Source: Flavobacteriaceae bacterium
GTDB taxonomy: Bacteria > Bacteroidota > Bacteroidia > Flavobacteriales > Flavobacteriaceae
Assembly: GCA_029248885.1 (NCBI GenBank)
Contig: JAQWIL010000009.1
Span: 1 to 64,000, forward strand
Direction of reading: 5' to 3'
Length of the DNA stretch: 64,000 bases
The notes under the pieces are model-generated. The model saw nothing but the letters and a program-made list of their open reading frames with translations. It searched no databases and was not told the origin of the DNA. Positions 1 to 64,000 of the stretch are shown piece by piece (position 1 is the stretch's first letter; every line of letters begins with the position of its first letter). Made by a program: the position numbers and the translations under genes.

Positions 1-19
1 CAAGATTTCGGACAACGAT

Positions 20-126
20 AAGGTGGCTATTGCATTGGGGCTCACCTCTTCCCATCCCGAACAGAGAAGTTAAGCCCAATAGCGCAGATGGTACTGCCAT
101 TGGTGGGAGAGTATGTCGCCGCCTTC
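20..126 (+). rRNA. rrf: 5S ribosomal RNA
   Basis: The sequence has the conserved 5S core (CCCATCCCGAACAGAGAAGTTAAGC in the middle, and the GGTGGGAGAGTA loop near the 3' end). The ends pair as helix I: AAGGTGGC at 20-27 with GCCGCCTT at 118-125. A strong intrinsic terminator follows directly, so this is the last gene of an rRNA operon whose 23S and 16S genes would lie to the left of the window. Ends are set from the helix and could be off by one or two bases. Confidence 0.95.
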
Positions 127-130
127 TTCG

Positions 131-160
131 AACCCCTTCACAGTCGTGAAGGGGTTTTTT
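131..160 (+). terminator. Intrinsic terminator of the rRNA operon
   Basis: An 11-bp perfect stem (AACCCCTTCAC / GTGAAGGGGTT) with a 4-base loop is followed by a run of T. It starts five bases after the 5S rRNA and would end rRNA transcription before the convergent DUF5916 gene. Confidence 0.93.
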
Positions 161-183
161 ATTTCTCTCCGATTTTACTTTTT

Positions 184-312
184 CTAAATCTCAAAAAGAT
201 ACTGAAATTTAAAATACAACTGACTGCTATCGATATCGAGATTGCCAGCAATGTCGCCTTCTCCATATCCCTGACTGCCTCCAATAAAAAATATTGTAAA
301 TGGATTTGGATT
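184..312 (-). other. Severed 3' tail of the DUF5916 gene (in-frame continuation past a TAG)
   Basis: Reading on from the TAG stop at 313-315 in the same frame gives 42 more codons and then a second TAG at 184-186. The tail begins NPNPFTIFFIGG and ends with alternating aromatic residues (YFKFQYLFEI), which looks like the last strand of an outer-membrane beta-barrel and like the usual end of DUF5916 proteins as I know them. There are no other stops or frameshifts. The simplest ancestral codon at the stop is TGG (Trp), giving LLKWNPNPF. It accounts for the otherwise empty space between the rRNA terminator and the annotated gene. Confidence 0.75.
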
Positions 313-2337
313 CTATTTCAATAGCGGCTGAATAAACAAGGTGTCATCAAATTCATTGTATTCACTCACGAGACGAAACGACAGGTCTTTATTGAATTGA
401 TAATTTGTAATGAATCGTGCGATATATCCTTTGTAGTATAAACTGTTGTCCTCTTTCGATCGCATTTGTGAATAGCGAAGCGACTGACCGATTCTCAACT
501 TTGGAGAGAGTTGAAAGCTGTTGAATGAACCAATAAAAAACTGTTTACCCACCGCTGGATTTTCCTCATCATACCTTAATTCATCCCCAATTGATACAAA
601 TGAACGTAAACGAATTGATTCATTTGGGCTATAGCTAGTAAACATGCTATATTGCATCATATCTTGCCCTACAAAGCCTTCATACTCTTGCTCCATAATA
701 TGAACAATGTTCAACCTGCTTTCCCAATTTCCTTTCCACACGATGTTAGCATTGCTAAATAGGTCTGTATATTTGGGAGTTCCTGCATAATTGTAGCTCA
801 ATTCTGAACCCAGATTTACTCTCAACTGCTGAATAAGTGCATCTTTATTTTTTGGAAATGCAACATACTGCTGTACAATTTCTGCGTTTCGAAGGTTGTT
901 TTGTGTTACAAAACCTAAAGGCGTTTCAAAATTTGGACTGTACTGAGAATAGTAAAAAAAGGTGTTCCAATGTTTGGTTGTTCGATCTAAAGAAACGAAT
1001 AATCCGTCTCCATTTTTTGATTCCCCATCTAATGCTACCGTTTTTTTTCCTTGCTTGTCATTACTCTCAATCCAGTCTTGTATGGGCTCCTCAATAGATG
1101 AAAAGTTCCACTCTGCATTCAATGAATATTTATTTGCGATGCGCAACCTGCTGTTTATCCCCATGAGTTGACCGTGACCACCGCCATGAAAAAATCGGTT
1201 TGTCGATAAAAACCCCAGATGTGAGCCCCCATCGAATGTGCGCTGATAACTAAAAATATTTGCCCATGCTTCATTTCCCTCGCCTGAATAAGATTGATTT
1301 TCTCCAGCGATTAGATAGGGTGTGTTTTCGTCATATGCTGTCAACCAGTATAATCGCTGATTGTTGCCTTGATGAATCAGCTTTGTTGACGCGATCGGAT
1401 TGTTGATACTCCTCGTGTATACCGCCTGCTGGTTGGAGTTGATGATGTCATTCCCCTCATTGAAATAGGGTCGCCTCTCAGGATAAAATAACGCAAAGGT
1501 ATTATTCGCATCAATTTGTGATACGTCGGCCTCAATCTGAGAAAAATCTGGATTAAGGGTCAATTCTAAGGTTGTGTTGCTTGACAAGTCAAAAAGTCCA
1601 CTAAGCCCGATTGTACCTTTCGGTTTTTGTTGTTGAAAATGACCATTTTCCCGATACCCAGCTTTTCCCAAAAACACATAAGGTAAAAGATTTATTCTTT
1701 TATTTGAGGTGACATTATGCAGTGTAATCCGATCTGGAGTTTGGCAAACCACACATGGATTCGAGCGATCATAAGCAAAATTGATCATCTGTATTCTTGT
1801 GTCATTTGCATAGCCCGAACGTCCAAACACCACAGCCCATTCCATGGTTTCAGCAGGGGTGAATTGGAGTCCACTTATCGGAATTTTAAATTCTACATGG
1901 TAAGCATCATCGTGTTTTGAGGCCTTGGTTTCATAGAATAGATTGTATTCATCATTGTTGCCATTGGGTAGAATTTTTAGATCGAACTGACTTCCATCTG
2001 GATTTGAACCAAGGACAATCATGTTTCGACCATCTCCATAGGGGTCTATTCCGATGGCGATATTATCATCACCGCCGATTTGATCTCGACTTCGAATAGA
2101 AGAACGAAGCTCGTTCATGTTTGCAAATGCGATAAACCCAACAAACAAATCATTGCCGACTTGATGTACAAATACCTCTGTTTTGTAATGGGCTGGGCCA
2201 TTGTCAGAAGGTTCTATTTCGAAGGGGATTGAAAATTGTTGTGCGCCTTGCCACTCTTCGGCTGAGACTACACCATCAAATACAGGTTGTTGGGAAATAA
2301 CAAAAAAACTACAGAGAGGAATTAAGATTCTAAGCAT
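313..2337 (-). CDS. DUF5916 outer-membrane protein with N-terminal CBM9-like domain, truncated by an in-frame TAG
   Basis: A 674-residue product. An N-terminal signal peptide (MLRILIPLCSFFVISQ) precedes a family-9 carbohydrate-binding-like beta-sandwich (about residues 20-190), then a long DUF5916 region rich in alternating hydrophobic/aromatic strands with the motif PERRPYFNEGND. DUF5916 proteins are common in Bacteroidota and thought to be outer-membrane barrels; the substrate is unknown. I start at the ATG at 2337 because it begins the signal peptide; the longer reading opens with TTG. The frame closes at a TAG (313-315), but the same frame continues for 42 family-like codons (184-312). 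The predicted protein therefore lacks its last barrel strands and may not be assembled by BAM. It is either a fresh pseudogene, a readthrough gene or a sequence error. Confidence 0.85.
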   Translation of the reverse strand: MLRILIPLCSFFVISQQPVFDGVVSAEEWQGAQQFSIPFEIEPSDNGPAHYKTEVFVHQVGNDLFVGFIAFANMNELRSSIRSRDQIGGDDNIAIGIDPYGDGRNMIVLGSNPDGSQFDLKILPNGNNDEYNLFYETKASKHDDAYHVEFKIPISGLQFTPAETMEWAVVFGRSGYANDTRIQMINFAYDRSNPCVVCQTPDRITLHNVTSNKRINLLPYVFLGKAGYRENGHFQQQKPKGTIGLSGLFDLSSNTTLELTLNPDFSQIEADVSQIDANNTFALFYPERRPYFNEGNDIINSNQQAVYTRSINNPIASTKLIHQGNNQRLYWLTAYDENTPYLIAGENQSYSGEGNEAWANIFSYQRTFDGGSHLGFLSTNRFFHGGGHGQLMGINSRLRIANKYSLNAEWNFSSIEEPIQDWIESNDKQGKKTVALDGESKNGDGLFVSLDRTTKHWNTFFYYSQYSPNFETPLGFVTQNNLRNAEIVQQYVAFPKNKDALIQQLRVNLGSELSYNYAGTPKYTDLFSNANIVWKGNWESRLNIVHIMEQEYEGFVGQDMMQYSMFTSYSPNESIRLRSFVSIGDELRYDEENPAVGKQFFIGSFNSFQLSPKLRIGQSLRYSQMRSKEDNSLYYKGYIARFITNYQFNKDLSFRLVSEYNEFDDTLFIQPLLK

Positions 2338-2396
2338 CGTTTGGGACTTTATAATAAAATAACGCAATTTACATCATTCTATTTCATAAATTGATG

Positions 2397-3065
2397 TTAA
2401 TGTTTTAAGATGGATAAACCAATACCGATTACAATGACCAAAAGTTTTGAGATGTTGAACTTATGATTTTCTGTACTTTCAAACAATATCGTGGTTGAGA
2501 TATGAAGTAAAACCCCGACAACTAGAGCGGTGATGTGTACACTGTATGGCTGCAAAATGGGTGTGTAGACATTGAGATAACTTCCCAATGGAGTCATGAT
2601 TGCAAACCCAATAAGAATGACCACTTTTTTAGGAAAGTTGAAGTTTGTCTGCCATATTGCAAGGGTGAGCAACATCGCTATCGGAAGCTTGTGAATGACA
2701 ATTGCCCACAACAAGTCATTGTGTTTATGAATGGGAAATCCCTCGATAAAAGCGTGTAAATAAAGCCCAGTTACAAGCGTCATCGGAATTCTTTTCCCGC
2801 TTGTATGGATATGACCATGTTCAGCACCTTTTGACAATTGCTCCAACACAATTTGGATGATAATCCCAGCGAGAATCCAATAACTAATTTGCTCATTGCT
2901 GTTGGCAAATACGGACGGTAGTAAAGAGGTTAGGGTCGTGCCAAGTAAGAAAGCACCGCTAAACGCCAACAACAATTTGATCGATCGAAGCTCTTTTGGC
3001 CGCCAAAAAAATATGACTAAACTGCCAACAAGTACAGCAAATATTGGAAGAAAGTAAATGTTCAT
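2397..3065 (-). CDS. ZIP family metal transporter
   Basis: A 222-residue integral membrane protein with about seven or eight hydrophobic segments. The ZIP signature helices are visible as LHAFIEGFP (about residue 110) and HKLPIAMLL (about 125), which carry the His/Glu/Pro metal-path residues, and a His-rich loop (EHGHIHTSG) lies before them. ZIP proteins import divalent metals such as Zn2+ or Fe2+ across the inner membrane; the metal cannot be told from sequence. Its ATG overlaps the TGA of the upstream methyltransferase gene (ATGA), so the two are translationally coupled in one operon. Confidence 0.85.
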   Translation of the reverse strand: MNIYFLPIFAVLVGSLVIFFWRPKELRSIKLLLAFSGAFLLGTTLTSLLPSVFANSNEQISYWILAGIIIQIVLEQLSKGAEHGHIHTSGKRIPMTLVTGLYLHAFIEGFPIHKHNDLLWAIVIHKLPIAMLLTLAIWQTNFNFPKKVVILIGFAIMTPLGSYLNVYTPILQPYSVHITALVVGVLLHISTTILFESTENHKFNISKLLVIVIGIGLSILKH

Positions 3066-3805
3066 TGAAATATAAGGATTTGTCGTTTAGATAACTCCTT
3101 GTCATATGCCTGGAGTTGATAATCGCCAAACAAATCTACCAATTGGAGATTTGCTTGAGAAAACAAAGCAATAAAATCGTTGATTTCTAACAATTCTACT
3201 TGCTCTTGAAACTGATAATTGTGTTTATCGACTTGAAACTGAATGTCTTTACAAAGCCATTTGCCTTTTGTATAACGCTGAATCAAAAATTTCACACCGT
3301 CACGCTCGATACTTTCTTCTTTGACAAGATTGGCTAGAACCCAACTTGGGTTTAAAAAATCAATTACCCCGACACCATTGGGCGCCAATTGAGTTCGAAA
3401 GGATTTTAGCGTGCGAATGTTATCTTTTGGATCTTTAAAATAGCCAAAGCTGGTAAATAGATTAAAAAGATGAGAAAATTGGGTTTCTAAGGGTTTACGC
3501 ATATCGTGAACCATAAACTGCAAAGCATCACTTGCCTGCTTGTTTTTGGCTTCGTCTTTGGCATATTTGATATTTTCTGGAGACAAATCGATGCCAGTTA
3601 CCGCATACCCATGACGATACAGTTCAAGGGCATGACGCCCACGCCCACATGCCACGTCGAGGATATGTGCGTCTTTAGCAGGTTGAATCAAATCGAGAAG
3701 TCGCGAAACAAAGTCGGCGGCCTCTTGATGATTTCGGTGAGAATAGAGTGAATGGTAATAGGGCGAATCAAACCAAGATGAATACCATTCTTTTGCGTTG
3801 TTCAT
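3062..3805 (-). CDS. Class I SAM-dependent methyltransferase
   Basis: A 247-residue Rossmann-fold methyltransferase. Motif I is VLDVACGRGRHALEL-like (ILDVACGRGRHAL, about residue 45), followed by the acidic end of strand 2 (VTGIDLSPENI) and motif IV-like LFTSFGYF. The start is taken at the ATG at 3805 (MNNAKEW); the longer frame needs a TTG. It belongs to the small-molecule methyltransferase type (Methyltransf_25-like); the substrate is unknown. It lies first in a two-gene operon with the ZIP transporter (4-bp overlap) and is divergent from the THUMP methyltransferase across about 106 bp. Confidence 0.82.
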   Translation of the reverse strand: MNNAKEWYSSWFDSPYYHSLYSHRNHQEAADFVSRLLDLIQPAKDAHILDVACGRGRHALELYRHGYAVTGIDLSPENIKYAKDEAKNKQASDALQFMVHDMRKPLETQFSHLFNLFTSFGYFKDPKDNIRTLKSFRTQLAPNGVGVIDFLNPSWVLANLVKEESIERDGVKFLIQRYTKGKWLCKDIQFQVDKHNYQFQEQVELLEINDFIALFSQANLQLVDLFGDYQLQAYDKELSKRQILIFQ

Positions 3806-3872
3806 AATTGCAAAAATAAGCAATAGTTATGAGGGGATCGGCAAACGTTATCTATTGGTCATTCCTTCAGCC

Positions 3873-3907
3873 TTTTGTATAATCCAACAAACGATTCCCT
3901 ACCTTTG
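3873..3907 (+). promoter_or_regulatory. Bacteroidota-type promoter for the THUMP methyltransferase, abutting its ATG
   Basis: A perfect TAnnTTTG element (TACCTTTG, 3900-3907) has a TTTTG at 3873-3877 as a possible -33 box (spacer 22). Only four bases separate it from the ATG at 3912, so transcription should begin at or within a base or two of the start codon. Confidence 0.7.
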
Positions 3908-3911
3908 CAAG

Positions 3912-5060
3912 ATGAAGCAAGTCCAGTTTGATATGATTGCCAAAACCTTATTTGGGCTTGAGCAAGTTTTGGAAAATGAGCTCAAACTTTTGGGAGCAAC
4001 GTCTGTCAAGCAAGGGGTGCGTAATGTACGTTTTCGGGGTGATAGGGGCTTTTTATACAAGGCCAACCTGTGTTGTCGTACAGCGCTTCGGATTCTAAAA
4101 CCGATCTATTTTGATAAGGTCAAGACAGCGGACGCATACTATCACAGTTTATCACGACTTCCTTGGGAAGAATACATGACGATTGATTCGCGCTTTTCCA
4201 TTCAGGTTACCCAGTCTGTCCCCATGTTTCGCAACACCATGTTTGCAGCCCAACGTGCTAAGGATGCATTGGTTGATCGGTTTCGAAAAAAACAAGGCAA
4301 TCGTCCTAGTGTCGGAAGAGAAGACCCAGACATCACCTTTTTTATTCATCTTTCACCCAAGGGAATGGAAGTATCGATTGATAGTTCTGGCAAACCTCTC
4401 AATCAGCGTGGATATCGAACCGAGACCAATATCGCTCCAATCAACGAGGTGTTAGCTGCAGGACTTGTAACGCTTTCAGGATGGAAACACACTAGTTCGT
4501 TGCTCGACCCCATGTGTGGGAGTGGAACACTTCTTATTGAAGCAGCAATGCAGGCTTGTAACATTCCTTCGCAAATCAACCGAAAGCAGTTTGCGTTTGA
4601 GAAATGGAACGACTATGATGCAGATTTATTTGCCACCATCCGTGAGGCCATGCTCAATCGTGTCAAAGAATGTTTTGTACCTCTTGTGGGTTATGACAAA
4701 GCGCCATCGGCTGTACGAAAAGCACAACAAAATATAGAAGCAGCTAACCTATCGGATTATATCACCATCCAGAGAAGAGACTTTTTTAAAACCAAAAAGG
4801 ATCATCCTGAACAACACTTACACATATTGACCAATCCACCCTATGGCGAACGATTGACCGTTGACCCAGATGTGTTTTATAAACAAATGGGGAATGCCCT
4901 CAAGCAACACTATCAAAATACAGATGTATGGATGATCACAGCGAGTATGGAGGGACTTAAAAACTTTGGTTTGCGAACATCTCGTAAAATCAAACTGTTT
5001 AACGGAAAATTGGAAAGCCGTTTGGTCTATTATCAGATATATAGCGGAAGTAAGCGTTGA
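3912..5060 (+). CDS. THUMP-domain class I SAM-dependent RNA methyltransferase (RlmL N-terminal-like)
   Basis: A 382-residue protein. Residues 1-60 form a ferredoxin-like/THUMP RNA-binding part (TLFGLEQVLENELKLLGA), and the C-terminal half is the UPF0020 methyltransferase domain with LLDPMCGSGTLLIEAA (motif I, about residue 197) and the catalytic TNPPYGERL (motif IV, about residue 310). In E. coli the matching half of RlmL makes m2G2445 in 23S rRNA; this shorter form is usual in Bacteroidota, with the same target inferred. The start at ATG 3912 is supported by the promoter four bases upstream and by family starts; the longer reading frame would include the promoter. Confidence 0.88.
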   Translation: MKQVQFDMIAKTLFGLEQVLENELKLLGATSVKQGVRNVRFRGDRGFLYKANLCCRTALRILKPIYFDKVKTADAYYHSLSRLPWEEYMTIDSRFSIQVTQSVPMFRNTMFAAQRAKDALVDRFRKKQGNRPSVGREDPDITFFIHLSPKGMEVSIDSSGKPLNQRGYRTETNIAPINEVLAAGLVTLSGWKHTSSLLDPMCGSGTLLIEAAMQACNIPSQINRKQFAFEKWNDYDADLFATIREAMLNRVKECFVPLVGYDKAPSAVRKAQQNIEAANLSDYITIQRRDFFKTKKDHPEQHLHILTNPPYGERLTVDPDVFYKQMGNALKQHYQNTDVWMITASMEGLKNFGLRTSRKIKLFNGKLESRLVYYQIYSGSKR

Positions 5061-5147
5061 AGTATGTTTAATCTTTCAGGTTTTAGCCCAAGCCAAACGA
5101 ATTCTCAATCTTGGCTGTTTATACAGGATTGACTTATGATTAGAAAC

Positions 5148-8100
5148 TTATTCTACAATGAGTTTGCGAATGATCTTACGTTGATCAGACGTTGATAATT
5201 CAACGAAATAAAGTCCTTTGGTTTGGTTGCTTAAATCAATCTCTTTCTTGGAATGCTCTATGAAGAAGTTGTTGTCGTAAACTTGTTTACCGTCAATGGA
5301 ATAAATTTTAATACTTTCAAGTTGATACAGTCCATTTGTATCAATGGTAAACAATCCACTAGTTGGGTTGGGATAGACTGCGATATCTAGGTCGATATCA
5401 TTTTCAGAGTGCAAAGCGACTCCTTCGACAATAAAATCGTCAATCACTGCACCTTCTTCATTCTCATAGGCGTCTGAAATCAAATGAAAGCGGAAGGTGA
5501 TGTTTTCTGAAAACATGCTCTGGTTTAGAGTATAGGTATATTCTTTGATTTCGGAATCAAAACCATTATAACTATCTAGAGTTGACCAGTTTAAGCCACT
5601 ATCGTTTGAATACTGAAAATAGATAAAGTCATAATAGGGTTCAAGTTCATAACCCATAAAGAAACGAATACCACCACTTTGTAACTGGCTCAAATCATAA
5701 CAAGGAGACACCAAACTCGAGGAGGATTTATCTGGGTGATTTCCTTCCAAATTTGTCGCATAGGCAGTGGTTCCAGAATTTACTTGATTGAGAGATGTGC
5801 CTGAAGGGGCACCCTTTTCCCAAATAGGATCTCCCACGATTAACCAGTCGTCTTCATTGCTTTCAAATTGATATGTTGCATTTGTTTGACCGTAGGTATT
5901 GGGCGGGTCAAGTACTTCGAAGTCCACTGTGCAGATGTTATTGATGACAAGAGTTTCACTCGGATTTGACAAGCTAATGGAAAGCAAATTCTCTCCATAA
6001 TTCATCGATTGTTGAAGATTGGCATCAAGCGTTATTTTCTGACCAGGGGCCAGATTTCCCGTCCAGTTTTCTATCCCTATAGAGAGACCGTTCAGCGTTG
6101 TCTCACTTGAAAAAGATGTGACGGGTGAGGTTCCATTATTAAAGACGTCAAAGCTTAGTTGAAAATCATTCTCACATCTGTAATCTGAACCAAGCCCTGA
6201 ATTGATCCGAACCAAATCAAGGTCATAATTTGGCCGAGTTACTGCTGGTATTGAGGTTTGCCAAATTCCTCTTCCGTAAGTTGAGACAGTTAAGATGTTG
6301 TCGTAGGGATTGATTTCCATATCTGAAACTTTAACATTTGGCAATCCGCTTGATATTGAATGCCAGCCATTGACTTGGTTGTCGGAGTAGTAAACACCAA
6401 GAAGTGTTCCAAGGTAAAGTGAATCATCAGCGCTGTATTGTTGATGGCTTATACTTCGTGCCGATTCAAGACCAGTACCTTCGGAGGTAAAACTCTGCCC
6501 TTGGTCCGCCGATGAGTAAAGCGTTCCAGAGCTGAGCACCCAAAGTTGATTGTTATTTGTTTTATGAATCTCAATATCTCGAACAGAATAATCTGTCTGT
6601 AAGATATTTGTAAATGTGAGTCCTCCATCTGTGCTTTTAAATACATTGTATAGTGTGGCGACATACATAATATTTGTATTGATTGGATCGATTGTTAGCA
6701 GTCTGAGATTATGACCGAAGTCGTGATTAGACAATTGTTTCCAAAGTCCTCCGTTCAATACATAGAGTTGATCGTAACCAGCATACAGATCTCCACTTTT
6801 TGCAAACTCTAAAGGAGTAACCCATTCTCCTTCTACAGGACCAGAGGCAATCAATTCTTTGTTTGACCAGCCACCATCTCCACCAGTAGTGGTGCGGTAT
6901 AAGTTTCCTCCGTATTGCGTCATCCCATAATAAGTGTTTTCTTCGAAGGGATCAACGGCAGTTCCCATGCCATCTCCACCGTGATAACTATTCCAGTTAC
7001 TTCCAGAAAGGGCAAAACCGCCACAATCTTGCAAACCACCTGCAAGTTTTGATGAATCCGGCCGAGAAGTTGAAACCGTATAGATTTGAGCGATAGAGAG
7101 GGTATTGCTCAAATCTTCAAAATTATCCCCATCATCAGCTGAGCGAAAAATACCTCCATCAGTTCCCGCATACAAAACACCGTCGAAATAACGCAGAAAG
7201 TGAATATCAGCATGGGTAAAGGCATTGGTACGTTGATACCAAGCGTTTATTTGTGTAAAATCATCACCGCCATCTGTCGATCTCCATATATTTAAAACGC
7301 CAACAAATAGTATATTGGGATCAGTGTCAGAGACTGTAAGTGCCATGTCATACCATGATTGTGCGCTTCCAAAAATATCGTCGCTTTCGGCAGTTTTGGT
7401 AAAACTGAGCCCTGCATCATTTGATACATAGACCCCTTGGAAAGAATTTTCACCTATATAGGTACCATCGCCATTGTCATAGGCAGATAGCACATAAACT
7501 TTGTCTGGTGCTGCCAAAGTTGTTTCTAAGACAATTCGATTTGCGTCTTCGGGAACACTTGAAATTTCGGAAAAAGTTTCCCCTTTGTCTGTAGATCGAT
7601 AAAATTTCGAATTATTGTTTTTGTACCCTACCGCATAGATTATAGAGGTTTCTGAATAGTTGGGATGTAGTCTGAAGTCGACGATATTTCCGTCTTGTTT
7701 GATTTCCCAAGTGATGCCTCCATCTTCAGACTTTTGTAACCCATCGGTTGATGCAACCCATATGTGGTTATTGTTAGTTGGATCAATAAAAATTTCATTG
7801 GTTGTTTTCTGATTGCTATTTAGATCTGTTAAGCCAGTTGGATTCCAAGTTAATCCAGCGTCAGTACTTTTCATAACACCAACACTGTATGAATCTCCTG
7901 CATCGTCATCTCCAGTGGCAATGTAGATGATATCATTATCGGAAGGGTCAATGGCAATTCCTGAAACCCCTATTTGTGGTAGTTTGTCGGAGAGGGGAGT
8001 CCAATTCACGCCATCATCTGTTGATTTCCAAATCCCTCCTGCTGGTGCGCCAATGTAGAGAGTTTGCGGATTTTGTGGGTCTTTGATTACCGTATTTATT

Positions 8101-8540
8101 CGCCCCTGTCCACTGATAGAAATCGAGGAATTCGTCACCACAGCTGGACCTGGATTACTCCAATTGATCACACTATTATCTGGTACGCCGAAAAGAGTTT
8201 GTTGTGCTTCTGCCTCCTGCTTTCTTTCCCATGCTTCCCACAAAACAGCTGCAGGGGCAATCGTGCCATCTTGCTGAAGATAGTCTTGCCAGTGATTTGC
8301 CCATCGTTTGAAAGGTTTGTATCCACTTCCTTTTTTGGTGTAATCTTTATCTTTCCAATAGATATCAAAAGCATTTTCGATATCAGATAACTTTGGTGAT
8401 TGTTGTTGTGCTGATTGTTTGGCAAAACCAGTTTGCTTTTGTTTAACACTCACAAAGTTTTTAGTATAGGGATTTGTGGGGCTTATCACTTGGCCTAATA
8501 CAAAAAAAGGTAGTATAGTAAATAATATAATTCTAAACAT
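5148..8540 (-). CDS. Secreted T9SS substrate with VPS10/sortilin-like BNR repeats and type A sorting domain
   Basis: A 1130-residue protein. It has a signal peptide (MFRIILFTILPFFVLGQ), a short GYKPFKRW linker typical of flavobacterial secreted beta-propellers, then about 600 residues of BNR/sortilin-type repeats (recurring S-x-D-x-G-x-x-W/F: KSTDDGVNWTPL, KSTDAGLTWNPT, KSEDGGITWEI, RSTDGGDDFTQI). A beta-sandwich stretch (about 770-1040) with a MAM/jelly-roll-like part follows. It ends with a type A T9SS sorting domain (VYPNPTSGLFTIDT to the C-terminus, about 1055-1130). The protein should be exported by Sec and then T9SS to the surface or medium; BNR folds often bind glycans or peptides, but the ligand here is unknown. 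It stands alone upstream of no partner. Confidence 0.9.
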   Translation of the reverse strand: MFRIILFTILPFFVLGQVISPTNPYTKNFVSVKQKQTGFAKQSAQQQSPKLSDIENAFDIYWKDKDYTKKGSGYKPFKRWANHWQDYLQQDGTIAPAAVLWEAWERKQEAEAQQTLFGVPDNSVINWSNPGPAVVTNSSISISGQGRINTVIKDPQNPQTLYIGAPAGGIWKSTDDGVNWTPLSDKLPQIGVSGIAIDPSDNDIIYIATGDDDAGDSYSVGVMKSTDAGLTWNPTGLTDLNSNQKTTNEIFIDPTNNNHIWVASTDGLQKSEDGGITWEIKQDGNIVDFRLHPNYSETSIIYAVGYKNNNSKFYRSTDKGETFSEISSVPEDANRIVLETTLAAPDKVYVLSAYDNGDGTYIGENSFQGVYVSNDAGLSFTKTAESDDIFGSAQSWYDMALTVSDTDPNILFVGVLNIWRSTDGGDDFTQINAWYQRTNAFTHADIHFLRYFDGVLYAGTDGGIFRSADDGDNFEDLSNTLSIAQIYTVSTSRPDSSKLAGGLQDCGGFALSGSNWNSYHGGDGMGTAVDPFEENTYYGMTQYGGNLYRTTTGGDGGWSNKELIASGPVEGEWVTPLEFAKSGDLYAGYDQLYVLNGGLWKQLSNHDFGHNLRLLTIDPINTNIMYVATLYNVFKSTDGGLTFTNILQTDYSVRDIEIHKTNNNQLWVLSSGTLYSSADQGQSFTSEGTGLESARSISHQQYSADDSLYLGTLLGVYYSDNQVNGWHSISSGLPNVKVSDMEINPYDNILTVSTYGRGIWQTSIPAVTRPNYDLDLVRINSGLGSDYRCENDFQLSFDVFNNGTSPVTSFSSETTLNGLSIGIENWTGNLAPGQKITLDANLQQSMNYGENLLSISLSNPSETLVINNICTVDFEVLDPPNTYGQTNATYQFESNEDDWLIVGDPIWEKGAPSGTSLNQVNSGTTAYATNLEGNHPDKSSSSLVSPCYDLSQLQSGGIRFFMGYELEPYYDFIYFQYSNDSGLNWSTLDSYNGFDSEIKEYTYTLNQSMFSENITFRFHLISDAYENEEGAVIDDFIVEGVALHSENDIDLDIAVYPNPTSGLFTIDTNGLYQLESIKIYSIDGKQVYDNNFFIEHSKKEIDLSNQTKGLYFVELSTSDQRKIIRKLIVE

Positions 8541-8567
8541 AGCAGCAAGTTCTTGATAGGCAATATA

Positions 8568-9239
8568 CTACAATAAATCAGGACGGAGTTTTTTTGTTCG
8601 CTCCACAGCTTGTTCCTCTCTCCATTGCTCTACTTTTGGTGTATTTCCAGAGGTGAGAATATCGGGAACTTTATGTCCATTGTAGTCAGCAGGGCGGGTA
8701 TAAATTGGTGGGGCTAGAAGATTGTCTTGAAATGAATCTGTCAAAGCAGAGGTTTCATTTCCAAGTACGCCAGGGATCAGTCGGATGATGGCATCACAAA
8801 AGACAGCAGCTGCGAGCTCTCCACCAGAAAGCACATAATCACCAACGGAGATTTCATCAGTCACGAATAGGTCTCTCACACGCTGGTCAACGCCTTTGTA
8901 ATGTCCACACAAAATAATCATATTCTTAAAAAGCGAACAGTGATTGGCAATTTTTTGATTGAGTTGCTGACCATCCGGGGTCATATACACAATGGCATCG
9001 TAGTCACGTTCACTCTGTAGAGCTTCAATGCATTTGGCAATGGGCTCAATCATCAAAACCATACCAGCACCCCCGCCATAAGGGTAATCATCCACCTGTT
9101 TGTATTTGTTAGCAGAATAATCTCGAATGTTATGAAGATGAATTTCTACGCATTTGGCATCTTGTGCCCGTTTTATAATCGAGACTTCGAACGGACTTCT
9201 AAGAAGTTCAGGAACGACGGAAAGTATATCGATACGCAT
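8568..9239 (-). CDS. trmD: tRNA (guanosine(37)-N1)-methyltransferase TrmD
   Basis: A 223-residue SPOUT methyltransferase close to the family length. It shows [17 protein letters not shown] near the N-terminus, the knot region [13 protein letters not shown] and [13 protein letters not shown], and the signature [15 protein letters not shown]. TrmD methylates N1 of G37 next to the anticodon and prevents +1 frameshifts. It is not beside rplS/rimM as in many bacteria; neighbours are the T9SS substrate and an HtrA protease. A near-consensus -7 box on the minus strand lies four bases before the ATG. Confidence 0.96.
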
Positions 9240-9243
9240 ATGA

Positions 9244-9251
9244 CAAATATG
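9244..9251 (-). promoter_or_regulatory. Near-consensus -7 element for trmD
   Basis: Read on the minus strand this is CATATTTG, seven of eight to TAnnTTTG, with TTTG 17 bases further upstream (9269-9272 on plus as CAAA). Four bases separate it from the trmD ATG at 9239. Confidence 0.45.
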
Positions 9252-9311
9252 GCATTTTATAGCGACATCAAAAATTTAAACAAGCAAACGATCTTTTAAA
9301 ACTTATTTTAG

Positions 9312-10700
9312 TCAATCAAAAAAGAATCGAAAACGCTCTTGGTCTTTATTCATAAATTCGATTTCATAAATTTCGTTTTCCTCAATTTTTTTCAAATCAT
9401 CAGTTGACTCAATCACTGTACCATTGATAGATTGTATCAAAATGCCCTGACCGATACCTCGCCTGCGTAAACGTTCGTTGCGATTACTAGCAATTTTTAC
9501 CCCTTTTTTCACCCCAAAACGATCTGCTTCATCAGTAGTTAGGTCTTTCAAACGCATTCCAAAGTAATCGAAAAATGGGTTTGGCTTCAGAATAACCTCT
9601 GTTTTCATGGTGTCTCCATTTCGCAAATAAGTGACTTTGACTTTATCGCCAGGGCGTTTGCTGTTGAGATAGCCCGTCATGTCTGCAAACGAACTAACTT
9701 TGGTGTCGTCCACCCCGATAATGATGTCTTCAGCTTGTAGGCCAGCTTCTTTGGCACCCATGCCATCCTCTACAGAAGCGATATAAAAGCCTTCGGTTGT
9801 ATTGAGATTGTACTCTTTTGAAATCCGATCATTGAGCCCATTGCCACTAACGCCAAGGAGTGCCTTTTGAACGCCTCCATGCTCAATAATATCTTCATAA
9901 ACTTTACGTGCGATATTACTCGGGACCGCAAATGAATATCCAATAAAAGTTCCCATTCCATTGCTTGTGATCGCCGTGTTGATACCGATCAAATCGCCAT
10001 TGGTGTTGACCAAAGCACCCCCACTATTCCCAGAATTAACTGCTGCATCGGTTTGTATAAAGGATTGGTTTGTTGCGTCATATGGGTTCAAATCACGTGC
10101 CTTTGCACTGATGATTCCAGCAGTAACCGTTGAGTTTAAATTGAATGGATTACCCACCGCAAGTACCCATTCGCCAATACGTGTTTGGTCAGAGTCGGCA
10201 AAACGTACATAAGGGAATGGGTCGTCTCCGATAATTTTAAGTACTGCAATATCTGAACTTGGATCTGTGCCAATCAAGTCAGCAGAAAATACACGGTTGT
10301 CATTGGTTGTGACTTCGATTTGGTCTGCATCTTCAATCACGTGATTATTGGTAATCAAATAGCCATCAGGAGAAACAATCACACCAGAACCCATACCGAT
10401 GCGGGGATAGGTTTTTGGTGAACTGTAAAAGAGATCCCATAAACTATAGGATTGTGAACTGCTTTTTCCCGTATTTGTAATGTGAACGACTGCGTCAATG
10501 GTGCGGTCAACGGCCACTGTGAAATCTGTATTTTCCGCAGAATCTCGAACCACGAGCGGCGATTCAAAGGCCGTTTGTACCATAGGCGTTGCTTGTTGGG
10601 TAACTATGATTTCTTTTGTCGAGAATGCAAAGTGATATGCGCCGATTAGAAGCGCTGTCGCACATATTGAAATGAAAAAGTGACGTATTAAAGAAGACAT
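9312..10700 (-). CDS. HtrA/DegP-family periplasmic serine protease
   Basis: A 462-residue protein with an N-terminal membrane/signal segment (about residues 5-26), a trypsin-like domain with the triad His120 (TNNHVIED), Asp150 (SSDIAVLK) and Ser226 (NSGNSGGAL), and two PDZ domains (about 275-365 and 380-460). DegP-type proteases degrade or refold damaged envelope proteins. A perfect -7 element (CAAAATTA on plus, 10717-10724) lies 16 bases before the ATG. It is divergent from dapF. Length and domain order match flavobacterial Do/DegQ-like proteins; which paralogue it equals in E. coli cannot be said. Confidence 0.93.
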   Translation of the reverse strand: MSSLIRHFFISICATALLIGAYHFAFSTKEIIVTQQATPMVQTAFESPLVVRDSAENTDFTVAVDRTIDAVVHITNTGKSSSQSYSLWDLFYSSPKTYPRIGMGSGVIVSPDGYLITNNHVIEDADQIEVTTNDNRVFSADLIGTDPSSDIAVLKIIGDDPFPYVRFADSDQTRIGEWVLAVGNPFNLNSTVTAGIISAKARDLNPYDATNQSFIQTDAAVNSGNSGGALVNTNGDLIGINTAITSNGMGTFIGYSFAVPSNIARKVYEDIIEHGGVQKALLGVSGNGLNDRISKEYNLNTTEGFYIASVEDGMGAKEAGLQAEDIIIGVDDTKVSSFADMTGYLNSKRPGDKVKVTYLRNGDTMKTEVILKPNPFFDYFGMRLKDLTTDEADRFGVKKGVKIASNRNERLRRRGIGQGILIQSINGTVIESTDDLKKIEENEIYEIEFMNKDQERFRFFFD

Positions 10701-10716
10701 AACGATTATTTTTTAA

Positions 10717-10724
10717 CAAAATTA
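10717..10724 (-). promoter_or_regulatory. TAnnTTTG element for the HtrA protease gene
   Basis: Minus-strand TAATTTTG, a perfect match to the Bacteroidota -7 consensus, ends 16 bases before the ATG at 10700. No good -33 TTTG is visible at the ideal distance. Confidence 0.55.
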
Positions 10725-10807
10725 GCAGATATCGTGCCATGTTTTCATTTTTTAACTTCGTTTTAACAACCTTTTTATCCATGGAAATTAAGCGATATAT
10801 TTACACC

Positions 10808-11587
10808 GTGAATATTCCATTTTATAAATATCAAGGCACTGGAAACGATTTTGTGATGATTGACAATCGCAAAGGGGAGTTTCTGTTTCAAGACCAACAG
10901 CATATCACTGCAATATGTGACCGACGTTTCGGTGTTGGCGCTGATGGGATTATTGTACTCCAAAATCACAATACAGCAGATTTTGTGATGCATTATTTTA
11001 ATGCGGATGGTCAGCTTGGTTCGTTTTGTGGAAACGGAGGAAGGTGTGTCGTTGCTTTTGCGAAGCATTTAGGGGTTATTGACAAGCAAACAAATTTTGC
11101 CGCTTTTGACGGGCTCCATGATGCCACGATCAGCGGAAACGTTGTTTCGCTTTCTATGCGAGATGTCGATCATGTACAGACGTTTCCTACACATACTTTT
11201 TTGGACACAGGTTCTCCTCACCATGTTGAGTTTGTCAAAGACACAAAGAATCTAGATGTACGCACACAAGGTGCATTGATTGCGCACAACGAAATTTATG
11301 GCGATGAAGGGACTAATGTTAACTTTGTAGAGGTCAACGAAGCTAAGGAAATTCATGTTCGCACTTTCGAAAGAGGAGTTGAAAACGAAACCTTATCCTG
11401 CGGAACGGGAGTTACTGCGGCTGCTTTGGCAGCGTTTTCTACGGATAAAGTCACAAATAGTAAAATTGAAGTTCACACACTGGGCGGTGTTCTGACCGTT
11501 TCTTTTACCCCTAGTGGCAAAGGTTTTTCAGACATTGTTTTAACTGGCCCTACAGAACTTGTTTTTTCAGGAACACTAAAGCTTTAG
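10808..11587 (+). CDS. dapF: Diaminopimelate epimerase
   Basis: A 259-residue enzyme converting LL- to meso-diaminopimelate for lysine and peptidoglycan. The two catalytic cysteines are in GSFCGNGGR (about residue 74) and LSCGTGVTA (about 197), and the substrate loop FYKYQGTGNDFVMID opens the protein. I choose the GTG at 10808 (VNIPFYKYQGTGNDF), which gives the normal family length; an ATG reading from 10784 or 10739 would add a non-conserved tail. Three bases separate it from mltG, so the two form an operon. Confidence 0.93.
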   Translation: MNIPFYKYQGTGNDFVMIDNRKGEFLFQDQQHITAICDRRFGVGADGIIVLQNHNTADFVMHYFNADGQLGSFCGNGGRCVVAFAKHLGVIDKQTNFAAFDGLHDATISGNVVSLSMRDVDHVQTFPTHTFLDTGSPHHVEFVKDTKNLDVRTQGALIAHNEIYGDEGTNVNFVEVNEAKEIHVRTFERGVENETLSCGTGVTAAALAAFSTDKVTNSKIEVHTLGGVLTVSFTPSGKGFSDIVLTGPTELVFSGTLKL

Positions 11588-11590
11588 TCA

Positions 11591-12625
11591 ATGCTACAGT
11601 CCATAAAACGTACTATCCGATTTGCGCTGGTTGGCACGGGTGCCATCTTTATCTCACTATTGTCCGTTTTTTATTTTCCCAATACAAAAGTTACAGATTC
11701 GAGTCAATCGATTTTTGTCCCCTCTGGCACATCATTTGCAACATTAAAAGGGATATTGGAGCCCCATTTGAGAAGTACAGTCACGTTTTCATTGGCTGCA
11801 AAAGCCAAGCGGTTTGACACCCCTCGTATTGGACATTTTGTACTGAAACCCAATATGGGGAATCAGCAAATCATCAACGCCCTGCGTTCTGGAAACACAC
11901 CCATTCAAGTTGTGTTTAACAACCAGCAAACCATCGCGCATCTTGCCGGTCGTGTTGCAGAGCAATTGGAGTTGGACAGTTTGTCTTTAAATAAGGAAAT
12001 AGAGAGTCCGTATTTTATGGAGTCCGTAAACTTAAACCGCGAAGAATTGTTGAGTTTGTTCTTGCCAAATTCTTATGAAATGTATTGGAATATTTCTGCT
12101 GCTGAATTTTGTCAGCGTATGAAAAGGGAAAATGATTTGTTTTGGAATGAGAGCAGAGAATCTAAACGGAAACGACTTAAAATGAGTCGTGCTGAGGTAA
12201 TCACACTAGCGGCTATTGTGAACGAAGAATCACGAAAAGTGGATGAACGCCCTCGTGTAGCAGGGGTTTATCTCAACCGTTTGCGCAGAGGAATGAAGTT
12301 GCAAGCTGACCCAACAGTTGTCTATGCGATGAAACGTCAAACCAATGATTTTGACTTGATAGTTCGAAGGGTATTGTATAAAGATTTGGAAATCAAATCG
12401 CCCTATAACACCTATAAATATCCCGGATTACCTCCCGGGCCAATCACCATGCCAGATATTAGTTCGGTTGATGCTGTGCTGAATGCCGAATCCCATAGTT
12501 ACCTCTTTTTTGTTGTTGATCCCAAAAATCCAGGGTATCATTTATTTGCGAGCACATACAACGAGCACCTCGCTTACCGAAAAGTGTATGTACGCTGGTT
12601 GAATGAAAATCGGATTATGCGCTAG
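11591..12625 (+). CDS. mltG: Endolytic murein transglycosylase MltG (YceG)
   Basis: A 344-residue inner-membrane protein: one N-terminal transmembrane helix (about residues 9-29), a LysM-like region, then the YceG catalytic domain with AAIVNEESRK (catalytic Glu) and the conserved GVYLNRLRRGMKLQADPTVVYA and SPYNTYKYPGLPPGPI. It cleaves nascent glycan strands and sets their length. It follows dapF by three bases. The 3' end overlaps the convergent methylase gene by 11 bp, with no terminator between them. Confidence 0.92.
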   Translation: MLQSIKRTIRFALVGTGAIFISLLSVFYFPNTKVTDSSQSIFVPSGTSFATLKGILEPHLRSTVTFSLAAKAKRFDTPRIGHFVLKPNMGNQQIINALRSGNTPIQVVFNNQQTIAHLAGRVAEQLELDSLSLNKEIESPYFMESVNLNREELLSLFLPNSYEMYWNISAAEFCQRMKRENDLFWNESRESKRKRLKMSRAEVITLAAIVNEESRKVDERPRVAGVYLNRLRRGMKLQADPTVVYAMKRQTNDFDLIVRRVLYKDLEIKSPYNTYKYPGLPPGPITMPDISSVDAVLNAESHSYLFFVVDPKNPGYHLFASTYNEHLAYRKVYVRWLNENRIMR

Positions 12626-13337
12626 GTCGCAAAAACAAAAAAACACTTGGCCGTTTGTGAAGTTCGAGTTGGCTTGTTTTCCAATCTTTCACTGTTTTTG
12701 TATGGATAACCTCAGTTGGTAAACTCAAATCACATGCCACACTGAGTAGGGTGTTTGGCGATAAATGGTTGATCAACAATTCAAAACAACGGCTGTTTCG
12801 ATATGGTGTTTCTATAAAAACTTGGGTTTGATTGTTGCTGTATGAAAGACGCTCAAAGTTTTTGATGGCTTGTTTACATGCCTGTTTATCAATCGGAAGA
12901 TATCCGTTGAATGCAAACTGTTGGCCATTGAGTCCAGAGGCCATCAGTGCCAGAAGAATCGAAGAGGGTCCTACAAATGGGCGAACTATAATCTTAGATT
13001 GGTGTGCCAGAAGCACCAAATCGGCACCGGGATCAGCTACCCCTGGACAGCCAGCATCTGTGATAAGGGCCATGTTATGACCAGACAAACACGGGCTGAG
13101 CATCTCCAACAATTCCTGTCGAGTGGTGTGTTTGTTTAGGGACTGCACATGCAGTTCATTCTGAGATTTTTCAGGACACCATCGCTTGATATACGCACGA
13201 CCAATTTTTTCTTTTTCAAAAACAAAATGATGAGTGGCATCAATGATGTCACGAATGGAATGTGACATCACATTTTCAGGTGAAATATAACCAAGTGTAT
13301 TTGGAATTAGAAATAGTTTACCAATGGCTTTATTCAT
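12615..13337 (-). CDS. Tetrapyrrole-methylase-family SAM-dependent methyltransferase (RsmI-like paralogue)
   Basis: A 240-residue protein of the SAM methylase fold. It keeps LITDAGCPGVADPGADLVLLAH and VGPSSILLALMASGLNG, which are the SAM-binding loops of RsmI, but the N-terminus reads LFLIPNTLG instead of the canonical LYLVATPIGN, and the C-terminal RsmI extension is absent. This is the shorter, second COG0313 type found in Bacteroidota; the methylation target is uncertain. The start is the ATG at 13337, overlapping the end of the phosphatase gene by 8 bp; the longer frame needs a TTG. It is the third gene of the dnaA operon. Confidence 0.8.
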   Translation of the reverse strand: MNKAIGKLFLIPNTLGYISPENVMSHSIRDIIDATHHFVFEKEKIGRAYIKRWCPEKSQNELHVQSLNKHTTRQELLEMLSPCLSGHNMALITDAGCPGVADPGADLVLLAHQSKIIVRPFVGPSSILLALMASGLNGQQFAFNGYLPIDKQACKQAIKNFERLSYSNNQTQVFIETPYRNSRCFELLINHLSPNTLLSVACDLSLPTEVIHTKTVKDWKTSQLELHKRPSVFLFLRPSA

Positions 13338-13788
13338 GGTTTTGTTTCCATTGTTCTGCAATGCGATGGCATGCCGTTTTTACAAGATCAAAAACGTTCT
13401 GGAACCCCTCATCGTCCCCGTAATACGGATCGGGTACAGGACGCATTCCCATGCCAGCAGCTTCACAAAGCAGTTCAACTTTGTCAATGTCATCCTGGCG
13501 GTTTGCTTTTGCAATCACGTCTCTGTAGTTCTGTCGATCCATAACGAAGATGTGATCAAATTCGGTAAAGTCATTGTACTGAAACTGACGCGCACTTTGG
13601 TAGCGAATGTCAATCCCGTTGTCATGGGCAACTCGAATGGATCGTGAGTCGGGTGGACTGCCAATATGATAGGAGCCAGTACCAGCCGAATCCACAAAAT
13701 AGTGGGGTAATGTTTCAGCCATGATTCCATGGGCGAGTGGGGAACGACAGATGTTTCCCAAGCAGACCATAAGGATTCGCTTGGACAT
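13330..13788 (-). CDS. Low-molecular-weight protein-tyrosine-phosphatase
   Basis: A 152-residue protein with the P-loop VCLGNICRSPLA (catalytic Cys and Arg of C-x5-R-S, residues about 9-16) and the general-acid aspartate loop VPDPYYGDDEGF (about 121-132). Such phosphatases dephosphorylate tyrosine kinases or arginine/tyrosine-phosphorylated proteins; the partner is unknown. It lies five bases downstream of dnaA and overlaps the methylase gene, an arrangement also found beside dnaA in other flavobacteria as I recall. Confidence 0.92.
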   Translation of the reverse strand: MSKRILMVCLGNICRSPLAHGIMAETLPHYFVDSAGTGSYHIGSPPDSRSIRVAHDNGIDIRYQSARQFQYNDFTEFDHIFVMDRQNYRDVIAKANRQDDIDKVELLCEAAGMGMRPVPDPYYGDDEGFQNVFDLVKTACHRIAEQWKQNHE

Positions 13789-13793
13789 GGAGT

Positions 13794-15221
13794 TTAGTTC
13801 GAGAATTTCTTTGTCAGGTCTTCTACGTACTTACGGAATTGCTTATCTGTGAAGGCGAGGTTATCGACCGTTTTACAAGCGTGCAGAACAGTGGCATGAT
13901 CCCGATGTCCAATTTGTTGACCGATATTTGCGAGCGATGCTTTGGTGAGTTTTTTTGCAAAAAACATTGCCAATTGACGTGCTTGAACAATATGACGTTT
14001 CCGGGTTTTGGACTGTAGTGTAGTCACATCCATTTGGAAATAATCTGAAACTACCTTTTGGATATAGTCAATAGAAATTTCACGCTTGGTGTTTCTCACA
14101 AATTTCTCAACTACTCGTTTGGCAAGCTCAAGAGTCACTTCGAGTTTATTAAAAGACGATTGAGCGATTAACGAAATAATAGCCCCTTCAAGCTCACGTA
14201 TATTTGTTTTGACTGATTTGGCAACATAAGAAATGATTTCGTCTGAAAGCTCAACCCCGTCTCTATATAATTTGTTTTTTAAAATCGAAACGCGTGTTTC
14301 ATAATCGGGTTTTTGAAGCTCCGCCGAAAGCCCCCACTTAAAGCGAGAGAGTAAACGCTGCTCAATGTCTTGCATGTCGACAGGCGCTTTATCGGAAGTG
14401 AGTATGACTTGTTTTCCGTTTTGGTGTAAATGATTGAATATATGAAAAAAGACATCTTGCGTTCCGGACTTTCCTGAAAAAAACTGTACGTCATCAATGA
14501 TTAATACATCAATTAGTTGGTAGAAGTGAATGAAGTCATTTCTATTGTTTTTCTTTATGGCATCAATGTATTGCTGCGTAAATTTTTCGGCTGAAATATA
14601 GAGTACAGTTTTTTCAGGATAATTTTCTTTGACTTGAACCCCGATAGCGTGTGCGAGGTGAGTCTTCCCAAGTCCAACTCCTCCAAAAATGAGAAGGGGA
14701 TTAAATGAAGTACCACCAGGACGATTCGCTACAGCAATTCCAGCGGAACGAGCAAGTCGATTGGAGTCACCTTCTAAGAAGCTATCAAAATTATAGCTCG
14801 CGTTTAATTGGGACTCAATTTTTAAGTTGCGAATCCCTGGAATGATAAACGGGTTTTTGAGCTCCGATGTCTGTCCTTGACTTGGGGCTTCAATGTTTTG
14901 CGTGTGAATTCCTGTGCGGCTGCTACTTGGGATTTTTTGCGTAAAAGGCAACTTACTCCCATAGGTATTCTCCATACGTATAATGTATACCAAGCGACCA
15001 TCATCTCCAAGCTCTTTGTGGAGAGCGGTTTTTAGGATTTTGATGTAGTGTTCCTCAATCCACTCGTAAAAGAATTTGCTAGGAACCTCGATATTGAGGG
15101 CATTATCTTTCAGCTTGACAGGAACGATAGGATTAAACCAAGTTTTGAATGCTTGAGGGTCAATATTATCCCCAACGAAGCTCAAGCATTTTTTCCAAAC
15201 AGATTCAGCAGTTTGCTGCAT
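13794..15221 (-). CDS. dnaA: Chromosomal replication initiator protein DnaA
   Basis: A 475-residue initiator. Domain I is about residues 1-80, a linker follows, and the AAA+ domain has Walker A GGVGLGKTHLAHAI (about 178) and Walker B VLIIDDVQFFSGK. Domain IV ends with the DNA-binding signature GHRDHATVLHACKTV (about 435-450). DnaA opens oriC and loads the helicase. It heads a minus-strand operon with the tyrosine phosphatase and the methylase. The 194-bp AT-rich space upstream, with a divergent thioesterase, is the probable origin region. Confidence 0.97.
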   Translation of the reverse strand: MQQTAESVWKKCLSFVGDNIDPQAFKTWFNPIVPVKLKDNALNIEVPSKFFYEWIEEHYIKILKTALHKELGDDGRLVYIIRMENTYGSKLPFTQKIPSSSRTGIHTQNIEAPSQGQTSELKNPFIIPGIRNLKIESQLNASYNFDSFLEGDSNRLARSAGIAVANRPGGTSFNPLLIFGGVGLGKTHLAHAIGVQVKENYPEKTVLYISAEKFTQQYIDAIKKNNRNDFIHFYQLIDVLIIDDVQFFSGKSGTQDVFFHIFNHLHQNGKQVILTSDKAPVDMQDIEQRLLSRFKWGLSAELQKPDYETRVSILKNKLYRDGVELSDEIISYVAKSVKTNIRELEGAIISLIAQSSFNKLEVTLELAKRVVEKFVRNTKREISIDYIQKVVSDYFQMDVTTLQSKTRKRHIVQARQLAMFFAKKLTKASLANIGQQIGHRDHATVLHACKTVDNLAFTDKQFRKYVEDLTKKFSN

Positions 15222-15415
15222 TATTTGTCGTCTTAATATTTGTTTCTAAGGTTATTAGAAATGGTGCAATAGATAAAAAGTTTGAACGTAAACTTTGAAA
15301 CAAATATGCATGTAAAAAATTTGAAAAAAAAACTTTTTTGGTATTGAATTTTCAGAAACTTTTATGCATATTATAAACGCATTTTCTAATTTCGTTTTGT
15401 AAGAAAAAACTTATT
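15222..15415. other. AT-rich dnaA upstream region, candidate oriC
   Basis: A 194-bp gap between divergent dnaA and the thioesterase gene, strongly AT-rich with many A and T runs. It holds an inverted repeat AAAGTTT (15277-15283) / AAACTTT (15290-15296), two ATGCAT palindromes (15307-15312 and 15363-15368) and a near-palindrome TTTATGCATATTATAAA (15361-15377). Gene direction changes here: mostly minus to the left and mostly plus to the right. I do not see clear TTATCCACA DnaA boxes, so the origin call is tentative. A 7/8 -7 element (TAATTTCG, 15387-15394) may serve the thioesterase. Confidence 0.45.
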
Positions 15416-15820
15416 ATGTGTAAGAAAAAATTTGTTTGCCAATTGACAACTCGTTATGCCGAAACCGATCAAATGGGTGTTATTCACCACGGCATCTACG
15501 CAACTTACTTTGAACTAGCTCGGATTGAGTGGTTGCGGTTTCTCGGTTTGAGCTATGCCAAGCTAGAAACACAGGGAATTTTATTACCGGTATTGTCACT
15601 TTCAACAGAATTCAAACACCCTCTTTACTTCGAAGATCAAATCCAAATCGAGATTTGTTTGCAAAGCGAGCCAACCTCAATCATAGATTTTTCTTATCAA
15701 ATTTTTAATCAAGACAAAGTGCTTTGTACGACAGCCAAAACCCGTCTAGCTTTTGTGAATGCAGAGACTCGAAAAATCATGCGCTGCCCCGAAGTATTTC
15801 TCAATGCGCTAGGGGATTAA
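15416..15820 (+). CDS. Acyl-CoA thioesterase, 4-hydroxybenzoyl-CoA thioesterase (YbgC) type
   Basis: A 134-residue hotdog-fold protein. The signature TRYAETDQMGVIHHGIYATYFELARIEWLR contains the catalytic Asp and the H-x-x-Y-x-x-x-F/E-x-x-R helix typical of YbgC. These enzymes hydrolyse short acyl-CoAs, sometimes acyl-ACP, in the cytoplasm; physiological substrate unknown. It diverges from dnaA, and its last 20 bases overlap the end of ribD on the opposite strand. Confidence 0.88.
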   Translation: MCKKKFVCQLTTRYAETDQMGVIHHGIYATYFELARIEWLRFLGLSYAKLETQGILLPVLSLSTEFKHPLYFEDQIQIEICLQSEPTSIIDFSYQIFNQDKVLCTTAKTRLAFVNAETRKIMRCPEVFLNALGD

Positions 15821-16865
15821 CCCATTGCTTTAAAATATCTCCGTCAAAGGTTGTTGACGAGTTTGGTGTCCCCAAAAATGATTTCGTGTTTGGTGCACTA
15901 ATTCCGCTCCCAAATTTTTCTTGCCCTGTGATTATCCGAGTCTCATCCCATAATCCAGAATCGATAAAATGCTGAAGCGTGACGGAGCCGCCCTCTACCA
16001 AAATAGATTGAATCCCTTTTTGAAATAAAATGTTTAGAATTTGCTGTAATCCATTTGCGGAAAAATCAATAGATACATATTCAATATGGTCTTTCGTTCG
16101 ACTTTTTTTTGCAGTAAACACAATTACCTTTTGGTCTGGATTAAACACTTTCGCTTTGTGATCAACTTCCTCTTTTGGGTCAATTAACAATCGAATCGGT
16201 GAGGAGCCTTTGTATAGTCTAGTTGTCAAAGCAGGATTATCATCCAATGCGGTTTGTTTGCCAATCAAAATTGATTGCTCTTCTGCTCGCCATTGATGCG
16301 CTTTTGTTCTGGACAAGAGATTGCTTATCCACACTGGCTCGTTTTTCGTTTTGGTTTTGGGTGCAAGAAATCCATCCGCAGTCTCTGCCCACTTTAATAT
16401 AATGTAAGGGCGTTGTTTTTCAATAGTTGTGACAAATCGTTTATTTAATTTTCTACAGGAAGCAGTTTCTACTCCGACATCAACGCGTATGCCAGCATCA
16501 CGTAGTTTTTGGATACCCATTCCATTTACTTTTACAAAAGGATCCTGCATGCCAACAACGACATGGCGAATCCCACTTTGAATAATCAAATCTGTGCAAG
16601 GCGGTGTTTTTCCATGATGACTACATGGCTCTAGGTTGACATATAAAGTGGAGTCAGCTAAAACAGATCGGTCTGAAACAGAGTTGATGGCATGAACTTC
16701 GGCATGTGCTTGTCCAGACTTTTGATGCCAACCAGAACCAATCACTTGACCCTTATAAACGATTAACGATCCAACCAAGGGGTTTGGGTATGTGCTGCCG
16801 AGCCCTTGCTTGGCAAGGGCGATACATTTGTTCATAAATTTGGATGCACTCATACCAAATTTCAT
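15801..16865 (-). CDS. ribD: Bifunctional diaminohydroxyphosphoribosylaminopyrimidine deaminase / 5-amino-6-(5-phosphoribosylamino)uracil reductase
   Basis: A 354-residue riboflavin enzyme. The N-terminal deaminase has the zinc motifs HAEVHAI and PCSHHGKTPPC (about residues 52 and 78), and the reductase half begins near PYIILKWAETADGFLA (about 150) and ends with ILVEGGSVTLQHFI. I start at ATG 16865 (MKFGMSASKF); an ATG at 16853 is also possible, and the longer frame would run into the divergent acetyltransferase. Only 33 bp separate it from that gene, so there is no space for an FMN riboswitch. Other rib genes are not in the window. Confidence 0.94.
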   Translation of the reverse strand: MKFGMSASKFMNKCIALAKQGLGSTYPNPLVGSLIVYKGQVIGSGWHQKSGQAHAEVHAINSVSDRSVLADSTLYVNLEPCSHHGKTPPCTDLIIQSGIRHVVVGMQDPFVKVNGMGIQKLRDAGIRVDVGVETASCRKLNKRFVTTIEKQRPYIILKWAETADGFLAPKTKTKNEPVWISNLLSRTKAHQWRAEEQSILIGKQTALDDNPALTTRLYKGSSPIRLLIDPKEEVDHKAKVFNPDQKVIVFTAKKSRTKDHIEYVSIDFSANGLQQILNILFQKGIQSILVEGGSVTLQHFIDSGLWDETRIITGQEKFGSGISAPNTKSFLGTPNSSTTFDGDILKQWVNPLAH

Positions 16866-16898
16866 TGTACATTTAAACAACAAAAATAAGCTAAACAA

Positions 16899-17391
16899 AT
16901 GGCAAAAGACCAATGGGAAATTCGTTTGGTTCGTCAATCCGATAATCACGTCTTAGCTCAGGTGCTCAGAGAGGTGCTTATTGAAATGAGTGTTCCTAAG
17001 GGAGGAACTGCTTTTGCTGACCCTGAACTCGATGCAATCTTTGATGCTTATTCAGTAGAGAAAGCAAATTATTGGGTTGTTTGTCTTGACAATCATATTA
17101 TGGGGGGTGCTGGTATTGCCCCTTTGCGTGAGGGTCCGAGTGGGTATTGTGAGCTACAGAAAATGTATTTTCTTCCCGAAGCAAGAGGGAAGGGGTTGGG
17201 GAATCAAATGATTCAAAAATGCCTGAAACAAGCCAAGTCTTTTGGCTTTACATATTGCTATCTAGAAACCATGCCAAATATGGTTAATGCGCAAAAGTTA
17301 TACAAAAAATGGGGATTCACCTATATCGACCACTCCCTAGGAAATACAGGTCATTGCTCATGCCCGGTTTGGATGGTTAAATCCCTTTACG

Positions 17392-17402
<11 letters not shown>
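16899..17402 (+). CDS. GNAT family N-acetyltransferase
   Basis: A 167-residue acetyltransferase. The acetyl-CoA pyrophosphate-binding motif A is LQKMYFLPEARGKGLGNQMIQKCL (Arg/Gln-x-x-Gly-x-Gly/Ala), and the fold's strand 6-7 end is MVNAQKLYKKWGF. Substrate unknown; the sequence resembles small-molecule acetyltransferases of the YitI/PhnO-like type. The last 11 bases overlap the start of prmC, so they are one transcript. Confidence 0.85.
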
Positions 17403-20234
<2,832 letters not shown>

Positions 20235-20307
20235 TGTTACAAATAAAACATTTTGTGTACATTTTAAAAAAGAATGATAAATTGCATATTTAGAATTCGG
20301 GATTGAT

Positions 20308-20315
20308 TAATTTAG
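20308..20315 (+). promoter_or_regulatory. Possible -7 element for the DUF6913-dapA operon
   Basis: TAATTTAG is seven of eight to TAnnTTTG and ends 11 bases before the ATG at 20327. It lies in the 92-bp ligA-DUF6913 gap, where I see no terminator. Confidence 0.35.
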
Positions 20316-20326
20316 CCCCCCAAAAT

Positions 20327-20830
20327 ATGTTTAGAAAACGAATTGTTGAAAAGGCCTTAACCGAGCTGTCTCACCGAACGATGGTTAAACCAGAGTCCGT
20401 TCGTTCCGTTGCGTGCCTTATTGATCTCAACATTTTGGTAGATATGGACTTAGACAGCTATATAAAGGAACTTTTTCAAATTCAAAAGAACAGTATTACA
20501 GCGATTTATTATGCGCCAAAATCATCTAAAGACTTGACTTTGTATAGCCCACAATTTAACAACCGCCATCTACATTGGGACGGAACACTCCTTCACCCTA
20601 TGAAGAAGAAAGTTTTGTCAAAAAAATATGATTTACTGTTTAATTTTTTTTCGAAAGACAATCTTGTTCTTCAATCAATATCCTCCCAAATCAAAGCAGG
20701 ATTTCGGGTTGGCTATGTCACAGTTGATCATCGACTAAACGATCTTATGCTTGGGGCAGAAAACAATACAGCAGACCAATTTTTTGGCACTTTTAGCACC
20801 TTTTTTTCTAAAATCAAAACAGATGATTAA
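20327..20830 (+). CDS. DUF6913 family protein
   Basis: A 167-residue protein that I recognise as the flavobacterial DUF6913 family found between ligA and dapA; function unknown. It is mixed alpha/beta with no signal peptide or membrane segment. The central part KKKVLSKKYDLLFNFFSKDNLVLQ and the motif KAGFRVGYV suggest a cytoplasmic fold in which strands alternate with short helices. Start at ATG 20327; the longer frame begins with TTG. The stop overlaps dapA by 8 bp, so it is co-translated with lysine/cell-wall synthesis. Confidence 0.75.
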   Translation: MFRKRIVEKALTELSHRTMVKPESVRSVACLIDLNILVDMDLDSYIKELFQIQKNSITAIYYAPKSSKDLTLYSPQFNNRHLHWDGTLLHPMKKKVLSKKYDLLFNFFSKDNLVLQSISSQIKAGFRVGYVTVDHRLNDLMLGAENNTADQFFGTFSTFFSKIKTDD

Positions 20831-21707
20831 ATCCCCATATCTTGGTACTGGCGTTGCAGTTATAACCCCATTTACTGCTGATTTAAAAGTCGACTTTAAA
20901 TCTTTGCGCTACCTCATCCATTATTTAATTGATAATGATATTCGCTATTTGGTTGCTATGGGGACAACAGCAGAGTCCCCAACGATTTCTGTTGAAGAGA
21001 AAAAACAGATTTTTGACTGTTTTGTGGAAACGGTTGACGGTCAAGTGCCCTTAATTATGGGAATTGGTGGTAATGACACCATGGCACTCCAACGAGCACT
21101 ACAACAGGTTGATACAACTGGTTTTTCAGCCATTCTTTCGGTTTCTCCATATTACAATCGTCCAACCCAGGAAGGAATCTATCAACACTATAAAGCACTT
21201 GATGCGGTAACGCCTTTACCACTTATCTTGTATAATGTTCCAGGAAGGACATCTTCAAACATCAGTGCTGAGACCACTTTGCGAATCGCGCATGATTGTC
21301 CAAATGTAATTGGAATCAAAGATGCCAGTGGAGATTTAGATCAGGGAAAAGCCATTCTTGATGGTCGTCCAGACGATTTTATTTTACTATCTGGTGACGA
21401 TGAAACCGCAATTCCCCTGATTCAATCGGGTGCTGAAGGTGTGATTTCTGTCTTTGCCGGTGGGTTTCCACGCTTTTTCAGCAATGGCGTTATTGCTGCG
21501 CTTGAGGGAAATGATAATAAAGCCAATGAAATCGCAACACTTGCTCAACCCATTATTGACCTACTATTCGTCGAGGGTAATCCAGGCGGAATAAAAGCGG
21601 TGCTTCATCAACGTGGACTTATTGAAAACCAGTTACGACTTCCTTTAGTTCCTGTTTCTGATTCTGTTACATCAAAGTTGAGAACCTATGTTGATCAATA
21701 CGATTAA
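20823..21707 (+). CDS. dapA: 4-hydroxy-tetrahydrodipicolinate synthase
   Basis: A 294-residue TIM-barrel aldolase. The Schiff-base lysine is Lys166 (GIKDASG), Tyr137 is in LYNVPGRT, and the pyruvate-binding GTTAES occurs at about 47-52. It condenses pyruvate and aspartate semialdehyde, the first committed step toward diaminopimelate and lysine. The real start is ATG 20823 (MIKSPYLGTG), overlapping the end of the DUF6913 gene. dapF lies 10 kb to the left. Confidence 0.96.
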   Translation: MIKSPYLGTGVAVITPFTADLKVDFKSLRYLIHYLIDNDIRYLVAMGTTAESPTISVEEKKQIFDCFVETVDGQVPLIMGIGGNDTMALQRALQQVDTTGFSAILSVSPYYNRPTQEGIYQHYKALDAVTPLPLILYNVPGRTSSNISAETTLRIAHDCPNVIGIKDASGDLDQGKAILDGRPDDFILLSGDDETAIPLIQSGAEGVISVFAGGFPRFFSNGVIAALEGNDNKANEIATLAQPIIDLLFVEGNPGGIKAVLHQRGLIENQLRLPLVPVSDSVTSKLRTYVDQYD

Positions 21708-21711
21708 TAAG

Positions 21712-21741
21712 TTGGGGATGTTGTTCAAATGTATAACTTTA
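21712..21741 (+). promoter_or_regulatory. Promoter of bamD, abutting its ATG
   Basis: GTTG (21712-21715) and TAACTTTA (21734-21741, seven of eight to TAnnTTTG) are 18 bases apart, close to ideal. Only CACC separates the element from the ATG at 21746, which predicts a leaderless or nearly leaderless bamD mRNA. Confidence 0.5.
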
Positions 21742-21745
21742 CACC

Positions 21746-22555
21746 ATGCAAAGTAAAATAACAATCCAATCTCTTATCGGGCTTGTAATTCTTTTGATGA
21801 CTTCTTGCGGGCCATATCAAAAGGCGTTGAAAAGTGAAGACACCAAGCTTAAATATGATTTGGCTGAAGTATATTATGATGAAGGTGATTATCGAAGAGC
21901 CAAAGGACTCTTTGAACAACTAAAGCCAATATACAGGGGCAAACCCCAATCGGAACGAATCACTTACTTCTATGCCAATTGTTTACTCAATACACGCTCA
22001 TACATTACAGCAGCTTACGAGTTTGAATCATTTACCAAAGCATTCCCTCGAAGTGATAAATTAGAGGAGGCCTATTATTTGATCGCCTATGCTTATGCAG
22101 AAATTTCTCCAATTTATAGTTTGGATCAAAAGGATACAGAGGAAGCTTTGAACAAATTGCAAGAATATATCAATCGTTACCCTGATAGTGAGCGCATGGT
22201 GGAAGTCAACAGTATTGTAGAAGAATTGTTGCGCAAACTCGAGCGGAAATCTTTTGAAAACGCCAAGCAATTTTTCACGATTCGGGATTATAAGGCAGCA
22301 ATCAAGGCGATAGATAACTTTATCGGCGATTTCCCGGGTACTCCTTTTCGTGAAGAAGCAATGTTTATCCAGTTTCGAGCAGCTTCAATTTTGGCAATCA
22401 ATAGTATATTTTCAAAAAAAGAAGAACGTTTAGAAAACGCTGCATCCTATTTTGATGATTTTGTTCGGGCTTACCCTGAATCCGAATTTTTAGATCGGAG
22501 TATTTCAATAATGAATAATATCGAGAAAGAAATCACTACATTTGCAGCCAATTAA
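21746..22555 (+). CDS. bamD: Outer membrane assembly lipoprotein BamD
   Basis: A 269-residue lipoprotein. The signal peptide ends at a lipobox (LMTSC, Cys21), followed by TPR-like helical repeats (AEVYYDEGDYRRAKGLFEQL; FESFTKAFPRSDKLEEAYYLIAYAY; AIKAIDNFIGDFPGTPF). BamD is the essential lipoprotein of the beta-barrel assembly machine at the inner face of the outer membrane. The family position directly before the omega-like subunit and coaBC is usual in flavobacteria. Start chosen at ATG 21746, four bases after a promoter. Confidence 0.93.
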   Translation: MQSKITIQSLIGLVILLMTSCGPYQKALKSEDTKLKYDLAEVYYDEGDYRRAKGLFEQLKPIYRGKPQSERITYFYANCLLNTRSYITAAYEFESFTKAFPRSDKLEEAYYLIAYAYAEISPIYSLDQKDTEEALNKLQEYINRYPDSERMVEVNSIVEELLRKLERKSFENAKQFFTIRDYKAAIKAIDNFIGDFPGTPFREEAMFIQFRAASILAINSIFSKKEERLENAASYFDDFVRAYPESEFLDRSISIMNNIEKEITTFAAN

Positions 22556-22564
22556 AATTACGGT

Positions 22565-22891
22565 ATGTCGATAAAGAATTCTAATGCACCTGATACTACG
22601 ATTACTTACAATCGTAACAAGCTAGATGAACCAACTGGAAACATCTACAAGACCGTTTCTATACTTGCCAAACGTTCGATCCAGATCAATGAGGAGCTGC
22701 GTACAGAGCTATTTGAAAAGTTAGAAGAGTTTGCTACCCCAATTGAAACACTTGAGGAAATTTTTGAAAACAAGGAACAAATTGAAGTTTCTAAGTTTTA
22801 CGAAAAGTTACCCAAGCCACACGCTGTAGCAGTTGAACAGTGGTTAGCAGAAAAAGTATACTATCGTCATACTGACGAAACAAGCAAATAA
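22565..22891 (+). CDS. rpoZ: DNA-directed RNA polymerase omega-like subunit (Bacteroidota type)
   Basis: A 108-residue protein. GNIYKTVSILAKRSIQINEELRTELFEKLEEF matches the omega helix in which conserved Ala-Lys-Arg/A residues contact beta-prime. Omega helps assemble RNA polymerase. The protein has a longer C-terminal helical tail than E. coli omega (KPHAVAVEQWLAEKVYYR), as in other Bacteroidota. It lies nine bases after bamD and directly abuts coaBC. Confidence 0.85.
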   Translation: MSIKNSNAPDTTITYNRNKLDEPTGNIYKTVSILAKRSIQINEELRTELFEKLEEFATPIETLEEIFENKEQIEVSKFYEKLPKPHAVAVEQWLAEKVYYRHTDETSK

Positions 22892-24100
22892 ATGTTTCCT
22901 GCCCTACATGCCAAAAAGGTCATTCTTGGCATTTCTGGAAGCATTGCGGCCTACAAAACCCCTTTACTCGTTCGTGCTCTTGTAAAAGCTGGTGCTGAAG
23001 TACAGGTTGTGATGACACCTTCATCAAAGTCATTTGTCGCTCCATTGTCTTTATCTACAGTGTCGAATAAAGCAGTTTATTCAGAGTTTGTCGAAAGTGA
23101 AGATGAGTTGTGGAACAACCATGTAGATTTGGGCCTTTGGGCTGACCTGATGCTTATTGCACCTGCCTCTGCAAATACCTTATCGAAAATGGCGCAAGCA
23201 ACATGCGATAATTTATTACTGGCGGTCTATCTCTCTGCCAAATGCCCCGTCTATTTCGCTCCAGCAATGGACTTGGATATGCATGAGCACCCTGCGACAC
23301 AAGACGCCATCCAACGATTAATCTCTCGAAACAACATCCATATTCCAGCGCAAGAAGGAGAGTTGGCCAGTGGCCTTCAGGGTGTTGGACGGATGCAAGA
23401 ACCCGATCAAATTGTTGATTTTTTAGAACAAGATCTATCCTCTAAAATGCCACTTCTTGGGACCAAGATGATGGTTACTGCCGGTCCGACATACGAACCG
23501 TTGGATCCAGTCCGTTATATTGGTAATTACTCCTCAGGAAAAATGGGTTATGCAATTGCAAATGAAGCTGCTTCACAAGGCGCTGAGGTGATTCTTATCT
23601 CTGGACCCGCCGATGACCTTGCTATTCATCCTGGGGTTACGCTCGTACAAACCAAAACGGCCGATGATATGCACACCGCATGTTTGCGCCATTTTGAGGA
23701 TTGTAATATTCTCGTCATGGCTGCTGCAGTCGCTGATTATAAACCCAAGCACGTCGAAGTAAGTAAAATCAAAAAAGAAGAGGAAATTACCTCGGTTGAA
23801 CTCGTAAAAACCGTTGATATTCTTGAGAGTTTAGGTAAAAAGAAAACAAGTCAAGTTCTTGTAGGATTTGCACTTGAGACCGACAATGAATTATCGAATG
23901 CCAAAGAAAAAATAAAGAAGAAAAATCTCGATGCGATTATTCTTAACTCTCTGGCAGACAAGGGTGCTGGTTTTCAACACGCGACAAATAAAATCACATT
24001 TATTCCTGCTTTAGGAGAGCACACAGCTTTTACTTTAAAAGATAAATCTGAAGTAGCTGTAGATGTTTTAACCCAAATTAAAACGATGATTGATGCATAA
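22892..24100 (+). CDS. coaBC: Bifunctional phosphopantothenoylcysteine decarboxylase / phosphopantothenate-cysteine ligase
   Basis: A 402-residue coenzyme A enzyme. The N-terminal flavin-binding decarboxylase has GISGSIAAYK, the catalytic His in NNHVDLG, and PASANTLSKMA; the C-terminal ligase begins near MMVTAGPTYEPLDPVRYIGNYSSGKMG (about 191) and contains AAAVADYKP. It makes 4'-phosphopantetheine in two steps. The start abuts the omega gene stop. Together with coaE (28.5 kb) and panB (51.9 kb) it covers much of the CoA pathway in the window. Confidence 0.96.
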   Translation: MFPALHAKKVILGISGSIAAYKTPLLVRALVKAGAEVQVVMTPSSKSFVAPLSLSTVSNKAVYSEFVESEDELWNNHVDLGLWADLMLIAPASANTLSKMAQATCDNLLLAVYLSAKCPVYFAPAMDLDMHEHPATQDAIQRLISRNNIHIPAQEGELASGLQGVGRMQEPDQIVDFLEQDLSSKMPLLGTKMMVTAGPTYEPLDPVRYIGNYSSGKMGYAIANEAASQGAEVILISGPADDLAIHPGVTLVQTKTADDMHTACLRHFEDCNILVMAAAVADYKPKHVEVSKIKKEEEITSVELVKTVDILESLGKKKTSQVLVGFALETDNELSNAKEKIKKKNLDAIILNSLADKGAGFQHATNKITFIPALGEHTAFTLKDKSEVAVDVLTQIKTMIDA

Positions 24101-24971
24101 AATCCTGCTTTTCATTCTTTTTTCTTGCTTTTCTTTTGCCCAAGTATTGGATTGTAAAGTCAGTATTAATGCCGATTTGGTCGATCAAACCAACAGCCAA
24201 ATTTTTGAAACCCTCGAGCGGGAGCTCAATGAGTTTGTCAACGCGACCTCATGGGTTGATATTCGATCAGAGGATTACAACAAAATCAACTGCACCATGT
24301 TGATTACAATTGAAAATTATGGAAACAATGAATTTCAGGCAAATTTGCAAATTCAGTCTTCTCGACCAGTATTCGGATCTGCCTATGTCACGCCACTTCT
24401 GAATCGAAAAGACGATGATTTTAATTTTTCTTATCAGGAATTTGAATCCTTAAATTTCAACCCAAATAACACGAACACCTCTTTAGTTTCTCTTATAAGT
24501 TATTACGTATTTGTGGTTTTGGGGGTCGATGCAGACTCCTTTTCTTTGTTTGGCGGAGATCCATATTATGAACAAGCTCGAAAAATTGTTGATCTGTCTC
24601 AGGCCAATCGATTTTCTGGATGGAAACAATCTGAAAAGAAGACCAATCGGTACTGGCTTATTGACCAGTTGAGTACAAATCCTTTTTCCCTTTTTCGGAA
24701 AGTAATCTATGACTACCACCTCAACGGATTAGACGTGATGGTCAACCAACCTGAAGTGGGTAAGCAAACCATTTCAAAAAGTATCTCAGACTTGAAAAGC
24801 TTATCCAAAAGTCGCCCAAATAGTTTGGTTGTGCAACTATTTTTCGATACAAAATCAGATGAGGTTGTGCAGATTTTTTCTGGAGGACCTTCATTTGACA
24901 CCTCTCAGCTTCGGGAAGACTTAAATCGAGTAGCTCCCTTCTTTTCTGCCAAGTGGGCTGAAATTAGATAG
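24093..24971 (+). CDS. DUF4835 family secreted protein
   Basis: A 292-residue protein with a clear signal peptide (MHKILLFILFSCFSFAQ). The rest is a DUF4835 domain, a Bacteroidota family almost always next to coaBC and recN; function unknown, presumably periplasmic. Motifs I recognise include CTMLITIENY, VFGSAYVTPLLN, and SYYVFVVLGVDADSFSLFGG-like features. Start taken at ATG 24093, overlapping the coaBC stop by 8 bp; the longer frame begins with TTG. Confidence 0.85.
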   Translation: MHKILLFILFSCFSFAQVLDCKVSINADLVDQTNSQIFETLERELNEFVNATSWVDIRSEDYNKINCTMLITIENYGNNEFQANLQIQSSRPVFGSAYVTPLLNRKDDDFNFSYQEFESLNFNPNNTNTSLVSLISYYVFVVLGVDADSFSLFGGDPYYEQARKIVDLSQANRFSGWKQSEKKTNRYWLIDQLSTNPFSLFRKVIYDYHLNGLDVMVNQPEVGKQTISKSISDLKSLSKSRPNSLVVQLFFDTKSDEVVQIFSGGPSFDTSQLREDLNRVAPFFSAKWAEIR

Positions 24972-24991
24972 CTGAATATCACTGAAAAAGT

Positions 24992-24999
24992 TATCTTTG
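24992..24999 (+). promoter_or_regulatory. TAnnTTTG element before recN
   Basis: TATCTTTG is a perfect match and lies 22 bases before the recN start codon. A second, imperfect copy (TAATCTTTG, 25008-25016) sits five bases before the start; which one is used cannot be decided. Confidence 0.45.
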
Positions 25000-25021
25000 A
25001 GTTTCATTAATCTTTGATCAG

Positions 25022-26674
25022 TTGTTACAGTCTATTTCTATCGTAAACTTTGCGCTTATTGATGACATTCAATCTGATTTTGGCCGTCGCCTCAATGTGG
25101 TTACGGGGGAGACAGGTTCGGGAAAATCCATCGTCATGGATGCTTTGTCACTTGTGCTGGGTGCTAGAGCAGACTTATCAGCTGTTCGAGATGCCTCTCA
25201 AAAATGTATTGTTGAAGCAGTTTTTGATCTTTCCAAATCCGCTCTCAAATCTGTGTTTGATGATTTGGAAGTTGATTTCGAAATGGAAACCATTCTCAGA
25301 AGAGAGATATTGCCTTCAGGAAAATCACGATCGTTTATCAACGATACGCCAGTCCAGCTTGAAAAGCTTCGATTTTTGGGCTCTCAGTTGGTTGATTTGC
25401 ACTCGCAACACCAAACTTCACAATTGGCAGATTCTCGATTCCACTTCGACCTCCTTGATGCCTTTTCGGGTGCTTTAGAATTGAGAGCTGACTACCAACA
25501 AACTTTGGAAGTGGTTAAGCAAGAAGAAAAACGCTATCAAGGACTTTTGGAAGCCCAACGAAGTGCTAAAGAATCATATGATTATAATTCCTTTTTGTTG
25601 GCAGAGTTAAAGGAGTTACAACTTCATATCGACATCCAGAGACAGCTTGAGAAAGAGCGCAACTTATTGCAACATGCCGATGATATCAAGCAAACGATTC
25701 AACATATATTGCAGGTTTCGTCCATAGAAAACAGTGGTCTGACCGACCAATTGAGTCAATGTAGAGTGGACCTGCAAAAACTGGAATCCTACAGTGATCA
25801 GTATAAAGTGTTTTCAGAGCGGGTACAAAACTTATGGTATGAATGGACAGACATTCAAGCAAACTTGTCATCGATAGATGAGGAATTGGCTGTTGACCCT
25901 TTGCGCTTAGAGGTCGTCAATCAAACGTTGAGCAAGATATATTCTCTCCAACAAAAGCATCAAGTTCAGGACATTGAGGGGTTGATGAACAAAGAAGAGG
26001 AGTTAGAAACACTATGCCAAGTGGTTTTGGAAGGGGATGAAGAAATCCAGGTGCAAAAACAACAACTTGATAAAGCGGAAAAAACGGCTTGGAAACTCGC
26101 AACAGATTTGGCTAAACGCAGAAGAGATCATGCACAAAAACTTGCCAATGAGCTCAGTGCTCGACTCGTCAAACTTGGTATGGAGCATGCGCGTTTTGAT
26201 TTTCAATTGGACGCTGAGCTATCTCTAGGACCAATTGGAGCAGATACTTTAACACTTTTATTTTCTGCCAATAAAGGAATTGATTTTTCAACGCTACGTA
26301 AAATCGCCTCTGGTGGCGAACGCTCACGAATTATGCTTGTGATCAAATCGATACTTGCGAAAAACGATCATTGCCCAACGATGATTTTAGATGAGATAGA
26401 TGCAGGTGTTTCTGGTGAGATGGCCAAAGCCATGGGAAGTTTTATGAAAGATATTAGTGAGCATACACAGTTGATCGCCATTACCCATTTGCCACAAATT
26501 GCAGCGATGGGCAATTTGCATATCAAAGTATATAAATCTTCGGATGATCATACAACTCGAACATATGTCAAACGATTGGAGGGTGAAGATCGAGTTGTGG
26601 AAATTGCACAAATGATCGACGGGAATCAAATTACTCAAACTGCACGCACCTACGCAGAGAAATTATTGAATTAG
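25022..26674 (+). CDS. recN: DNA repair protein RecN
   Basis: A 550-residue SMC-like ATPase of normal length. Walker A is GETGSGKSIVMDAL (about residue 30); a long coiled-coil region (about 155-360) follows; then the ABC signature SGGERSR (about 430) and Walker B MILDEIDAGVSGEMA (about 456-470). RecN tethers broken DNA ends during double-strand break repair. The start is a TTG (25022): LQSISIVNFALIDDI matches the family N-terminus and no ATG is nearby. Confidence 0.95.
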   Translation: MLQSISIVNFALIDDIQSDFGRRLNVVTGETGSGKSIVMDALSLVLGARADLSAVRDASQKCIVEAVFDLSKSALKSVFDDLEVDFEMETILRREILPSGKSRSFINDTPVQLEKLRFLGSQLVDLHSQHQTSQLADSRFHFDLLDAFSGALELRADYQQTLEVVKQEEKRYQGLLEAQRSAKESYDYNSFLLAELKELQLHIDIQRQLEKERNLLQHADDIKQTIQHILQVSSIENSGLTDQLSQCRVDLQKLESYSDQYKVFSERVQNLWYEWTDIQANLSSIDEELAVDPLRLEVVNQTLSKIYSLQQKHQVQDIEGLMNKEEELETLCQVVLEGDEEIQVQKQQLDKAEKTAWKLATDLAKRRRDHAQKLANELSARLVKLGMEHARFDFQLDAELSLGPIGADTLTLLFSANKGIDFSTLRKIASGGERSRIMLVIKSILAKNDHCPTMILDEIDAGVSGEMAKAMGSFMKDISEHTQLIAITHLPQIAAMGNLHIKVYKSSDDHTTRTYVKRLEGEDRVVEIAQMIDGNQITQTARTYAEKLLN

Positions 26675-26677
26675 TAC

Positions 26678-26686
26678 TATATTTAG
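26678..26686 (+). promoter_or_regulatory. Possible -7 element for fabI
   Basis: TATATTTAG is TAnnTTTA-like (seven of eight) and lies 14 bases before the ATG at 26701, in a 26-bp gap after recN. Confidence 0.3.
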
Positions 26687-26700
26687 CAAAATTTTTTTTT

Positions 26701-27513
26701 ATGTCTTACGACTTGCTTACAGGAAAAAAAGGAATCATTTTTGGCGCCTTAGATGAAAACTCTATTGCTTGGAAAACTGCTGTTCGCGTACATGAAGAAG
26801 GGGGTCAGTTTATATTGACAAACGCACCAGTTGCCATGCGTATGGGAGCAATTAATGACCTTGCACAGCAAACCAACTCACAGGTCATTCCAGCAGATGC
26901 GACGAGTATCGAAGATTTGGAAAATCTTATTGATCAGTCGATTGAAATTTTAGGCGGAAAGCTCGATTTTGTTTTACACTCGATTGGCATGTCAGTCAAT
27001 GTGCGCAAGGGTAGGTCCTATACCGATCAAAATCACAGCTGGACAGCTAAAGGATGGGATGTTTCTGCTGGTTCGTTTCACAAACTGATGCAAGTGCTAT
27101 ACAAAAAAGACGCCATGAACGAATGGGGTAGTATAGTTGCCTTGAGCTATATGGCTGCGCAACGTGTTTTCCCAGATTATAACGACATGGCCGATAATAA
27201 GGCTTATCTTGAATCAATTGCCCGTAGTTTTGGGTATTTCTTTGGAAGAGATAAAAAAGTAAGAGTGAATACCATTTCACAGTCACCAACACCAACCACA
27301 GCTGGGAAGGGAGTCAAGGGCTTTGACGGCTTTATCTCGTATGCAGAAAAAATGTCACCATTAGGCAACGCAACCGCTCTTGACTGTGCAAATTATACGA
27401 TTACCTTATTTTCAGATTTAACCAAAAGAGTGACTTTGCAAAACCTCTATAATGATGGCGGTTTTTCAAATATGGGAGTTAGCGATGCCGTAATGGATAT
27501 GGTCGATAACTAA
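26701..27513 (+). CDS. fabI: Enoyl-[acyl-carrier-protein] reductase (NADH)
   Basis: A 270-residue divergent short-chain dehydrogenase. The FabI catalytic Tyr-x6-Lys is YNDMADNK in VFPDYNDMADNKAYLES, the nucleotide-binding start is GIIFGALDENSIAWKTA, and the C-terminus contains NGGFSNMGVS-like YNDGGFSNMG. It reduces the double bond in each round of fatty-acid elongation and is the triclosan target. It lies between recN and the YbbR gene. Confidence 0.95.
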   Translation: MSYDLLTGKKGIIFGALDENSIAWKTAVRVHEEGGQFILTNAPVAMRMGAINDLAQQTNSQVIPADATSIEDLENLIDQSIEILGGKLDFVLHSIGMSVNVRKGRSYTDQNHSWTAKGWDVSAGSFHKLMQVLYKKDAMNEWGSIVALSYMAAQRVFPDYNDMADNKAYLESIARSFGYFFGRDKKVRVNTISQSPTPTTAGKGVKGFDGFISYAEKMSPLGNATALDCANYTITLFSDLTKRVTLQNLYNDGGFSNMGVSDAVMDMVDN

Positions 27514-27534
27514 GATTAATTTAATCAATTAGCT

Positions 27535-28485
27535 ATGTCTTTATTGAGCGGTCTTTTCAAGCGGATTGGGTCGCTAAAGCAGTTGCGATTGATTGTTATT
27601 TTTTTTCTGATTTCCTTATTTGTATGGCTCTCCTCCAAGATGTCAGAAGTCCATACGGCCAAAGTCGATATTTATTTTGATTACTCCGATGAAACTTTTG
27701 AAACCTACCGAGTTGTTGAGCCAGCTCAAGCGGTTGAATTTATTATTACCGGAACTGGTTTCCGTTTACTTTTCGCAAGACTATTTACGCCAATAGTCTA
27801 TTTATCGATGACAGATATTCAGATGGATGACAACGGATTTTACTTTTCCAAGCTCGTTTTGATATCGGCAGTTGAATCACACTTTCGAAATGTTTTACGT
27901 GTCAATCAACTTATGCTTGACCGACTTGATGCGCCATTTTTTACAGCTTCCATTAAGAAAATCCCAGTTCGGCTTCAGCAGGATTTTGTGCTTGCAGATG
28001 GATATGCTTGGTCTAGTGAATTGAATTTTATTCCTGATTCTTTATATGTTTCTGGTTCTCCTGAAAAGGTGGACTCTTTAGAATATGCATTTGTAGTTAC
28101 GCCAATCAATAAGGAGTTTACAACTTCCTTGGATGAGAAACTCAGTTTGACTCCAGATTTACAATCAAACTACAAATGGAGCGAAACCCTGGTATATGCT
28201 ACTCAAAAAATTTCACGTTATACCCAAATCGAGCTTCGCCTTCCTATTGAGGTACTCGATCCTATTGAAAATATTGATGTGAGTGTAATTCCTGCTTTTG
28301 CTCAAGTTAGCTTACGTGTTCCAGTTCAGCAAGCACGCCAGATCGACCATTCACAATTTTTATTGGGTTGTCGGTTGCCCTCTGACACCATCTCTGAGTT
28401 TCTTAATGTGCGCTTTGAAAGAATACCTGACAATATTGTGGTCAATGAAATTACACCAAGTCAAGTACGTTATTTTATAAATTGA
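27535..28485 (+). CDS. YbbR-like domain protein
   Basis: A 316-residue protein with one N-terminal membrane helix (about residues 18-35, LIVIFFLISLFVWLSS), then YbbR-type beta repeats (about 60-310) outside the membrane. In Firmicutes the YbbR protein CdaR controls a diadenylate cyclase; no such cyclase gene is adjacent here, so that link is not claimed. The family is usual next to coaE in Flavobacteriaceae. The stop overlaps the start region of coaE by one base. Confidence 0.85.
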   Translation: MSLLSGLFKRIGSLKQLRLIVIFFLISLFVWLSSKMSEVHTAKVDIYFDYSDETFETYRVVEPAQAVEFIITGTGFRLLFARLFTPIVYLSMTDIQMDDNGFYFSKLVLISAVESHFRNVLRVNQLMLDRLDAPFFTASIKKIPVRLQQDFVLADGYAWSSELNFIPDSLYVSGSPEKVDSLEYAFVVTPINKEFTTSLDEKLSLTPDLQSNYKWSETLVYATQKISRYTQIELRLPIEVLDPIENIDVSVIPAFAQVSLRVPVQQARQIDHSQFLLGCRLPSDTISEFLNVRFERIPDNIVVNEITPSQVRYFIN

Positions 28486-29078
28486 TGGTACAGCTAGCAG
28501 TTACAGGTAATATGGGATGTGGTAAAACTACAATTTGTGAGATGTTGATTTCACAAGACATCCCTGTTTATTTTTCTGACAACCGTGCCAAAGAATTGAT
28601 GAGCCAAGACCAATCCTTGATTCAACTCATACAGAAACGTTTTGGCAAGGAGTCTTACCACAGTGGTTCCCTTAACCGAAAATGGCTTGCTGAACGAGTT
28701 TTTAAGAGCCTCAAAGCTTTGAACGATCTAAACAATTTGGTTCATCCTGTCGTTCATCTAGATTACATAGAATGGGTAAATCAACAAGCGCAAGATGTTG
28801 TTGCTTACGAGTCTGCAATTGTATTGGAGCATGGAAATAAAGATAAATTCGATGTTGTAATTCAAGTGAGTTGTCCAGAAAGGCTTCGTATTGAGCGTAT
28901 ACAACAACGAGATGGTTTGACGCTTGAAGAGATTCAATCAAGGACACGTTTTCAGTGGCCAGACGAAAAGAAACGCAAACATGCCGACTATGTCATTGAA
29001 AATATCAACCTCTCGGAAACTGAACAACAAGTCAAGACCGTTTTGTCATTGATCCGCAAACAGTTCCTGATAGATTAA
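28485..29078 (+). CDS. coaE: Dephospho-CoA kinase
   Basis: A 197-residue P-loop kinase that phosphorylates the 3'-OH of dephospho-CoA, the last step of CoA synthesis. The P-loop is TGNMGCGKTTICEML (about residue 7). The CoA-specific pieces YFSDNRAKELM and NLVHPVVHLDYIEWV follow, and the lid RIQQRDGLTLEEIQSR is present. Start at ATG 28485; an in-frame TTG three bases earlier is less likely. Confidence 0.94.
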   Translation: MVQLAVTGNMGCGKTTICEMLISQDIPVYFSDNRAKELMSQDQSLIQLIQKRFGKESYHSGSLNRKWLAERVFKSLKALNDLNNLVHPVVHLDYIEWVNQQAQDVVAYESAIVLEHGNKDKFDVVIQVSCPERLRIERIQQRDGLTLEEIQSRTRFQWPDEKKRKHADYVIENINLSETEQQVKTVLSLIRKQFLID

Positions 29079-29079
29079 T

Positions 29080-29087
29080 TACATTTG
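29080..29087 (+). promoter_or_regulatory. TAnnTTTG element abutting the histidine kinase ATG
   Basis: TACATTTG is a perfect -7 element; three bases (GGT) separate it from the ATG at 29091. Transcription would begin at or inside the start codon. I see no good -33 TTTG at 19 bases. Confidence 0.5.
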
Positions 29088-29090
29088 GGT

Positions 29091-30671
29091 ATGCAACGGG
29101 GACTCTTTACTTTATTAATTTCATTGATGACACTTTCTCTGCTTGGGATTATTCTCATCCAACGTTCATGGATCAACAAAAATGAAAGCAATTTTGAAAG
29201 ACAGTTTGGACTGAGTGTAAGTGCCGCTATTTCCGAAGTTTCATCGCAGATTAAAGAAAGAGAATTACTTGACTATTTATCTGTGTACCAAAAAATGATT
29301 GACAGTATTGGCTCCCCAAAATATTCAGAGCTGACAGAGGTTTTTGAATATATCGATCGAAGTCCCAACTCCGATATTTCTTACTTGTACCAACAAGGAA
29401 TCATAGAAGATAACTATGATATTTCGCTCCAAACATTTGATTCTTTAAGTAACGATTCTGCTCCCATCCTCGATTATCGCAGGATTAAGTCACTGACCAT
29501 TATTGATGAGAGTTTTGAAAATGAGGTTCAAAACATGAGCTCTGCCGAACGACTACAGCGTATTGAAAGGATGTCAACGATGGATAAAGCTCGTTATGAA
29601 ACGATTTTCATGGACTTTGCACAAACAAAGCCAATCCAAATGCGGATAAACAACCTAGAGTTGGAACTCCTCCTAAGGCAAGAGCTTCTTCTTCGAGAAA
29701 TCAAAATCCCCTTTGAATTTCGTGTTTTTGATGGGAATCAAGTTACGGATGTCGGTTCTGAAAACTATTTGTCTGTCCTCAACGAAAGTCAGTTTAAGAC
29801 TCCTTTGTTTATTCGTGATGACGAAACACACCGCTACGAGTTGCGGTTGGCATTTCCCAATTTAGATCGATTTATTGAAGAATCTGTTTATAATACGCTT
29901 TTGCTGTCGCTGCTGTTTACCTTTATTATTATTATTGTTTTTACGACATCTCTTTATCAGATTATTAAGCAAAAAAAGATTTCAGATATCAAATCAGATT
30001 TTATCAATAATATGACACATGAGTTTAAAACACCAATTGCGACAATTCATTTGGCTCTAGATGCACTGAAAAATAAAGATGTTTTTAAAGACTCAAAAAA
30101 ATCGTTAGGCTATCTCGATATGATAAGAGAAGAAAACAAACGGTTGCATACACACGTTGAAAATGTCCTCCAAATTTCTCAACTGGAAAAACAAGAATTA
30201 GACTTAGCCAAAGAAAGTATAGACCCGCACAAAACCATACAAAATGCCCTTGATCACGTACGCTTGATCATTGAAAATCGTGGTGGAAAGCTCAGTCAGC
30301 GTTTTACCTCCAAATCCATCCAATTGTTGATTTCGCCAATCCACATGACAAATGTGTGGGTAAACCTCTTAGACAATGCGATTAAATACTCAAATGAACA
30401 ACTGATCGTTGATGTAGAAACTATTGTTGATGACAAGGGATTTCTTGTTAAAATCAAAGACAAAGGGATAGGGATGAGCGCAACTGTTCGCAAGCGAATA
30501 TTTGATAAATTTTACAGAGAATCATCTGGAAATGTTCATAATGTGAAGGGTCATGGTTTGGGGCTGGCATATGTCAAGCAAATTGTAAATATGCATTCTG
30601 GCACGATTTCTGTTTTAAGTACTCCGAACCAAGGAAGTACATTTACCGTATTTTTACCTTTCAATAAGTAA
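29091..30671 (+). CDS. Sensor histidine kinase, membrane-bound
   Basis: A 526-residue kinase. TM1 is about residues 5-23, a large extracytoplasmic domain follows (about 25-262, no known sensor fold visible), and TM2 is about 264-288. The HisKA domain has the phosphorylated His310 in MTHEFKTP; the ATPase domain has the N box WVNLLDNAIKYS, G1 DKGIGM and G2 GHGLGLAYVKQIV. The response regulator starts five bases downstream, so they form one two-component system. It may correspond to the Bacteroides RprX/RprY pair by architecture, which I infer and cannot verify. Start at ATG 29091; the longer frame begins with TTG. Confidence 0.92.
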   Translation: MQRGLFTLLISLMTLSLLGIILIQRSWINKNESNFERQFGLSVSAAISEVSSQIKERELLDYLSVYQKMIDSIGSPKYSELTEVFEYIDRSPNSDISYLYQQGIIEDNYDISLQTFDSLSNDSAPILDYRRIKSLTIIDESFENEVQNMSSAERLQRIERMSTMDKARYETIFMDFAQTKPIQMRINNLELELLLRQELLLREIKIPFEFRVFDGNQVTDVGSENYLSVLNESQFKTPLFIRDDETHRYELRLAFPNLDRFIEESVYNTLLLSLLFTFIIIIVFTTSLYQIIKQKKISDIKSDFINNMTHEFKTPIATIHLALDALKNKDVFKDSKKSLGYLDMIREENKRLHTHVENVLQISQLEKQELDLAKESIDPHKTIQNALDHVRLIIENRGGKLSQRFTSKSIQLLISPIHMTNVWVNLLDNAIKYSNEQLIVDVETIVDDKGFLVKIKDKGIGMSATVRKRIFDKFYRESSGNVHNVKGHGLGLAYVKQIVNMHSGTISVLSTPNQGSTFTVFLPFNK

Positions 30672-30676
30672 GTCAA

Positions 30677-31378
30677 ATGATTTCGAAGAATAAACAAATC
30701 TTATTGGTCGAAGATGATGCCAACTTCGGGACAGTACTAAGAGATTATCTTCAATTGAATGGCTATAAAGTTGTGCTAGCCAGAAATGGGCTTGAGGGTT
30801 TTGAAAAATTTAAAAAAAATCAATTTGACATCTGCATTTTAGATGTGATGATGCCTTACAAAGATGGTTTTACCCTTGCCAAAGAGATTCGATCAAAAGA
30901 CAAAACCACTCCTATTGTTTTTTTGACGGCAAAGTCCATGAAAGAGGATGTGTTGAAGGGATACAAAATAGGGGCTGATGACTATTTGACAAAGCCTTTT
31001 GATGCAGAGATTCTTTTGAAGAAATTGGAAGTCCTGATTCAACGTATCCAAAAAATTGTACAAAAATCCAAACCCAAATCTCGAATCGTGATTGGAGACT
31101 TTATTTTTAATCCTCGTCTGCGAACGTTGACATACAAAAAGAACTCATCGACAAACCTTTCACCGAAAGAAAATCAACTACTACTGATGTTGGTTGAGAC
31201 CCAAAACGACTTGCTGTCTCGCAACAAAGCACTCGAAGAAATTTGGAATGACGATAATTACTTTACTTCTAGGAGCATGGATGTGTACATCGCCAAGTTG
31301 CGTAAGTATCTCCGCGAAGATGCCTCTGTTGAAATTGCAAACATTCACGGAGAGGGGTTCCGACTAATTACGAGCTAG
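30677..31378 (+). CDS. OmpR-family response regulator, partner of the adjacent kinase
   Basis: A 233-residue regulator. The receiver domain has EDD (12-14), the phospho-acceptor Asp56 (ICILDVMMP) and LTKPF (Lys about 106). The C-terminal winged helix (about 135-230) shows NPRLRTLTYK, LSPKENQLLLML and SRSMDVYIAKLRKYL, the OmpR/PhoB DNA-recognition pattern. It is co-transcribed with the kinase. Its TAG overlaps that of convergent xerD in the 4-base palindrome CTAG. Confidence 0.93.
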   Translation: MISKNKQILLVEDDANFGTVLRDYLQLNGYKVVLARNGLEGFEKFKKNQFDICILDVMMPYKDGFTLAKEIRSKDKTTPIVFLTAKSMKEDVLKGYKIGADDYLTKPFDAEILLKKLEVLIQRIQKIVQKSKPKSRIVIGDFIFNPRLRTLTYKKNSSTNLSPKENQLLLMLVETQNDLLSRNKALEEIWNDDNYFTSRSMDVYIAKLRKYLREDASVEIANIHGEGFRLITS

Positions 31379-32262
31379 GAACGCGGGTGAAATTTTTCAA
31401 GCGTTTGTTGTAAATGCTTTCTGCTCATATGCAAATACCTCTCAGTCGTTGTGATACTACTATGACCCAACATCTGTTGCACAGAACTTATATCAGCACC
31501 ATTTTCAACGAGATGTGTCGCAAATGAATGCCGTAAACTATGCGGGCTAATGGTTTTTTCTACCCCAGCATTTTCTGCCCCTTTTCTCACGATAATAAAA
31601 ATCATATTTCGCGTGAGTTTTGCCCCTCTGTTGTTTAAAAATAAGATGTCACTGAATCCTTTTTTTCCTTCGGATCGAATTGTTAAATAACGCCGAATTG
31701 ATTCTTGACCTATCCGTCCAATGGGGACAAATCGCTCTTTGTTGCCCTTGCCAACTACTTTGATCAAACCCTCGTCAAAAAATAAATCTGAACATCGAAG
31801 GTTAACGAGCTCACTGACTCGCAACCCGCAGGAGTACAACATTTCGAGTATGGCAGTATTTCTGATGTCTATTGGTCGATCTGCAGCAAAGCTACTGAGA
31901 AGATTTTCGACTTCTGAGATGGATAAGGTAACTGGTAGGACAGACCCGATCTTAGGCGGTTCAACTAAAGTGACGGGATTGCTGCTCCGCAAACCCTCAA
32001 CCATAAGAAAATCAAAAAATGTACGAAGACCGGAAAGCAATCGAGATTGGGATGACGGTTTCACTTCTTTGGCAGCATCATAAATGAATTTCAGCAAATC
32101 GGAAGACGAAACTTTGGTCGGACCAATTGCGATATTGTTAGTCTCAAAATAGGCAACTAGTTTTTGCACGTCATACACATAGTTGACCACCGTGTTTTCA
32201 GAGAGTCCACGTTCGAGAAGTAAGTATGATTTAAAAGCTTGAATACCTTCACTCCAATTCAT
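31375..32262 (-). CDS. xerD: Tyrosine recombinase XerD
   Basis: A 295-residue site-specific recombinase. An N-terminal SAM-like core-binding domain is followed by the catalytic domain with Arg in CGLRVSELVNL (about 147), HSLRHSFATHL (H-x-x-R), and LGHSSITTTERYLHMS with the nucleophile Tyr. XerCD resolve chromosome dimers at dif. It is of normal length, not in an integron or island. It is convergent with the response regulator, sharing stop bases. Confidence 0.93.
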   Translation of the reverse strand: MNWSEGIQAFKSYLLLERGLSENTVVNYVYDVQKLVAYFETNNIAIGPTKVSSSDLLKFIYDAAKEVKPSSQSRLLSGLRTFFDFLMVEGLRSSNPVTLVEPPKIGSVLPVTLSISEVENLLSSFAADRPIDIRNTAILEMLYSCGLRVSELVNLRCSDLFFDEGLIKVVGKGNKERFVPIGRIGQESIRRYLTIRSEGKKGFSDILFLNNRGAKLTRNMIFIIVRKGAENAGVEKTISPHSLRHSFATHLVENGADISSVQQMLGHSSITTTERYLHMSRKHLQQTLEKFHPRS

Positions 32263-32299
32263 ATTCGAAGATACATTTTATTTACAACGGCTTTATGTC

Positions 32300-32307
32300 T
32301 ATTTTTG
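32300..32307 (+). promoter_or_regulatory. Promoter of aroQ close to its ATG
   Basis: TATTTTTG is a perfect -7 element; TTTA (32277-32280) lies exactly 19 bases upstream as a near -33 box. Seven bases separate it from the ATG at 32315. Confidence 0.55.
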
Positions 32308-32314
32308 CAACAGC

Positions 32315-32737
32315 ATGAATATAGCAATTCTTAATGGTCCAAACCTAAACCTATTGGGAAAACGGGAACCTGACGTCTATGGAAACAAAGATTTTGATCA
32401 ATATTTCGGTCAATTACAATCCTTATTTCCAGAAATCAATTTGACTTACTATCAGTCCAATGTGGAGGGGGAGCTCATCAATGAGCTTCAGCGCGTGGGC
32501 TTTGACGTTGATGGTATTATTTTAAATGCTGCGGCATACACCCACACTTCAGTTGGTATTGGAGATGCGATCAAAGCAATATCAGCACCAGTTATTGAGG
32601 TGCATATTTCGAATACTTTTTCTCGAGAGGAATTTCGCCATACTTCCTTTGTAACGCCAAACGCAAAAGGGTTAATCCTCGGATTCGGATTGGACGTTTA
32701 TCGCTTGGCGATTGAAAGCTTTTTGCCGAAATCTTAA
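32315..32737 (+). CDS. aroQ: Type II 3-dehydroquinate dehydratase
   Basis: A 140-residue dodecameric-type dehydroquinase of the shikimate pathway. NGPNLNLLGKREPDVYG contains the catalytic Tyr and Arg region, ILNAAAYTHTSVGIGDAI and EVHISNTFSREEFRHTSF the catalytic His and substrate contacts. It is a single-gene unit, transcribed toward the SDR gene; their TAA stops share TTAA. Confidence 0.96.
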   Translation: MNIAILNGPNLNLLGKREPDVYGNKDFDQYFGQLQSLFPEINLTYYQSNVEGELINELQRVGFDVDGIILNAAAYTHTSVGIGDAIKAISAPVIEVHISNTFSREEFRHTSFVTPNAKGLILGFGLDVYRLAIESFLPKS

Positions 32738-33591
32738 ATCGGACGGTGCCGGTTTGTAGAGCTAAGAGTTTTGTGTACCAACCAATCCGAAAGCTTATCT
32801 GGAAAATAATAAGCCATTAGTTCAAATACAAACTTCCCTTTGTGGACGATATATCGCGTCTTTGGCCTCTTAGTGACCAAACACTTGGCAATCAGTTTGG
32901 ATACTTTTTCTACAGGAAGGGCATTGCGTTCGGCGTTCTCTATGATTTTATCGGCTTTTTGAAGGACTTCATAGTAATCAGAATCTTTAAACTCATCCAT
33001 TTTGTTCAGATTCTTCTTCCAAATTTCGGTTTTGATGGGGCCAGGTTCTATTGCGATCACTTTGATGCCGTATTGCCTTAGCTCTCTGCGATAAATATCC
33101 GTCATACTTTCCAAAGCATGTTTTGATATACTGTATGCACCGTTAAAAGGTGAATTAAACAGTCCTGAAACAGAACTGATATTGATGATGCGCCCAAGTG
33201 GTTTGCTCGAATTGAGCTTGGCTCCAAGTAGGGGGAGAAAAAGATTGGTAATTCTTCTTATGGATTTTACATTGACATCGAGCTGCTTTTCAAATTGCTC
33301 CTCTGAGAGATGCTCCAGCGGTCCTGGAACTGCAATGCCAGCATTGTTAATTAACCCCGCTAAAGTTTCACATTGTTCAAAAACAACCTTTGAAGCTTTG
33401 ACAACATCATCATGGTTTTGCACATCGAACTGCAGTGGCGTAAATCGATCAGGATAAATTTTTGAAAGCTTTTCTGCATCAGCTTGTTTTCTGACACTCC
33501 CAAAAATATGATACCCTTTTGCGTGTAAAATATCGAGGGAAGCCCTACCGATACCTGATGAAACTCCTGTGATAACGACATTTTTTGTCAT
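32734..33591 (-). CDS. Short-chain dehydrogenase/reductase (SDR) family oxidoreductase
   Basis: A 285-residue classical SDR. TGVSSGIGRASL is the NAD(P)-binding glycine motif, NNAGIAVPG the structural motif, ISSVSG the catalytic Ser and YSISK the Tyr-x3-Lys. The C-terminal extension (about 200-285) is typical of the flavobacterial 'SDR family' resembling retinol/17-beta-steroid dehydrogenases; substrate unknown. Start at ATG 33591; the longer reading (from 33624) would add 11 non-conserved residues. Confidence 0.9.
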   Translation of the reverse strand: MTKNVVITGVSSGIGRASLDILHAKGYHIFGSVRKQADAEKLSKIYPDRFTPLQFDVQNHDDVVKASKVVFEQCETLAGLINNAGIAVPGPLEHLSEEQFEKQLDVNVKSIRRITNLFLPLLGAKLNSSKPLGRIINISSVSGLFNSPFNGAYSISKHALESMTDIYRRELRQYGIKVIAIEPGPIKTEIWKKNLNKMDEFKDSDYYEVLQKADKIIENAERNALPVEKVSKLIAKCLVTKRPKTRYIVHKGKFVFELMAYYFPDKLSDWLVHKTLSSTNRHRPI

Positions 33592-33695
33592 GATTTTTGA
33601 TTTTTTCAGGATGAAACGATACACTAAATATAGGAAACGAAAGTAGGATTCACTTTATCCTGAACAGCTTTAAATGATACTGTAAGCGTTATGAT

Positions 33696-35087
33696 CTAAA
33701 TATGGATCACTTCGTCATAAGCAGCAGCAACTGCCTCCATTACCGCTTCACTCATGGTAGGGTGGGGGTGAACTGCTTTTAAGATTTCATGACCAGTGGT
33801 TTCGAGCTTTCGCCCAACGACGGCTTCTGCAATCATATCGGTAACTCCAGCCCCAATCATGTGACAACCTAGCCATTCACCGTATTTGGCATCAAAAATA
33901 ACTTTCACAAAACCATCTGTATGACCTCCAGCCTGTGCTTTTCCAGATGCCGTAAAAGGAAATTTACCAACTTTAATCTCAAATCCCTTTTCTTTGGCTT
34001 GCTCCTCTGTATATCCGACTGAAGCGACTTCTGGGAAACAGTAGGTACAGCCTGGAACATTGTTGTAATCGATAGGTTCTACATGTTGACCTGCAATTTT
34101 TTCAACACACAAAATCCCTTCTGCAGAGGCAACATGAGCCAGTGCCTGACCAGAAGTTACATCACCAATGGCGTAATAGCCAGGGAGGTTGGTTTGATAG
34201 AAATCGTTAACGATGATTTTATCTCGATCCGTAGCAATACCGAGCTCTTCCAGACCAATATTTTCTATGTTTGTTTTGATTCCAACAGCAGACAAAACAA
34301 TATCCGCGCTTAGCACTTCCTCTCCTTTGTCAGTTTTTACGGTTGCTTTAACCCCTTTGCCACTGGTGTCGACTTTGGTGACTTCTGCACTCGTCATTAC
34401 TTTGATTCCGCTTTTTGTGAAACTTCGCTCCATTTGTTTTGAAATTTCTTCATCCTCCACTGGGACAATTCGCGGCATATATTCGACAATAGTCACATCC
34501 GTTCCCATTGCGTTGTAGAAGTATGCAAATTCGACGCCGATTGCACCTGAACCTACAACAATCAATTTTTTTGGTTGCTTGGGCAGTGTCATTGCTTCTC
34601 GATAGCCAATGACTTTCTTCCCATCTTGTGGAAGACTGGGAAGTTCTCTAGCACGCGCTCCAGTTGCAATGATGACATGGTCGGCTTCGTATACTGTTTC
34701 GGTTCCACCTTCACTGGCAACAGCTACTTTTTTACCAGCTTTGAGTGTGCCGAAGCCCATGATGACTTCAATTTTGTTTTTCTTCATCAAAAACTGAACG
34801 CCTTTGCTCATCGTTCCAGCAACATTTCGACTTCGGTTGACAACCGCATCGAAATCTTTATCGTAGTTTTCTATGGTCAATCCATAGTCATCTGCATGTT
34901 TAAGATATTCAAAGACCTGAGCGGACTTTAGAAGTGCTTTTGTGGGAATGCATCCCCAGTTTAGACAAACACCGCCTAAGCTTTCCTTCTCAATAATGGC
35001 GGTTTTAAAGCCCAATTGAGATGCGCGAATTGCGGTTACATACCCTCCAGGACCACTTCCTAAAACAATAACGTCAAACTTACTCAT
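33696..35087 (-). CDS. lpdA: Dihydrolipoyl dehydrogenase
   Basis: A 463-residue flavoprotein. GSGPGGYVTAIRASQLG binds FAD, GGVCLNWGCIPTKALL holds the redox disulfide (C-x4-C), GSGAIGVEFAYFYNAMG binds NAD, and HPHPTMSE the catalytic His. It is the E3 subunit of pyruvate and 2-oxoglutarate dehydrogenases and the glycine cleavage system. It stands alone, without E1 or E2 genes nearby. Confidence 0.95.
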   Translation of the reverse strand: MSKFDVIVLGSGPGGYVTAIRASQLGFKTAIIEKESLGGVCLNWGCIPTKALLKSAQVFEYLKHADDYGLTIENYDKDFDAVVNRSRNVAGTMSKGVQFLMKKNKIEVIMGFGTLKAGKKVAVASEGGTETVYEADHVIIATGARARELPSLPQDGKKVIGYREAMTLPKQPKKLIVVGSGAIGVEFAYFYNAMGTDVTIVEYMPRIVPVEDEEISKQMERSFTKSGIKVMTSAEVTKVDTSGKGVKATVKTDKGEEVLSADIVLSAVGIKTNIENIGLEELGIATDRDKIIVNDFYQTNLPGYYAIGDVTSGQALAHVASAEGILCVEKIAGQHVEPIDYNNVPGCTYCFPEVASVGYTEEQAKEKGFEIKVGKFPFTASGKAQAGGHTDGFVKVIFDAKYGEWLGCHMIGAGVTDMIAEAVVGRKLETTGHEILKAVHPHPTMSEAVMEAVAAAYDEVIHI

Positions 35088-35151
35088 GTCAGAATTTTAT
35101 TTGGCGAAAATACGAAACGAAATATTAACTTAATAGGGAAAAATGGGATTC

Positions 35152-35544
35152 CTATGATTTGAAATCCAAGCTTGCTGAGTTTACACAATATCTTCTTTGA
35201 GATGGGGTAGGACCATCGGGAAACACATGCCCGAGATGACCCCCACAATTGCCGCATAAAATTTCAACACGTATCATCCCGTGAGAATGGTCTGGCTCAT
35301 AGCGTGTTTTGCCATCAATCGCTTCCGAAAAGCTGGGCCATCCACAATTGCTTTCAAACTTGTTACCACTGGCAAAAAGAGGTTCTTTACAAGCTTTACA
35401 TAGATAGGTACCATCTTCAAAATGCAAGTTATATAGACCTGAATGTGGATATTCCGTTCCTTTTTCTCTCAAGATGCGATACGACTCTTCATCGAGTTGT
35501 TCTTTCCAGTCTTGCTCCGATTTGTGAAAAGGATATTTACTCAT
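35152..35544 (-). CDS. msrB: Peptide-methionine (R)-S-oxide reductase, cytoplasmic
   Basis: A 130-residue MsrB with no signal peptide. Zinc cysteines are Cys49, Cys52, Cys97 and Cys100 (CKAC, CGNC); the catalytic residue is Cys120 (RRYCVNS). The recycling cysteine typical of thioredoxin-dependent MsrB enzymes is present at Cys67 (SNCGWPSF). It reduces methionine-R-sulfoxide in damaged proteins. It is last in an operon after the exported MsrB, overlapping it by 8 bp. Confidence 0.95.
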   Translation of the reverse strand: MSKYPFHKSEQDWKEQLDEESYRILREKGTEYPHSGLYNLHFEDGTYLCKACKEPLFASGNKFESNCGWPSFSEAIDGKTRYEPDHSHGMIRVEILCGNCGGHLGHVFPDGPTPSQRRYCVNSASLDFKS

Positions 35545-36019
35545 CGTCTAATGCAAATGATAAGGCAACAGAATTGATACAATGCCTTTGCCCTGTGGTT
35601 TGTCGGGGACCGTCATTGAACATGTGCCCCAAATGACCGCCGCAACTTGAGCAAATCAACTCAATTCTAGTATATCCGAGTTTGTTGTCTTTTCGATAGG
35701 AAACGGCGCCTTCTACTGCTCTGTCAAATGCAGGCCAGCCACTTCCTGAATCGTACTTATTGTCGGATGCATATAGCGGCGCATCACAACCTGCGCATTT
35801 GTAAAGACCTTGCTCATAATGGTTGTTATACAGTCCAGAAAAGGGTCTTTCGGTACCCGCTTCGCGCAATACATAATAGGTGTTGTCTTCGAGTTGTGCT
35901 TTCCATTCTACATCTGTCTTTTGGCAAGACAAGTCTTGCGCTGGCGCATTGAAAGTCTTTGGGTTTTGACTATAAACAGAACAGCAAATACAGGTGAAAA
36001 TAAATAGGATTGATTTCAT
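35537..36019 (-). CDS. msrB: Peptide-methionine (R)-S-oxide reductase, exported
   Basis: A 160-residue MsrB with a signal peptide (MKSILFIFTCICCSVYSQ), so probably periplasmic. Zinc cysteines are Cys75, Cys78, Cys123 and Cys126, and the catalytic Cys147 is in RHCINS. The position of the recycling cysteine is Ser93 (SGSGWPAF). An extra cysteine at 32 lies just before the fold. It overlaps the hydrolase gene by 4 bp (ATGA) upstream and the second msrB by 8 bp downstream. The pair is likely to protect cytoplasm and envelope separately. Confidence 0.93.
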   Translation of the reverse strand: MKSILFIFTCICCSVYSQNPKTFNAPAQDLSCQKTDVEWKAQLEDNTYYVLREAGTERPFSGLYNNHYEQGLYKCAGCDAPLYASDNKYDSGSGWPAFDRAVEGAVSYRKDNKLGYTRIELICSSCGGHLGHMFNDGPRQTTGQRHCINSVALSFALDDE

Positions 36020-36888
36020 GGGTGTTGATTTATAAATTGAACAATATGTTGTACCGTTTTAGAATCCCTTAGAATCCGATGATGTCCAAGTCCTGATGTC
36101 AATAATAGTTCAGAGTTGTTCGCAATTCTGTGAAGGTCTTTGCTGTAAGCAAAAGGGGTCTCTTTATCGTCTTTGTCATGGACAATTAGCAGCGGTATCT
36201 CTAGGTTTTCTAAACTCATGCTTGATGAGTAGCTTTCAAGGTTCATGCCAAATTGTTTTTCCACAGTTTGTATCATTCGTTCGGTGATCGTATCAGAAAA
36301 TTGAAGTTGTTCAGAAAACCGATAAAACACATTTCTAATTTTATCTCCGCTACCAATAATTGTTGCTGATCTCATCGGAATGCCATCTCGCAGAGCGCAA
36401 AGCAGTGCCATACTCCCCATAGAGTGAGCAATTGCATGGTCAAAAGGACCATATTTTGCATGGACTTCTTTGATGCAAGCGACAAGTTCAACGATATTTG
36501 TTTTATTCCCCAAGGATTGACCATGGGCGGGCATATCAAATGTAACAATTTCAGCATTTGATTTCCACAGTTCGTCGGCAAAGGCAAAGAGTTGAGTTCC
36601 TCGACCACTCCAGCCATGCAGCAACAAGACCTTGGCTCCTTTACCAGCTAATCTATATACCTGAATTTCTTTATCAATTTTTGGAATATAGCAACTGGTT
36701 TTTAATGCACGCTCATGCATTCCCTTTTCACGAATAGGTCTTTTAAAACGCTGGGGTCGAAAAAATAGATATAAAGCCAACTGAGTAGCAAGAGAAGTTG
36801 ATAGTTGTTGTGAAAGCCAAACTGCGAAACGAATCCATGTGGGAATCCGCAATACAGGGCTTGCATTCTTCTTATTTTCCATAGCCAT
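36016..36888 (-). CDS. Alpha/beta hydrolase
   Basis: A 290-residue alpha/beta-hydrolase fold protein (a second ATG gives 288). LLLHGWSGRGTQLFAFADEL is the oxyanion loop, IAHSMGSMAL the nucleophile elbow (Ser), VHDKDDKETPFAYS the Asp region and SGLGHHRIL the His. Positions 1-45 are a hydrophobic N-terminal stretch that may touch the membrane. Substrate unknown. It leads an operon with two msrB genes (ATGA overlap), so an oxidative-stress role is possible but unproven. It could also be asked whether it supplies the missing MenH activity; nothing in the sequence shows that. Confidence 0.85.
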   Translation of the reverse strand: MAMENKKNASPVLRIPTWIRFAVWLSQQLSTSLATQLALYLFFRPQRFKRPIREKGMHERALKTSCYIPKIDKEIQVYRLAGKGAKVLLLHGWSGRGTQLFAFADELWKSNAEIVTFDMPAHGQSLGNKTNIVELVACIKEVHAKYGPFDHAIAHSMGSMALLCALRDGIPMRSATIIGSGDKIRNVFYRFSEQLQFSDTITERMIQTVEKQFGMNLESYSSSMSLENLEIPLLIVHDKDDKETPFAYSKDLHRIANNSELLLTSGLGHHRILRDSKTVQHIVQFINQHP

Positions 36889-36959
36889 AGCAAATAAAGT
36901 TAATCAATTTGAAAAAACAAACATATTATTTTCACTATTTTGGTCAACTAAATCCAATT

Positions 36960-38273
36960 ATGGGGCATTTACAAAAAGGAAGTAAAAAACTCATTCGTGC
37001 TTGGGCCTCTTACGATTGGGCAAATTCTGTTTACTTTTTGGTGATCACTTCCACCATATTCCCCATTTATTATGGTTCCTTATTTGGCGATAACCTTTAC
37101 ATTGACGTGTTTGGGCAGTCTCTAAAAAATACTGCTTTGATAAGTTATACAACTGCAGCTGCCTTCGCTGTTGTTGCGGTTTTGTCTCCTATTTTATCTG
37201 GAATTGCTGATTATATAGGAAACAAGAAGTCTTTTATGCAATTTTACACTTATGTTGGAGCTCTGGCCTGTGTTGGCTTATACTGGTTCAATCTTGATAA
37301 TATTTATTTTGGGTTGCTTTGTTATTTTTTCGCCTCTGTGGGTGCATGGCTGAGTTGGGTTTTTTACAACTCCTATCTTCCGGATATTGCCCATCCCGAA
37401 CAGATGGACAAAGCGAGTGCGTTGGGCTATTCTTTGGGTTATGTGGGCAGTGTGTTGTTGTTGCTCGTCAATTTGAGCATGGTTCTCAACCCCAGCATGT
37501 ACGGAATTGAAGTTAGTTCAACTGAAGCGTCGATTAAGGCCATGCAATATTCCTTTGTCTGCGTCGGGGTGTGGTGGATACTTTTTAGTCAAATCGCCTT
37601 TCGATTTTTGCCTAATGACAATAAATCCAATGCATTGACAAAAAATATCATTTTTAATGGATACCGAGAGCTTCGTTCCGTTTGGAAAAGTTTTTCAAAT
37701 CATCCAATTTTAAAAAGTTATATCGGTGCTTTTTTTGTATTCAGTATGGCAGTGCAGACGGTGATGCTGATTGCTGCTTATTTTGGGGAGCAAGAGGTCA
37801 CTTGGGGAAGTATGAGTGAAAAACAAACGGGTCTGATCGTCAGTATTATGATTATCCAACTGATTGCGATTGTCGGGGCCATACTAACGGCTCGTTTTTC
37901 AGAAAAATTTGGCAACCTTCCAGTACTGATCGCCCTAAACTTTATTTGGGTTATTCTCTGTTTGTATGCTTTTTTTGTTACGACCCCAATACAATTTTAC
38001 ATTGCAGCAGGTTTTGTAGGCTTGTCTATGGGCGGGATACAATCCTTGGCCCGATCAACATATTCCAAATACATGCCTAAAACGGATGATACGGCGTCAT
38101 TTTTCAGTTTTTACAGCACCTCTCAAATGACAGGAATCGTTTTAGGAATGTTACTCTTTGGGACAATTGATCAAGTCACCGGGTCGATGCGCAATTCAAT
38201 TTTATTTTTTCTTTCGTTTTTCTTGATTGGTGCCTTTCTTTTGATACGTCTTCACCGAAAGTCAGCGGTCTGA
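36960..38273 (+). CDS. MFS transporter, UMF1/Atg22-like family
   Basis: A 437-residue transporter with about 12 hydrophobic helices. The N-terminal KLIRAWASYDWANSVYFLVITSTIFPIYYGS is the signature of the UMF1 (Atg22-like) branch, and the later GLSMGGIQSLARSTYSKYMP matches the cytoplasmic-loop motif of that group. Some members export amino acids or permeate vacuoles; substrate here unknown. Start at ATG 36960; the longer frame (36909) would add residues unlike the family. The stop sits next to the read-through end of the DUF2807 frame (convergent). Confidence 0.85.
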   Translation: MGHLQKGSKKLIRAWASYDWANSVYFLVITSTIFPIYYGSLFGDNLYIDVFGQSLKNTALISYTTAAAFAVVAVLSPILSGIADYIGNKKSFMQFYTYVGALACVGLYWFNLDNIYFGLLCYFFASVGAWLSWVFYNSYLPDIAHPEQMDKASALGYSLGYVGSVLLLLVNLSMVLNPSMYGIEVSSTEASIKAMQYSFVCVGVWWILFSQIAFRFLPNDNKSNALTKNIIFNGYRELRSVWKSFSNHPILKSYIGAFFVFSMAVQTVMLIAAYFGEQEVTWGSMSEKQTGLIVSIMIIQLIAIVGAILTARFSEKFGNLPVLIALNFIWVILCLYAFFVTTPIQFYIAAGFVGLSMGGIQSLARSTYSKYMPKTDDTASFFSFYSTSQMTGIVLGMLLFGTIDQVTGSMRNSILFFLSFFLIGAFLLIRLHRKSAV

Positions 38274-38447
38274 AAATATATATTTTTTCCCACCAAGCCA
38301 GGTTGATATTTCTACACGTTTGGGGCTACCTTTATAGACAACATCTGCCGTTCCATCGACCATCGCTTTTAATTTCTGAGAACAATTGATATTTGCTTGT
38401 CCAGATCCAGTGAGACGTAAAAATGAGTTTTCGGTTTTCAGCTCCTC
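38262..38447 (-). other. Severed 3' tail of the DUF2807 gene (in-frame continuation past a TAA)
   Basis: After the TAA at 38448-38450 the same frame runs on for 61 codons to a TGA (38262-38264) with no other stop. The translation contains LTGSGQANINCSQKL and DGTADVVYKGSPKRVE, typical of the repeating GSG / VYKG-x-P beta-helix rungs of DUF2807 proteins. The tail overlaps the MFS transporter's last 12 bases. One change in the TAA codon would restore a 241-residue protein. Confidence 0.78.
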
Positions 38448-38987
38448 TTAGTGAAGATGACCTGAGCCAATGATTTTCCCCTTTATGGTCTTACAGCTCC
38501 CATTTAGGAAAATATGCCCAGATCCAGTGATATGCACGGAAACCACTTGGCTTTTTATAGGGAATTGTATTTCTCCAGAGCCGATGAGTTCAAGCAGCAG
38601 ATGTTTTGAAAATAAAGAGTTTGAACTTGAAATCTTACCCGAACCGATAACATATATTTCAGATAACTCTTTTGCTGTCACAGTAATATGTATTGGATCC
38701 TCTGTTTTGCTGTGAAGTCTCTTGTTGTTAGATGTTCTCAAAACGAGTTTGTTGCTGTTGACTTCAAATTCGACATAAGGAAGTAAATTAGATTCCCCGA
38801 CGATTGAGATGTTGTGACGATTTCCTTTATTCAGTGTGATTTCAAAAGGACCTAAAACTTCAATCGTATCAAATTTTGGTACTTCTTGGTAAATAGAGTC
38901 TAGGATTTCATTTCCAGAAATTGTGTCTTGCCATTGAGAAAAAGAAATGGAAACTGTAAAAAGTAATGTAATTAATATATATTTCAT
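38448..38987 (-). CDS. DUF2807 (GIN-domain, head-of-adhesin-like) protein, truncated by an in-frame TAA
   Basis: A 179-residue product with a signal peptide (MKYILITLLFTVSISFSQ). The rest is the right-handed beta-helix of the 'putative auto-transporter adhesin, head GIN domain' family: recurring GSG motifs (IGSGKISSS, IGSGEIQF, TGSGHIFLNG, IGSGHLH). The frame stops at a TAA just after the last rung listed, whereas families members usually continue for about 60 residues; those are still encoded in frame (38262-38447). Function unknown, envelope-located. It sits alone between the MFS transporter and lon. Confidence 0.85.
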   Translation of the reverse strand: MKYILITLLFTVSISFSQWQDTISGNEILDSIYQEVPKFDTIEVLGPFEITLNKGNRHNISIVGESNLLPYVEFEVNSNKLVLRTSNNKRLHSKTEDPIHITVTAKELSEIYVIGSGKISSSNSLFSKHLLLELIGSGEIQFPIKSQVVSVHITGSGHIFLNGSCKTIKGKIIGSGHLH

Positions 38988-39163
38988 GATGTTAAGATTT
39001 GGTTTTGCTAATGTATTAAATATTTAAATAATTCCAAGTGGTGGCATGGATATTGAATAATAATATTTAGATATTAAAAACACAAGACGTCTGATAAGGT
39101 CAGCCATAGATTACTGACAAATGAGGTGTATTTGCATGAAAGTGCGACAAAATGACATAGCCC

Positions 39164-41620
39164 ATGGGAAAAACAAAACTAATCTCACTAGAAGACCTAT
39201 CGCTTGAGGAATTGGAAGTTGATGCGGATTTAATTCCGTTAATGACAACTGATGACGAGGAGGCAATTTCAAAAGAACCCGTTCCAGAGGAAATTCCAAT
39301 TTTACCCTTGCGAAACACGGTATTGTTTCCTGGGGTTGTCATTCCAATAACCGCCACTCGTGATAAGTCGATTCAATTGATTCGTGATGCCAATACATCT
39401 AATAAACTAATTGGAGTTGTTGCACAGCTCGATTCATCGGTGCAACTTCCTGATCAAAACGATCTTCACAAGGTTGGCACACTTGCTCGTATTCTTCGAG
39501 TTTTACAAATGCCAGATGGGAATACCACAATCATTTTACAAGGGAAAAAACGTTTTCAGATTGAAAGTTTTTTGGAGTCAACAACTTATCTGAAAGCTAC
39601 AGTTTCAGAAATGCCAGATGAGCGACCTGTTCAAGGAGATAAAGAATTCGCTGCTGTTATTGACTCGATTAAGGACTTATCCTTACAAATCATAGCTGAC
39701 AGTCCTAATATTCCATCGGAGGCATCTTTTGCAATCAATAATATTAAAAGTGATTCTTTTTTGGTCAATTTTGTTTCTTCCAATATGAGTATGGCAACCA
39801 CTGACAAACAAGAGATTCTCCAAAGCAATAATCTACATAGTCGTGCACTACTTTGTCTAAAACATATGGATGTGGAGTTTCAAAAGCTATCCTTAAAAAA
39901 TGAAGTGCAGTCCAAAGTTCGTAATGATTTAGATCAGCAACAGCGTGAATACTTTCTTCATCAGCAAATGAAAACCATTCAAGAAGAATTGGGTGGTGCC
40001 TCATCCCATCAGGATGTTTCTGACATGAAAACACGCTCTCTGAAAAAGAAATGGCGTAAAAAGGTAAAAACCCATTTTGTTAAAGAGTTGGCAAAGCTTG
40101 AACGGATGAACTCACAAGTTGCTGAATATGGCGTACAACGAAACTATTTAGAATTGTTACTCGATTTGCCATGGGAGGAATTTTCAAAAGATAAATTTGA
40201 TTTAAAGCGCGCTCAGCGTATTCTCGACCGTGATCATTTTGGTTTAGAAGAAGTCAAAAAGCGTATCATTGAGTTTTTAGCAGTTTTAAAACTTCGAAGC
40301 GACATGAAGTCTCCCATTTTATGTTTGACTGGTCCACCAGGAGTTGGAAAAACATCTTTAGGTAAATCAATTGCCGAAGCTCTTGGCAGAGAATATGTAC
40401 GCATTTCCCTGGGGGGTATGCGAGATGAAGCGGAAATCCGAGGTCACCGAAAAACCTACATTGGCGCAATGCCAGGGAGAATTTTGCAAAACATCAAAAA
40501 GGCAGGCACATCAAACCCCGTTTTTGTTCTCGATGAGATTGATAAACTTTCGTCTGGAGCTAGTGGCGACCCATCATCGGCTTTACTTGAAGTGCTCGAT
40601 CCAGAGCAAAACAGTGAATTTTATGACAACTTTTTGGAGTTGGGTTACGATCTTTCAAAAGTGTTGTTTATCGCGACTTCAAACACATTGTCTACAATAC
40701 AACCAGCTTTATTAGATCGAATGGAAATCATCCGTATGAGTGGATATACCCTCGAGGAAAAAGCTTCTATTGGAAACAAATACCTTGTACCCAAACAAAT
40801 CAAGGAACACGGATTGACTAAAAAAGACATTAAAATCGGGAAGCCTGTTTTGAAGAAACTCATTTCCGGATATACGCGTGAGTCTGGCGTACGTGGTCTT
40901 GATAAGACGATTGCGAAAGTGGTTCGAAACCGTGCCAAGTCTATTGCGCTCGAAGAATCATTTGAAACAACATTTGAAACAAAACATGTTGAAGCGGTTT
41001 TAGGGCCTGTCAAAATTTCAATGAATGTTTATGAAAACAATGATGTTCCAGGTGTTGTCACGGGCCTTGCATGGACACAGATGGGAGGCGATATTTTGTT
41101 TATTGAGTCTCTGGTTACAAAAGGTTCGGGCAAGCTTTCCTTGACTGGAAATTTGGGAAAAGTCATGAAAGAATCAGCGACAATCGCGCTGGAGTTTATC
41201 AAATCTTACGCGGATCAACTCGGTACGAGTGCGGAAGAATTGAATACATACAATTTTCATATTCACGTACCTGAAGGGGCAACTCCCAAAGACGGTCCAA
41301 GTGCGGGAATCACGATGTTGACCTCACTGGTTTCTGCTGTGACTCGCAGAAAAGTAAAGAGTCGAACTGCGATGTCAGGGGAAATTACTTTGAGAGGAAA
41401 AGTACTTCCAGTAGGAGGGATTAAGGAAAAAATTCTCGCTGCAAAACGCGCTAATGTGAAAACGATCATTTTGTGTGCTGACAACAAAAAAGATGTAGAG
41501 GAAATCAACCAAAACTACCTTCGTGGCTTACAGTTTCAGTATGTTTCTTCCATGATTGATGTAATTGATTTTGCATTGACAACCCAAAAAGCGGCAAAAC
41601 AACTCCGCAATATCAAATAA
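39164..41620 (+). CDS. lon: Endopeptidase La (Lon), ATP-dependent
   Basis: An 818-residue protease. The N-terminal substrate-binding domain begins at [19 protein letters not shown] (about 46); AAA+ Walker A is [14 protein letters not shown] (about 390) and Walker B VFVLDEID. The C-terminal protease has the Ser713 ([10 protein letters not shown]) and Lys754 (VGGIKEK) dyad. Lon degrades misfolded and regulatory proteins. The acidic leader [23 protein letters not shown] before the fold is family-typical in flavobacteria. The 176-bp upstream gap contains TGTATTTG (39127-39134, seven of eight to the -7 box) and an ACTGACA resembling one arm of the dnaK repeat. Confidence 0.96.
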
Positions 41621-41648
41621 TTTTCACTCCAATACGTTTCTTGTATAT

Positions 41649-42656
41649 ATGAGACTGATTGCATTTTGCACTTTTTTGTTTTGCTCGTCAATAGCTGCTC
41701 AAATTGGTGGGTCAAACACCTATCAGTTTTTAGAGCTGTCTCCGAGCCCAAGGCACATGGCTTTGGGAACATGGATTTCGACTTTATCTCCAAACTCCAT
41801 CCACAGTGGCTTGGTAAATCCAGCAATGGTTTCAGATTCCGTTCAGGGGCAGGTCGTATTGAACTACCAGCCCTATTTTGCGGGAATCAATCGCGGTACT
41901 GCAGCCGCTGTTTTTGGTTTAAAAGAAGGGCGTTCCATTTTAGTTGACACCCGATTTGTACATTATGGAACCTTTGATGAAACAGATAATTTTGGAGATA
42001 AAATAGGCGAATTTTCGGGAAATGAAGTTGCTTTGGGCGTTGCTTATGCACACCATTTTCCTTCCAAAAATATCTTTGTAGGCGCAAGGTTAAACTTGAT
42101 TAGTTCAACGCTTGCAGAATACAATTCAACTGGGTTTACAGCAGATCTAGGAGTATATCATACTTTTCCATCTTCTCGTTATCGATTTAGCTTGGTTGCT
42201 CGAAATATTGGGTCACAAATCAGCACATATGATAGTGTAAAAGAAAGCCTTCCTTTTTCTTTGTCATTCGGTATTTCTAATGAATTAGAGTATCTCCCTC
42301 TCCGCTGGCATTTGTCGATTGATCAGCTACAAAATTGGAATCTTGCCTATGTTAACCCCAATCAGCAGCAAACCGATTTTGAAGGAGAGTTGATAGAACA
42401 AAACCCAAGCTTTTTTGACGAATTATTCAGACACCTTGTGTTTGGCGCCGAGCTGTTTCCCGAGCGAGCATTTTCCATGCAATTTGGTTATAATTTTTTG
42501 CGTTCAGCGGAGCTTTCAATTGCCGAAGTTCGTAGTTTTTCAGGTTTGAGTTTTGGCTTTGGTATCAATTTGCGAAAATTCAGGTTTAATTACAGTCATG
42601 CGCGTTTTAGCGCTGCAGGGAATACTAATTTTTTAGGCCTTACATTTGTGCCCTGA
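41649..42656 (+). CDS. porQ: Type IX secretion system protein PorQ
   Basis: A 335-residue outer-membrane beta-barrel protein with a signal peptide (MRLIAFCTFLFCSSIAAQ). The N-terminus YQFLELSPSPRHMALGTWIST and the glycine/aromatic-rich strands are of the PorP/PorQ (FadL-like) group; PorQ lies next to cmk in many flavobacteria, as here. PorQ helps T9SS release and modify its cargo; the 1130-residue T9SS substrate in the window would depend on it. lon ends 28 bp upstream. Confidence 0.82.
   Translation: MRLIAFCTFLFCSSIAAQIGGSNTYQFLELSPSPRHMALGTWISTLSPNSIHSGLVNPAMVSDSVQGQVVLNYQPYFAGINRGTAAAVFGLKEGRSILVDTRFVHYGTFDETDNFGDKIGEFSGNEVALGVAYAHHFPSKNIFVGARLNLISSTLAEYNSTGFTADLGVYHTFPSSRYRFSLVARNIGSQISTYDSVKESLPFSLSFGISNELEYLPLRWHLSIDQLQNWNLAYVNPNQQQTDFEGELIEQNPSFFDELFRHLVFGAELFPERAFSMQFGYNFLRSAELSIAEVRSFSGLSFGFGINLRKFRFNYSHARFSAAGNTNFLGLTFVP
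42641..42648 (+). promoter_or_regulatory. Possible internal promoter for cmk at the end of porQ
   Basis: TACATTTG is a perfect -7 element within the last codons of porQ, eight bases before the cmk ATG at 42657. It could allow cmk to be made without porQ; no -33 box is seen at 19 bases. Confidence 0.35.
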
Positions 42657-43328
42657 ATGGAATGCATCATTATCACAATAGACGGGGCATCGTCAACCGG
42701 TAAAAGTTCTTTGGCAAAGGCTATTGCCAAACATTACGGCTTTAAGCACATTGACTCTGGTGCGATGTATCGTGCATTGACCTTTTATGCGCAGGATTAC
42801 AATCTTCTAAGCGATCATAAATTTGACGTCGAAACGCTAATCGCTCGCTTGCCAACTATTGATATTGACTTTACCAAAAAGGACAGCATCATGCTGAACG
42901 GCCAAATTATAGAGGATGAAGTTCGCTCAATGGAGGTTTCTAATAAGGTTAGTTTAGTGGCAAAAGAACCGCAATTCCGACAATTTATGGTGGCCAAGCA
43001 AAGACAATTGGGTGCAAAAGGAAATGTTGTGATGGATGGTAGAGACATTGGTAGTGTAGTATTTCCCAATGCGACAATCAAATTCTTTCTCGAAGCTTCC
43101 ATGGAAGTTCGAACCAATCGCCGATATGCAGAACTTATCGAAAAGGGAGAACCCGTTTCTATTGGAGAAGTTCAAGCTAACATCGCAAAACGAGATTATA
43201 TAGACTCCAACCGTGACGATTCTCCACTAATTGTTCCAGAGAATGCGATCGTTTTAAGCAATGATAAAGAGGGAATGTCTGGCCTTTTCGCGCTTGCCAC
43301 AGCAGAAATAGATAAACGTTTATTATAA
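42657..43328 (+). CDS. cmk: (d)CMP kinase
   Basis: A 223-residue nucleoside monophosphate kinase. The P-loop is IDGASSTGKSSLAKAIA (about residue 10), HIDSGAMYRALTFYA binds CMP, and GRDIGSVVFPNA and RDYIDSNRDDSPL are CMP-kinase signatures. It makes CDP/dCDP. It directly follows the porQ stop and precedes rpsA, a pairing conserved in many bacteria. Confidence 0.96.
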   Translation: MECIIITIDGASSTGKSSLAKAIAKHYGFKHIDSGAMYRALTFYAQDYNLLSDHKFDVETLIARLPTIDIDFTKKDSIMLNGQIIEDEVRSMEVSNKVSLVAKEPQFRQFMVAKQRQLGAKGNVVMDGRDIGSVVFPNATIKFFLEASMEVRTNRRYAELIEKGEPVSIGEVQANIAKRDYIDSNRDDSPLIVPENAIVLSNDKEGMSGLFALATAEIDKRLL

Positions 43329-43345
43329 ACTTTAAGGTCTAATTA

Positions 43346-43376
43346 TTTGCTTGTCTATTGAAAAGGGTTAATTTTG
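43346..43376 (+). promoter_or_regulatory. Canonical Bacteroidota promoter of rpsA
   Basis: TTTG (43346-43349), a 19-base spacer, and TAATTTTG (43369-43376): a full match to the -33/-7 consensus with ideal spacing. It is the best promoter in the window, and it predicts a start near 43382 and a leader of about 105 nt. Confidence 0.85.
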
Positions 43377-43382
43377 CCCACC

Positions 43383-43470
43383 CTAAGGGAAGCGTCTGAT
43401 AGAAAATACCCCTTAGTTTATTTAATAACCGCTTTTGTTGCTTGACGCCAATTTTCTAAAAGCAGCAAAA
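43383..43470 (+). ncRNA. Structured 5' leader of rpsA mRNA (two hairpins)
   Basis: Hairpin 1 pairs CTAAGGG (43383-43389) with CCCTTAG (43410-43416) around a 20-base loop. Hairpin 2 pairs TTTTGTTGCT (43433-43442) with AGCAGCAAAA (43461-43470), ten pairs with one U-G, around an 18-base loop, ending 16 bases before the ATG at 43487. The usual genes here have almost no leader, so a structured 105-nt leader before a ribosomal protein gene suggests autogenous control by S1. No known Rfam family is asserted. Confidence 0.5.
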
Positions 43471-43486
43471 TACAAAACTTAAATTC

Positions 43487-45325
43487 ATGACTACTGATCA
43501 TGTAAACGAGGAAGCTCAAGTAGAAAACGTCGAGCCCTCTACTACGGACAACGAGACAAATGATTCTCAGTCCACCACACAATCTTCTGAAGAGTTTTTA
43601 GCAAATTTTGATTGGGTTTCTTACCAAGAAGCTGCTGAAACTGTTGATGAAAAGAAGTACAAGGAATTTGAAAAGCTTGTTCACGAGAATTTTGTAGACA
43701 CCCAGCAAACAGATGTGATTCAAGGTACAGTTACACACATGACTGACCGTGAGGCTATTATTGATATCAACGCGAAATCTGAGGGTGTCATTTCATTAAA
43801 TGAATTTAGATATAACCCTGATTTAAAAGTTGGCGACAATGTGGAAGTCATTGTTGATATTCGAGAAGATAAGACGGGACAGTTGGTTTTATCACACCGC
43901 AAGGCGCGCGTGATCAAAGCATGGGAACGAGTGAATGAAGCCCATGATAAAGGCGAAGTTGTCACTGGCTTTGTTAAATGTCGTACCAAAGGGGGTATGA
44001 TTGTCGACGTATTTGGAATTGAGGCGTTTTTACCCGGCTCACAGATTGATGTGAAGCCAATTCGTGACTATGACCAATACGTGAATAAGAATATGGAATT
44101 CAAGATTGTAAAAATCAATCACGAATTTAAAAATGTTGTTGTTTCTCACAAGGCATTGATCGAAGCGGACATCGAAGAACAGAAAAAGGAAATTATCGGT
44201 CAGCTCGAAAAAGGACAAGTTCTTGAAGGAACTGTTAAAAACATCACCTCTTATGGAGTCTTTATCGACCTAGGAGGAGTTGACGGGCTTGTTCACATTA
44301 CAGATTTGTCTTGGAATCGAATCAATCATCCAGGAGAAATTTTGGAACTCGATCAAAAACTCAATGTTGTCATTCTTGACTTCGATGATGATAAATCACG
44401 CATCCAATTGGGAGTGAAACAATTGAGCCAACATCCTTGGGAGGCACTTAGTGAAGACCTAAAAGAGGGAGACATCGTTGACGGAAAAGTTGCTGTGATT
44501 GCTGACTACGGAGCATTTATCGAAATCGCACCTGGTGTTGAAGGTCTTGTTCACGTTTCTGAAATGTCATGGAGTACGCACATGCGTTCTGCACAAGACT
44601 TTGTAAATGTAGGCGACGAGGTTAAAGTTTCCATTTTATCACTTGACCGTGAAGATCGAAAAATGTCACTGGGCATGAAGCAGCTTTCTGCAGACCCATG
44701 GACGGATATCACATCAAAATACCCTGTTGGTTCGAAGCACAAAGGTGTGATTAGAAACTTCACAAACTTTGGTGTATTTGTAGAACTTGAGGAAGGTATC
44801 GACGGACTGATTTATATCTCAGAGTTGTCATGGACCAAAAAAGTAAAGCACCCATCTGAGGTAGTTACAGTTGGTCAAGACTTGGAAGTTGTCGTTCTTG
44901 AATTGGACGTCGACGGCAGAAAGCTCAGTCTAGGTCACAAGCAAATCCAAGATAACCCCTGGAACAAATATGAAAGCGAGTTTTCTGAGGGAACGCTAGT
45001 TGAGTCATCGGTTCATGAAATTGTTGACAAAGGAGCAACGGTCATCCTCAATGATGACATTACTGCTTTTGTTCCCAATCGTCATCTTGAAAAAGAGGAC
45101 GGTAACAAACTGAAAAAGGGAGATTCTGCTGAGTTCAAGGTTATTGAATTCAACAAGGATTACAAGCGTGTGGTACTATCACACAGTGCAGTTTACAAAG
45201 AGATGGAGCAAGAAATCGTAAAAAAAGCGAAGAAGAAAGCTACCAAAAATGAGGTTTCAACTCTTGGTGATATTGATGCCTTAGCGGATCTTAAAAAGAA
45301 GATGAACGCAGAAGAAAACGGCTAG
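43487..45325 (+). CDS. rpsA: 30S ribosomal protein S1
   Basis: A 612-residue S1. An acidic N-terminal tail (about 1-70) precedes six OB-fold S1 repeats (roughly 72-145, 155-225, 240-310, 325-395, 410-480, 495-565), the last degenerate, and then a basic-acidic C-terminal tail. S1 captures mRNA on the 30S subunit. It carries a structured leader with a strong promoter and ends in a terminator shared with leuB. Confidence 0.96.
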   Translation: MTTDHVNEEAQVENVEPSTTDNETNDSQSTTQSSEEFLANFDWVSYQEAAETVDEKKYKEFEKLVHENFVDTQQTDVIQGTVTHMTDREAIIDINAKSEGVISLNEFRYNPDLKVGDNVEVIVDIREDKTGQLVLSHRKARVIKAWERVNEAHDKGEVVTGFVKCRTKGGMIVDVFGIEAFLPGSQIDVKPIRDYDQYVNKNMEFKIVKINHEFKNVVVSHKALIEADIEEQKKEIIGQLEKGQVLEGTVKNITSYGVFIDLGGVDGLVHITDLSWNRINHPGEILELDQKLNVVILDFDDDKSRIQLGVKQLSQHPWEALSEDLKEGDIVDGKVAVIADYGAFIEIAPGVEGLVHVSEMSWSTHMRSAQDFVNVGDEVKVSILSLDREDRKMSLGMKQLSADPWTDITSKYPVGSKHKGVIRNFTNFGVFVELEEGIDGLIYISELSWTKKVKHPSEVVTVGQDLEVVVLELDVDGRKLSLGHKQIQDNPWNKYESEFSEGTLVESSVHEIVDKGATVILNDDITAFVPNRHLEKEDGNKLKKGDSAEFKVIEFNKDYKRVVLSHSAVYKEMEQEIVKKAKKKATKNEVSTLGDIDALADLKKKMNAEENG

Positions 45326-45347
45326 TTCTATCCCTTCTATTGTTTAG

Positions 45348-45378
45348 AAAAAAAGGCGCTTTTTTAGCGCCTTTTTTT
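45348..45378. terminator. Bidirectional terminator between rpsA and leuB
   Basis: GGCGCT (45355-45360) pairs with AGCGCC (45366-45371) around a 5-T loop, extended by A7 (45348-45354) and T7 (45372-45378), so both strands have a T tail. It ends rpsA on plus and overlaps the last codons of leuB on minus by two bases, serving both. Confidence 0.85.
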
Positions 45379-46438
45379 ATGCAAGAATGATATTGCTAAT
45401 ATACGATCCGACCTCTTCTGTTGTGGAACTTTTATTGGGTGAGATGTCGGGAGTTCCGATATCACTGTTAATGGTTTTTTGTATTGCGTCTCGAATGGCA
45501 TTGGCTTCTTGAATCATATCAAAGTGATCGAGCATCATCGCAGCTGACAAAATCGTAGCAATTGGATTGGCAATGCCTTTTCCCTTGCCCTGTGGAAACG
45601 AACCATGAATCGGTTCAAATAGCGCATAACGATCCCCAATGGAAGCAGAAGCCAACAAACCAATTGATCCGCCAATTACACTTGCTTCGTCTGAAATGAT
45701 ATCACCAAACAGATTCCCCGTCAGTATAACATCAAATTGAGCAGGGTTTAATACCATTTGCATGGCTGCATTATCGACAAACAGAAAATCTAATTCAACG
45801 TCTTTGTATTCGCTACTGTGTAGCTCTGTCACCACACTTCTCCATAGCCGAGAGGAGGCAAGAACATTTGCTTTGTCAACCAAAGTCAGTTTGTTTTTGC
45901 GCTTCGCTGCAGCTTTAAAGGCAAGGTGGGCAACTCGTAAGATTTCTTCTTTGGAATACACACACAAATCTGATGCAACCCCTTTTTCATCGGTTTCTTT
46001 CTTTTGACCAAAATAAATCCCCCCTGTTAATTCCCGATAAATCACCAAATCGACTCCTTCAATTCGATCTCTCTTCAATGGTGAACTTTCGATAAGACGA
46101 TCATAGATTGTAACAGGACGCACGTTGCAATACAGATTTAATGTTTTTCGCAGGGCTAGGAGTCCTTGTTCTGGACGTACTTTTGCGTTGGGGTCATTAT
46201 CATATTTCGGATCTCCTATTGCCCCAAATAAGATTGCATCGTTTGATTTGCAAATCTCAATGGTTTTTTCTGGTAGTGGGTTGCCAGTTGCGTCAATGGC
46301 AACCGCGCCCATCAGTGCGTGCTCGAAGCTGAAAGAGTGGTTGTACTTTTTTTCGATTGCTTGTAAAACCTTTATGGCTTCTGTAATGATTTCAGGACCA
46401 ATCCCATCTCCAGCCAAAACGGCAATTTTTTTATGCAT
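45377..46438 (-). CDS. leuB: 3-isopropylmalate dehydrogenase
   Basis: A 353-residue isocitrate/isopropylmalate-type dehydrogenase. [10 protein letters not shown] is the N-terminal signature, [13 protein letters not shown] the substrate loop, and [27 protein letters not shown] the divalent-metal/NAD region (D-x-x-S-x-x). It makes the leucine precursor 2-oxoisocaproate. It is last in the leuACDB operon, overlapping leuD by 8 bp. Confidence 0.96.
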
Positions 46439-47021
46439 TTCGTTTCCTTTCGAATTCTTCTATTTTTTGCTTGTTGTTGATCAAATAATCAATATCGTCA
46501 TAGCCATTGATTAAGCAGGTTTTTTTGTAACTGTTAATCTCAAAGTCGATATGTAAATCAATAGATGGGACTTTAATGAATTGGCTCACCAAATCTACAA
46601 TAAATTCGCAGTTGGGATTTTCTCTTATGGCCTCAAAAATTGTTTGGAGTTGGCTGTCGCTAACCTGTATAGGGAGCAATCCGTTGTTCAGGGCGTTGCC
46701 CTTAAAAATATCAGCAAAGAAGCTAGAAATCACAACCTTAAAACCGAAGTCTGCCAGCGCCCAAGCAGCATGCTCACGACTCGAACCACAACCAAAGTTG
46801 TTCCCAGCGACAAGGATAGATCCTGAAAAGCTTGGGTTGTTCAAAACAAAATTAGAAATGGGGTTGTCATTTTCATCATATCGCCAGTCACGAAATAGGT
46901 TTTCACCAAATCCTTCACGGTCAGTCGCTTTTAAAAAACGCGCTGGGATAATTTGGTCTGTATCAACATTTTCGATCTCTAACGGAATGGCAGTTTGTTC
47001 TAATCGGGTAAACTTTTCCAT
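46431..47021 (-). CDS. leuD: 3-isopropylmalate dehydratase small subunit
   Basis: A 196-residue swivel domain. [14 protein letters not shown] and [18 protein letters not shown] are the LeuD signatures that complete the substrate pocket of LeuC. It overlaps leuC by one base and leuB by 8 bp. Confidence 0.96.
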
Positions 47022-48397
47022 TATAATTGGGTTATATCTACGATTTTACCTTCAATAGCGGCAGCAACCGCAGTGAGTGGACTCGCTAAAATTGTACGAG
47101 CTCCAGGGCCTTGTCGCCCTTCAAAATTTCGATTCGAGGTGGACACACAGTATTCTCCAGCTGGAATTTTATCGTCGTTCATCGCCAAACAGGCCGAACA
47201 ACCTGGCTGACGGATCATAAAGCCCGCTTCTTCAAAGATATCTCCTAAGCCCTCGTCTTGAATTTGTTTGGCAACTTGCTGTGACCCAGGAACGATCAGA
47301 GCATTTACATTTTTCGCTTTTTTCTTCCCCTTGATATAGGCAGAGGCAACCCGAAAATCCTCGATTCTTGAGTTGGTACAACTGCCAATAAACACATAGT
47401 TGATAGGTAGGTTGTTAAGCGTATCCCCTTGGTTAAAGCCCATATACGCTAAGGACTTTTGGAAGGATTCGTTTTGCGAAGAGGGGATTTGCTCTTGTAT
47501 TCCAATTCCCATGCCTGGATTTGTCCCATAGGTAATCATCGGGCTGATTTCAGCTGCATCAAAGCTGTATTCTTTGTCAAACGATGCATCAGGGTCTGAG
47601 GGTAAGGATTTCCAGTATTTGCATTTTTGTTGCCACTCTGCTTGTGAAGGCGCAAATTCCCGACCTTCAATATAGTCATACGTGGTTTGGTCAGGTGCGA
47701 TCATGCCTCCACGTGCACCCATTTCAATACTCATATTACAGATGGTCATTCGGCCCTCCATACTCATATTTTCAAATACATTACCTGCATATTCAACAAA
47801 GTAGCCAGTTCCTGAGTCTGTACCGAGTTGTGCAATAATGTAAAGAATGACGTCTTTTGGATGAACTCCATTTTTCAATTTACCATCGACGGTAATCCTC
47901 ATGCTTTTTGGCTTACTTACCAACAAGCATTGACTTGCAAAAACCTGAGCAACTTGACTGGTTCCGATTCCAAATGCGATCGATCCAAACGCTCCGTGTG
48001 TTGAGGTGTGGCTATCTCCACATACCATGGTCATACCTGGTTGTGTAATCCCCAACTCTGGACCGATGACATGCACGATTCCTTGATAAGGATGGCCTAA
48101 GCCGTAAAGTTCAATATTGTGCTCATCACAATTTTTACGCAATTTTGCTACCTGATTTCTCGACAAATCATCTTTTATGGGTAGATGTTGATTGAGTGTT
48201 GGCACGTTGTGATCAACAGTTGCTACAATTTGTTGCGGTCTGAAAACCGGAATGTCCTTATCGTTAAGGGCAGAAAAGGCCTGTGGGCTTGTGACCTCAT
48301 GGATTAAATGCTTGTCGATGTATAAAATATCAGGGCCGTCTTCCAATTGATCGACGACATGGCTATCCCAAACCTTGTCAAAGAGTGTTTTCCCCAT
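47021..48397 (-). CDS. leuC: 3-isopropylmalate dehydratase large subunit
   Basis: A 458-residue aconitase-type enzyme that isomerises 2- to 3-isopropylmalate. The 4Fe-4S cluster ligands are in [11 protein letters not shown] and [10 protein letters not shown] (two cysteines), and [14 protein letters not shown] is the family signature. It pairs with leuD. It follows leuA by 14 bp. Confidence 0.96.
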
Positions 48398-48411
48398 AGT
48401 TTGTTGTTTTT

Positions 48412-49572
48412 CTATGCATTTAGATCAGCAAGATCAACAATTCCGGGAATATCATCATCGTTGATTTCTTTGTGCGTATCTGCAAATTTCAAAAATTGTT
48501 CGTAAACTTTATCCAGTTGGAGTTTTGTGAGTTCGATTCCTATATTTTTGGCTCGATATGCAAGTGCTGCGCGGCCACTGCGAGCGGTCAAGACAATTGC
48601 AGAGGTTTTAACACCGACATCATGTGGGTCTATGATTTCGTAGGTCTCTCTATTTTTTATAACACCATCCTGATGAATTCCAGAGCTGTGTGCAAATGCA
48701 TTTGCCCCAACGATTGCCTTATTGGCTTGTACACTCATCCCCATTGCTTCAGAAACCATTTGAGAAGTATCATACAAAAGTTTGGTATTGATATTTGTGT
48801 CTAGCTGAAGATGAGGATGCTGACGTATAATCATCACAACCTCTTCTAGTGAGGTGTTTCCAGCACGTTCTCCAATTCCATTGATTGTACATTCAATTTG
48901 ACGTGCTCCGTTGACAGCACCTGCAATTGAATTTGCGGTAGCCAAACCCAAATCATTGTGGCAATGGCATGAAATAATTGCTTTTTCAATCCCTTTTACA
49001 TTCTCGACTAAGTACTTGATTTTGGCGCCATAGTCTTCTGGCAAACAGTAGCCAGTTGTATCTGGAATGTTCAGAACGGTTGCCCCAGCTTTGATGACCT
49101 CTTCACAAACTTTCGCCAGAAAATCATTATCAGTTCTTCCCGCATCTTCCGCATAGAACTCAATATCTTCAACATATTGTTTAGCATGTTTGACAGCTCC
49201 AACCGCACGCTCAATGATTTGTTCTCGACTGGAGTTAAACTTATGCTTGATATGGGAGTCTGAGGTCCCAATACCGGTATGGATTCGAGGTCTTTTCGCA
49301 TGTTTAAGGGCTTGAGCAGCAACATCGATGTCTTTTTGCACTGCTCGAGTCAAGCCACAAACCGATGCATTGGAAACGAGCTTTGATATTTCTTCTACAG
49401 AATGAAAATCACCTGGACTAGAAATGGGAAAACCAGCTTCGATGACATCGACACCAAGCTCGTCAAGACGACTTGCAATATGAAGCTTTTGGGAGGTATT
49501 TAGCTTACAACCTGGTACCTGCTCACCATCACGTAGGGTTGTGTCAAAAATGTGGACTTTGTCTTTCGCCAT
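48412..49572 (-). CDS. leuA: 2-isopropylmalate synthase, short form without the leucine-regulatory domain
   Basis: A 386-residue TIM-barrel synthase that condenses 2-oxoisovalerate with acetyl-CoA. [31 protein letters not shown], and [21 protein letters not shown] are the catalytic/metal signatures. The protein ends just after the first linker (about 330-386) and lacks the about 120-residue C-terminal LeuA allosteric domain of the 510-550 residue enzymes, so direct leucine feedback is not expected. This short form is found in other Bacteroidota. It heads the leuACDB operon. Confidence 0.93.
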
Positions 49573-49598
49573 AGGCTTTACCTAACGTTTAGGATAGA

Positions 49599-49606
49599 CA
49601 AATTTA
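49599..49606 (-). promoter_or_regulatory. Promoter element of the leu operon
   Basis: Minus-strand TAAATTTG is a perfect -7 element, ending 26 bases before the leuA ATG (49572). An imperfect palindrome CCTAAACGTTAGG lies between it and the ATG (49581-49593) and could be an operator or a stem in the leader. No leucine-codon leader peptide is visible. Confidence 0.5.
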
Positions 49607-49690
49607 ATTTAAAAATATGGCCCAAAAAAATGTATATTTATGAATTCCACAATTTTAATTTATTTTCGATTGACGCCATGAATTTTTTCT

Positions 49691-51235
49691 ATGCCAAAGA
49701 CCCAAAAAGAATCCCTGTTTCGGTTGGTTAAATCCCTATCCAAGTCAGAAAAAAGACAGTTTAAACTTTATGTAAATCGATTGGAGTCTAATGTCGATAC
49801 GAAGTTTATTGCTCTTTTCGATTTGTTGGACAAAATGACGGTTTACGATGAGCAAAAAATAACGAATTCAAAAATCGTTAAACGAGAACAGCTGTCAAAT
49901 GTAAAAAGTCATTTATACAAGCAAATTTTGATTAGCTTACGTTTGTCGATATCTTCAACAAATAAAAGATTACAACTTCGAGAACAATTGGATTATGTGT
50001 ACATCCTTTATAACAAGGGATTGTATGAGCAGAGTTTGCAAATGCTCCAGCGTGTAAAAGCACAAGCCATTAAGCTTGACGAAAGGACTACCGAGTTTCA
50101 AGCCATTGAATTTGAAAAAGCTGTGCAAACACAGTACTTGTCCAAAACGAATCTTGATTATGTCAGTGAGATTGCAACCAAATCAACGCAAATTGCTTCA
50201 CACAATGAAACAACTGCAAAGCTATCAAGCTTAGCTCTTTTACTATATGCGAAAAATGTGCATTATGGCTATGTAAAAAATGATAAGGAATACAAGGAAG
50301 TTACAACATTTTTTGAATCACACATCGAAGAAATTAACCTTGATACTGCGGGATTTTCGGAGTCTTTCTGGTATTATAAATCCCATTTATTGTACAGTAT
50401 ATTGGTTCAAGATTTATTATCTGCCTATAAATATGCCAATAAATGGGTTGAACTCTTTTTCGTATCACCCGATATGATCGAGTTACACCCAGTGTTTTTT
50501 ATTCGAGGTCATCAACACTTATTTGAAATTTTGTATTTGTTGAAATATAAGTCCAAATTCAAAATGGCACTGGAGCGATTTGAGGCAACCTTAGCTCAGC
50601 CGAGCTTTCCTAAAAATCACAATATCTCTCCGTATATTTTTATGTGTCGATACAACAACAAAATTAACTTTCACTTTTTAGAAGGGAGTTTTGACGAGGC
50701 CATTCCTTTGATTCCAGATGTGTTAAACGGAGTCATACAACATGCTGACCAGCTCGATCAGCACCACATTATGGTTTTGTACTACAAAATCGCCTGTATT
50801 TATTTTGGCGCAGGAAATCTTCAAAAATGCATCGAGTATTTGCAGTTTATCATTAGCGATAAATCGCTACGTGTTCATCAAGATTTGATGTGTTTTTCAA
50901 GAGTTTTAAATGTTGTCGCACATTATGATGCGGGACTTGACTATGAGCTTGAGACGCAAGTCAAGCAAACCTATAAGTTTTTGCTCAAAATGGATGAGCT
51001 CCAAGCGGTTCAGAAAGAAATGATACGATTTATGAGAAGTCTAACCGATATTTATCCAAATGAACTCAAGCAAGCTTTTCGCCAACTACACGCCTCATTA
51101 AAACGTTTTGAAAATGACCCATATGAAAAACGATCTTTTCTGTATCTCGATATTTTGTCTTGGCTAGAAAGTAAGATTGAAAATCGATCGATAGGGGAGG
51201 TCATACGCGAAAAGGCATCTTCGCTAATCCGTTAA
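49691..51235 (+). CDS. Unknown all-helical protein, TPR-like
   Basis: A 514-residue cytoplasmic protein with no signal peptide. The N-terminus KTQKESLFRLVKSLSKSEKRQFKLYVNRL and the rest read as long amphipathic helices, with TPR-like pairs (DYVYILYNKGLYEQSLQMLQRVKAQAI; VLYYKIACIYFGAGNLQKCIEYLQFI). I recognise it as a conserved flavobacterial protein often beside leuA, but no function is known to me. The tail-to-tail overlap with the rluA-type gene is 12 bp. Confidence 0.8.
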   Translation: MPKTQKESLFRLVKSLSKSEKRQFKLYVNRLESNVDTKFIALFDLLDKMTVYDEQKITNSKIVKREQLSNVKSHLYKQILISLRLSISSTNKRLQLREQLDYVYILYNKGLYEQSLQMLQRVKAQAIKLDERTTEFQAIEFEKAVQTQYLSKTNLDYVSEIATKSTQIASHNETTAKLSSLALLLYAKNVHYGYVKNDKEYKEVTTFFESHIEEINLDTAGFSESFWYYKSHLLYSILVQDLLSAYKYANKWVELFFVSPDMIELHPVFFIRGHQHLFEILYLLKYKSKFKMALERFEATLAQPSFPKNHNISPYIFMCRYNNKINFHFLEGSFDEAIPLIPDVLNGVIQHADQLDQHHIMVLYYKIACIYFGAGNLQKCIEYLQFIISDKSLRVHQDLMCFSRVLNVVAHYDAGLDYELETQVKQTYKFLLKMDELQAVQKEMIRFMRSLTDIYPNELKQAFRQLHASLKRFENDPYEKRSFLYLDILSWLESKIENRSIGEVIREKASSLIR

Positions 51236-51898
51236 CACCTTCCATAGCACATCATCGGGATAGGGAGCGATAAATTTCATTTCTTCTTTCTTTGTTGGGT
51301 GAACAAATGTGATGGATCGGGCATGAAGATGAATACTTCCATTAGGATTTGGTCGTTTTGCCCCATATTTCAAGTCTCCCTTGATATGGAGTCCCTCCGC
51401 TGCCAATTGTGCACGAATTTGATGGTGTCGTCCTGTTTCCAGTTCAATCTCTATGACATGATATGATTTTAATTGCTTTACATAGCGATACTGGAGGATC
51501 GCATGTTTTGTATTTGGGGTATTTTTGGGATAATGAAAAGATTTGTTCTGAGAAGTGTTTTTTTTCAAATAATGCTCAAGTCTTGCACTTGACTCTGGGG
51601 TTCCAGAAACAACAGCTTGATATACTTTTTTTGGTATTCGATCTTTAAATTGCTGATTGAGTCGTGTCAGCGCCTTTGAAGTTCGCGCAAGCACAATAAC
51701 TCCTGTCGTTGGGCGATCGAGTCGATGAACCAAACCCAAAAATACATCCCCTGGCTTTTGATACTTGTCCTTGATGTATCGCTTTGCAATATCGACCAAT
51801 GATTCATCGCCTGTTTGGTCGCCCTGCGCAAGCAGTCCAGCAGCTTTGTTGACAACCAAGATATGATTGTCCTCGTAAATTACAGATAAGTTAGACAA
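51224..51898 (-). CDS. RluA-family pseudouridine synthase
   Basis: A 224-residue pseudouridine synthase without the N-terminal S4 domain. HRLDRPTTGVIVLARTSKAL contains the catalytic Asp in the R-L-D motif, and ETGRHHQIRAQLAAEG and HLHARSITFVHP complete the fold. RNA target unknown. The start is a TTG directly after the panB TAG (no ATG is available), so the two are probably coupled. Confidence 0.9.
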   Translation of the reverse strand: MSNLSVIYEDNHILVVNKAAGLLAQGDQTGDESLVDIAKRYIKDKYQKPGDVFLGLVHRLDRPTTGVIVLARTSKALTRLNQQFKDRIPKKVYQAVVSGTPESSARLEHYLKKNTSQNKSFHYPKNTPNTKHAILQYRYVKQLKSYHVIEIELETGRHHQIRAQLAAEGLHIKGDLKYGAKRPNPNGSIHLHARSITFVHPTKKEEMKFIAPYPDDVLWKVLTD

Positions 51899-52717
51899 CT
51901 AATATTGTTCGTTTTGATTTGGAAAGTCAACAGATTTGACATCAGAAACATAGTTTTCGATGGCTTTTTTCATGTCCTCAAAAAGATTCATATACCTTCT
52001 TAAAAAACGAGGATTAAACGCATTGGTCAAACCAATTAGATCATGAACGACGAGCACCTGCCCATCAACATCAGAACCAGCTCCAATTCCGATAATCGGA
52101 ATATGAACAGATTCAGCAACTTGCTTTGCCAACGAGGAAGGGATTTTTTCCAAAACAATTGCAAAACAGCCAAGTTCTTCCAACTTTTTTGCATCCGAAA
52201 TAAGTTTTTGAGCTTCTTCCTTCTCCTTAGCTCTTACGGAGTAAGTCCCAAATTTATAGATCGATTGCGGGGTCAGACCCAAATGACCCATGACTGGGAT
52301 TCCAGCATTGAGAATGTTGGTAACCGATTGTTCAATTTCTTCGCCACCTTCTAGCTTGACAGCATGGGCACCTGACTCTTTCATGATTCGAATTGATGAC
52401 CGAAGTGCCTCTTGCGCGTCGGATTGATAGCTACCAAAAGGCAAGTCCACAACGACAAGAGCGCGTTTACTCGCCTTCACCACTCCTGACGCATGATAAA
52501 TCATTTGATCTAACGTAATAGGTACAGTTGTTTCATGACCTGACATGACATTGGAAGCAGAATCTCCAACTAGGATGACATCAACGTTTGCAGCATCGAC
52601 GACACTGGCCATTGAATAATCATATGCGGTTAGCATAGAAATCTTCTCATTTGACGCTTTCATCTCAATGAGACTGTTCGTCGTAACTCGTTTATATTCT
52701 TTGTTGCTCTTGGACAT
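51899..52717 (-). CDS. panB: 3-methyl-2-oxobutanoate hydroxymethyltransferase
   Basis: A 272-residue TIM-barrel enzyme, first step of pantothenate synthesis. [31 protein letters not shown] holds the metal Asp residues, AVKLEGG binds substrate, and [20 protein letters not shown] is the family signature. It is the first gene of a minus-strand unit with the RluA-type gene. A perfect -7 element is 14 bases upstream. Divergent from dnaK. Confidence 0.96.
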
Positions 52718-52731
52718 GGCACTTGTTTGTC

Positions 52732-52739
52732 CAAAAATA
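52732..52739 (-). promoter_or_regulatory. TAnnTTTG element of panB
   Basis: Minus-strand TATTTTTG matches the -7 consensus exactly and ends 14 bases before the ATG at 52717. Confidence 0.5.
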
Positions 52740-52766
52740 CACTATAAACCTGAAACCTTAACGATG

Positions 52767-52783
52767 ACTGACACCCTGTCAGT
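52767..52783. promoter_or_regulatory. Inverted repeat upstream of dnaK, possible heat-shock operator
   Basis: ACTGACA-CCC-TGTCAGT is a perfect 7-3-7 palindrome located 50 bases before the dnaK ATG, in the panB-dnaK divergent gap. The DNA between it and the ATG lacks a good TAnnTTTG box, which suggests different control of dnaK. Whether a repressor or sigma factor uses it is unknown. Confidence 0.5.
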
Positions 52784-52832
52784 ATATCCCTCGTGGCATA
52801 GTCATTGAATATTGTTCAAAAAAATATAGATC

Positions 52833-54737
52833 ATGAGTAAAATAATCGGTATTGATTTAGGAACAACAAATTCTTGTGTTTCCGTGATGGAAGGGAACGA
52901 GCCTGTTGTTATTCCCAACGCAGAAGGCAAGCGAACAACTCCTTCTGTCATTGCATTCGTTGAAGGTGGCGAAATCAAGGTCGGAGATCCAGCAAAACGC
53001 CAAGCTGTGACAAACCCAACCAAAACGATTTCTTCTGTTAAGCGATTTATGGGAAACAAATTTTCTGAATCAACAAAAGAAATTAAGCGAGTCCCTTACG
53101 CTGTTGTAAAGGGCGATAACGACACGCCGCGTGTTGATATTGATGGTCGTTTGTATACCCCGCAAGAGCTATCTGCGATGATCTTGCAAAAAATGAAAAA
53201 AACTGCAGAGGACTATCTCGGTCAGACAGTGACAGATGCTGTGATCACTGTTCCTGCCTATTTTAACGATGCGCAACGTCAAGCTACGAAAGAAGCAGGA
53301 GAAATTTCTGGCTTAAAAGTTCACAGAATCATCAATGAACCAACAGCGGCAGCATTGGCTTATGGTCTTGACAAAAGCGGAAGTGACAGAAAAATTGCTG
53401 TTTATGATCTTGGTGGTGGAACCTTCGATATTTCAGTACTTGAGCTCGGAGATGGTGTTTTTGAAGTATTATCAACCAATGGAGATACTCACCTTGGTGG
53501 AGATGACTTTGATGAGGTGATTATCGATTGGCTTGCTGGGGAGTTTAAATCTGCCGAGGATGTTGATCTTCGAGAAGATCCAATGGCCCTTCAACGATTG
53601 AAGGAAGCTGCTGAGAAAGCGAAAATTGAATTGTCATCTTCAACGCAAACCGAAATCAACTTGCCTTATGTGACGGCAACTGCATCTGGGCCAAAACACC
53701 TTGTTCAAACTCTGACAAGAGCCAAATTTGAGCAGTTGTCGGCTGAATTGGTTAAACGCTCTATGACTCCTGTTAAGAACGCACTTTCAGATGCAGGACT
53801 ATCAACTGATGAAATCGATGAAGTTATTTTGGTAGGTGGTTCAACTCGAATCCCTGTGATTCAAGAAGAAGTTAAAAAATTCTTTGGTAAAAAACCATCT
53901 AAAGGAGTAAATCCCGACGAAGTTGTTGCCGTTGGCGCTGCGATTCAGGGAGGTGTACTTACTGGGGATGTCAAAGATGTATTGCTGCTCGACGTAACTC
54001 CCCTTTCATTGGGAATCGAAACTATGGGTGGGGTTCTGACCAAGTTGATCGATGCAAACACGACGATTCCAACCAAAAAATCACAAGTATTTTCAACCGC
54101 AGCTGACAATCAGCCCTCAGTAGAGGTTCATGTTTTACAGGGTGAACGTCCCATGGCTGCTGATAACAAAACTATTGGTAGGTTCCACTTGGATGGAATC
54201 CCACCTGCTCCGAGAGGGACGCCTCAAATCGAGGTAACCTTCGATATTGACGCCAATGGCTTGATTCAGGTCACTGCACTTGATAAAGCCTCAAACAAGT
54301 CACAAGACATTCGCATTGAAGCTTCTTCTGGATTAACTGAAGAAGAAATTGAAAAGATGAAGAAGGAGGCCGAAGCAAATGCAGAAGCCGATAAAAAAGC
54401 GAAAGAGCAAGTGGATACGTTGAACAATGCTGATGCGATGATATTTCAAACCGAAAAACAGTTGAATGAATTTGGAGATAAGTTGTCAGACGACAAGAAA
54501 AAACCGATTCAGGACGCTTTAGAAGATTTGAAAAAAGCGTACGAAGCCAAAGATGTAGAAGCGATTACACCTGCGCTAGACAGCATCAATGAGGCATGGA
54601 AAAATGCTTCTGAAGAGATGTATAAAGCACAAGCCGATCAGGGCGGTGCTGCAGAGCCACAAGCAGATGCAGGTGCACAATCTGGTGAGACCAACGATGA
54701 AGACGTTGAAGATGTTGACTTCGAAGAAGTCAAGTAA
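52833..54737 (+). CDS. dnaK: Molecular chaperone DnaK (Hsp70)
   Basis: A 634-residue Hsp70. [16 protein letters not shown] starts the ATPase domain, which runs to about 380 with [14 protein letters not shown] and [10 protein letters not shown]. The substrate domain and lid follow, and the acidic tail ends [12 protein letters not shown]. It folds nascent and denatured proteins with DnaJ and GrpE, which are not adjacent. A 7-3-7 palindrome lies upstream and a strong terminator downstream. Confidence 0.98.
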
Positions 54738-54765
54738 CCACTTCTTAACCTTATTCCTTTATCCA

Positions 54766-54795
54766 AAAACGCACTGCTTATCGCAGTGCGTTTTT
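54766..54795 (+). terminator. Intrinsic terminator after dnaK
   Basis: A 12-bp stem AAAACGCACTGC (54766-54777) / GCAGTGCGTTTT (54783-54794), a 5-base loop and a T tail. It separates dnaK from the menaquinone cluster; the next gene begins 18 bases later, with TATTTTAG as a weak -7 candidate. Confidence 0.9.
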
Positions 54796-54812
54796 GTATT
54801 TTAGCAATCACG

Positions 54813-55232
54813 ATGGACAAATCAATTCTTCTCAAAAAAATCAATGACAGAAATCAAGGGACACTCATGCAGACCCTTGGGATTGAATTCACAGAAATTG
54901 GAGAAAACTATTTGACTGCTCGTATGCCTGTGAATCCAGCTGTACATCAGCCAGATGGTGTACTTCACGGTGGAGCGACTGCTGCTCTTGCCGAAACTGT
55001 GGGAAGCTCAGCTGCAGCGGTGTTTTGCCTTCCAAAAGATCATATGCTTCGCGGAATCGATTTGTCTGCTAAGCATGTAAGAGGTGTTCGATCGGGATTT
55101 GTACATGCCAAGGCAATGGCTAGACATAAAGGGAAAACGATGCAAGTGTGGTCGATTGAAATTATAGACGATCAAAATCGTTTGGTATCCACATGCTCCT
55201 TGACGACACTTATCCTCCCGATCAAAAAGTAA
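54813..55232 (+). CDS. menI: PaaI-type hotdog thioesterase, likely 1,4-dihydroxy-2-naphthoyl-CoA hydrolase
   Basis: A 139-residue hotdog-fold protein. The PaaI signature HQPDGVLHGGATAALAETVGSSAA contains the Asn/Asp-Gly-x-x-H-G-G active site loop. It opens the menaquinone cluster, and removal of CoA from dihydroxynaphthoyl-CoA is required between MenB and MenA, so it is the best MenI candidate; this role is inferred from position. Start at ATG 54813, after the terminator; the longer frame would include terminator DNA. The end overlaps the menF frame by 40 bp if menF uses its ATG. Confidence 0.85.
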   Translation: MDKSILLKKINDRNQGTLMQTLGIEFTEIGENYLTARMPVNPAVHQPDGVLHGGATAALAETVGSSAAAVFCLPKDHMLRGIDLSAKHVRGVRSGFVHAKAMARHKGKTMQVWSIEIIDDQNRLVSTCSLTTLILPIKK

Positions 55233-56269
55233 CGGTTTTGACCTCGAAATCATTTTTTGAAGAAATCGATCAGCATTATCACAACAAATTGCCATTTGTT
55301 GTCTTTCGATACCCAAACCAAAGCAAGCTGACAGCTTTTCTCGATCTCGGGACTTCTAAAAAATCAAATGAAAAGTTTATTGTAAGCCATTTTGACTCTT
55401 CAATGTATTTTTCGATCCATTCCCACAAGATTCTTGATCTTGACTACAATTCAGAAATTGCAACGTCTAAAGCGGAAGAAATAGAATGGCTCGATTTAGA
55501 AAATAAGCACAAAGAACACACCGACCTTATTCGCAAGGCCCTTTCCAGTATTCTAGAATCACCTCTCAAAAAAGTTGTGCTGGCGACTTCCCTTCAATAC
55601 AATGGTGCAGTAAATTCGCCATTGTCTTATTTTAAAAGAATCCTAGCTCAGTACACAAACACCTTCAACTACCTATTGTTTCACCCCGATTGTGGGGTAT
55701 GGATGGGAGCAACTCCTGAACGACTAATCACAATGAGCGGTCATCGTTTGCAAACGATGGCTTTGGCGGGTACGCGACCTTATGGCTCAAATGAATGGGG
55801 AAATAAGGAAAAGGAAGAGCAGGAGTTTGTTGTTCGAGAAATTGTAAACACGTTAAAGCAATACGCTCCAAGTGAACTCATAAAATATTCTAATGCTGAA
55901 ACCGTCCGTGCTGGTCAATTGGAACACTTGCGGACAACGATAAAGGCAGAGTTGTCAATTTTGCCGATTGATGCAGCTCAAGCACTTCATCCAACCCCGG
56001 CTGTTGGGGGAGTGCCAAAACAAATCGCACTTGATTTTATACGGAGTCAGGAGCAATTGGATCGTTCTTTATATTCGGGATTTTTGGGAGTTGTATCTCC
56101 ACAACAAACAAGTCTTTACGTCAATCTTCGATGTATGTCTATTCAAGATGATATGGCGACAGTTTATGTCGGGGGTGGAATTACTGAAAAAAGCGATCCA
56201 CAAGACGAATGGCAAGAGGTGCTGCAAAAGGCAAACACAATGGGACGTATATTGGCTAGTGGACAATAA
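55193..56269 (+). CDS. menF: Isochorismate synthase
   Basis: A 358-residue chorismate-binding enzyme. VWMGATPERLI, ALAGTRPYG, QEFVVREIV, and HPTPAVGGVP are the conserved active-site runs. It makes isochorismate for menaquinone. The ATG at 55193 overlaps the preceding gene; a TTG at 55238, six bases after its stop, gives LTSKSFFEEIDQHYHNKLPFVVF, which fits the family start and may be the true start. The C-terminus is complete. Confidence 0.9.
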   Translation: MLLDDTYPPDQKVTVLTSKSFFEEIDQHYHNKLPFVVFRYPNQSKLTAFLDLGTSKKSNEKFIVSHFDSSMYFSIHSHKILDLDYNSEIATSKAEEIEWLDLENKHKEHTDLIRKALSSILESPLKKVVLATSLQYNGAVNSPLSYFKRILAQYTNTFNYLLFHPDCGVWMGATPERLITMSGHRLQTMALAGTRPYGSNEWGNKEKEEQEFVVREIVNTLKQYAPSELIKYSNAETVRAGQLEHLRTTIKAELSILPIDAAQALHPTPAVGGVPKQIALDFIRSQEQLDRSLYSGFLGVVSPQQTSLYVNLRCMSIQDDMATVYVGGGITEKSDPQDEWQEVLQKANTMGRILASGQ

Positions 56270-56279
56270 GAGCATTTTG

Positions 56280-56287
56280 TACCTTTG
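56280..56287 (+). promoter_or_regulatory. TAnnTTTG element before menD
   Basis: TACCTTTG is a perfect -7 element eight bases before the menD ATG (56296). TTGG at 56252-56255 is a weak upstream box. It suggests menD has its own promoter with a very short leader. Confidence 0.5.
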
Positions 56288-56295
56288 TCGTTGCT

Positions 56296-58068
56296 ATGAA
56301 CCTCTCAACTATACCCGTTGTTCGTTTGGTAATTCAACAACTTCTCAATTATGGGGTTCATCATATCGTTATTTCACCTGGTTCAAGAAATGCTCCGATT
56401 ACGGCTGGGTTGACAACTCATGCGGCGTTTGCAACCTACAGTATTGTTGACGAGCGATCTGCAGGTTTTTTTGCAATCGGACTTTCTCAACAACTTCACG
56501 AACCCGTTGCTGTACTGTGTACTTCTGGATCTGCAATTTTAAACATCTATCCTGCTGTTTCAGAAGCATATTACAGTCGATACCCACTTGTGGTATTAAG
56601 CGCCGATCGTCCATCCTATCAAATCGATATTGGAAATGGTCAAACCATCAGGCAATCTGGTGTGTTTTCAAAACACCTGATTTCAGAAACTTCGCTTTTA
56701 CAGGATATCACACATAATCGAGCTGCAATTATTAAGAGTAATACGCAGCAACTGATTGACGCTCAATCTACTCCGCAAGAGGTGGAGAGTCGACAAAAAA
56801 CAATTGAAAAGAACAATACGAAAGACCTTCAAAAGGTACTCTCTGAAATGCTTTCTTATCAAGGGCCAGTGCATGTTAATGTTCCTTTGGAAGAACCCCT
56901 TTACGAGTTTCATGATCAAAACGACTTCCTAGCCCAGCAAGTGAAACAGCCAAAAAACCCTCAACCAAAAAATCTTAAATTCGTTCAATCAAAGTGGATT
57001 GAATCCAAACGTATCCTTGTTGTGGTGGGAACGCTTTCACCAGATGCTTTAAATGCAAAGAGCATTTCGGTTTTAGCGCATGACCCAAGAGTTGTCGTCC
57101 TACATGAGATTACCTCTAATCTTCATCACGACAACTTCATTGCCCATATTGATCGGGTGATTTTACCGATAGAGAAACAAGAAAATAGTCAAGAGATTTT
57201 TCAATCACTCGCTCCAGATCTTCTTATCACAATGGGGGGTATGGTGGTTTCGAAAAAGATAAAGTCGTTGTTGCGATCATACAAAGGAGTCTCACACGAT
57301 CATGTCGGAACTGATCGACCGCTTGATACCTATTATTTGGGAGTTCAACACCTTCAGGTTGATCCAAATTCTTTTTTTAGTGACCTAACCTCTTCATCTG
57401 ATCCCAAAGCGAATTATCAAGATCAGTGGCTTCAATTGTCTCGAAAACGAGAGATTGCACACAAAACATTTCTTGCAAATGCGCCATTTAGTGACCTATT
57501 GGTTTTTGATAAAATTATGGGAGCGATCCCAAAAAATTATTTGCTACAGTGGGCAAACAGTTCTCCGATTCGATATGCGCAGTTATTTCCTATACCAACA
57601 GATTCCCAATCCTTTTGCAATCGAGGGACAAGTGGAATTGAAGGAAGTATTTCGACAGCGGTCGGTGCAGCTGTAGGTAGTGACAGACCAACTTTGACAA
57701 TCACAGGCGATTTGAGTTTCTTTTACGATGCAAATGCTCTTTGGAATCAATATATTCCAGCTAATTTCAGGTTGATTGTCGTCAATAATGGAGGAGGAGG
57801 TATTTTTAGGATATTACCAAATGCCAAAGAAACACCTGGCTTTGAAACTTATTTTGAAACCAAGCATAAACGTAATGCAAAGCACATGGCAAAACAGTAT
57901 GGCTTGTCTTATCAAAGTGTGCGGACTAGCATTGGTCTGCGTTTAGCTTTGGGACGATTTTTCTCAAAATCTACACGTGGAAAAATATTGGAAATTAGTA
58001 CACCTTCAACTACCAATGACCTTGTTTTAGAATCCTATTTTAAGTTTTTAACTGAACATTCAGATTAA
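56296..58068 (+). CDS. menD: 2-succinyl-5-enolpyruvyl-6-hydroxy-3-cyclohexene-1-carboxylate synthase (SEPHCHC synthase)
   Basis: A 590-residue thiamine-diphosphate enzyme. The N-terminal domain shows VISPGSRNAPITAGL and the E-containing DERSAGFFAIGL (catalytic Glu), the TPP/metal motif is TGDLSFFYDANALWNQ (about 477), and CTSGSAILNIYPAVSEA is typical of MenD. It adds 2-oxoglutarate to isochorismate. No menH lies nearby. Confidence 0.95.
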   Translation: MNLSTIPVVRLVIQQLLNYGVHHIVISPGSRNAPITAGLTTHAAFATYSIVDERSAGFFAIGLSQQLHEPVAVLCTSGSAILNIYPAVSEAYYSRYPLVVLSADRPSYQIDIGNGQTIRQSGVFSKHLISETSLLQDITHNRAAIIKSNTQQLIDAQSTPQEVESRQKTIEKNNTKDLQKVLSEMLSYQGPVHVNVPLEEPLYEFHDQNDFLAQQVKQPKNPQPKNLKFVQSKWIESKRILVVVGTLSPDALNAKSISVLAHDPRVVVLHEITSNLHHDNFIAHIDRVILPIEKQENSQEIFQSLAPDLLITMGGMVVSKKIKSLLRSYKGVSHDHVGTDRPLDTYYLGVQHLQVDPNSFFSDLTSSSDPKANYQDQWLQLSRKREIAHKTFLANAPFSDLLVFDKIMGAIPKNYLLQWANSSPIRYAQLFPIPTDSQSFCNRGTSGIEGSISTAVGAAVGSDRPTLTITGDLSFFYDANALWNQYIPANFRLIVVNNGGGGIFRILPNAKETPGFETYFETKHKRNAKHMAKQYGLSYQSVRTSIGLRLALGRFFSKSTRGKILEISTPSTTNDLVLESYFKFLTEHSD

Positions 58069-58072
58069 GTCT

Positions 58073-58080
58073 TAATTTTG
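58073..58080 (+). promoter_or_regulatory. TAnnTTTG element before menB
   Basis: TAATTTTG is a perfect -7 element in the menD-menB gap, 13 bases before the ATG at 58094. It may add an internal promoter to the cluster. Confidence 0.5.
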
Positions 58081-58093
58081 TAAAAAATTGAAT

Positions 58094-58912
58094 ATGAAAC
58101 CAGTTTGGAAGTCCATAGAAACCTACTCCGATATCTTATTTGAAATCTACAACGGAGTTGCTAAAATTACGATCAACCGTCCAGAGGTTTATAATGCATT
58201 TCGCCCCGAGACTAATATGCAAATGCTCGAAGCCATCGAAATTTGTAGAGAGCGTGATGATATCGACATAGTTCTTTTTACAGGCACTGGTGATAAAGCT
58301 TTTTGCAGTGGCGGGGATCAAAATGTTAAAGGAATCGGCGGATATATCGGAGATGATGGCGTACCTCGTTTGAATGTTCTCGATTTACACAAAAGAATTC
58401 GGGAGTTACCCAAGCCGGTAATCGCCATGGTGAATGGATATGCCATTGGTGGTGGTCATGTTCTACATGTCGTTTGTGATCTGACCATTGCGAGTGAAAA
58501 TGCTATTTTTGGACAGACTGGGCCAAAAGTAGGAAGCTTTGACGGAGGGTTTGGATCATCCTATTTGGCACGCCATGTCGGGCAAAAGAAAGCACGTGAA
58601 ATTTGGTTTTTGTGCAAGCAGTATAGCGCGCAAGAGGCCTTAGATATGGGTCTGGTGAACCGCGTTGTTCCTTTGGAAGATTTGGAATCTGCTACATTGG
58701 AATGGTGTGAACTCATGCAGCAACGAAGCCCTTTGGCACTACGTATGATCAAACGTAGCTTAAACGCGGAATTGGACGGACAACACGGTTTGATGCAACT
58801 CGCTGGTGATGCAACGCTATTGTACTATTTGACAGAAGAAGCACAAGAAGGTAAAAATGCTTTTTTAGAAAAGCGACGGCCTGATTTCAATAAATACCCT
58901 AAATTCCCTTAG
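58094..58912 (+). CDS. menB: 1,4-dihydroxy-2-naphthoyl-CoA synthase
   Basis: A 272-residue crotonase-fold enzyme. Oxyanion-hole residues lie in [11 protein letters not shown] and [19 protein letters not shown], with [21 protein letters not shown] and the C-terminal [13 protein letters not shown] typical of MenB. It closes the naphthoate ring. Start at ATG 58094; an upstream TTG (58088) is less likely. Confidence 0.96.
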
Positions 58913-58927
58913 TAAACAATCTAATTT

Positions 58928-59833
58928 TTGAATAAGGTGACTGTTACGACTTGGATCAAAGCAGCTCGATTGAGAACCATTCCGCTTTCCATTTCTGGAA
59001 TATTAGTTGGTTCAGCAGCAGCTTTTTTGAAAGATGATTTTAATGTTAGCGTATTTATACTCGCTATTCTCACAACGATTTGTTATCAATTGCTTTCCAA
59101 TTTTGCCAATGATTATGGGGATGGTGTCAAAGGAACGGATAATGATGAAAGACTTGGTCCAAAAAGAATCCTTCAATCTGAACTGATTTCTAAGGCGCAA
59201 CTCCGCCAAGCAATTTTTGTCATTTCTGGTGTTGCTGTACTCTTGACGATTTTACTGGTTTATAGTGCTTTTGGATTGAGTAAAACTGCTTTGACTTTTC
59301 TAGGATTGGGCTTTTTTGCTATTGTGGCCGCAATTCGATACACAGTTGGTTCTAATGCATATGGTTATAAGGGTTTTGGAGATTTATTTGTCTTTCTGTT
59401 TTTTGGGTGTGTCAGTGTTTTGGGCAGCCATTATTTATATACATTCGAATTGGATCTCTCGTTGATTTTTCCAGCGACCTCGATCGGGTTGTTATCCGTG
59501 GGAGTTTTAAACATCAATAATATGCGCGACCGAGTAAACGACAAGCAATATGGGAAAACCACGATTGCTGTTCGTTTGGGTGCTGAAAAGGCGGCCTTAT
59601 ATCAACTGACACTGGTTGGTGTCCCTGTTCTCTTAACGGTTGTTTACGGCTTGATTTACCATGCCATTGCCTTTGTTGTGATATCGGTGATTATGATGAT
59701 TCCAATATCGCTCCATATCAAGGTTGTGTTTCAAAAACAAAACGAAAAAAATCTCGACCCAGAACTCAAAAAAATTGCTTTGCTGACTTTCTTTTATGCC
59801 ATTTCGTTTAGTTTGTTGTTAATTTTCTTTTGA
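58928..59833 (+). CDS. menA: 1,4-dihydroxy-2-naphthoate polyprenyltransferase
   Basis: A 301-residue UbiA-type membrane prenyltransferase with about eight or nine hydrophobic helices. The first Asp-rich motif is NFANDYGDGVKGTDNDE and the second is NNMRDRVNDKQYGKTTIAVRLG. It attaches the isoprenoid chain. The start is TTG 58928 or GTG 58937; no ATG is available. TAATTTTTG just before could act as a promoter, which would favour GTG. Confidence 0.92.
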   Translation: MNKVTVTTWIKAARLRTIPLSISGILVGSAAAFLKDDFNVSVFILAILTTICYQLLSNFANDYGDGVKGTDNDERLGPKRILQSELISKAQLRQAIFVISGVAVLLTILLVYSAFGLSKTALTFLGLGFFAIVAAIRYTVGSNAYGYKGFGDLFVFLFFGCVSVLGSHYLYTFELDLSLIFPATSIGLLSVGVLNINNMRDRVNDKQYGKTTIAVRLGAEKAALYQLTLVGVPVLLTVVYGLIYHAIAFVVISVIMMIPISLHIKVVFQKQNEKNLDPELKKIALLTFFYAISFSLLLIFF

Positions 59834-59835
59834 GT

Positions 59836-60882
59836 ATGGAATTTTCATGGATTAAACACCAACTTCAATTCAAAACTCCTAGTGGAACTTCAAGAGGGGT
59901 TTTGCGTTACAAAGACAGTTGGTTGATTCAAATCTCCAAAGGCGATCAATATGGTATCGGCGAGTGTAGCATCATTGAAGGGCTTAGTCCAGAGTCTCCA
60001 CAAGATGTCCAAAACATATTGGAGGAAATTCCGCAATATCTTAAAAAGGGAAAGGAGTTCCTTCTCCAACGCTACTCAAAAGCACCTGCTGTACAGTTTG
60101 CCATTGAAATGGCTTTTTCAGGATTAAACTCACATCACCCTTTATTACATTTCGACACGCAGTTTATTCATCATCAACAAATGATTCCAATCAATGGATT
60201 GATCTGGATGGGCGATGTTGAGACCATGATGACTCAACTTGAGCAAAAAATTAAACTTGGATTTTCATGTATCAAAATCAAAGTTGGTGCGATTGATTTT
60301 GAATCGGAATGTAAGTTCTTAGACCATATTAGAAAACGATTTCACAGTTCTGATATTGAGCTTCGCTTGGACGCAAACGGTGCTTTTCAACCTGAAGATG
60401 CCATGCAAAAATTGAGCAAACTTTTAGAGTATAACATTCACTCCATCGAGCAGCCCATTGCTCCTGGTCATTGGAGAGAAATGGCCACTTTATGTAAAAC
60501 TTCGCCCATTCCAATCGCATTGGATGAGGAGTTGATCGGCGTCAACTCTAAACAAGACAAAGTGAATTTGATCCAAGAGATAAAACCACAATACATCATC
60601 ATCAAACCTAGCTTGGTAGGCGGGTGGCAAGGCGCTGATCAGTGGGTGTCAATTGCCGAAAAGCATGCTGTTGGCTGGTGGGCAACCAGTGCGCTTGAAA
60701 CCAATATAGGACTCAATGCAATTGCACAATGGGTGAGCACAAAACAAACCAATCGGCCACAAGGGCTGGGAACGGGTGGATTATTTATAAACAATATAGA
60801 TACACCGTTGTATCTTAGCGGTCAAAATATGGGATTTGATCCCAACAAACTTTCTGACTTTACATTGAAATTATGTTTATAG
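59836..60882 (+). CDS. menC: o-succinylbenzoate synthase
   Basis: A 348-residue enolase-superfamily enzyme. SCIKIKVGAIDFESE contains the catalytic Lys, LRLDANGAF and SIEQPI the metal Asp/Glu residues, and IALDEELIG and IIIKPSLVGG the third metal ligand and the second Lys. It dehydrates SHCHC to o-succinylbenzoate. Start at ATG 59836, overlapped with menA stop region by no bases; the longer frame begins with TTG. It overlaps the CPBP gene by 10 bp. Confidence 0.92.
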   Translation: MEFSWIKHQLQFKTPSGTSRGVLRYKDSWLIQISKGDQYGIGECSIIEGLSPESPQDVQNILEEIPQYLKKGKEFLLQRYSKAPAVQFAIEMAFSGLNSHHPLLHFDTQFIHHQQMIPINGLIWMGDVETMMTQLEQKIKLGFSCIKIKVGAIDFESECKFLDHIRKRFHSSDIELRLDANGAFQPEDAMQKLSKLLEYNIHSIEQPIAPGHWREMATLCKTSPIPIALDEELIGVNSKQDKVNLIQEIKPQYIIIKPSLVGGWQGADQWVSIAEKHAVGWWATSALETNIGLNAIAQWVSTKQTNRPQGLGTGGLFINNIDTPLYLSGQNMGFDPNKLSDFTLKLCL

Positions 60883-61790
60883 AGAATATTTATAAAGGAA
60901 AATCTGATGCCTGGCGGTATATCGTTGGGGTTTTTCTAATCATGTTGATTTATTTTATGGCCTCTGTTCCATTTGGGATTGCTTTAATGGCAGAAGCAGG
61001 TGCTGGAAAAGTTGCTGGAATGTCAGAAACGGAAATGCTATCTGTTCTCGAACCAAACACCACCCTGTTTTATATGCTTTTGCCCTTTGCATTTGCTTTT
61101 TTTGGGATTCTCATGATTACCCGTTTTTTGCACGATCAGCCACTCAAATATCTTGTGACAACTCGCTCCTCGTTTGACTGGAGTCGTGTCGCTTTTTCGT
61201 TTCTATTGTTCACTGTTTTAGCGGTCTTATCCTTAGCTATCGATTTAGCACTATCCCCTGATGATTATGTTTGGAACTATGACCCTGAACGATTTTTTGG
61301 ACTTGTGCTAATTGCCGTATTGATGATTCCTTTACAAACCACCGCTGAAGAATTGTTGATGAGGGGCTATTTGTTTCAAGGGTTAGGCGTAGCTCTCAAA
61401 AGTCGATTGGCTCCATTGTTGATCACCTCCATATCTTTTGGGCTTCTTCATTCCTTGAATCCAGAAGTAGCCAAATTGGGGTATGGATTGATTTCAGTTT
61501 ACATCATTACAGGACTATTTTTAGGAATAATCACCTTGATGGATGAAGGACTCGAACTATCTATCGGTTTCCACGCTGCCAATAATTTAGTCATCGCTTT
61601 GTTGGTGACTTCTGATTGGACTGCTTTTCAAACAAACTCGCTTTACAAAGATGTTTCAGACCCTGTATTGGCAGAATATATTGTCCTTCCTGTGATCATA
61701 TATTCATTGGTTGGATTTATCCTCAGCAAAAAATACAAGTGGAGTGCTTGGAAATCAAAATTAACGGGTTCTGTTTCAAATCCCTCCTAA
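60873..61790 (+). CDS. CPBP family intramembrane glutamic endopeptidase-like protein
   Basis: A 305-residue membrane protein with about eight hydrophobic helices. The CPBP/Rce1 motifs are intact: TTAEELLMRGYLFQGL (E-E-x-x-x-R), SFGLLHSLNP (F-x-x-x-H) and FHAANNLVIAL (H-x-x-x-N). Family members cleave prenylated proteins or bacteriocin-type peptides, or lack protease activity. The gene lies inside the men cluster between menC and menE, overlapping menC by 10 bp and menE by one base, so it is co-transcribed with quinone genes; its role is unknown. Confidence 0.88.
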   Translation: MFIENIYKGKSDAWRYIVGVFLIMLIYFMASVPFGIALMAEAGAGKVAGMSETEMLSVLEPNTTLFYMLLPFAFAFFGILMITRFLHDQPLKYLVTTRSSFDWSRVAFSFLLFTVLAVLSLAIDLALSPDDYVWNYDPERFFGLVLIAVLMIPLQTTAEELLMRGYLFQGLGVALKSRLAPLLITSISFGLLHSLNPEVAKLGYGLISVYIITGLFLGIITLMDEGLELSIGFHAANNLVIALLVTSDWTAFQTNSLYKDVSDPVLAEYIVLPVIIYSLVGFILSKKYKWSAWKSKLTGSVSNPS

Positions 61791-62821
61791 TGCATTCTGA
61801 TTTTCGTCTCAATGGGGTATCCTATGACCGTGACCATCTGTTGTCGTATGCACATGAGCTCAGTAACGCAAAGCAGGAATACCTGAGTGAATTGGGTCGG
61901 TTCGTTATGGATTGGCTGTCTGACAAACCTGATATCAAGCTACAAACCAGTGGATCTACTGGTGTACCCACTCAAATTTTAGCTCCAAAAGCCATGTTGT
62001 CTGCTTCGGCGATGACGACAGTAAAAGCATTCAATCTGCAACCATCACAACAAGCTCTTTTCTGTTTGCCTGTTCGGCATATCGCGGGGAAGATGATGCT
62101 CATTCGGGCTTTATTGGCTGGATTATGGATCGATACTATCGAGCCAACCGCAACGTTCCGGGTCTCCAAAACCTATGATTTTACTGCAATGACACCACAT
62201 CAGTTGCGCAATTCTCTCAACCATATTGATCAATTTAAGCAAATCATTGTCGGAGGAGCCCCTGTCGACGATTCTCTGAGAGCTGCGGTAAAGGGGCATA
62301 CCAGTCGTATTTTTTCTACCTATGGAATGACAGAGACCTATAGTCATGTTGCCCTTCAAAACCTGAGTAAAGGGGAAAGACAGTATACGGCGGTTGGTGA
62401 TGTGACATTTTCCATGAAAGGAGATGCTTTGGTTGTTCATGCGCCTCATATTGGCATCGAAAAGCTTGTAACGACAGACTGTGTGGATTTGATATCCTCC
62501 ACCCAGTTTATATGGAAGGGTAGGAGCGATTATGTAATTAATTCAGGCGGAATCAAACTGCATCCTGAACAGATTGAGAAAGCACTTTCAGCGGTTATTT
62601 CAGTTCCGTTTTTTGTCTTTGGAAAAGCCGATAAACAATTGGGACAGTCTTTGTCTATCGTGTTTGAAGGTCAAATGCCAAATCAAGTTGCAAAGATAAT
62701 TTCAAAACTCGATACGCTGACTCGATACGAGAAGCCAAAAGATTATTTCGTACTTTCGCAGTTCGTGCGTATTAACGGAAAAATTCTTCGTAACCAAACC
62801 CTTCAAACAATCGACTTTTGA
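61790..62821 (+). CDS. menE: AMP-binding o-succinylbenzoate-CoA ligase, short form
   Basis: A 343-residue ANL adenylating enzyme. The P-loop is LQTSGSTGVPTQIL (about 58-70), STYGMTETYSHVA is the A5/A8 signature region, and GRSDYVINSGGIKLHPEQIE the hinge motif. The N-terminus is shortened compared with typical acyl-CoA ligases (around 480 residues), as in other Bacteroidota MenE. Role inferred from the men cluster. Start at ATG 61790, in TAATG with the CPBP stop. Its end overlaps the next small gene by one base. Confidence 0.88.
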   Translation: MHSDFRLNGVSYDRDHLLSYAHELSNAKQEYLSELGRFVMDWLSDKPDIKLQTSGSTGVPTQILAPKAMLSASAMTTVKAFNLQPSQQALFCLPVRHIAGKMMLIRALLAGLWIDTIEPTATFRVSKTYDFTAMTPHQLRNSLNHIDQFKQIIVGGAPVDDSLRAAVKGHTSRIFSTYGMTETYSHVALQNLSKGERQYTAVGDVTFSMKGDALVVHAPHIGIEKLVTTDCVDLISSTQFIWKGRSDYVINSGGIKLHPEQIEKALSAVISVPFFVFGKADKQLGQSLSIVFEGQMPNQVAKIISKLDTLTRYEKPKDYFVLSQFVRINGKILRNQTLQTIDF

Positions 62822-63000
62822 TGAAGTTTAATAAAAATGTGATTTTCGGGATTGCTTCACTCATTCTTACAGTGATCGGCATCGGTATTATCTTGTTGGG
62901 TGCGTTTAAGTACCCTGAATATTCTTTTGGATTTAGCTTGACAGGCACCGGCTTTATTGCAGTTGGCTGGGCGTTTAATGCGCTAAAAGGGAGGGTCTAA
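62821..63000 (+). CDS. Small two-helix membrane protein
   Basis: A 59-residue protein with two hydrophobic helices (about 6-28 and 37-54) joined by a short KYPEYSF turn. It overlaps the menE TGA by one base (62821), so it is the last gene of the men transcript. No family is recognised. The convergent fumC gene shares the CTAA bases at its stop. Confidence 0.6.
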
Positions 63001-64000
63001 CGCCCAATCATGTCTTCGGGACGAACCCATTGATCAAATTCTTCTCCAGTTACATATCCAGTCGATATGGCAGCATCGCGTAGTGTTGTGTTTTCCTCAT
63101 GTGCCTTTTGAGCGATTTCAGCGGCTTTGTAGTATCCAATTTTTGTATTGAGTGCGGTCACCAACATCAGGGAGTTGTCAACAAGTTTTTGAATGACATT
63201 TGTATTGGGTTCGATGCCCTGTGCACAATGTATATCAAAGCTTGTGACTGCATCGGCAAGTAAGCGAGCTGATTGCAAAAGATTGTTGGCCATAAGGGGT
63301 TTAAACACATTGAGTTCAAAGTGGCCTTGTGCACCTCCAAACGCAACAGATACATCGTTTCCGATGACTTGGGCACAAACCATGGTTAGGGCTTCACATT
63401 GTGTCGGGTTCACCTTTCCTGGCATGATCGAGCTCCCTGGCTCGTTTGCAGGTATCGACAACTCTCCAATCCCTGATCGTGGACCACTTGACATGACTCG
63501 AATATCATGTGCGATTTTATGAAGTGACACGGCAACTTGACGTAAAGCACCGTGCGTTTCCACAAAAGCATCATGGCTTGCTAGCGCCTCAAACTTGTTG
63601 GGTGCTGTTACAAATGGATGCCCTGTAAACTCTGCAATATAGGCGGCAACACGCTCTGCATAGCCAGCAGGGGTATTGATTCCTGTACCAACTGCCGTAC
63701 CACCCAATGCCAATTCGGCGAGATGCGCTAAGCTGTTTTCAATGGCTTTGATCCCATATTCAATTTGTGCTACATAACCAGAAAATTCCTGCCCCAAGCT
63801 CAATGGGGTAGCGTCCATCATATGTGTTCGCCCAATTTTAATCACATCTGTAAATGCATTCGACTTTTGAGCAAGCGTTTTTTTGAGCTGACGCAATGCA
63901 GGGAGTGTGTTTTCAACGATTCGTTTATACGCTGCAATATGCATTCCAGTCGGGAAGGTGTCGTTGGAGGATTGCGATTTGTTAACATCATCGTTTGGGT
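62997..64000 (-). CDS. fumC: Fumarate hydratase class II, 5' part beyond the window
   Basis: 334 residues of a class II fumarase; the frame is open at the right edge (ends [13 protein letters not shown] upstream continuing to SSNDTFPTG), so about the first 130 residues are outside. The signature [17 protein letters not shown] contains the catalytic Ser and the family motif GSxxMxxKxN, and [20 protein letters not shown] binds substrate. It hydrates fumarate to malate in the TCA cycle. It is convergent with the men cluster. Confidence 0.95.

Follow-up and report, generated by a model that had tools for sequence, protein, structure and literature searches.

A single in-frame TAG interrupts a long reading frame on the minus strand of a 64-kb stretch of flavobacterial DNA (the window, by which we mean the whole stretch analysed; it comes from contig 15 of a 1.51-Mb draft genome in 38 contigs, estimated to be 78% complete), and behind the TAG the frame stays open for some distance. 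Is this a gene in decay, a sensible codon misread or misassembled, or a stop that the cell passes over? An earlier note had left these three options side by side. We favour the first, with a probability of about 0.82: the gene appears to be a very young pseudogene that is being lost in parallel across a genus of Flavobacteriaceae with reduced genomes. The different lesions in every readable congener support this option, and suppressed readthrough finds no support.

The interrupted gene, its tail and its family

Translation of 184-2337(-) gives 674 residues up to the TAG at 313-315, then 42 stop-free codons (312-187) and a TAG at 184-186, which confirms the layout that had been described earlier (Table 1). 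An open run of this kind is weak evidence on its own, because at least 42 open codons follow 13% of the TAG triplets in the window; it is homology that makes the tail significant. In the nearest full-length congener, G003 (L001/L049), the stop site is TGG, and the frame continues over the matching tail up to an identical terminal stop; the two 42-residue tails align without gaps and differ by six synonymous and four nonsynonymous changes. Orthologues in other genera are 44-53% identical across the full length; eight of them (44-52% over the whole alignment) are uninterrupted and have the same aromatic end; in all eight the stop column is occupied by Trp, followed by xPNPFT. Both G003 and the intact orthologues carry the tail and do not end at the TAG site. 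TGG in G003 and Trp in all eight support the proposal that a single TGG-to-TAG change lies in front of an undamaged C-terminus. The alignments show that the tail is the native C-terminus of the gene. That the ancestor had it also follows, on independent evidence, from G006, where the end of the tail, TTTTTGAGATCTAG, is kept as a scar at the point of excision (see below).

Table 1. Features of the interrupted gene and its surroundings in the window
Feature	Position	Strand	Remarks
DUF5916-like gene, probable pseudogene, interrupted once	187..2337	-	ATG 2335-2337; 717 codons and terminal stop
Premature TAG	313..315	-	Codon 675, invariant-Trp position
Native C-terminal tail, 42 codons (NPNPFTIFFIGG...YFKFQYLFEI)	187..312	-	Conserved in G003 and eight intact orthologues
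Terminal TAG, ancestral	184..186	-	Same stop in the same column in G003; 3' end TTTTTGAGATCTAG is the scar in G006
Terminator-like hairpin	130..157		Lies at the 3' end of the broken gene (-) and of the rRNA operon (+) alike
5S rRNA, closing the rRNA operon on the side facing the gene	19..127	+	Rfam RF00001, 83 bits
ZIP-family metal transporter, intact upstream neighbour	2397..3065	-	PF02535, E=6.8e-15

The ZIP gene marks the syntenic locus in G003, G004, G005, G006, G009 and G010 and is partially present in G001, and the hairpin is conserved in G003, G004 and G006 and also found in G001. We considered whether adjacency to rRNA is conserved along with the gene and rejected the idea, as the stretches read around orthologues from other genera contained none.

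The product had been labelled a DUF5916 protein. This label is upheld at the level of remote homology, but not by the Pfam model itself: the window protein has no match to PF19313 (DUF5916) or PF06452 (CBM9_1) even at E=10, and no model in Pfam or NCBIfam matches it. One orthologue matches CBM9_1 weakly (E=0.002, under the cut-off). When we compared the profile of the orthologues with an alignment of PF19313-matching proteins, hhalign reported a probability of 100% and E=2e-39 over 524 columns. The two groups share the same architecture, DUF5916 being often accompanied by an N-terminal CBM9_1 domain, and a common NPDFxQVEAD...ERRPxFxEG core; unlike DUF5916 proper, the window protein is part of a distinct subfamily, most members of which come from small-genome Flavobacteriaceae. 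Profile comparison suggests that the product is best named DUF5916-related, a divergent relative of that family. An outer-membrane location and a barrel fold are predicted from the family and from the aromatic pattern at the C-terminus; structure prediction based on the window protein together with fragments from two congeners gave no usable model (mean pLDDT 25.8), and a search of PDB with the orthologue profile found no solved relative. In the literature searched, the term DUF5916 was not found, and work on flavobacterial phage receptors and on genome streamlining contained nothing directly on this gene.

State of the gene across the genus

The earlier note was confined to one genome; what is new here is that breakage or deletion affects the gene genus-wide. 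No intact copy was found in the 13 genomes of the genus, all of which are incomplete, so that intact copies could sit in the missing parts; outside the genus, intact copies are present in many genera. At each of the six readable loci the gene is damaged or gone, and at least five kinds of lesion can be told apart. The window lineage has its nonsense codon at position 675 of 717, G003 has a 1-nt deletion at codon 479, and G005 has a different 1-nt deletion at codon 226, its contig stopping at codon 644; neither deletion lies within a long homopolymer. In G006 the whole gene has been excised, and the ZIP stop region is fused to the gene's final codons via a shared 3-base ATC. Between ZIP and 5S, G004 retains a 5' stub of about 75 codons that ends in TAA, and G001 an eroded 5' stub of about 50 codons; these stubs may derive from one shared deletion, and independent losses are therefore counted as at least five. 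As for the remaining ZIP loci, other genes separate ZIP from the rRNA operon in G010, and the contig ends within ZIP in G009.

In the three full-length copies (window, G003 and G005), the aligned frames contain no second internal stop or other lesion. The dN/dS of the gene is 0.07 between the window and G003, 0.06 between the window and G005, and 0.10 between G003 and G005, similar to the values for the ZIP neighbour (0.07-0.11); for the tail alone it is 0.135, computed from 10 differences. Low dN/dS and the lack of a second lesion together indicate that the lesions are recent on each lineage and do not go back to the common ancestor. Relaxed constraint, with dN/dS rising towards 1, is expected only of older pseudogenes and is not seen here, which calls for some caution in the use of the term. 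What is seen is a frame interrupted in comparison with functional orthologues, and independent kinds of lesion in relatives at a frequency above background.

To measure this background, we took 284 non-overlapping ORFs (our gene among them) from the flanking syntenic regions in the window, G003, G005, G006 and G009; a stop was disregarded if it fell within the first 12% or the last 2% of a frame. Apart from our gene, three genes in the flanks have clear internal lesions, i.e. about 1% (approximately 3 in 280 ORF instances), far below the three of three for the full-length copies of our gene.

Several damaged frames elsewhere deserve separate mention. The window has a second fresh nonsense codon, a TAA at 38448-38450, in the gene for a DUF2807 (PF10988) surface protein at 38241-38987(-), the orthologues of which in G003, G005 and G009 continue to about 240-250 codons. 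In G005, the orthologue of the window gene at 41649-42656 (L083; C85 34989-35992, minus strand; locus 14989-15992) has an internal stop and a frameshift; the window product has no Pfam match, and we take it to resemble a PorQ-type secretion protein. Finally, a gene near a contig end in G009 (L089, C7, 99-809) is interrupted by an in-frame stop when compared with G003 and G005. The most similar pair of genomes also shifts along 184-3065(-), being window-G005 over most of ZIP and G003-G005 in part of the 3' third of the broken gene; such switching of identity suggests recombination or allele exchange at the locus.

Gene loss and its alternatives

The course of events that we propose is as follows. 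A secreted protein with a CBM9-like part and a predicted outer-membrane barrel would have become dispensable in this small-genome genus, and its loss would have proceeded independently in several lineages. In the window lineage, a nonsense change probably created the TAG at codon 675, so that translation would end just short of the conserved C-terminal strands on which recognition of barrel proteins by BAM depends, and the product would therefore most likely be misassembled and degraded; in sister species single-base deletions have broken the gene, or it has been excised or cut down to 5' stubs beside 5S. That the truncated product no longer functions is presumed, as is the cause of dispensability. 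Under simple neutral decay it is slightly coincidental that each of the three full-length copies has exactly one fresh lesion, at dN/dS of 0.06-0.10; a recent change in need, common to these lineages, would fit strong past constraint together with repeated new breaks.

Very low dN/dS alongside different recent lesions in all three full-length copies is also what would be seen if null alleles of a surface protein, for instance a phage or bacteriocin receptor, recur and segregate in populations while purifying selection continues to act on the intact allele; the local changes of identity along the locus, with the allele exchange that they suggest, point the same way. What we see in the three single-lesion copies would then be a polymorphism and not terminal decay. 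Recent relaxation gives the same pattern, however, and the gene is irretrievably gone from G006, G004 and G001, as plain loss predicts; because of these three genomes we prefer simple loss and think segregating nulls unlikely.

A base or assembly error in a gene that is really intact in this organism would involve one base only, in a frame that is otherwise strongly constrained, in a draft genome of 38 contigs and at a site about 190 bases from an rRNA repeat that breaks contigs. Against it, two other species have different frame-breaking lesions, with deletions outside long homopolymers, and three more genomes have deletions or stubs that single-base errors could not produce. Since only about 1% of the syntenic flanking genes carry such breaks, an error is an improbable source of the genus-wide pattern; it could bear on this one site, at rather long odds.

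Programmed readthrough or recoding of the TAG to yield the full-length protein, for which the open and conserved tail might speak, can be practically dismissed: G003 has TGG, so that the TAG is not conserved; 16 window ORFs of at least 200 aa end in TAG, and the 15 others all stop where their congener orthologues stop (with one 3-residue exception in one comparison); the second nonsense codon in the window, in the DUF2807 gene, is TAA; and among the tRNAs detected in the 78%-complete genome none has a CUA anticodon, tRNA-Trp having the normal CCA. Genome-wide reassignment of TAG and a suppressor tRNA were likewise rejected, as TAG terminates elsewhere and no CUA tRNA is among those found. TAG works as a stop in this genome. 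When an in-frame stop is followed by a good tail, the lesions of relatives and a measured background rate should be weighed before readthrough is invoked.

Comparison with known pseudogenes

Young pseudogenes arise through parallel gene loss in the course of bacterial genome reduction, and this is a general phenomenon. At the locus described here, all stages, from a single premature stop to complete excision, are visible at one syntenic spot. The likeness to the young pseudogenes of genome reduction lies in the single, fresh, lineage-specific lesions that occur beside full deletions and stubs; the difference is that constraint is not visibly relaxed in the full-length copies, which would mean that their decay has only just begun. 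Parallel pseudogenisation of this sort is ordinary, but the present case is unusually well documented; its mechanism is gene loss, with no new coding trick.
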